IMG/VR virus record: IMGVR_UViG_3300025168_000611 | Location: 1-25,201 of that record | Origin: a virus | DNA: 25,201 bases | Strand: one strand, 5' to 3' | In this document: piece by piece, positions 1 to 25,201 of the stretch | How positions within the stretch are numbered: the stretch's first letter is position 1 | How the letters are laid out: the number at the start of each line of letters is the position of its first letter | Translations under genes and position numbers: made by a program | Notes under the pieces: model-generated | Told to the model about the DNA's origin: nothing | What the model saw: only the letters and a program-made list of their open reading frames with translations | The model's database searches: none

Positions 1-46
1 TAGCCTCAAACTGAGTAATAAAGGCATTTGTGATAGTAGCAGACAT
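1..46 (-). CDS. Major capsid protein, N-terminal 15 codons only
   Basis: The gene runs off the left edge. The visible protein begins MSATITNAFITQFEA, which resembles the N-terminus of T7-like podovirus major capsid proteins. A strong GGAGGT ribosome site lies at 51-56, four bases before the ATG (44-46), as expected for the most highly made virion protein. It follows the scaffold gene, the usual order portal, scaffold, capsid. The function is inferred from position and the N-terminal resemblance, because only 15 residues are visible. Confidence 0.7.
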   Translation of the reverse strand, partial: MSATITNAFITQFEA

Positions 47-137
47 TTTTACCTCCGTGTTTGCTTATTAACTAGATTATCTTTTAGAAGCTTAAATAAG
101 TTATCTCGTAGAGGCCTACTGTCATCTTTAAGGTCTA

Positions 138-413
138 TTATATCTTCATCTCATATTTTTTAGAATTTTTCAACTCACATATATCAATTATGTTTTCATG
201 TGGAATAACACAAGTATCACCAATATCAGTATCGTTGTAAGTCATGTAGACAATAACAACATCTTTATTACTTTCTAATAAGTAACCTTCGGAATAATTT
301 ATAGCTGGTTTAAGTTTTATAGCTTCAATAGGATCAAGCCATTCAGCAAAAGATTGCGCATCTCTCCAAGTTATTTTAACTCGCTTTCTGTTCTTTTCTG
401 CTGTACTTTTCAT
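138..413 (-). CDS. Small conserved-type phage protein between scaffold and capsid
   Basis: A 91-residue hypothetical protein. The frame is open from 476, but I prefer the ATG at 411-413 (MKSTAEKNRKRV) because it cuts the overlap with the scaffold 3' end to about 38 bases. No good ribosome site is visible for either start, so translation may depend on scaffold translation. The middle contains WRDAQSFAEWLDP and the end contains GDTCVIPHENII, a compact globular pattern I associate with small phage proteins of unknown role. A stop-free frame follows its stop codon (49-150) and may be a remnant of a longer C-terminus. Confidence 0.6.
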   Translation of the reverse strand: MKSTAEKNRKRVKITWRDAQSFAEWLDPIEAIKLKPAINYSEGYLLESNKDVVIVYMTYNDTDIGDTCVIPHENIIDICELKNSKKYEMKI

Positions 414-1128
414 ACATATCAGTAACTTTTTTAACATAAGCTGGATCTCTTTCTCCATCTTTCCAATATCTAACATCTTTCATCATAGATCGTAAATCAT
501 CTGGACTAGGAGCTGCTTCAATAGCAGTTTGAATATTTGGAATTGGAGCATCTTTATTTAAAGCCATTAATTCCTCTATAGCTTTTACACCATTAGCAGT
601 TGAGGCTAAACTAGATAATGTATTATAAGTATCTTCTGATAAATTTTTTTTAGACCATAGGTCGGCAGCTTCTATTCTTGTTGATGCGTTTTCTCCTAAT
701 AATCCTTTTTCATTATCAACATTAGGCAATCCTTGTATTTCATTATTAACAAAAGCTTCTACCCCTTGATTAAATTCATCTTGGCTCATACCTTTTTCTC
801 TAGCTGTTTGTTTCCACCATTGTAATAAAGGCATTTCAGCATCTACATCAATATTAACATTCTCTGGTAATTCTGGTAAAGATATTTCATAATCTTCTGG
901 AACAGAAGCTTTTGATTCATTTTTTATATCTTCTCTTATTTGAGCTGATAAATCTTCCGTTCTTGAACCTAATTTTTTTTCTAAAGCTTTATAAGATAAT
1001 CCTAAATCTTCTATTTTAACTTCGTTATTATCTTTATCCCAAAATTTTTCTGGTACATATTCTGGTATTACACTAACTTCTTCTACTGTTTCTGTTTGTG
1101 TTTCTTCAGTTTGTGTTTCTTCAACCAT
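376..1128 (-). CDS. Capsid assembly scaffolding protein
   Basis: A 250-residue protein, very acidic at the start (MVEETQTEETQTETVEE), then VPEKFWDKDNNEVKIEDLGLSY and long charged helices, ending in a basic tail (YSRKEQKAS). This composition and length fit the T7 gp9-like scaffold, which sits inside the procapsid and leaves before DNA packaging. The position between the portal/Bbp19 pair and the capsid gene agrees. A GAGAGGT ribosome site lies just upstream, and the start overlaps the stop of the preceding Bbp19-like gene by 8 bases, suggesting coupled translation. Confidence 0.85.
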   Translation of the reverse strand: MVEETQTEETQTETVEEVSVIPEYVPEKFWDKDNNEVKIEDLGLSYKALEKKLGSRTEDLSAQIREDIKNESKASVPEDYEISLPELPENVNIDVDAEMPLLQWWKQTAREKGMSQDEFNQGVEAFVNNEIQGLPNVDNEKGLLGENASTRIEAADLWSKKNLSEDTYNTLSSLASTANGVKAIEELMALNKDAPIPNIQTAIEAAPSPDDLRSMMKDVRYWKDGERDPAYVKKVTDMYEKYSRKEQKAS

Positions 1129-1372
1129 TCTTACCTCTCTTTATTCTATTTTTAATTTGTCGTATTAAGTATCTTTGACCTTCAAAGTGCCATAAATAAT
1201 TACTATCCCCAGTAGGAGCTACAGTAGAATCAGTTATAATACTGTCAAGATAATCTAAAACCTTTTTACCATCTGGTTGTTCAAATACTGAAGCAAAAAT
1301 TTTATCTATTTCAGCAGTATCTTTATTGTCCTTGCTGTTGTGGTTGTGCTTGATTAGGGTTTCCCAACTCAT
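1121..1372 (-). CDS. Bbp19-like small phage structural-region protein
   Basis: An 83-residue protein with the core FASVFEQPDGKKVLDYL followed by WHFEGQRYLIRQIKNRI. This resembles the small Bbp19-type domain found next to portal or scaffold genes in many podoviruses; its function is not established. No other ATG, GTG or TTG lies in frame before the domain, so the start at 1372 seems forced. That makes the first 17 codons overlap the portal 3' end in another frame (50 bases). No clear ribosome site is seen, so reinitiation after the portal is likely. Confidence 0.75.
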   Translation of the reverse strand: MSWETLIKHNHNSKDNKDTAEIDKIFASVFEQPDGKKVLDYLDSIITDSTVAPTGDSNYLWHFEGQRYLIRQIKNRIKRGKNG

Positions 1373-2933
1373 TTTGTTGCATATTAGCTTGTTGTGCTTG
1401 ATTTTGCAAGTTTTTCATAACCTCTTGCTGTTCTTCTGTACTTCTAATTAATTTATCTGGTAGTCCTAGTTTCTCAGCAATATATCTAGCAACTTCATCT
1501 TGTTTAACTACCATGTTTAATATTTCTGGGCCGAAGGTTTGAGCTAAAATTTGATTAAAATTATTAACTGTAGCAACATCTTGTTGATGTTGTGCTTGGG
1601 AAAGAGGAGAAGTGGATATTACTTTAACTTCTCTATTATCTATTTGTGGTATCTTTATTCTGCCTTGTTTAGATAAAATACGAATTACTCTACGAAGTAA
1701 TGGTGTTACAAATTCTGCTTGAAGTCTACCAAAAGAAGAACCAATTTGTCTTGATAGATCAGCCATTCTTTCTGCCACTTCTGTAGCTGACATTGGTGTA
1801 CCTTCTGGTTTACCAAGAGATTCCATATATAAAGCTTTTTTAATATTAGCTCTCATGTCAGATAAAATTAATTGTGCTACATCAAATTTACCAGCTCCAT
1901 TTAATGGCACTATACCTCGACTATTTGGAGCTACTGGAATAAGAGAACCCGGAACTAAACTTATTGTATCTGGATTAATTACACCATCATCTTCATAAGT
2001 ATATATTCCACTTATATTCATCTGTGCATTTTGTAATATTAATTCTACAGTTAAGTTAGTAGTTTTAATTGCAGCCATTGCATTAAAGATTGGGCCTCTG
2101 CCATATACTTCTCCAGAACCTTTATTCCATCTAAATACAATATAAGGATTAGAGCCTATACCTTTTAATTCTTTTTCAAATATTAATTCTTTTGTATCCA
2201 TACAAGCTACACAGTATTTATATTTTTCTACATTGGATTCATCATAAAGTTTGTAAACACCTTCTACCATGTTAGCTTTTTTACTTTGTTTTTCTTCAAT
2301 AATTTTTAACATCTTATCTGACATTTCTGCTTTAGGATAAGCTACCATAATTTGATTATAAGCTATTTGTCTTTTTCTAAATATAGTATCTACTTTATTA
2401 TCTGGGCCATTATTTAATAATACTCTAGGTAATGGTATGGCTGTAAATTTAATAGGATTTAATGAATCTCCTTCTTCAACAAGTAATACTCCAGTACCAA
2501 TAGCACAATCCATAAACACTTCATGAACTTCTTGATTAAAGTTTGATCCACCTAATACTTCAAATACATATTGTGTAATAGTATCTAGCTGTTCATTAAC
2601 TTCTGGTTTTAATTCATCGGGAACTTCTGATCCAGCTTCAAAACTTGCCCATCTCCCATAAGTTGGAACTATACCAGCTTGTAATCTTGATGCAAATTCT
2701 TGTATTCCTACTACTGCTGTTTCATCAAATATTTTATCTGTTCTTCTTTGCCCTACAGTTTCTTCATAAAAAGATTCTCTTGATGGCATTGTGTATTCAT
2801 ATGCTTCTTCATACTTATCTTTCCAATGGTCAAATAAAGTTTCTGCATCTTTATATTTTTTTAAAAAGTTAATCATCTTTGTATTATCTTGTGAATAATC
2901 AAATTCTTTTTCTTCTATAGGAATGTAAACCAT
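1323..2933 (-). CDS. Portal (head-to-tail connector) protein, T7 gp8-like
   Basis: A 536-residue protein of the T7-type head-tail connector family, the dodecameric ring at the capsid vertex through which DNA is packaged. Typical pieces include an N-terminal DHWKDKYEEAYEYTMPSRE stretch, RLQAGIVPTYGRWASFEAG near residues 84-102, an internal YGRGPIFNAMAAIKTTN region, and PMSATEVAERMADLSRQIG late in the protein. The C-terminus is Gln/Asn-rich (NPNQAQPQQQGQ) and overlaps the next gene. The length matches the family. Its ATG overlaps the upstream stop codon by one base (TAATG). Confidence 0.93.
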   Translation of the reverse strand: MVYIPIEEKEFDYSQDNTKMINFLKKYKDAETLFDHWKDKYEEAYEYTMPSRESFYEETVGQRRTDKIFDETAVVGIQEFASRLQAGIVPTYGRWASFEAGSEVPDELKPEVNEQLDTITQYVFEVLGGSNFNQEVHEVFMDCAIGTGVLLVEEGDSLNPIKFTAIPLPRVLLNNGPDNKVDTIFRKRQIAYNQIMVAYPKAEMSDKMLKIIEEKQSKKANMVEGVYKLYDESNVEKYKYCVACMDTKELIFEKELKGIGSNPYIVFRWNKGSGEVYGRGPIFNAMAAIKTTNLTVELILQNAQMNISGIYTYEDDGVINPDTISLVPGSLIPVAPNSRGIVPLNGAGKFDVAQLILSDMRANIKKALYMESLGKPEGTPMSATEVAERMADLSRQIGSSFGRLQAEFVTPLLRRVIRILSKQGRIKIPQIDNREVKVISTSPLSQAQHQQDVATVNNFNQILAQTFGPEILNMVVKQDEVARYIAEKLGLPDKLIRSTEEQQEVMKNLQNQAQQANMQQNELGNPNQAQPQQQGQ

Positions 2934-3808
2934 TATACCCTTGCCATGTTTCCAGCGATTGTTTGTTTACTTTTTTCAAGAAATTGTTTAGTTTTGTTTC
3001 CTTGTAAAGAAGCAAATAAATGATTTCGTTTTAACTCTCTTGCTACTTGTGATGCATCTTGAACTATCACATTACTATCTGGAGCAAAATCTTCTGCTTT
3101 GTTATCTGTTTCATTGTTATTTGTTTCATTCATACCTGTGTCTCTATTAACCATACTTGCTGATGATCTGCCATTAATATTATTAAATCCTTTAAGATAA
3201 TTACTATAACTATTGCGTTTTGAATTAGCATCTAACATTATACTAGAACTAAAAGGAACTCCTATAGCAGTTATTCCTAACATAAATAAATTTTGAATAC
3301 TCTTTTGACTATCCCACATCTCTTTTGAAATAGGCATATTTCCAGTAATAGTTTTTCTATTTCCACTACCTAAAGCTATATCACCACCTCCATATTTCAT
3401 TTTCCTACCTTGTGCTGTAAGCCAATAACTTCCAGTTTTGCTTTTTGTAGCTTCTCCAATAGATACTAAATAATCATTAGTAGCTCTATCTGCTTCTTCT
3501 CCAAACATACCCTTTCCACCTTTTTTGCTTTTCAAGGCATAAGAACCTACCATTTCTCCTGTTGGATAAAATATATCATTCTTGTATCCAATTTCTCTTT
3601 TTACAAAAGCACTTCCTTTTTTAATACCTTCTGTATTAAGTTTAAAGTTTCTTGCTTCTTTATTTTTTTTTGCAATTAATCCAGATACATCACCAGTTTT
3701 TTTTAATCTATCTATATTTTTTTGTAGATTTTCTTGTCTTTGATCGTGAGCTTGTTGATTATCATTACTTCCAGCAGTATTAGAAGTTGTAGCACTTTTA
3801 CCTCCCAT
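2933..3808 (-). CDS. Hypothetical phage protein upstream of portal, possible virion component
   Basis: A 291-residue protein I cannot assign. It starts with a polar Gln/Asn-rich region (MGGKSATTSNTAGSNDNQQ), has a Gly/Lys-rich middle (YALKSKKGGKGMFGEEADR), one moderately hydrophobic segment (NLFMLGITAIGVPFSSSIML, about residues 168-187), and a low-complexity Asn-rich spacer before a helical C-terminus. No catalytic motif is visible. It is linked to its neighbours by one-base TAATG junctions on both sides and lies between terminase and portal, so a head or ejected-protein role is plausible but unproven. Confidence 0.7.
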   Translation of the reverse strand: MGGKSATTSNTAGSNDNQQAHDQRQENLQKNIDRLKKTGDVSGLIAKKNKEARNFKLNTEGIKKGSAFVKREIGYKNDIFYPTGEMVGSYALKSKKGGKGMFGEEADRATNDYLVSIGEATKSKTGSYWLTAQGRKMKYGGGDIALGSGNRKTITGNMPISKEMWDSQKSIQNLFMLGITAIGVPFSSSIMLDANSKRNSYSNYLKGFNNINGRSSASMVNRDTGMNETNNNETDNKAEDFAPDSNVIVQDASQVARELKRNHLFASLQGNKTKQFLEKSKQTIAGNMARV

Positions 3809-4032
3809 TATGTTTCTTCTCCATCAGTTTCATATCCTCTGCCACCAGCTCGAGTAAACATACTCCTTGAACCAATTAAACCTTTTTTTCTTCTTGATTT
3901 TTTATGCTTTCTTTTTTTTTCGTCATCTAACTTTGTTTGTTCTTCTTCTTTTCTTCTAGCTTCAATATCTAATCGTAACTGCTTATCAGATGCAGTTTCC
4001 CTATACTTTGTACTTCCAAACATTGATGACAT
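3808..4032 (-). CDS. Small highly charged phage protein
   Basis: A 74-residue protein: an N-terminal MSSMFGSTKYRETASD, a long charged helix (LRLDIEARRKEEEQTKLDDE), a very basic run (KKRKHKKSRRKKG), then SRSMFTRAGGRGYETDG. I recall similar short proteins with a C-terminal RAGGRGY-type tail next to portal genes of marine podoviruses, function unknown. A good AAGGAG site precedes the ATG (4030-4032) by 7 bases. The basic block could bind nucleic acid; that is inference only. Confidence 0.7.
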   Translation of the reverse strand: MSSMFGSTKYRETASDKQLRLDIEARRKEEEQTKLDDEKKRKHKKSRRKKGLIGSRSMFTRAGGRGYETDGEET

Positions 4033-4043
4033 ATTGTAACTCC

Positions 4044-4457
4044 TTATAACTCTATTTCATGAAAACCTTTTTTTATCAACGCACAATATAGCTGATAAGG
4101 TGTAAATATCCAAAAGTTAGACATTCCTATTAATCGTTGCACATAACTAACACAGCTATGCTCTTTAATCCAAGAACCCATATATAATGGAAATTTAGGT
4201 ATTTCATGTTTAATAGGCACTTCAATTATATGCCCATTCTTTTTTTGAATCAAAGCAAATATAGCATCTACTTTTTTTTCTGTTAATACTTCTACCACTA
4301 AACTTCCAAATAAATATTCTATTAAAATCCAAGTTTTTGATTCTGGTTCATATCCCATAACACCACAATGTTTAAATCCTTTTTTAAAAAATGTTGTGTG
4401 ATTATGAAAATCTCTATTCTGGTAAAAATAGACTAGCCATTGATTCTGTTTTGCCAT
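4044..4457 (-). CDS. Putative permuted papain-like (NlpC/P60 or LRAT-like) hydrolase
   Basis: A 137-residue protein. The visible pattern is a histidine early (KKGFKHCGVMGYEP, H30), a beta-rich middle (WILIEYLFGSLVVEVL), then a cysteine at the start of a helix (EHSCVSYVQRLIG, C102) and a closing IFTPYQLYCALIKKG. His-before-Cys order is the circularly permuted arrangement of the LRAT/YiiX branch of the NlpC/P60 superfamily, whose members cut or transfer acyl or peptide bonds. Its start overlaps the large terminase stop by 25 bases. A role in maturation, or in opening the cell wall during ejection, is speculative. It could also be a catalytically dead relative. Confidence 0.5.
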   Translation of the reverse strand: MAKQNQWLVYFYQNRDFHNHTTFFKKGFKHCGVMGYEPESKTWILIEYLFGSLVVEVLTEKKVDAIFALIQKKNGHIIEVPIKHEIPKFPLYMGSWIKEHSCVSYVQRLIGMSNFWIFTPYQLYCALIKKGFHEIEL

Positions 4458-5947
4458 ACCGATTTCTTTTTTTTATCAAAGATATTCCACCCTCTTGTTT
4501 TAACTACTGTAGACCTACTGTGTTTACCACTCGTTAATTGCTTTCCTTCTCCAGCTCCCATCAATAAATACTGCAAAGCATCATGAACATGGGAATATCT
4601 GTTTTTGTTTGGTCGTTCATCATATCTATCTCCAGCAGTTTGTAATCTTCTGTAATGATAACCACCATTAAAACCTTTTTTTAGATTGATGCATCTGTAA
4701 TCTAATAAAAATCCAGACTTACCTTCTATTAGTCTACCCAATGTTGTTTCGACAGATTCAATTCTAAGAGCAACATCATTACTAGGAGCTGGTCTACTTT
4801 TTAATCCATTTTGTCGCAGTATTTGAAAAGGAGTTGTTTCGTCAGTTTGCGCCCTTTGATCTCCAGCTGGATCGCCATATATTTCTATATCTAATCCTTT
4901 ATAATTTTTTGCAATCTCATGTTTAAGTAATTCGCTAAACCTTGATATACCCATATCAAAACATACAAGTTCTTGCAGTATAATCCATTTACCATTAGGA
5001 TACTTTTGACCAAAGACTGCTGCTGGAGTTAATCCAAAATCAATTCCTATAAAGACTGGCATAGTTCCTATTGCCAAAGGCTCACTTGATAAGTGTACTT
5101 CTTCTGCCCAATTAGGATATACTAATTTACCTTCCTCTAGTGAACCAAGTCTATTCATTACATAGACATCTATCCACCCTTTTGTTTTACCTTTAATAAT
5201 ATTTTCATAATATTTAGGTGTAAGATTTTGTTGATTTTCACATATATCACTAAACTGATACCCCATTAATTGTCCTTCCTTATCTTTAGTTTCTTTCATA
5301 GCCGAAGGTTGTGTATGAAATGACCAGTTATCTGGTTTTACTAACATTAATGTTTCTTCTCTTGAGAGATGATCTGGTACTGGTACATCTCCAGCCATGA
5401 TAGGCCACCAATGATCTTCTTCTGGAGCATTACTATCGGCTATTACTCCATACCATGTAGCACCTCCATCTCGCATACTAGGAAATCTTCCTACTCTCAT
5501 AGTACAAGCATCTATAATAGACTTGGGAAGTTCTCTTGCTTCATTAACCCACACTCCAGTAAGCTCTAAAGACAATAACTTCTTTACATCTTCTGGTCTA
5601 TCTAATGCTAGGAATATAACCTCTAACTCTATCTTACCTATATGTATTCTGTGTGTATAAGGTACTGACCAAGCAAATGAACCAAACTCATTTTCAGGAA
5701 ACCAGTCTAACCAAGTCTTAATAGTAGTCGTTTTAAGCTGTGGATTAGTGTTACGAATGACAGCCCACCTCGATTTTCGTATACCTTGTGCATTTGGTTC
5801 TTGTTGTAAGGCTCTTCGAAAAACCTCGATACAACAAGCCACAGATTTCCCACTTCCTACTGGCCCTCTTAATCCTCTAAAGAAGTTATCACTTTTTAGA
5901 AACTTCTTTAATGTGTTGCCATCTGGTTTGTAATTCAGTTCCACCAT
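4433..5947 (-). CDS. terL: Terminase large subunit (packaging ATPase and nuclease)
   Basis: A 504-residue motor that pumps DNA through the portal and cuts the concatemer. The ATPase domain has Walker A GPVGSGKS (residues 28-35) and Walker B GVWVNEARE (131-139, catalytic E136). The RNase H-like nuclease domain shows FIGIDFG (D303), IYGDPAGDQR (D359) and YSHVHDALQYLL (D456), the expected acidic triad. The length is usual for podovirus TerL. The ATG directly follows the stop codon of the 75-residue gene (TAAATG), so the two are probably translated together. Confidence 0.96.
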   Translation of the reverse strand: MVELNYKPDGNTLKKFLKSDNFFRGLRGPVGSGKSVACCIEVFRRALQQEPNAQGIRKSRWAVIRNTNPQLKTTTIKTWLDWFPENEFGSFAWSVPYTHRIHIGKIELEVIFLALDRPEDVKKLLSLELTGVWVNEARELPKSIIDACTMRVGRFPSMRDGGATWYGVIADSNAPEEDHWWPIMAGDVPVPDHLSREETLMLVKPDNWSFHTQPSAMKETKDKEGQLMGYQFSDICENQQNLTPKYYENIIKGKTKGWIDVYVMNRLGSLEEGKLVYPNWAEEVHLSSEPLAIGTMPVFIGIDFGLTPAAVFGQKYPNGKWIILQELVCFDMGISRFSELLKHEIAKNYKGLDIEIYGDPAGDQRAQTDETTPFQILRQNGLKSRPAPSNDVALRIESVETTLGRLIEGKSGFLLDYRCINLKKGFNGGYHYRRLQTAGDRYDERPNKNRYSHVHDALQYLLMGAGEGKQLTSGKHSRSTVVKTRGWNIFDKKKKSVWQNRING

Positions 5948-6476
5948 TTATATCAGATTTTTGTCTAAAGCTTCTTTTAGCAATTTTTCTTTGACTGTTG
6001 GGCCAAGACTTTCTATCAATTTGTCTGCTTCCTTGTCTGTCACTAAATTTGACGGAAGGAATTTTAGATGTATTTTTTTTACTATTGCTCTCAATTTCCT
6101 TCTGTCTGCCATTGAGATCACAAATATTTTTCTGTTGTCCAGATTCACTAGTTGATCTATTTTCTCTGTATTCATTTAGAAACTCCTTGAATAAATTCCA
6201 GTCAAGATACACCATTGGTGTAGAAAAGTCCTTCTTTAATATTAATAAATCTGCTGAACCTTTCCACTTATCTAACTGGGCGAAGCCCTCACCACTTTTT
6301 CTTGCTTTGACCTCTATATTAGTTCCACCAAATAGATCATGAACTTGAACATCATGAGGGAAATCAATCAATGCTCCAGACAAAGGTTGTCGTTTTGCGT
6401 TAAACCCCTCTTTAATAAAGAGCTTAACAATTTCGTTCTCTACTCTAGTACCCTTTACTTTTGCTTTGCTTGACAA
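5889..6476 (-). CDS. Hjc-like Holliday junction resolvase / PD-(D/E)xK nuclease with odd C-terminal extension
   Basis: The first ~112 of 195 residues look like a small Holliday junction resolvase: KGTRVENEIVKLFIKEGF, then PHDVQVHDLF (D42, D47) and IEVKARKSGEGF (E55-x-K57), the PD-(D/E)xK signature, followed by WKGSADLLILKK and MVYLDWNLFKEFL. It probably trims branched DNA before packaging. The start is TTG (6474-6476) with a GGTGGGG-type site upstream. After about residue 112 the sequence becomes polar and low quality, and it overlaps the 75-residue gene and the first codons of terL out of frame. The extension may be a read-through tail after loss of an earlier stop. Confidence 0.8.
   Translation of the reverse strand: MSSKAKVKGTRVENEIVKLFIKEGFNAKRQPLSGALIDFPHDVQVHDLFGGTNIEVKARKSGEGFAQLDKWKGSADLLILKKDFSTPMVYLDWNLFKEFLNEYRENRSTSESGQQKNICDLNGRQKEIESNSKKNTSKIPSVKFSDRQGSRQIDRKSWPNSQRKIAKRSFRQKSDINGGTELQTRWQHIKEVSKK
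5948..6175 (-). CDS. Small protein of unknown function coupled to terminase, nested in resolvase frame
   Basis: A 75-residue protein: a polar N-terminus, then MADRRKLRAIVKKIHLKFLP and TDKEADKLIESLGPTVKEKL. An AAGGAG ribosome site 7 bases before the ATG (6173-6175) and the stop placed directly before the terL ATG make this a convincing gene. The whole frame lies inside the open 3' part of the resolvase ORF in another frame. The function is unknown; an accessory role in packaging is possible from position only. M22 (ATG at 6112) is an alternative start but lacks a ribosome site. Confidence 0.75.
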   Translation of the reverse strand: MNTEKIDQLVNLDNRKIFVISMADRRKLRAIVKKIHLKFLPSNLVTDKEADKLIESLGPTVKEKLLKEALDKNLI

Positions 6477-6564
6477 CTTTTTTCCCCACCTTCTTGGCTT
6501 CTACTTTAGCTTTCTTTACACCAGCTTTAGTATAAGGGAAAGTCTTTTTTCCTACTTTAGGCAT
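6445..6564 (-). CDS. Short basic phage protein (39 residues)
   Basis: The protein begins MPKVGKKTFPYTKAGVKKAK and continues Lys-rich to KSKGY. I recognise the pattern MPxVGKKxFPYTxAG as a recurrent very small basic protein in phages, function unknown, possibly DNA-binding. It starts 8 bases inside the end of the coiled-coil gene and overlaps the TTG start of the resolvase by 32 bases, consistent with a tightly coupled operon. Nearly every third residue is lysine. Confidence 0.75.
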   Translation of the reverse strand: MPKVGKKTFPYTKAGVKKAKVEAKKVGKKVVKQSKSKGY

Positions 6565-6745
6565 TCGCTATTCCTTTCAATTGATCTTTCATATTATAAT
6601 TTTCTGCTCTTAAATGTATTCTATCATCATAAGCTTTGTCAAGCTTGTTTATAAGAACTGTATTTATTTCTTTGATATCTTTGATTTCATCTTTTAGTTC
6701 TTTTACATCAGTCATTAGAGCATCTATAGTCATTTTCATTTCCAT
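6557..6745 (-). CDS. Small coiled-coil protein
   Basis: A 62-residue protein made almost entirely of one predicted amphipathic helix: MTDVKELKDEIKDIKEINTV followed by LINKLDKAYDDRIHLRAEN, with leucine and isoleucine at heptad-like positions. There are three nearby ATG codons (residues 1, 3 and 5) and no strong ribosome site, so the exact start is uncertain. The 3' end overlaps the next gene by 8 bases (GCGAATGCCTAA). The function is unknown; it lies in the terminase operon between TerS and the resolvase. Confidence 0.6.
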   Translation of the reverse strand: MEMKMTIDALMTDVKELKDEIKDIKEINTVLINKLDKAYDDRIHLRAENYNMKDQLKGIANA

Positions 6746-6829
6746 TCTGTTATAGTTATTATGAGAGTTAATCTCAACTATAATCTATAGAAATGATAAT
6801 ATCAATTCACTAATAATTGCCTTGCAAGG

Positions 6830-6857
6830 CTGTGAGAGTAACCCTCTCATAGTTTTT
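6830..6857 (+). terminator. Hairpin with T-run, terminator-like on plus strand
   Basis: Left arm CTGTGAGAG (6830-6838), loop TAACC, right arm CTCTCATAG (6844-6852), one G-T pair, then TTTTT (6853-6857). In the plus orientation this is a plausible intrinsic terminator, yet no plus-strand gene lies upstream. It may block antisense transcription or may simply be a structured element of the leftward message. Confidence 0.4.
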
Positions 6858-7009
6858 ATCTAAAGATAATTTACCTTACAACAAAGAAATAAATTTACAA
6901 TGCACATAAGGTTGAACCTTTTTTAACCTCTATTACTTGTATACCTCGTATCAACACATTAGACTTACAGTTTTGAACCCCCACCCCCCTCGAGGAGGTG
7001 CGTGTTCAA

Positions 7010-7026
7010 GCGAGGCTAAACCTCGC
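7010..7026 (-). other. GC-rich hairpin just downstream of terS
   Basis: A perfect six-base-pair stem GCGAGG/CCTCGC (7010-7015 with 7021-7026) around a five-base loop, six bases past the terS stop. It lacks a T-run, so it is not a classical terminator. It sits beside a C-rich tract and the palindrome CCTCGAGG, unusual in this AT-rich genome. Confidence 0.5.
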
Positions 7027-7031
7027 GCAAA

Positions 7032-7415
7032 CTAACTTAAGTCTATGTTGATCTTAAAGTCTCCGTCAATAGTATGAGACACTTTCTCTGCTACACGGAG
7101 ACCTACTCTATCCAGTATATCCTTACTGGCCTCTAGTTGTACATACTCGCTTCGTGCTGAATCAGCTAGTTTAACCATCTTACTACTTGCTGTTACTGCA
7201 CCTAACCCTATGGTACGAGATACACATTCCATCATGTATTTCTGTACCTTTGGTAGTCGTAGTGTACGACTTGCACTTACTCTTGCACTTTCTCTACTGA
7301 CTTTCGTTGAATATCCTGCTTTTTCTGCACCTTCTACTATACTGCATCCTTCTGATACGATAGTATCAACTAATGCTCTTTGCTTATCGGTTAATTGTTC
7401 TTCTATATTGGACAT
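7032..7415 (-). CDS. terS: Terminase small subunit
   Basis: A 127-residue protein starting MSNIEEQLTDKQRALVDTIV with an N-terminal helix-turn-helix (SIVEGAEKAGYSTKVSRESAR), LPKVQKYMMECV, then a central helical region and a short acidic tail. This matches the DNA-recognition subunits that pick the packaging site and activate TerL. It is the first gene of the leftward packaging block, with a sigma70-like promoter at 7443-7470. Its base composition is richer in G+C than that of neighbouring genes: 27 of 60 at 7081-7140, against 22 of 60 in a terL line (5701-5760). Confidence 0.88.
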   Translation of the reverse strand: MSNIEEQLTDKQRALVDTIVSEGCSIVEGAEKAGYSTKVSRESARVSASRTLRLPKVQKYMMECVSRTIGLGAVTASSKMVKLADSARSEYVQLEASKDILDRVGLRVAEKVSHTIDGDFKINIDLS

Positions 7416-7442
7416 GGTTCTTCTATCCGCTTCTGTTGGTTA

Positions 7443-7470
7443 ATAGTAACCTTGTATAAATTGTTGTCAA
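7443..7470 (-). promoter_or_regulatory. Candidate sigma70 promoter for terS
   Basis: Read leftwards there is a perfect TTGACA (-35, complement of 7465-7470), a 16-base spacer and TACTAT (-10, complement of 7443-7448, 4 of 6 matches). It would give a leader of roughly 20 bases before the terS ATG. An inverted repeat TTGTC-AA-GACAA (7464-7475) overlaps the -35 box and could be an operator. Confidence 0.55.
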
Positions 7471-7698
7471 GACAATTCGATGAGACATAATAGCACATAG
7501 CTAGATATAGTATAGGGAAGTAAATTAGAATCAATATATTGAGAAGAAATAAGAATAAAGAAGTAATAGTAAATAAATATAGTAATAAGGAAGGGGAAGA
7601 AATTAATAATATACTAATGTATTTATGATAGCAGTTAAGACATACTAGTCAACCCACAAGGGGTTCAGCATAGCTGACTTTACCCCCCCATATAATTC

Positions 7699-7718
7699 GC
7701 TCAGCCCTTTGGGCTTCG
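7699..7718 (+). repeat. Hairpin repeat copy 1
   Basis: GCTCAGCCCTTTGGGCTTCG, a five-base-pair stem with a three-base loop, shares the pattern GCTC-RGCCC-TTY-GGGCY-TCG with the copy at 8422-8441. Both lie about 90-105 bases upstream of a plus-strand ATG. Confidence 0.55.
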
Positions 7719-7823
7719 ATATTTGAAAGGGATAAAGTGACAAGTACATCTAAACTGCCCTTGCTAGGAAATTAGTAGATAAGCTACTGATTAAGACTAA
7801 TAATAAAATAAAAGGATAGTTAA

Positions 7824-8357
7824 ATGGAAAATATAAAAGATATAGATTACATATATCCATCAGATGAAACTAAGGAAATGTTACAAGATATGATCAATGA
7901 ACATCAAGTTAATACTAATAAACATTTACATCAAACATATGATTTATGGTTCTCATCTAATCATAATGGTTTAATCTATAATGCCACTAAGCAATTAGAA
8001 AATGTTTTAAATAAAGGTGAAAATCAAATAGAATGGTTATCTGATAAAACAACTTGGTATAAAGATAAAATAGATCATATGACTGCTGAAAATGGTAGCA
8101 ATATATGTAAAGCTATTAAAATGGAAATAACTCAAGAAAAGTTTGAAGAAACTTTAACCTTTAAATATGGATATGAGTTATCTTTAGCATTAGAACAAAC
8201 ACAGTTTGAATGTTATTTAACATACTACAAGAAACAAACTGGTAAATCAGAATTTGTATCTTGGAAAACTGCAAAAACACGAAAAGAAGTTGCAACGGAT
8301 AAGTTAATTCAATTTAACAAAGCTCAAGCAAACACTTTTAGTTTAGTTAAAGCATAA
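7824..8357 (+). CDS. Hypothetical early phage protein
   Basis: A 177-residue protein I do not recognise. It is mostly helical and polar (DETKEMLQDMINEHQVNTNK, IEWLSDKTTWYKDKIDHM, GYELSLALEQTQFECYLTYY), with no signal peptide or membrane segment and no visible catalytic motif. It is the first gene after the divergent control region and has its own strong terminator 20 bases downstream, so it is probably a separate and highly expressed early transcript. This is the position where phages often put host-takeover proteins; that is inference. Confidence 0.8.
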   Translation: MENIKDIDYIYPSDETKEMLQDMINEHQVNTNKHLHQTYDLWFSSNHNGLIYNATKQLENVLNKGENQIEWLSDKTTWYKDKIDHMTAENGSNICKAIKMEITQEKFEETLTFKYGYELSLALEQTQFECYLTYYKKQTGKSEFVSWKTAKTRKEVATDKLIQFNKAQANTFSLVKA

Positions 8358-8377
8358 CATTTTATATATAATACTAA

Positions 8378-8405
8378 AGCTCTCTAGCAATAGAGGGCTT
8401 TTTTT
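8378..8405 (+). terminator. Rho-independent terminator after first early gene
   Basis: Nine-base-pair stem AGCTCTCTA (8378-8386) with TAGAGGGCT (8391-8399), one G-T pair, GCAA tetraloop of the stable GNRA class, then a run of T to 8405. It lies 20 bases after the stop at 8357. Confidence 0.9.
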
Positions 8406-8421
8406 ATGTCTAGAAAAATCG

Positions 8422-8441
8422 GCTCGGCCCTTCGGGCCTCG
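8422..8441 (+). repeat. Hairpin repeat copy 2
   Basis: GCTCGGCCCTTCGGGCCTCG forms GGCCC-TTC-GGGCC (8426-8438) and matches the copy at 7699-7718 at most positions. It stands between the terminator at 8378-8405 and the gene at 8531, so it is placed like a promoter or processing element. Confidence 0.55.
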
Positions 8442-8530
8442 CAGTACCATTTGGTATATAGTATTAACACAATAAATATTCTCATTTGGGGAGAGTTCCC
8501 TAGAGTAGTAACCGAACACGAAGGAGTAAT

Positions 8531-8746
8531 ATGATAAGATTAAAATTAAGAACAATGTGGATACTAGAGTGTATAAAATTAAGGATAACTATGCCATTTC
8601 AAGTATGGTGTAGTGAATATATGCATAATAAAATGTGCGATAATGAATATTGGGATATGTCAGCAGAAGCCGATTACATATGGTCAAAGATATACACGGA
8701 CTATGATATTGTAGAAATAAATAAAATTAGAAAAAGTTTTTTATAG
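8531..8746 (+). CDS. Small hypothetical protein
   Basis: A 71-residue protein with a basic, hydrophobic N-terminus (MIRLKLRTMWILECIKLRIT) and an acidic, Trp/Tyr-rich remainder (NEYWDMSAEADYIWSKIYTD). AAGGAG stands 7 bases before the ATG, which supports real translation. It is the first gene after the hairpin repeat at 8422 and directly precedes the secreted glucosaminidase. I recognise no family. Confidence 0.65.
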   Translation: MIRLKLRTMWILECIKLRITMPFQVWCSEYMHNKMCDNEYWDMSAEADYIWSKIYTDYDIVEINKIRKSFL

Positions 8747-8770
8747 AATATTTAAACGGAGTAAATAATT

Positions 8771-9277
8771 ATGAAAATAATATGTGCTACTTTAATGTTC
8801 TATTGTAATATACCTATTTATGGAGATCAAAGTGAATTTATAAAAGAAATAGGTGAATGTGCAATAGAATATAATGCAAATTATACCGAACCAGCTATGA
8901 GAATACCAATAAAGCTAGTAATAGCTATTTCAGCTCATGAAACTGGCTGGGGAACTAGTAGATTTGCTAAAGAAGGAAATAATTACTTTGGTATACAAGT
9001 AAATTATCATAAAGATTATGATCCAGATAATTATTTAAAACCGAAAGAAAACAATAATATACTTATAAAGAAATACTATAACACTTGTGAAAGTGTAAAT
9101 GAGTTTATGGACATTATGTCGCACTCAAAATTATATAGGGGATTTCAAAAAGAATTAATAAACCAATGGTCTATTGATGAAGTATCATATATAAGATTAA
9201 TAGGGAATATGACTAGGTATAGTCATGATATAGACTGGGAATATAGTATAACCAGTATAATAAATAGTATGGAGTAA
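8771..9277 (+). CDS. Glucosaminidase-type endolysin (GH73-like) with N-terminal hydrophobic segment
   Basis: A 168-residue protein with the family signature IAISAHETGWGTSRFA (catalytic Glu57), followed by EGNNYFGIQVNYHKDYDP and a C-terminal YIRLIGNMTRYSHDIDWEYS. It resembles Bax/FlgJ-type beta-N-acetylglucosaminidases, which cut the peptidoglycan sugar backbone. The first ~18 residues (MKIICATLMFYCNIPIYGDQ) are hydrophobic and may be a signal or signal-arrest sequence, which would let it reach the periplasm without a holin. It is encoded among early genes, far from the holin at 15551. GGAG precedes the ATG by 11 bases. Confidence 0.82.
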   Translation: MKIICATLMFYCNIPIYGDQSEFIKEIGECAIEYNANYTEPAMRIPIKLVIAISAHETGWGTSRFAKEGNNYFGIQVNYHKDYDPDNYLKPKENNNILIKKYYNTCESVNEFMDIMSHSKLYRGFQKELINQWSIDEVSYIRLIGNMTRYSHDIDWEYSITSIINSME

Positions 9278-9279
9278 CT

Positions 9280-9501
9280 ATGAGAATAATACAAGATATA
9301 GAAGATTTATCTAAAATTAATAAAGATAAAAGATCAGCTAAATCAACAATAAATTATAGTCAAGTAACTATAGATATTGAAACGCATATAAGTTTAAAAA
9401 CATTATCTACTAAATATAAAGTTCCTATGTCAAAATTAATTAAACTAATGGTTAGTGATTTAATGACAAACATAGATTTAAAGGAGCAAGATGACGATTA
9501 A
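9280..9501 (+). CDS. Putative ribbon-helix-helix DNA-binding protein
   Basis: A 73-residue protein with a charged N-terminus, then QVTIDIETHISLKTLSTKYK and VPMSKLIKLMVSDLM. A short beta strand with alternating hydrophobic residues followed by two helices is the ribbon-helix-helix layout of Arc/MetJ/CopG regulators. It ends with an acidic tail. It starts two bases after the endolysin stop and overlaps the next ATG by 11 bases. The target is unknown. Confidence 0.6.
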   Translation: MRIIQDIEDLSKINKDKRSAKSTINYSQVTIDIETHISLKTLSTKYKVPMSKLIKLMVSDLMTNIDLKEQDDD

Positions 9502-9613
9502 ATATACAAATTTAAGTAGTTTCTATGATGGTGTCCAAAGATTAGTAATGAGAGGATTCCACTTTAGTGCAGACGGAGAAAAACTTACAATAGAATTAAC
9601 AGGAGGATTTTAA
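9491..9613 (+). CDS. Tiny hypothetical protein (40 residues)
   Basis: The protein begins MTIKYTNLSSFYDGVQRLV and ends LTIELTGGF. AAGGAG lies just upstream (9481-9486) with a 4-base gap. The frame overlaps the previous stop by 11 bases, and its own stop sits immediately before the next ATG (TTTTAAATG). Tight packing and ribosome sites on both sides support a real gene. No family recognised. Confidence 0.6.
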   Translation: MTIKYTNLSSFYDGVQRLVMRGFHFSADGEKLTIELTGGF

Positions 9614-9982
9614 ATGATTAGAAAAACATTTAAAGGTGGAATGTGGGTAAGCTCAACATTATTTAATAGTAAAGTATTTCGTTATGTTAAAAAACGAGGT
9701 GTCTGGTATTATAGAATATTATTATCAGAAAACTTTTCTGATGTAGTAAACGATATCTATGACATGAATGTCTTAGAAAAAAAACTAAATAAACATAATT
9801 GGAACAGTCCATTAAAGAAAAAAGTATTTTCTGTAGATGAAAATGGAACAATATTTGATGATAAAACTGGTATTATCTATGGAACTATTAAAGATAATAT
9901 AGGTAATAAGTTTGATGAAGCACCAGAAGAAGATGGTGTTGAAGAACCTATGGATCCAAATATGCAATATAAAGGAATATAA
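9614..9982 (+). CDS. Hypothetical protein
   Basis: A 122-residue protein. The N-terminal half is basic and aromatic (FRYVKKRGVWYYRILLSENF); the C-terminus is acidic (EAPEEDGVEEPMDPN). A GGAGG site lies 7 bases before the ATG. No motif is recognised. It ends in a TAATG junction with the next tiny gene. Confidence 0.7.
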   Translation: MIRKTFKGGMWVSSTLFNSKVFRYVKKRGVWYYRILLSENFSDVVNDIYDMNVLEKKLNKHNWNSPLKKKVFSVDENGTIFDDKTGIIYGTIKDNIGNKFDEAPEEDGVEEPMDPNMQYKGI

Positions 9983-10137
9983 TGATACAATATTTAACAT
10001 TTATAGAAGAATTAAAAACCATTAAAAAATCAATTAAATCTTTGTTAAAAGATGAAGTAATTGAAATGGGTATTCAAACAATAATAGATAAATATGAACA
10101 TAAAGTTATCTTACATGAAAAGGAGGAAAATAAATGA
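9982..10137 (+). CDS. Tiny helical protein (51 residues)
   Basis: The protein begins MIQYLTFIEELKTIKKSIKS and is predicted to be one or two charged amphipathic helices (LLKDEVIEMGIQTIIDKYEH). It starts on the A of the previous stop (TAATG) and shares ATGA with the next gene, so it depends on coupled translation. The function is unknown. Confidence 0.6.
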   Translation: MIQYLTFIEELKTIKKSIKSLLKDEVIEMGIQTIIDKYEHKVILHEKEENK

Positions 10138-10298
10138 GTTCTTTATATCAAGATGCAATAAGGAGAGCTACTGAATATGCAGTAGAAAAAGAAAGTAAAA
10201 ATATTAAACCGAATGAAAAAATAAAAGTATCAATAACTGTAGCCGAAGAAGGTATAATAGTTAATGCAAAAAAAGTAAAAAAGGAGAAAAAGCAATGA
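10134..10298 (+). CDS. Tiny hypothetical protein (54 residues)
   Basis: The protein begins MSSLYQDAIRRATEYAVEKE, a helix, then KIKVSITVAEEGIIVNAKKV, which looks like a beta hairpin, and a Lys-rich end. GGAGG (10122-10126) lies 7 bases before the ATG. Four-base ATGA overlaps join it to both neighbours. The function is unknown. Confidence 0.6.
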   Translation: MSSLYQDAIRRATEYAVEKESKNIKPNEKIKVSITVAEEGIIVNAKKVKKEKKQ

Positions 10299-10531
10299 GT
10301 AAAACTGGAACATGGTTTTTAGAATTGACCGAAGATGCATCTGATATGACTAGAGATGATTTTATTAAAAAACATGGAATATCTAATGTAGATGTATGGG
10401 ATAATCAAGATGATGATGTAAAAAAAATAATAAATAATCTTGATAAAGCAACAAAAATAGAAAGTGAAATAACACCTTCTATTAAAACAATGGAGGAGGA
10501 ACTACATAATGGCAAAAGCTGGAAAACCTAA
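10295..10531 (+). CDS. Small acidic hypothetical protein
   Basis: A 78-residue protein, rich in Asp and Glu (LTEDASDMTRDDFIKKHGIS, VWDNQDDDVKKIINNLD). An AAGGAG site lies 8 bases before the ATG. Its last 23 bases overlap the next gene. No known motif; acidic early phage proteins sometimes mimic DNA or bind host factors, which cannot be shown here. Confidence 0.6.
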   Translation: MSKTGTWFLELTEDASDMTRDDFIKKHGISNVDVWDNQDDDVKKIINNLDKATKIESEITPSIKTMEEELHNGKSWKT

Positions 10532-10724
10532 CACACCTACTATGAAAGATGTAGGTAAAGCTATTCAACAAATGACTAATGCTATGGTCAAAATGGCTAA
10601 AGTATTAAGAGATTTAAATAATAGATTATCAATAGTAGAAAAAAAACCAATTGAATCAACTATTAATATGTTATCTGAATCAGAATTAGCTGAAGTAGGA
10701 TTAAATAAAAAAAAGGACAGCTAG
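10509..10724 (+). CDS. Small coiled-coil protein
   Basis: A 71-residue protein: a basic start (MAKAGKPNTPTMKDVGKAI), a long helix with heptad-like hydrophobic residues (MVKMAKVLRDLNNRLSIVEK), then a polar tail. GGAGGA precedes the ATG by 9 bases. The stop codon lies inside the left arm of a hairpin (10713-10739). The function is unknown. Confidence 0.65.
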   Translation: MAKAGKPNTPTMKDVGKAIQQMTNAMVKMAKVLRDLNNRLSIVEKKPIESTINMLSESELAEVGLNKKKDS

Positions 10725-10739
10725 GGAATAACTGTCCTT
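10713..10739 (+). other. Hairpin between small-gene train and DUF932-like gene
   Basis: A perfect eight-base-pair stem AAGGACAG (10713-10720) with CTGTCCTT (10732-10739) and an 11-base loop. No T-run follows, so it may be an mRNA processing or stability element, or a weak attenuator, ahead of the gene at 10764. Confidence 0.55.
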
Positions 10740-10763
10740 AATAGTATGAAGGAGAAAACAACT

Positions 10764-11678
10764 ATGACAAATACCGAACAATGTCAATTTCCAATTTCTG
10801 CACAATGTAAAGTAGAATTGGATACAAGACCTTTGTTTACTTGGCATCAAGCCGAAATAGATGAAGTACCAGATAGGGTAGCTTTGTATAGTACCGAAGG
10901 TAGTTATTTATCTACTGTAAGTAAACGAAGTGCTGATAATTTAAGAACTTATGATGAATTTGCTACTATGTTATCAGATGGGGTAACTGGTGGAAATCTT
11001 AATCTTGAGGGTGTTACTTGTGTGGATAATATATGGAATGACGGAAAAAGATTCAGTCGTTTAATGACTTTTCCACAGCATACATTTAATTTCTTACGAG
11101 AAGATTATCAATTACAATTATGGTCATGGACAGCATATGATTTATCATGGGCAGAACAATTTATATTTGGCCCACTTAATATTGTATGTTTAAATGGACA
11201 ATTTAGTGCTGATTGGAAAATTAGAGGTATGAGTAAAAAGAACTGGAATCAAAAAGCTAGTGTTAATGCATCTGACATTAATGCTGCTATTAGTTCTTTT
11301 AATGATTATCCAGAACAATTAGAATCAATGGCAAATGCTAGTGTAACTCATGATAATGTAAAACATTTATTTGAAAATACATTAGCAGAAATAAAAGATC
11401 ATATAAATCCAAGAGTAAGTGATTATAGAATGAAACAATTATCAGATTTATGGTCTACTTATGAACGAAAATTTGGTCAAAATCTATATGCAGTTTATCA
11501 AACTGCTACCGATTGGGCAAGTAACCCAGAAGGTAGAGGTATGAAAATGAATATGGTAAGAACAAGATCACAACAAGTTGTTGATATGTGTAAAACAGAT
11601 GATTGGTTAGCTTTATGTCATAATACAGTTAAAAAAGTATATGGACTTGCGCCAAGTCAAATATTAGCAACAGTTTAA
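10764..11678 (+). CDS. DUF932-like protein
   Basis: The frame is open from an ATG at 10746, but AAGGAG (10749-10754) lies inside that stretch and correctly positions the ATG at 10764, giving 304 residues (MTNTEQCQFPIS). The pattern SYLSTVSKRSADNLRTYDEF, AYDLSWAEQFIFGPLNIVCL-NG, and a late helical YERKFGQNLYAVYQTATDWA resembles the DUF932 group found in phages and plasmids, whose role is unknown. The family assignment is by eye and moderate. It is a large and probably abundant early protein, and is followed by a long non-coding stretch. Confidence 0.6.
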   Translation: MTNTEQCQFPISAQCKVELDTRPLFTWHQAEIDEVPDRVALYSTEGSYLSTVSKRSADNLRTYDEFATMLSDGVTGGNLNLEGVTCVDNIWNDGKRFSRLMTFPQHTFNFLREDYQLQLWSWTAYDLSWAEQFIFGPLNIVCLNGQFSADWKIRGMSKKNWNQKASVNASDINAAISSFNDYPEQLESMANASVTHDNVKHLFENTLAEIKDHINPRVSDYRMKQLSDLWSTYERKFGQNLYAVYQTATDWASNPEGRGMKMNMVRTRSQQVVDMCKTDDWLALCHNTVKKVYGLAPSQILATV

Positions 11679-11682
11679 AGAT

Positions 11683-11739
11683 TAAGGGCAAATACAAATT
11701 TTAACAATCTGTTAAATATGTAGTTTCAATTTGCCCTTA
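11683..11739 (+). other. Long hairpin after the DUF932-like gene
   Basis: Eleven perfect pairs, TAAGGGCAAAT (11683-11693) with ATTTGCCCTTA (11729-11739). The loop contains a second hairpin, TTAACA-ATC-TGTTAA (11701-11715). It begins four bases after the stop and could mark the 3' end of that transcript, although only a weak T-rich stretch follows. Confidence 0.6.
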
Positions 11740-12084
11740 TTAGTAATTCTATTCGTAATTCTAGATGATTTAACGAATGGGCTAGGAAGGGAAAACACAA
11801 GTGAGTACCTTCCGAATTGTGTAGGTTGTGGCTAAAACTACCATTCACTAAGGAGAAATCTAGTCAGTACCCAAAAGCGTAGTCCTACACTTATAGTAAG
11901 TGTTCCCCAACATTAGAAACAGAGCAGTAGGTTATTGCCGTAATAAGGATATCGCCCTACTGTTCACACTTTGGTCAAAGGCAACTGACGAGTTGTTAGC
12001 TGAAAATTGAAGGATAGTTCATCTGACCATTAGGCAAGTTGAAACGATATATACTACCTATAAAAGCCTCCAGATAAAAAAAAT

Positions 12085-12136
12085 AGGGAGTAAACGATGG
12101 CCTGATTAAATTCGAGTAGCACTAGTTTTACTCCCT
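12085..12136 (+). other. Ten-base-pair stem upstream of XRE gene
   Basis: AGGGAGTAAA (12085-12094) pairs perfectly with TTTACTCCCT (12127-12136) across a 32-base loop. It ends three bases before a TTGACA box, so it may close the structured RNA or insulate the promoter that follows. Confidence 0.55.
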
Positions 12137-12139
12137 TAC

Positions 12140-12169
12140 TTGACAAAAACCTATGTTTCACGATATGTA
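12140..12169 (+). promoter_or_regulatory. Candidate promoter and operator for the XRE regulator
   Basis: A consensus -35 TTGACA (12140-12145), an 18-base spacer and a weak -10 TATGTA (12164-12169). The expected start falls almost on the ATG at 12175, and no ribosome site is present, so the message may be leaderless. An imperfect inverted repeat GTTTCACGATATGTAAC overlaps the -10 region, as expected for autoregulation. The -10 match is poor (3 of 6). Confidence 0.4.
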
Positions 12170-12174
12170 ACAGT

Positions 12175-12408
12175 ATGAATAGACAAAATGAATTAGGAAT
12201 ATTTTTTCATAGTTTAATTCCACAATTTGTTAATCAAAGAAAAAAACTTAAATTATCTCAATCTTCAGTTGATGATTTAATAGGTTGTGCTAGAGGATTA
12301 GTATCCAAATGGGAAGTAGGAATTAGAAAACCATCAGGATTTCTATTTTGTTGTTGGGCAGATTCATTAAAATGTTCAATTATCTTAAAAGAAAACAAAA
12401 AAAAGTAA
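12175..12408 (+). CDS. XRE-family helix-turn-helix regulator
   Basis: A 77-residue protein with a Cro/CI-type domain: QRKKLKLSQSSVDDLIGCAR-GLVSKWEVGIRKPSG. The LSQ..VDDLIG..RGLVSKWE.G.RKPS sequence is the classic XRE helix-turn-helix, although the first turn (VDDLIGCA) is a little unusual. It probably represses an early promoter, perhaps its own, but no target is proved. No ribosome site precedes the ATG. The 3' end overlaps a Cys-rich gene in another frame by 37 bases. Confidence 0.85.
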   Translation: MNRQNELGIFFHSLIPQFVNQRKKLKLSQSSVDDLIGCARGLVSKWEVGIRKPSGFLFCCWADSLKCSIILKENKKK

Positions 12409-12599
12409 AACAAAAAACTATTAATATTAGTGGTTTACATTTTCATGTTTTAACACCTACACAAAAATCCGAATATAAAAATTCAAACAGACCAGATGGC
12501 TGTAAAGAATGTACCGAATATCCATGTTATTCTAATGATAGTTGTAAGACATGGTATTGTAGTAAATGTAAACATAATCAATGGAGGAAAAATGGCTAA
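12372..12599 (+). CDS. Small Cys-rich, probably metal-binding protein
   Basis: From the ATG at 12372 the protein has 75 residues: a very basic N-terminus (MFNYLKRKQKKVKQKTINIS), then GLHFHVLTPTQKSEY and a Cys cluster, CKECTEYPCYSNDSCKTWYC-SKCKH. The CxxC pairs at both ends suggest one or two zinc sites. A TTG at 12348 with AGGA upstream is an alternative start. No ATG, GTG or TTG lies in frame after the XRE stop and before the Cys cluster, so an overlap with the XRE gene is needed. The function is unknown; nucleic-acid binding is possible. Confidence 0.6.
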   Translation: MFNYLKRKQKKVKQKTINISGLHFHVLTPTQKSEYKNSNRPDGCKECTEYPCYSNDSCKTWYCSKCKHNQWRKNG

Positions 12600-12783
12600 C
12601 TTAAAAGAAGTTATTGTAGAAGTAGAATCATTACATAAAATTATGAAAGAAATTATAATGGTTTCTGATGAATCTAAAAAAAAATATATTTTTACCGAAG
12701 AACTAGATAAATTTAAACCAATTATTAAAGATTTAAAAGAAATCAGAGAAGATTTATTACCTGTACATCAATTTGAAATTTAA
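12592..12783 (+). CDS. Small helical protein
   Basis: A 63-residue protein, MANLKEVIVEVESLHKIMKE and onwards, with charged amphipathic helices. The frame is open further upstream (from 12496), but GGAGG (12584-12588) fixes the ATG at 12592, which overlaps the previous stop by 8 bases. No family is recognised. Confidence 0.65.
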   Translation: MANLKEVIVEVESLHKIMKEIIMVSDESKKKYIFTEELDKFKPIIKDLKEIREDLLPVHQFEI

Positions 12784-12785
12784 TT

Positions 12786-12974
12786 GTGAGTAAAGATTGG
12801 AAAATTTTATATAAAGAATTATCAAAACAATATGATAATAAAGTATTAGATAATGATGAATTAAGAAAAACAAATACCGAATTAAGTGAAATGCATACTA
12901 ATGCATTAAAAAGAGTATTTGAATTAAAAGATCAAATAGTTAAATTAAAAGGAGGAAAGAATGGTAAATACTAG
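12786..12974 (+). CDS. Small coiled-coil protein with GTG start
   Basis: A 62-residue protein: MSKDWKILYKELSKQYDNKV, then TELSEMHTNALKRVFELKDQ, a likely coiled coil. The start is GTG at 12786 with no clear ribosome site, two bases after the previous stop. It overlaps the DUF3310-like gene by 14 bases, and its last codons carry that gene's GGAGG site. The function is unknown. Confidence 0.55.
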   Translation: MSKDWKILYKELSKQYDNKVLDNDELRKTNTELSEMHTNALKRVFELKDQIVKLKGGKNGKY

Positions 12975-13251
12975 TCCATCTTATTACAGCCTCAATCCAG
13001 AGGTATCATCTATAATAAGAAAATGGAATATGAATTTTGCTGAAGGTTCAGCATTAAAATATTTAGTACGATATAAATTTAAAAATCACGAAGAAGATTT
13101 ACTTAAATGTATGTGGTACATAACAGACATATTGGAGAATACTTATGGGGTTAAAGATTGCAACGATTTTAAAGAGAAAATTCAAAGAATTGAGAAACAC
13201 CTCAAAAGATCCAATGGAATCAAAAAAAAAGAAAAGACAGTTCATTCTTAA
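12961..13251 (+). CDS. DUF3310-like (phage nucleotide-kinase-like) protein
   Basis: A 96-residue protein with SYYSLNPEVSSIIRKWNMNF, AEGSALKYLVRYKFKNHEED and LLKCMWYI. Small protein, FxxGxAxKYLxRxxxKxxxEDLxKxxWY, is the DUF3310 signature seen in many phages, where it is often labelled nucleotide kinase without proof. GGAGG lies 6 bases before the ATG. The C-terminus is Lys-rich and overlaps the next frame. Confidence 0.75.
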   Translation: MVNTSPSYYSLNPEVSSIIRKWNMNFAEGSALKYLVRYKFKNHEEDLLKCMWYITDILENTYGVKDCNDFKEKIQRIEKHLKRSNGIKKKEKTVHS

Positions 13252-13465
13252 ACTAGCTCAATCTTATCTACCAGCAGATATGTATTTTTTTTTTCAAGAA
13301 AAATACCAAAGTAATCGAACATCAGACTTAATAGCTGCCAAACCAATCGCAGATTATATTGAAAGGAGATATAAATATGGGCATGATGAAGGGTTTACTA
13401 AACGAAATGAATTACGAAAGTCTATACACAGACGACAACAAACTAATGAAGGGAGTATTAACTAG
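13214..13465 (+). CDS. Small basic hypothetical protein upstream of exonuclease
   Basis: An 83-residue protein from the ATG at 13214 (the frame is open from 13145). It has a basic start (MESKKKKRQFILKLAQSYLP), then ADMYFFFQEKYQSNRTSDLI and PIADYIERRYKYGHDE. The stop (TAG, 13463-13465) directly precedes the exonuclease ATG. The last 30 residues are polar and basic and overlap another frame that has its own ribosome site (from 13377), so the true C-terminus is open to question. Confidence 0.55.
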   Translation: MESKKKKRQFILKLAQSYLPADMYFFFQEKYQSNRTSDLIAAKPIADYIERRYKYGHDEGFTKRNELRKSIHRRQQTNEGSIN

Positions 13466-13682
13466 ATGCCAAATAGAAAAAAAGAATTTATCAGACCAAC
13501 AGGAATTGGAGGTACTGATGCAGCTCGTATTGTTGAAGGAAACTGGAAAGACCTTTGGCTTGAAAAAATTGGAGAAACAGAACGAAAAGATTTATCAGAT
13601 ATATTGCCAGTTCAAATGGGAATCTATACAGAAGAATTTAATCGCAAATGGTATCAGCAACGAACTAATACTAGGGTTATAA
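13377..13682 (+). CDS. Alternative small ORF overlapping the exonuclease start
   Basis: An AAGGAG site lies 8 bases before an ATG at 13377 that opens MGMMKGLLNEMNYESLYTDD, continuing NKLMKGVLTRCQIEKKNLSD. The first 30 residues read like a real protein. Beyond 13466 the frame lies wholly over the exonuclease gene and may be chance. It competes with the C-terminus of the gene at 13214. Either both are translated, or a frame change has fused or split genes here. Confidence 0.3.
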   Translation: MGMMKGLLNEMNYESLYTDDNKLMKGVLTRCQIEKKNLSDQQELEVLMQLVLLKETGKTFGLKKLEKQNEKIYQIYCQFKWESIQKNLIANGISNELILGL

Positions 13683-14107
13683 CTAAACAAGAAGTTTTTA
13701 CACACCCAGAATATAATTATATATATGGTAGTTTAGATGGTGTATGTAATGGTAAAGTTTGGGAAGGCAAACATACTAATACATTTACTAAAGATGAAAC
13801 ATTAACTTCAAGATACTATCCTCAGTTACAGCACTATATGATGGTAACTGGTTTTAGTAAAGCTATACTATCAGTATTACATGGTAATAGTAAACATTCT
13901 ATTTTTGAAATAGAAGCTGATAAAGAATATCAATCTAGTTTACAAACTGCTTGTCATATATTCTGGTTTATGGTTCAAAACAAAATAGAGCCACCAGATT
14001 ATGTTGATTTTGATACAATGAAAGGAATAAAAAATGAACAAGATGTCATTAACCAATTTGGCGAAGAAGTATCCATTGGAAGCTGGATACAAAGAACAGT
14101 CCACTAG
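13466..14107 (+). CDS. YqaJ-type phage recombination exonuclease
   Basis: A 213-residue protein of the lambda-exonuclease/YqaJ PD-(D/E)xK group: IGGTDAARIVEGNWKDLWLE at the N-terminus, VQMGIYTEEFNRKWYQ, YNYIYGSLDGVCNGKVWEGK (the DG and ExK catalytic residues), then YYPQLQHYMMVTG. It would resect double-stranded ends and hand single strands to the annealing protein encoded two genes later. The last ~25 residues overlap the next gene out of frame. Its position beside an annealing protein and SSB makes a complete recombination module. Confidence 0.88.
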   Translation: MPNRKKEFIRPTGIGGTDAARIVEGNWKDLWLEKIGETERKDLSDILPVQMGIYTEEFNRKWYQQRTNTRVITKQEVFTHPEYNYIYGSLDGVCNGKVWEGKHTNTFTKDETLTSRYYPQLQHYMMVTGFSKAILSVLHGNSKHSIFEIEADKEYQSSLQTACHIFWFMVQNKIEPPDYVDFDTMKGIKNEQDVINQFGEEVSIGSWIQRTVH

Positions 14108-14366
14108 TAAAGAAGCAGCCAATAAAATAAACAGTCGTGGCAGAACAAGAAAGTTAAGAAAAAAAACTCTTGATGCTATAAGACGAAAGGGTAGTTACGG
14201 AGCTACCCCAGAAGAAATTGCAGAAATACTCTCAGAAAGTATTTTATCAATAAGACCTAGATTTACAGAATTAAAACTATTAAAAGAAATAGAAGATTCT
14301 GGAGATCGTAGAAGAAATAGCTTCGGGTCTAATACAAAAGTATGGAGGATATATAATGAAAGATAA
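14034..14366 (+). CDS. Small winged-helix DNA-binding protein
   Basis: A 110-residue protein: a basic stretch RGRTRKLRKKTLDAIRRKG, then SYGATPEEIAEILSESILSI and RPRFTELKLLKEIEDSGDRR, ending SNTKVWRIYNER. This is the winged-helix plan seen in phage proteins of replication and recombination clusters. An AAAGGA site precedes the ATG. It overlaps the exonuclease by 74 bases and the next gene by 11. It may load recombination proteins or regulate the operon; neither can be shown. Confidence 0.75.
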   Translation: MNKMSLTNLAKKYPLEAGYKEQSTSKEAANKINSRGRTRKLRKKTLDAIRRKGSYGATPEEIAEILSESILSIRPRFTELKLLKEIEDSGDRRRNSFGSNTKVWRIYNER

Positions 14367-14868
14367 GAAACCAATACAAGACTTTAATCCAAATAAAGCA
14401 ATATGGAATAAGTTAAAAGAAACTGATCCTAGATTTACTAAACGAATAAACAAAGGTTTTGGAGATATAACTACTATTGATCCTCAATGGCAGATTATGA
14501 AAATGACAGAAACATTTGGCCCAATCGGTAAAGGTTGGGGTTATATAGTTGATTACCAATATCTTGAATTAAGAGAACCTATTGTTATTGCCGAAGTAAA
14601 AATTTGGTGGTCAGATAAAGACTCTGGTTTAGATCATTATACATTTGGCCCAATCAGTTCATCATTAAAACTATTTAAAAAGAATGGTTCGTATGATGAT
14701 GAAGCTGGTAAAAAATGTATGACAGATGCTTTAACAAAAGGCTTTAGTCATCTTGGTTTATGTTCAGATGTGTTCATGGGATTATTTGATAACTCTAAAT
14801 ATGTACAGAAGTTAGAAGATAAAATCGCACAACAATCAAAACCTAAACTAGTAACTAAAGTAAAATAA
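14356..14868 (+). CDS. Putative single-strand annealing protein (Rad52/Erf-like)
   Basis: A 170-residue protein: PQWQIMKMTETFGPIGKGWG with YIVDYQYLELREPIVIAEVK, a beta-rich core, then the signature-like DEAGKKCMTDALTKGFSHLG-LCSDVFMGLFDNSKYV. A motif of the kind T-DAL-K-FS-LG in phage annealing proteins closes the core fold and contacts DNA. Genomic position between a YqaJ-type exonuclease and SSB supports this strongly. The C-terminus is basic and Gln-rich. The exact superfamily is uncertain. Confidence 0.65.
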   Translation: MKDKKPIQDFNPNKAIWNKLKETDPRFTKRINKGFGDITTIDPQWQIMKMTETFGPIGKGWGYIVDYQYLELREPIVIAEVKIWWSDKDSGLDHYTFGPISSSLKLFKKNGSYDDEAGKKCMTDALTKGFSHLGLCSDVFMGLFDNSKYVQKLEDKIAQQSKPKLVTKVK

Positions 14869-14869
14869 C

Positions 14870-14928
14870 ACCTACAGATGAGGATAGCGAGTAGAGGAAT
14901 CTGTGGGTTTCCTTCCACCTCTACTTGC
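14870..14928 (+). promoter_or_regulatory. H-type pseudoknot in the ssb leader, possible autoregulatory operator
   Basis: Stem 1 is ACCTACAGAT (14870-14879) with ATCTGTGGGT (14899-14908), ten pairs including one G-T. Stem 2 is GCGAGTAGAGG (14887-14897) with CCTCTACTTGC (14918-14928), eleven pairs including one G-T. The stems cross, with loops of 7, 1 and 9 bases, a normal H-type geometry. The element ends 8 bases before the ssb ribosome site. T4 gene 32 mRNA carries a pseudoknot used by its SSB for translational feedback; the same use here is inference. Confidence 0.65.
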
Positions 14929-14949
14929 ATATAACAAGGAGTAATGAAT

Positions 14950-15345
14950 ATGATAAATAAAGTAATACTATTAGGTCGAGTAGGAGTCGATCCAGAAGTA
15001 AAAATTTCCACAAAGGAAACTAAATTTGCGCAGTTAAGTCTTGCCACTTCAGAAAAGTTTAAAAACAAAGCTGGAGAATGGAAAGAAAAAACACAATGGC
15101 ATAAAGTTATTGTCTTTGATCCAAGAGTAGCCGAAACTATTGAGAAGTATGTAAAGAAAGGTACTATACTTTATATTGAAGGACAAATAGAAACACGAAA
15201 GTATGAGCATAATGGAGAAACCAAATATGCAACAGAAATAGTGTTACCACAATTTAAAGGAGTTTTAAAAATGGTAGGTAATAAACCTAAAGCAGAAGCA
15301 TCTATAAAAGAAACTATAGATGATGTTGAGGATATACCATTTTAA
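14950..15345 (+). CDS. ssb: Single-stranded DNA-binding protein
   Basis: A bacterial-type OB-fold SSB: MINKVILLGRVGVDPEVKIS, FAQLSLATSEKFKNKAGEWK, TQWHKVIVFDPRVAETIEKY and KKGTILYIEGQIETRKY, then a short linker and the acidic tip DDVEDIPF that recruits partner proteins. An ATG at 14944 is in frame but lies only two bases from AAGGAG (14936-14941); the ATG at 14950 is spaced 8 bases and gives the usual N-terminus (131 residues). It coats single strands in replication and works with the exonuclease and annealing protein upstream. Confidence 0.95.
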   Translation: MINKVILLGRVGVDPEVKISTKETKFAQLSLATSEKFKNKAGEWKEKTQWHKVIVFDPRVAETIEKYVKKGTILYIEGQIETRKYEHNGETKYATEIVLPQFKGVLKMVGNKPKAEASIKETIDDVEDIPF

Positions 15346-15359
15346 ATAATTTCTAATTA

Positions 15360-15476
15360 CTAAAATTACCTTTTAATTTTAGGTTACAATGTTTTAGGTT
15401 TTTTGTTTATTCTCCCTATATAATTGTAATGAATTAGAACAGAAATGGCTGGTTATTTATCCTTTCCAGCCATTTC
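15360..15476. terminator. Convergent intergenic region with two strong hairpins
   Basis: The 205 bases between ssb and the holin gene (15346-15550) hold no gene. CTAAAATTA (15360-15368) pairs with TAATTTTAG (15374-15382), followed by a TTTTTT run near 15400. GAAATGGCTGG (15442-15452) pairs perfectly with CCAGCCATTTC (15466-15476). Both lie between two transcripts that meet head-on, so they probably end transcription from both sides, although the second lacks an adjacent T-run. Confidence 0.55.
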
Positions 15477-15550
15477 CTATTAAATATATATTTTTAAGCT
15501 CTATATAAGCTTTACCATACTCCGTGTATGATTGTACCAAAAAGGTATCT

Positions 15551-15958
15551 TTACCCTTTAGATTGCCAATTTTGAGCTATTTTTTCTCCACTTCTTCCCA
15601 CAATATACCCAGAAACTCCTATAGTAAGTAAATTCCACATAGGATCAGGAATAGTAAGCTCCAAGCTAGTACCGAGTGTTGCGTTAAGGATAGGACTGAT
15701 AATATAATTATTAGCAATAACAATAATACAAATCCACATAAGAGCTGGCCTCCAAGTAGCAGTAAGCCAATGCTTTGAAGAAGCTTCTGCTTGAACAATT
15801 TTAGACTTGGCAATAAGTTCTTCATGATCTCCATTTATTAATTGAGTATTTAACTCATGTTTAAGTTTTTCTTTTAAATCTTTATCAGGAATAGCTTTAT
15901 CAACTATACCACCAATCATTTTTGCGATTGGGCCAATAGCTGTAATAGCTTGTAACAT
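15551..15958 (-). CDS. Holin of the three-helix (GTA-holin-like) type
   Basis: A 135-residue protein with an N-terminal MLQAITAIGPIAKMIGGIVD, a central charged helix containing EASSKHWLTATWRPALMW, and hydrophobic segments at about residues 72-92 and 107-121, then GRSGEKIAQNW. The EAxSxHWLxxxWRPxLMW block is typical of the holin family with three transmembrane helices named from gene-transfer agents. It would form holes in the inner membrane at lysis. Its ATG directly follows the stop of a tiny membrane protein (TAAATG), so the two are co-translated. Confidence 0.85.
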   Translation of the reverse strand: MLQAITAIGPIAKMIGGIVDKAIPDKDLKEKLKHELNTQLINGDHEELIAKSKIVQAEASSKHWLTATWRPALMWICIIVIANNYIISPILNATLGTSLELTIPDPMWNLLTIGVSGYIVGRSGEKIAQNWQSKG

Positions 15959-16078
15959 TTATAAATAACCCCAAATTATCATTATTAGAATAACAGCTAA
16001 TACAATAGTAATTATCTTACCACTTTTACTTAATCGCCATATAAATAAGTTATTCCATATATCTTTTATTTTATCCAT
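15959..16078 (-). CDS. Tiny single-span membrane protein before holin
   Basis: A 39-residue protein: a basic amphipathic start (MDKIKDIWNNLFIWRLSKSG), then one hydrophobic segment, KIITIVLAVILIMIIWGYL, to the C-terminus. It overlaps the metallophosphoesterase stop by 8 bases and abuts the holin start. Size, topology and position suggest an antiholin, pinholin or holin partner. I recognise no family. Confidence 0.65.
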   Translation of the reverse strand: MDKIKDIWNNLFIWRLSKSGKIITIVLAVILIMIIWGYL

Positions 16079-16829
16079 ATTCTCTCTCCAATCTATCCAT
16101 AGAAATAAAATTAGTTTCTTGGATATGGTTATCCCAAATGCCTAGTTCAGTAACACACCAAGACCAACCATTCATGTTTAATCTAGCATATTCTTCTATA
16201 TGACCAGATGGTAAACTGCAACCGACATTTACTATCCGTACCCAGTTGTTATACCCAATTTTGACTGATTTCCAGTCTCTAGCCTTGTGTGTATGTCCAA
16301 ATACAAGGTCATGTAGTGCATCATTTCCTATCTGTACTTCTGCATTTTTACCCCCATATTCTTTACCCATTATATTTAATGGACAATGAACAAAAGAAAC
16401 ACCAGCTATATCTTTAAATTCTCCATACTCTGTATGTGTCCAGCCAAATTCTTTATAAGTATTATATAAAGCTTCTTTCATCATACCTTTAATTTCTGGA
16501 ATATTTTCTTCAAATCGATGAACACGAAGTTCATGATTACCTATACATATATGTCTAGGAATGTTTGAAACATATTTATCTAAAATTTTAAATGCCTTGC
16601 GCATTGATTCCACATCAACCATAAAATCATCTTTTAGTTTACCTTGTTGTGAACTATTCTTTTGAAAAAAACTTAAAGAATCGAAACTAGAAAAATCTCC
16701 TATATGTACTATGTAATCTGGTTTAACTTTTTGTATATGTTTTCCTATCCACTTAAATCTATCTTGTGAAATGTGTGGGCTGTCATGTGTATCGCCAATG
16801 ACAAGAATCTTATGACCTTTAAATTTCAT
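16071..16829 (-). CDS. Calcineurin-like metallophosphoesterase
   Basis: A 252-residue protein with the metal-binding motifs in order: GDTHD (residues 12-16), GDFSSFDS (44-51), GNHE (97-100), and FGHTHKARDW near residue 178. These bind two metal ions in phosphodiesterases and phosphatases. The substrate cannot be told; phage members are known that act on nucleic-acid ends or nucleotides. It lies unexpectedly within the lysis cluster. It is followed by a TM microgene with overlapping start, so it belongs to the same transcript. Confidence 0.88.
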   Translation of the reverse strand: MKFKGHKILVIGDTHDSPHISQDRFKWIGKHIQKVKPDYIVHIGDFSSFDSLSFFQKNSSQQGKLKDDFMVDVESMRKAFKILDKYVSNIPRHICIGNHELRVHRFEENIPEIKGMMKEALYNTYKEFGWTHTEYGEFKDIAGVSFVHCPLNIMGKEYGGKNAEVQIGNDALHDLVFGHTHKARDWKSVKIGYNNWVRIVNVGCSLPSGHIEEYARLNMNGWSWCVTELGIWDNHIQETNFISMDRLEREYG

Positions 16830-16899
16830 AAGTTACTATACCTAATATTTAATATGTTGATAAGTATTAAGTGTGGTACTCAAGAGTACTCAATAGTAG
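16830..16899. other. Short spacer with direct repeat
   Basis: The 70-base gap upstream of the metallophosphoesterase gene contains GTACTCAA twice (16876-16883 and 16886-16893), ten bases apart, one helical turn. Read leftwards the copies give TTGAGTAC, so each could serve as a weak -35 box, but no good -10 follows. Confidence 0.35.
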
Positions 16900-17094
16900 T
16901 TAAGAGATAAGACCAGAATAAACTGATTTTAATAATAATCCTAAAACCATAAAGCTAACTGTCCAAACTATCTTAAAAATTATATCTATTTTTGCACTCA
17001 TGTGTGTAATATGATTGTCCAACTTCTGATGGATCAATCTTAGCTCCCCATCAATCTTGATTATATCTTCACGATTTTGGGAAGGTTCAGCCAT
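16900..17094 (-). CDS. XhlA-like small membrane protein
   Basis: A 64-residue protein: a soluble helix (DGELRLIHQKLDNHITHMSA) followed by one membrane segment (IIFKIVWTVSFMVLGLLLKS). This is the plan of the XhlA haemolysin-like proteins, which sit beside phage holins and help lysis. The start follows the preceding stop by one base. Confidence 0.7.
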   Translation of the reverse strand: MAEPSQNREDIIKIDGELRLIHQKLDNHITHMSAKIDIIFKIVWTVSFMVLGLLLKSVYSGLIS

Positions 17095-17095
17095 T

Positions 17096-17329
17096 TTAAG
17101 CTCCTATATCTTTCTTAAATTTTTCAATGGGAAATGATTCAAAAGGAATACAAAATGCTTCTGTTACCATTTTATCTTTAAAATCTTGTGGTCTAGAATC
17201 ATAAGCATTTATATATTTATCAAGAGCTTGATAACATTCTTGTTCTGTAGGAAATATAGATGCATTATATCTAACTGAAGGCTCATTAGGCATAGACATA
17301 ATCATTAACAGAAAAAATATTTGCATCAT
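17096..17329 (-). CDS. Small exported protein with two cysteines
   Basis: A 77-residue protein with a hydrophobic start (MMQIFFLLMIMSMPNEPS) that looks like a signal peptide, then FPTEQECYQALDKYINAYDS and EAFCIPFESFPIEKF. The two cysteines could form a disulfide in the periplasm. Two consecutive ATGs compete as start. The function is unknown; its location suggests an envelope or lysis role. Confidence 0.6.
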   Translation of the reverse strand: MMQIFFLLMIMSMPNEPSVRYNASIFPTEQECYQALDKYINAYDSRPQDFKDKMVTEAFCIPFESFPIEKFKKDIGA

Positions 17330-17330
17330 G

Positions 17331-17489
17331 TTATTTCTTTTTCTTTTTTTGTTTTTGTGTTTTTGTAATCATCTCTATTTGAGTTTTCATTGTAGCTACT
17401 TCTATAGATAGATTAAAAGTCTGATTTAAATTCCAAGTACCAAGTCCTATAAGAACTGCTGCTACAATAGATATGATTATTTTTTCCAT
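17331..17489 (-). CDS. Small single-span membrane protein with basic tail
   Basis: A 52-residue protein: MEKIIISIVAAVLIGLGTWN (one membrane segment), NLSIEVATMKTQIEMITKTQ (short coiled coil), then a Lys-rich end. Its ATG overlaps the lipoprotein stop by one base (TAATG). The N-in single-span topology with an exposed coiled coil is that of many inner-membrane spanin-like proteins, but it is very short for one. Confidence 0.65.
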   Translation of the reverse strand: MEKIIISIVAAVLIGLGTWNLNQTFNLSIEVATMKTQIEMITKTQKQKKKKK

Positions 17490-17698
17490 TATTTTGAATC
17501 CCATTTAAAATCTTGTGTTACTGTAACTGTTAAAGAATTTTTATCTTGGTCTTTATCGCTATTGGCTTTATCTACTGATGACATTGTATTGGAAACTTTA
17601 ACGGAAGTTTTGTCTGGTGTCATGCCTAATGAACAAGCAGATAAATAAGATACAAAACATAAAGAAAACATAATTTTAGTTAGCATACTTATCTTCAA
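17489..17698 (-). CDS. Small lipoprotein, possible outer-membrane spanin
   Basis: A 69-residue protein with a signal peptide and lipobox: MKISMLTKIMFSLCFVSYLS followed by AC-SLGM, with the lipid-modified Cys at 22. The mature part is polar (VSNTMSSVDKANSDKDQDKN) and ends VTQDFKWDSK. In phage lysis clusters a short lipoprotein is usually the o-spanin, which fuses inner and outer membranes with an i-spanin partner; candidates for the partner are the membrane proteins at 17331 and 17905. The role is inferred. Confidence 0.65.
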   Translation of the reverse strand: MKISMLTKIMFSLCFVSYLSACSLGMTPDKTSVKVSNTMSSVDKANSDKDQDKNSLTVTVTQDFKWDSK

Positions 17699-17915
17699 TA
17701 ATTTTATAGATTTTCATATTGCCTTCTGCATCTGGTCTTAATTCAGCTTTAACTAAACCACATTCATAGCGAATAGTATTTACTCTATTATCAGATAAAT
17801 TCCTCTCGGCTTCCCTTTTAGTTTTTAAGCATTTTGATAAACCCTCTGTTATCATATGCCCATCTAATGAGCCATTAACAAACATACATAAAGCAAATAC
17901 CATTTCAATGACCAT
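17676..17915 (-). CDS. Small exported protein
   Basis: A 79-residue protein with a hydrophobic start (MVIEMVFALCMFVNGSLDGH) resembling a signal peptide, then LSKCLKTKREAERNLSDNRV and IRYECGLVKAELRPDAEGNM. Two cysteines in the mature part may pair. It resembles the exported protein at 17096 in layout: signal, two Cys, about 77 residues. It overlaps the lipoprotein start by 23 bases. The function is unknown. Confidence 0.6.
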   Translation of the reverse strand: MVIEMVFALCMFVNGSLDGHMITEGLSKCLKTKREAERNLSDNRVNTIRYECGLVKAELRPDAEGNMKIYKIIEDKYAN

Positions 17916-18327
17916 TTTTATTCTCCCTTACTTTATCTTTCAATTTTTCAACATCAGTTGTTAATTTTAATAATTGTGCTTTTAAGAAATCAATATTTAC
18001 TTTATTGTGCATACCACCCTCAAGCTGTTCTGTATGTTTTTCTACTTGACCAGCTAAATGTTCCAACAACATATATTGTTCTGAATCTGCTGGAAGTGAA
18101 CCTAACTCTCCTCTTGGCCATTTGATTCTAAACTCTATGTTCTTTTCTATGTCAGTAGCAATTAATTTATAATTAGTTTCTAAATTATTTAATCTTTCCA
18201 TTGCTCCAAAATATGCCCAAAGACCAACACTAACACTTGCAATTAAACCAATTAAATTCTTGATCGGCATAGCAATCGCTGATTTGTCGCTTATAACATT
18301 TGCCGTTTGAGGATATTTTTCTGTCAT
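17905..18327 (-). CDS. Membrane-anchored coiled-coil protein
   Basis: A 140-residue protein from the ATG at 18325-18327 (MTEKYPQTANVISDKSAIAM); a GGAG site five bases upstream favours it over an in-frame ATG at 18339. One membrane segment (LIGLIASVSVGLWAYFG, about residues 25-41) is followed by long helices with heptad pattern (NLETNYKLIATDIEKNIEF, LLKLTTDVEKLKDKVRENK). The layout is compatible with an i-spanin or a tail-associated membrane protein. The start overlaps the stop of the Cys-rich microprotein (TAATG). Confidence 0.75.
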   Translation of the reverse strand: MTEKYPQTANVISDKSAIAMPIKNLIGLIASVSVGLWAYFGAMERLNNLETNYKLIATDIEKNIEFRIKWPRGELGSLPADSEQYMLLEHLAGQVEKHTEQLEGGMHNKVNIDFLKAQLLKLTTDVEKLKDKVRENKNGH

Positions 18328-18398
18328 TATGCTCCACAAGATTCACATTCATCACAACCTTGACAATTATCTGCTCCACAAGTTTCACAAGGTTTCAT
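18327..18398 (-). CDS. 23-residue Cys-rich microprotein
   Basis: The reading frame gives six cysteines in 23 residues (positions 4, 7, 12, 15, 18, 21), so CxxC units repeat: CETC, CQGC, CDEC, CESC. It is also acidic. A GGAGG site (complement of 18408-18412) lies nine bases before the ATG; that site falls inside the end of the upstream gene. The stop shares TAATG with the next gene. These signals argue for real translation. A tiny metal-binding or iron-sulfur-binding peptide is plausible; I know no named family. Confidence 0.7.
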   Translation of the reverse strand: MKPCETCGADNCQGCDECESCGA

Positions 18399-18399
18399 A

Positions 18400-18588
18400 T
18401 TAATCTGCCTCCTCAATCGTGTTACCATCTGCTACCCATTCTTGAATATCTGCATAATCTCTATTGCCTTCTAACAAAGGTACTGATTTAGCATAAACTA
18501 TCCCCTCATCATTAGCTGGGTAAGTTATTTGAATAGATTGATTTACTCCTTCAAAACTATTATATTTTATTGTACATCCTTCAAACAT
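18400..18588 (-). CDS. Small protein following tail fibre, possible fibre accessory (XkdW-like)
   Basis: A 62-residue protein: MFEGCTIKYNSFEGVNQSIQ, then ITYPANDEGIVYAKSVPLLE and DYADIQEWVADGNTIEEAD. The ending of the type DYxxIQxWVxxGNTIEE is common in short phage proteins next to fibre genes, including the XkdW-like group. Its last codons carry the ribosome site for the microprotein that follows. Confidence 0.65.
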   Translation of the reverse strand: MFEGCTIKYNSFEGVNQSIQITYPANDEGIVYAKSVPLLEGNRDYADIQEWVADGNTIEEAD

Positions 18589-18596
18589 ATATTCTC

Positions 18597-19844
18597 CTAT
18601 AATTCCGCATCTAAACCAAATTTAGCTGATGCACTTCCAGCTCTTAAAATACATGGTCTATTTTTTGTATCTGAAGCAAGTCCATTAGTTCCAGCATTTA
18701 AATATATTGAAACACAATTATGACTGCTAGAAGCATTTAAAGTTAATTGTGTAATTCCATCTGCTCCACCATTACGATATAAAAAGAAATAATCTGTGCC
18801 AGTTGTTTGATAAATAGTTGGTGGCTCTAATCTCATTGTTGTGGGTAAATGACAATTAATAAAAACTTCTCCAGCTTCCCAAAATAAACCATTTCCTACA
18901 GGAGCTTGTCCACCTTCTGCATACATAGTAAAATATCTTTGGCATCTAGCTAAATTATCTCCATAACTTTCATGTTGAAAAGATGGAAGTGTTGCTGAAG
19001 TATATTCACCTACTTCTAGTTGAACTCCAGTAAGCCAAAAATTATTTGATGTGCTGTCTAAAAAATTAACTTGATTTGATGTTGCATATTTATCACTTCC
19101 AGCTACCCAAGTATTATTAGTAGCATGAAAATTACTACCAGAAGCTAAAGTAAACATAATTCTAAAAGCTGAAGCATTTGAATTTACTATTGCACCAGCA
19201 GCACCAGTTATTAAAGAGGTGCTTCCTGCTGTTGGAGATAAGTTTATAACTTTTTTCTCCCATGTACTAGCTGATGAAATTGTGTATTCTATTGGTGTTT
19301 CATATCTTGTTAGACCTCCAGCTTCTTTAACAAAACGAATACAATATGTGCCAGTTTTAACTGACTTAACCCAAAAAGATAAAGTTAAATTTTCAGCATT
19401 GGAAGTACCATATTTTAATAATTGTAAATTTTGACCTTCAAAAAATTGTGTAAATCCACAAGATTGGTCAGCTGCAATGGAAGAATCTAATGTTGTAACA
19501 TCAACTTTTAAAGATTTTCCAAAACCATAACCACTAGGAACATCCGTATCTTGTGTAACTGTTACTGCACCATCGCTGCTTTCATCCATAGTCCATCTAT
19601 CAAGACCATAACCATTAGAGGTAAAAGAAGTTCCTCTTTGTGATACTTCCATTGAGCCATTAATTAAGAATGGATTTACATTAGGTCTAGTAACTGCTGT
19701 GCTTTTAATATGAGTATAATCTAGTCTTTTAATTGTACCACCATCACTTACAAGAAACTCATCTGTATCTGCTGGTGCTTCTGCTAAAGCAGTTTGACCA
19801 GATATAACTTCATTTGCAATTCCTTTAGTTTTAATCTGTGCCAT
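18597..19844 (-). CDS. Tail fibre / receptor-binding protein with carbohydrate-binding-like domain
   Basis: A 415-residue protein. The N-terminal module ISGQTALAEAPADTDEFLVS and DGGTIKRLDYTHIKS recurs in the fibre at 20176. It then has NPFLINGSMEVSQRGTSF, GYGLDRWTMDESS and FWLTGVQLEVGEYTSATLPS, a pattern I know from phage fibres carrying a jelly-roll carbohydrate-binding domain, followed by ARCQRYFTMY and a C-terminal tip domain. It probably contacts the host surface. The start follows the neighbouring stop by two bases. Confidence 0.8.
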   Translation of the reverse strand: MAQIKTKGIANEVISGQTALAEAPADTDEFLVSDGGTIKRLDYTHIKSTAVTRPNVNPFLINGSMEVSQRGTSFTSNGYGLDRWTMDESSDGAVTVTQDTDVPSGYGFGKSLKVDVTTLDSSIAADQSCGFTQFFEGQNLQLLKYGTSNAENLTLSFWVKSVKTGTYCIRFVKEAGGLTRYETPIEYTISSASTWEKKVINLSPTAGSTSLITGAAGAIVNSNASAFRIMFTLASGSNFHATNNTWVAGSDKYATSNQVNFLDSTSNNFWLTGVQLEVGEYTSATLPSFQHESYGDNLARCQRYFTMYAEGGQAPVGNGLFWEAGEVFINCHLPTTMRLEPPTIYQTTGTDYFFLYRNGGADGITQLTLNASSSHNCVSIYLNAGTNGLASDTKNRPCILRAGSASAKFGLDAEL

Positions 19845-19846
19845 AA

Positions 19847-20176
19847 TTATCCTTTAGGGTATTTTAATTTTATTGCTGCTCGTTTATTTTCAATAGCAAG
19901 TTTATCTTCAGTATCATAAAGAGCCACAACGAGTTCTTCTATGCTCGGATATTCTGCTTTTCTTTTTCGTTGATAATCCAAAACATCATAATCTGCTTGA
20001 TTTTTTGCAACAGCCGTTTCACATTCTTCTTTAGTAGGAAGTGTATATTGGTCATCATGCACAATTACATTTTCGTATTCTCTATTGCCACTATTATCAA
20101 AACCAAACCATTGACCTTGATGTAATGAAGCAAGATACATCATTAAATCTATTTCTATTCCATGTTTATGTGCCAT
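19847..20176 (-). CDS. Fibre-associated small protein (XkdW-like)
   Basis: The frame is open from 20239, but the ATG at 20174-20176, which shares TAATG with the fibre stop, gives 109 residues: MAHKHGIEIDLMMYLASLHQ, YTLPTKEECETAVAKNQADY and RKRKAEYPSIEELVVALYD. The ending RKxEYPSIxELxxALYD is frequent in small phage proteins encoded between fibre genes. It may help fibre folding or be a minor tail part. Confidence 0.7.
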   Translation of the reverse strand: MAHKHGIEIDLMMYLASLHQGQWFGFDNSGNREYENVIVHDDQYTLPTKEECETAVAKNQADYDVLDYQRKRKAEYPSIEELVVALYDTEDKLAIENKRAAIKLKYPKG

Positions 20177-21234
20177 TACGTATCTCCTAATCTCCAAAAC
20201 AATGCATAAGTATGCTGATAATCTCCATGTCCATAACAATAAGTTGAAGTTTCAATACCACCAGCCGCAAACATAACTTTTTGATTTGATGTATCTGTTA
20301 TATCTAATAAAGTCGTTGCAGTAGCAGAACGACCAACAGATGCTTCTGTTAAAGACTGACCAGCTCTTGCACAATTATTATATGTGCTATTGTTTTTAGT
20401 TAATTTAATATTTGCAAATACATCTTTATCTGCTCCACTATTATCTGCAAAAGAACAAGTAAATTTTATAAGATAAAAACCCGTAGAGGTAAAAGTAAAT
20501 ATACCAGAGCTTTGAGTAACTGGAGCTGTTCCTACTAATGGTGTACCTTGTCCATTAGTTGGAGCTGAACTTGACCAGTTAGCTATTATATCTCCCCAAT
20601 TTGGAGCTCCAGCTCCTTGAAAAGCAGTTGTCATATTCCAAACTTGAACACCATCTATACCAGCACTTTTTATTAAAGAGTAATCTATTCTTTTTAGAAC
20701 ACCACCATCTGAAACCATAAACTCATCTGTATCTGCTGGTTCACTTGCAAGAGCAGTTTGTGCCGAGATAACATCATTATTTAATTTTGCTCCAGTAACT
20801 TGTGTTGCTCCTATGTGTGCTGTATCTATTGAAGCATCAACATAAGAATCACTATCTACAGAGTTTGCCGATAAGTGTACTGCATCTATACTTCCATCAA
20901 CATAAGAATCTGAATCAACAGAATTTGCTCCCATATTTGCTGAAGTAATAGTTTGGTCGCCTAATGTATTTATTAAACCAACACCATAGTGCATAATAAA
21001 ATTGCAAGTATTAGCCGATGTAGGAGAAAAATCAAAAATAATTGTTGCTCCAGCTACACTAAAATTATTTTGCTGAACAACACCATCAATACTAATTAAA
21101 ATATTGTTTGCTCCACTAGGAGTAAAAGCAACACTAGATTTTGTTAAGTTATAAGTTGTGCTTCCATCAAAAGTAATGTTATCGAGTTTCTCGACATTGC
21201 TTATTGCATCAACACCTCTTCCAACATATGTCAT
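20176..21234 (-). CDS. Tail fibre protein with internal repeats
   Basis: A 352-residue protein. N-terminal MTYVGRGVDAISNVEKLDN with a beta-rich adaptor region, then tandem repeats of the type ANSVDSDSYVDGSIDAVHLS (about residues 122-167), the shared module ISAQTALASEPADTDEFMVS, and a C-terminal jelly-roll-like domain (GIFTFTSTGFYLIKFTCSF, a C1q/TNF-like pattern). It shares the start MTYVG with the gene at 21234, whose stop it overlaps by one base. It is likely a side-fibre trimer. Confidence 0.8.
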   Translation of the reverse strand: MTYVGRGVDAISNVEKLDNITFDGSTTYNLTKSSVAFTPSGANNILISIDGVVQQNNFSVAGATIIFDFSPTSANTCNFIMHYGVGLINTLGDQTITSANMGANSVDSDSYVDGSIDAVHLSANSVDSDSYVDASIDTAHIGATQVTGAKLNNDVISAQTALASEPADTDEFMVSDGGVLKRIDYSLIKSAGIDGVQVWNMTTAFQGAGAPNWGDIIANWSSSAPTNGQGTPLVGTAPVTQSSGIFTFTSTGFYLIKFTCSFADNSGADKDVFANIKLTKNNSTYNNCARAGQSLTEASVGRSATATTLLDITDTSNQKVMFAAGGIETSTYCYGHGDYQHTYALFWRLGDT

Positions 21235-22376
21235 TATGCGTTCTCCAATGTTTCTACTTTAGTTTCTAAAGTTTCTATTTTTGTTATTGCTTCTTGTAAT
21301 GCTTTAAGCATTTTGAAATACAAATCTTTATTATAAATTTGTCTGTATTTTTCATTTTCAGTCCAAGTAGAATCAGAAGGATATATTCCGTCTGTCTTTC
21401 CTTGTATCCAATCATCTTCTTCAACACTTGTTGCAATAACTGTTCCGTTTGCTTCTTTAACTGTATTTTCTTGTTCTTCTTCAAATCCATATAAACCATC
21501 AGTAGTATTAACTAATGTATTATCAATGGCTTCTGTTTCTTGTGCAATTAAACCAATATGTGTTTTATAAGAATCCTCATCTGTTTTATATTTGAAATTT
21601 CTAACTTTTAATTCTTTAATTGTTTCCCAAGTACTAGGTGTATCAACAATATTTTTCTTTAATCTTTCATCTGATAAATCACTATCATTAGATTGGTAAT
21701 TAACAATACCACCATCACCTCTCCAATAACCTTTATTTGTTTTTGCTCCACCAACATCTGAATAAATTAATAATGCTCCATTACCACCAGTTGCATTTGT
21801 TCTATGAATTGAAATACCATCTGGATCTTGCCATACTGCTCCATTATAACCACCAGAAGAAGTTGCTCCTACAAATAATGTACCAGAACTATCAATTCGC
21901 ATATTTTCAGTATTATTAGTTCCTAATATTAATGGGGAAGCTGTACGAGTATATAATTTAACATCAGAAGCACTTGCAATAAGACTACTCCAATATGTTC
22001 CAGCACCATCTACTGTTTGTCTAAATTCAGTTGTGCTACCACTTGCTTCTTGCCATAAAACATCACCATCATATCTTAATCGTGCTTCTCCAACTAAAGC
22101 ATTTGCTCCAGTCACAGTTGCTATGTTGTTATTTTCTGAACCAGATAAACTAACACCAGCACTTACAGATTCAAAAGCTGGAGGCGAACCAGCACCTGTG
22201 CTAGTTAAAACTTGTCCATCACTTCCTGTTGCAATAGCAACTGGATTACCAGACGCATCATAACTGATTACATTACCATCAGTACCACCAGCTAATTTAG
22301 CTAATGATATTGCATCATCTTCTATATCAGTTTGGTTAACTGGTTTGTTTGCTGGTCTTGATCCTACATAAGTCAT
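21234..22376 (-). CDS. Tail fibre with C-terminal S74 intramolecular chaperone
   Basis: A 380-residue protein. It has an N-terminal adaptor (MTYVGSRPANKPVNQTDIED), a beta-rich shaft, and from about residue 233 the S74 peptidase signature SDERLKKNIV (dyad S235 and K240), followed by YKTHIGLIAQETEAI and a terminal coiled coil (ALQEAITKIETLETKVETLE). The S74 domain guides trimer folding and then cuts itself off in endosialidases and many fibres. It is 146 residues long here. Confidence 0.9.
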   Translation of the reverse strand: MTYVGSRPANKPVNQTDIEDDAISLAKLAGGTDGNVISYDASGNPVAIATGSDGQVLTSTGAGSPPAFESVSAGVSLSGSENNNIATVTGANALVGEARLRYDGDVLWQEASGSTTEFRQTVDGAGTYWSSLIASASDVKLYTRTASPLILGTNNTENMRIDSSGTLFVGATSSGGYNGAVWQDPDGISIHRTNATGGNGALLIYSDVGGAKTNKGYWRGDGGIVNYQSNDSDLSDERLKKNIVDTPSTWETIKELKVRNFKYKTDEDSYKTHIGLIAQETEAIDNTLVNTTDGLYGFEEEQENTVKEANGTVIATSVEEDDWIQGKTDGIYPSDSTWTENEKYRQIYNKDLYFKMLKALQEAITKIETLETKVETLENA

Positions 22377-22385
22377 CTATTTATC

Positions 22386-22751
22386 CTAAGTTATTTCCAT
22401 TACTGATAGTACACCAGAAACTTTATCTGCTACTGAACAATCAATTTTAATTTCATCTGTTGTTTCCATATTAATTTTGCTACCAGCAATAATTTCCAAA
22501 CTTGAACCAGCTGGAATTGTTACATCTTTAGCAATAAACGCAGTACCATTAGCGACATTGTTTGCACCACCACGATTTGCTGTATCACTAACTAACTCTA
22601 CTTCAACTGTAACAGAAGCAGAATGAATATTAGTAAGACGCAAACCTAGAACAACAGTAGTGGTACTACCAGCTACAGTATAAACTTTATATGGTGTTCC
22701 AGCACTAGCTGGTTCAGCCGCAAACGAAACAGTTTTAAAAGTATTTGCCAT
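22386..22751 (-). CDS. Small virion protein, possible fibre or capsid decoration protein
   Basis: A 121-residue protein, nearly all beta-strand: MANTFKTVSFAAEPASAGTP, TTTVVLGLRLTNIHSASVTV and FIAKDVTIPAGSSLEIIAGS. An immunoglobulin-like or jelly-roll fold is likely. GGAG stands close upstream. It lies between two fibre genes. I cannot tell whether it decorates the head or connects fibres. Confidence 0.7.
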   Translation of the reverse strand: MANTFKTVSFAAEPASAGTPYKVYTVAGSTTTVVLGLRLTNIHSASVTVEVELVSDTANRGGANNVANGTAFIAKDVTIPAGSSLEIIAGSKINMETTDEIKIDCSVADKVSGVLSVMEIT

Positions 22752-22769
22752 GTTTTCTCCTTTCTATTT

Positions 22770-24302
22770 TTAACCTAAAGCTATAGCTAAAGCTGTGCTA
22801 TCGGCATATGTTACATCTGGTGCAGTTACAGCAACCCACGCAGATCCGTTGTAGTATTTTAAAGCATTTGAAGTTGAGTTATAAGCAAGATCACCCTCAT
22901 CTAATGAGGAAGCTGGATCACTTGAAGCTACTCGATAACGAGAAGCAAAAGAAGTTACACCAGCAATATTGTCAGCTACTGTATTTAAATCAGCAACAAT
23001 AGCTGAAGTACCCAAAGTGTTAAGATCAGAAACTATATCAGATGTAGCAAGAGTATTGAGATCACTTACTATATCAGATGTAGCTAGAACATTAATGTCC
23101 GTAACAATATCAGAAGTGGCAAGAACATTTAAGTCAGTTACAATATCACTCGTTGCCAAAGTATTTAAATCAGAAACTATATCGCTTGTAGCAAGAACAT
23201 TAATATCTGTAACTATATCGCTTGTTGCTAAAGTATTTAAGTCGGAAACAATATCAGAGGTAGCTAAAGTATTAAGGTCACTTACAATATCTGATGTTGC
23301 CAAAAGATTTATGTCGGTAACTATGTCAGATGTTGCAAGAGTATTTAAGTCAGAAATTATATCAGAAGTTGCAAGGAGAGCCATGTCGGCTATACAATCA
23401 CTTGTTGCAAGGAGAGCCATATCGGCAACACAATCAGTTGTTCCTAGTAATCCCATGTCAGTTACAACTGTACTTGTTCCTAGTAATCCCATAGCAGTTA
23501 CATTAGCTGAAGTACCTAGATGTCCCATTGCAGACACATTTGCAGAAGTTGCTAATAAATCTAAATCAGTAACAATCGCAGAAGTACCTAGTATTGCTAA
23601 ATCTGCAACAGCATCAGAAGTACCTAGTCTACCAATCTCAGTAGCTTTTCCAGCAACAGCACCTATGTCCGTTGCATCTCCAGCTACAGCAGTTACATTA
23701 GAGGCAATATTTTCTACTGCTTGTATATCGCTACTTATTGCTGCAAGTGTAGATATATCACTAGCAATTCCAGCAACAGTATTAACATTAGTTGTTGTTT
23801 CAGCAAATTCCAAAGCATTACCAGCCGAATTAACAGATAGTATTTTATTTGCTACTAGATTAGGGAAAGTTAAATTATAAGTATTGGCAGTTGTAGAAAC
23901 TGCTCTTGGAGAAAATTTCAAATCTCTTTCTAATTGTTGTGCCATAGCCACAATTTTGTCTAATTCTGTATTAAGTGTTTCTATAGGAAAAGTACCAGAA
24001 CTTGGAAAATCTGTGGTTCTTGATATAGGTAGCTCTCTATATATTGTATATATGTGTCCGTTAGTAGAAGCTCCACCAAGAGTTATATTACCTCCCCCAG
24101 TTGCTCCAGCTCCAGTAACAGAATACTGTGTAGCATTTGCTGGACTAGAAGCTAGTGTTAAGGTAGTATCTGTACCACTAACAGTTTTAATAACTACTAA
24201 ATCTGCATCATTAAAAAATTCAAAAGGAACTGAAAATGCAGTCTGTGAACCAGATGCAGTATACTGTACTCTAGGCGAAGTATCCGAAATAGTTATACTC
24301 AT
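22770..24302 (-). CDS. Tail fibre with T7-gp17-like N-terminus and 12-residue repeats
   Basis: A 510-residue protein. The N-terminal ~130 residues match the virion-attachment domain of T7-type fibres (VQYTASGSQTAFSVPFEFFN, ITLGGASTNGHIYTIYRELP, ETLNTELDKIVAMAQQLERD). Residues 226-441 are eighteen repeats of twelve residues with consensus LATSDIVSDLNT. The C-terminus (EGDLAYNSTSNALKYYNGSA) is a small tip found in many fibres. It probably attaches to the tail and serves as a rod for the other fibre proteins. Confidence 0.88.
   Translation of the reverse strand: MSITISDTSPRVQYTASGSQTAFSVPFEFFNDADLVVIKTVSGTDTTLTLASSPANATQYSVTGAGATGGGNITLGGASTNGHIYTIYRELPISRTTDFPSSGTFPIETLNTELDKIVAMAQQLERDLKFSPRAVSTTANTYNLTFPNLVANKILSVNSAGNALEFAETTTNVNTVAGIASDISTLAAISSDIQAVENIASNVTAVAGDATDIGAVAGKATEIGRLGTSDAVADLAILGTSAIVTDLDLLATSANVSAMGHLGTSANVTAMGLLGTSTVVTDMGLLGTTDCVADMALLATSDCIADMALLATSDIISDLNTLATSDIVTDINLLATSDIVSDLNTLATSDIVSDLNTLATSDIVTDINVLATSDIVSDLNTLATSDIVTDLNVLATSDIVTDINVLATSDIVSDLNTLATSDIVSDLNTLGTSAIVADLNTVADNIAGVTSFASRYRVASSDPASSLDEGDLAYNSTSNALKYYNGSAWVAVTAPDVTYADSTALAIALG
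22980..23627 (-). repeat. Eighteen 36-base coding repeats in the fibre gene
   Basis: The stretch encodes 18 consecutive 12-residue units: early ones vary (LGTSDAVADLAI, LATSANVSAMGH), later ones are nearly identical (LATSDIVSDLNT, LATSDIVTDINV). Nucleotide copies differ mostly at third codon positions, so the repeat is kept at protein level. The same stretch leaves a long open frame on the opposite strand, which is a by-product. Confidence 0.9.
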
Positions 24303-25201
24303 TTATCTTCTTAATGCTCCTTTTTCAATATCATCAAATAAGCTATCCATATACCATACATTCTGAAAGGGTAATAGTCTACGCACATTCCTTGCTGTGT
24401 GATGGTTATATTTGCCAGTACCCCAAGTGTACATAATATCAGCAATGTTACTTAATTGAGAAGCAGTTGGGCCAAGAACATCTGGTATAGGATTGTTTAA
24501 TAAATCTCTATAAGTACCATAAGGTCTACCACCACCAAGTAATGGTCTTATTCCTATTTCATTATTTCCTAATCTTTCTATTGAATTATTAATATCTGAA
24601 AATATTCCACCTAATCCACTTCTATCAAAAGCATCTACTACTTTATTTTGAAAAGGTTTTTTACTGTAATCTCTATTATAAGCTTTTCCTCTATAAGCAT
24701 CTACCATAGCACCAGCAGCTAATAGCATTAATACACCACTCATAAAGTTAGCATCTTTTTCTTGTAATCCTCTCATCAACATTCTTTGTGTTGCAGCCAT
24801 ACCAAATTTTTTAAACTGTGTTAATACACCACCTATTTCTGTATTTGCCCATAAAGGTACATCTCCTTTTGCTGGGGTTACAATATCTATATTAGCTTGT
24901 TTACCTATGGCTGAATGAAAAGCATCTGCTGCTTTTTTTGCTTTAGGAGTTTGATCCCATGCTTCTGTATTAGCTACTCTTATTATTTTATAACTATCTC
25001 CATTTTGTTTCCAGCTTTTTTTACCATTTTTCCCAACACCATGTTTTTTATATTGTTTATATATTTCTTTAGCCGTAGCATCATCAATACCTAAATTATT
25101 TAATCGAGCAGAATTTACTTTTGTTAATTTTTTTCCTAACACAAGTAGTTCTATGTTTTCTAACATTCTTGTTCCATTATAAAATCCAGCTATTGTTTTA
25201 A
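24303..25201 (-). CDS. Large internal virion protein, C-terminal part
   Basis: The frame is open through the right edge, so the gene continues outside; the ATG at 25166 is internal. The visible 299 residues include FYNGTRMLENIELLVLGKKL, WANTEIGGVLTQFKKFGMAA, a hydrophobic segment FMSGVLMLLAAGAMVDAYRG, and GPTASQLSNIADIMYTWGTG. This resembles the C-terminal end of the T7 gp16-type ejected core protein of marine podoviruses, which forms the DNA channel through the cell envelope. Its position next to the gp17-like fibre gene agrees with the T7 order. Confidence 0.75.
   Translation of the reverse strand, partial: KTIAGFYNGTRMLENIELLVLGKKLTKVNSARLNNLGIDDATAKEIYKQYKKHGVGKNGKKSWKQNGDSYKIIRVANTEAWDQTPKAKKAADAFHSAIGKQANIDIVTPAKGDVPLWANTEIGGVLTQFKKFGMAATQRMLMRGLQEKDANFMSGVLMLLAAGAMVDAYRGKAYNRDYSKKPFQNKVVDAFDRSGLGGIFSDINNSIERLGNNEIGIRPLLGGGRPYGTYRDLLNNPIPDVLGPTASQLSNIADIMYTWGTGKYNHHTARNVRRLLPFQNVWYMDSLFDDIEKGALRR

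Follow-up and report, generated by a model that had tools for sequence, protein, structure and literature searches.

What occupies 496 bases without a gene in the early region of a marine phage genome? Phage non-coding stretches of such size are mostly left unannotated. The stretch lies at positions 11679-12174 of IMG/VR record IMGVR_UViG_3300025168_000611, a complete contig of 25,201 bases that is called the window here. The original prediction, made from the letters alone, described a structured non-coding locus and proposed either a large phage RNA or a replication origin. Based on a comparison with relatives, we conclude that a SAR11-type podovirus almost certainly carries here, within its early operon, a hypervariable array of structured RNA cassettes, and that the functional form of the array is very probably RNA, not DNA. 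The closest isolate, Pelagibacter phage EXVC031P Hodr, has a portal protein 58% identical to that of the window and places the host group as SAR11-like. SAR11 bacteria are among the most abundant in the ocean.

Borders, composition and cassettes of the gene-free stretch

Between the stop codon at 11678 and the ATG at 12175 there are no open reading frames of at least 40 amino acids on the coding strand, in agreement with the predicted absence of genes. The G+C content of 0.36 is raised, as had been claimed, compared with about 0.25-0.33 for most neighbouring early-region windows. The predicted flanking regulator was identified as an HTH_3 gene (Table 1), which forms the downstream border of the array in the phage group of the window. 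The upstream border is a DUF932-family gene here and in some relatives, and a gene of about 125 amino acids or a ParB-like gene in others. A second early gap of the window, at 8358-8530, has a G+C content of 0.38 and contains an intrinsic-terminator-like hairpin, AAGCTCTCTAGCAATAGAGGGCTTTTTTT.

Where at least eight complementary arm pairs had been predicted, at least 11 were located exactly, the pseudoknot among them. The view that the stretch does not fit tRNA or tmRNA also held, with ARAGORN and Rfam both empty on the window; an Rfam search of 11600-12250 at E <= 10 returned no family and only three chance-level lncRNA matches. ARAGORN found no tRNA or tmRNA in the arrays of relatives, and Rfam searches of 20, 13, 16 and 11 relatives found manA-like RNA only, plus the known RNAs of S-CREM1.

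Table 1. Features of the array and its borders in the window
Feature	Position	Strand	Evidence or comment
DUF932-family gene, 310 aa	10746..11678	+	Pfam PF06067, E 4.8e-10
RNA cassette array (whole)	11679..12139	+	from DUF932-family stop codon to regulator -35 box; homologous variable gap in relatives
Cassette Wa	11682..11742	+	hairpin AAGGGCAAAT/ATTTGCCCTT with inner TTAACA/TGTTAA; common to L044/L164, L162 and L163
Arm pair AAGGGCAAAT/ATTTGCCCTT	11684-11693/11729-11738		
Arm pair TTAACA/TGTTAA	within 11701-11715		
Cassette Wb	11745..11846	+	hairpin ATTCGT/ACGAAT, then H-type pseudoknot of GGAAGG/CCTTCC and ACACAA/TTGTGT
Arm pair ATTCGT/ACGAAT	11751/11773		
Arm pair GAATGG/CCATTC	11775/11841		possible enclosing stem of Wb
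Arm pair GGAAGG/CCTTCC	11785/11808		pseudoknot, crossed by ACACAA/TTGTGT
Arm pair ACACAA/TTGTGT	11795/11817		pseudoknot, 11785-11822 in all
Cassette We	11898..11971	+	core UUCCCCAACAUUAGAAACAGAG within P1 (AAGUGU/ACACUU), beside P2 (CAGUAGG/CCUACUG)
Arm pair AAGTGT/ACACTT	11898/11966		
Arm pair CAGTAGG/CCTACTG	11925/11956		
Putative cassette Wf	11973..12028	+	GGUCA/UGACC around hairpin CAACU-GACG-AGUUG; folding only
Arm pair GGTCA/TGACC	11973/12024		
Arm pair CAACT/AGTTG	11982/11991		
Slot hairpin TAGGGAGTAAA...TTTACTCCC	12084..12135	+	conserved base, exchangeable inside; joins regulator promoter
Arm pair GGGAGTAAA/TTTACTCCC	12086/12127		
Regulator promoter TTGACA - 18 nt - TATGTA	12140..12169	+	-35 box 35 nt before ATG
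HTH_3 (XRE-like) regulator, 77 aa	12175..12408	+	Pfam PF01381, E 1.2e-6

Structure is conserved among relatives

Folded as a single sequence, the full 496 nt gave a z-score of -1.9. The 460 nt without the downstream promoter gave -3.1 on the plus strand (0 of 300 shuffles) and -1.6 on the minus strand, and local folds in 120-nt windows within the gap were unremarkable. Single-sequence folding of the stretch is thus only moderately better than chance and does not by itself suffice for a structured RNA. The strong evidence for structure is comparative, from the z-scores of the arrays and from compensatory changes in several cassettes. Thirty-seven arrays from relatives had a mean z-score of -3.4 on the plus strand, compared with -1.1 for neighbouring coding DNA.

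The window array was compared with three sequences, each of which covers part of it; 11846-11897 and Wf lie outside this coverage, and no counterpart of Wf was found among the relatives. Wa of L044 reads GGGCGAAT, a change of A-U to G-U that preserves pairing. Wb recurs with its pseudoknot in L162/L163, where an insert of about 23 nt forming a small hairpin lies between CCTTCC and TTGTGT and the pairing survives; the enclosing stem GAATGG/CCATTC is lost in L162. The core of We, UUCCCCAACAUUAGAAACAGAG, is identical in the window, L162/L163 and L265, yet both surrounding stems are replaced and still complementary: P1 reads AGUAAGUGU/ACACUUACU in L162 and AUGUUGUUGU/ACAACAACAU in L265, and P2 reads AGUUG/CAACU and GGUUGC/GCAACC, respectively.

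The window array contains neither of two cassettes that were analysed in its relatives, since the M1 model gave nothing above chance and Rfam gave no manA or wcaG. M1, of about 75 nt, consists of AACA followed by P1, P2 and P3, with the P3 loop pairing downstream as a pseudoknot. Its covariance model gathered 45 copies, and covariation was scored over 35 distinct rows in alignments of natural sequences only. Ten of 21 pairs were doubly changed, with 42 doubly changed cells compared with 10.3 in shuffles and at most six in slid controls. In L045 and L201, a P3 pair changed from G-C to C-G and a pseudoknot pair, absent from the alignment model, from C-G to A-U; in L085, P1 is replaced (UUCCUAAU/AUUAGGAA). 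The slot hairpin, TAGGG...CCC(C)AATGG, carries 16 distinct stems on the same base, with all four Watson-Crick types at positions 6 and 7. Its inside is exchangeable and in one case is a complete M3 module. Such compensatory changes, together with conserved loop sequences, demonstrate selection for an RNA fold. Relatives of the locus therefore did not diverge freely, nor did they reveal a conserved open reading frame, the two findings named beforehand as speaking against a structured RNA.

The exact M1 pattern was present in 50 viral contigs. M1 sites are mostly at the regulator gene, and otherwise downstream of an SSB gene or flanked by small early genes; the larger M1-bearing contigs tested have one copy per genome. 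At 40 distinct sites, M1 was co-oriented with the flanking genes in 36 cases and opposite in none. In L201, positions 4495-4733 hold two tandem M1-slot units that are mutually diverged (50 and 90 bits with the M1 model), that is, paralogous cassettes.

These observations bear on the possibility that the stretch acts as DNA, for example as a replication origin or as a packaging or recombination site working through DNA hairpins. Inverted repeats near replication and recombination genes would suit such an element. However, M1 never runs against the flanking genes, G-U far exceeds A-C in conserved pairs, and some relatives lack the region and have a gap of 19 nt. There is also no skew inflection at the site: the minimum of the cumulative GC skew is at about 7.0-7.5 kb, in the divergent promoter region. 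The proposed replication origin is accordingly not borne out, and we regard a DNA element as highly improbable.

One slot with exchangeable contents

Relatives of the regulator in viral contigs numbered 186, of which 80 were kept. Among these approximately 80 relatives, the same gap ranges from 19 nt (array-less) to about 600 nt while its neighbourhood is retained, and cassettes measure about 40-190 nt. Relatives of the upstream gene likewise retain the neighbourhood around a variable gap. In 37 non-redundant arrays, 32 of 33 motifs were seen in 30 distinct orders; the motif list was drawn up by eye and a few arrays are clipped at contig ends, so that the true number of RNA families is approximate. 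Arrays differ even where the promoter and regulator gene are 97-100% identical, and 50 pairs at least 97% identical over this region share a mean cassette fraction of 0.46. In L051 and L057, for example, promoter and regulator gene are identical, with arrays M1-slot-M10-M2 and M1-M2, respectively. The early region of EXVC031P Hodr has no such gap, nor does that of Lederberg, and blastn of the region against phage isolates gave short chance matches only.

Because single modules are retained in relatives while the remainder is dropped, inserted or swapped, the stretch consists of small RNAs in an array rather than a single large fold. The proposed large phage RNA is therefore upheld in part. A structured phage RNA is supported by covariation, by the constant orientation and by promoter-borne copies (see below); modular turnover and the absence of GOLLD, ROOL or other Rfam matches, even at E 10, do not support a single large ornate RNA. 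Although its 496 nt, several helices and one possible long-range stem would be compatible with an RNA of this type, we give that alternative hardly any credence.

Taken together, these comparisons show several independent RNA folds, with the operon strand the functional one in the families tested. They also show that cassettes have come and gone and have been exchanged between phages at one fixed site, and that cassettes are present at other early sites too. Small genes may travel in arrays too: the array of L062, upstream of its regulator gene, has a reading frame of about 50 codons (MEWNVNFKLKRKEWDD...) between RNA cassettes, and a related sequence lies in another early gap, at 11245-11433 of G004.

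A further alternative is mosaic debris: selfish or neutral hairpins, of no use to the phage, would spread through homologous recombination between common flanking sequences, and a YqaJ-type exonuclease as well as another recombination-type protein is encoded by the phages. Flanks common to the elements (GAACA and CCCCAATGG), the exchange of slot contents and the tandem units of L201 are in line with such spread. This explanation is nevertheless very unlikely, given the selection on RNA fold described above and the persistence of arrays in compact genomes of about 35 kb.

A manA-like cassette

A sister-array cassette of about 175 nt matches manA RNA (RF01745), with 40.0 bits, an E value of 6e-9 and a full-length model match (1-192) in L144. 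The best score was 43.5 bits (L203, E 7e-8), and scores of 33-44 bits were obtained in L203, L227, L188, L198, L251, L204, L185 and L236. All array copies score below the RF01745 gathering cut-off of 55.2 bits; they have the same helix order as manA, with covariation. Judged by its helices, the cassette is a diverged manA, homologous in fold, which we term manA-like as it lies below the curated bound. Among 26 diverse copies, 13 of 27 pairs were doubly changed. The covariation table of these pairs contains 106 G-U cells and a single A-C cell, which establishes the operon strand as the functional one and counts against a DNA hairpin.

The manA-like core is present in 87 viral contigs. In a simple orientation test of 71, it was in the same direction in 52, opposite in four and mixed in 15. 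Exact manA-like and M1 patterns had no matches in 84,980 bacterial and archaeal genomes, a search with phage-derived patterns that diverged copies could escape.

In earlier work, manA was put forward as a riboswitch candidate acting in cis (PMC2864571), and the array cassettes could similarly be riboswitch-like elements or other sensors of cis-regulatory type, the role suggested for both manA and wcaG RNAs. One cassette being manA-like fits this idea, as do the copies in L195, L190 and L199, which lie between a promoter and a gene. A sensor would be expected in a leader position before a constant downstream gene; instead, neighbours are variable, cyanophage manA included. In every cyanophage checked these differ, manA following pstS, regA, gp23 or a hypothetical gene and preceding a hypothetical gene, purL or a tRNA. 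Moreover, the regulator has its own promoter after the array, which is thus not its leader. We consider sensors of this kind improbable.

In two cyanophages, manA ends 0-1 nt before a tRNA gene: S-CREM1 (L264; manA at 1716-1930, tRNA at 1930-2002) and S-SSM7 (GU071098; 151363-151563 and 151564-151634). This abutment suggests a processed RNA gene rather than a 5' leader, and tRNA processing would free the manA 3' end in both phages. By Rfam, wcaG and abiF RNAs lie among the same tRNAs as manA in S-CREM1; such a cluster of tRNAs with manA, wcaG and abiF is on record for one cyanophage (PMC9964418). In P-SSM4 (L285), the hypothetical ORF PSSM4_169.1 (CDS 885-1058) overlaps a 184-bit manA match at 830-1015 and is likely spurious; SSSM5_127 of S-SSM5 overlaps a manA match in the same way.

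Promoters and junctions

Of 26 distinct upstream sequences from array-bearing loci, 23 have TTGACA at precisely 35 nt ahead of the ATG; the six distinct ones from array-less relatives all lack it. The presence of an array thus coincides with independent initiation of the regulator gene. From the distance of the -35 box, the regulator mRNA is probably leaderless. In other contigs, some cassette families occur singly and are preceded by a promoter, as judged from promoter-like sequences: We lies directly behind TTGACA-16-TAGGAT in L265, and manA-like RNA directly behind a promoter-like sequence in L195, L190, L197/L199, L257 and L256.

Junction sequences are specific to phage groups. In a second group, AAGTTTC precedes different cassettes 15 times compared with 0.2 expected. 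In the group of the window, GAACATT takes this place 23 times compared with 0.8 expected, a count that is inflated by recurrent M1 (the element is GAACA). The AAGTTTC-punctuated arrays of the second group (L248, L234, L198, L193, L251 and L218) contain at least six further unclassified cassette types. By resemblance, AAGTTT junctions might be RNase E sites, but general RNWUU counts in arrays of this group (68 versus 65 expected) are not above chance and lend this idea no support.

The main rival to a trans-acting role is protection of early mRNA in cis, even though we hold it to be rather unlikely. As intercistronic elements, the folds would guard the 3' end of the preceding early mRNA or give it its form, and would shield the regulator gene, which starts anew at a promoter of its own; their diversity would reflect neutral turnover of interchangeable barriers. 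Cassettes begin immediately behind a stop codon and run in the direction of the operon, which is consistent with this, and so is a regulator promoter that is confined to array-bearing loci. Simple hairpins would suffice for such a barrier, however, yet the arrays have conserved loops, pseudoknots and about 32 motifs, and the same families occur behind their own promoters and beside tRNA genes.

Discussion

The preferred reading is an array of exchangeable RNA cassettes. The array would be transcribed early along with the upstream gene, and its RNAs would be cut out or left as protected fragments. Once released, they could act in trans on host factors, possibly as decoys or mimics that disarm a host RNA-processing defence, or in the control of host RNA metabolism. 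On the sequence evidence, the chances that the cassettes are free trans-acting small RNAs are about even. Against a trans role, arrays occupy the interval from a stop codon to the following gene, as expected of cis-acting elements, and promoter-borne manA-like RNA precedes a gene in several contigs, in which case it might serve as a leader.

That cassettes turn over so rapidly at one fixed accessory site of the early region suggests a role in an arms race, and counter-defence would be the most economical reason for such exchange; that the cassettes serve counter-defence in particular is nonetheless doubtful. Precedents of phage RNA in counter-defence are the Racr RNAs (PMC10651486) and the pseudo-ToxI RNA of phiTE (PMC3475682). 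These are likewise small RNAs of phages, the phiTE RNA being repeat-borne and quick to evolve, and resemble the cassettes in the proposed way of working. This likeness is proposed from turnover and position.

Other known systems share single properties with the arrays. The manA (RF01745) and wcaG (RF01761) RNAs are borne by marine phages, and the sister-array cassette shares the manA helix order; unlike these RNAs, array copies fall below the cut-off and many lie in tandem after a stop codon. In tRNA and non-coding RNA clusters of T4-like cyanophages such as S-CREM1, several structured RNAs similarly follow one another head to tail on a single strand in the space between genes, whereas the SAR11-type arrays are without tRNAs and most of their cassettes without a family. 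GOLLD and ROOL are also large non-coding structured stretches of phages, but the array is not one fold, does not match them and has modules that exchange independently. We found no description of such arrays in the open-access literature searched. Single parts have known kin, as manA illustrates. For the locus as a whole, in which unclassified structured RNAs form an exchangeable array and are joined by sequences specific to each phage group, no counterpart was found there.

In conclusion, we tentatively propose that marine phages carry exchangeable RNA cassette arrays, put together in the manner of gene cassettes, with group-specific junctions and dozens of families including manA, which may supply evolving trans-acting RNAs against RNA-based functions of the host, defence among them. 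One slot yields about 32 recurrent motifs, with no Rfam family except manA, in relatives of SAR11 phages, and points to an overlooked RNA toolkit of abundant marine phages. A riboswitch candidate since 2010, manA can be seen anew as an RNA cassette of phages that travels from array to array and is able to abut tRNA genes. If the trans action is true, the arrays would be for RNA what the known anti-defence islands are for proteins.
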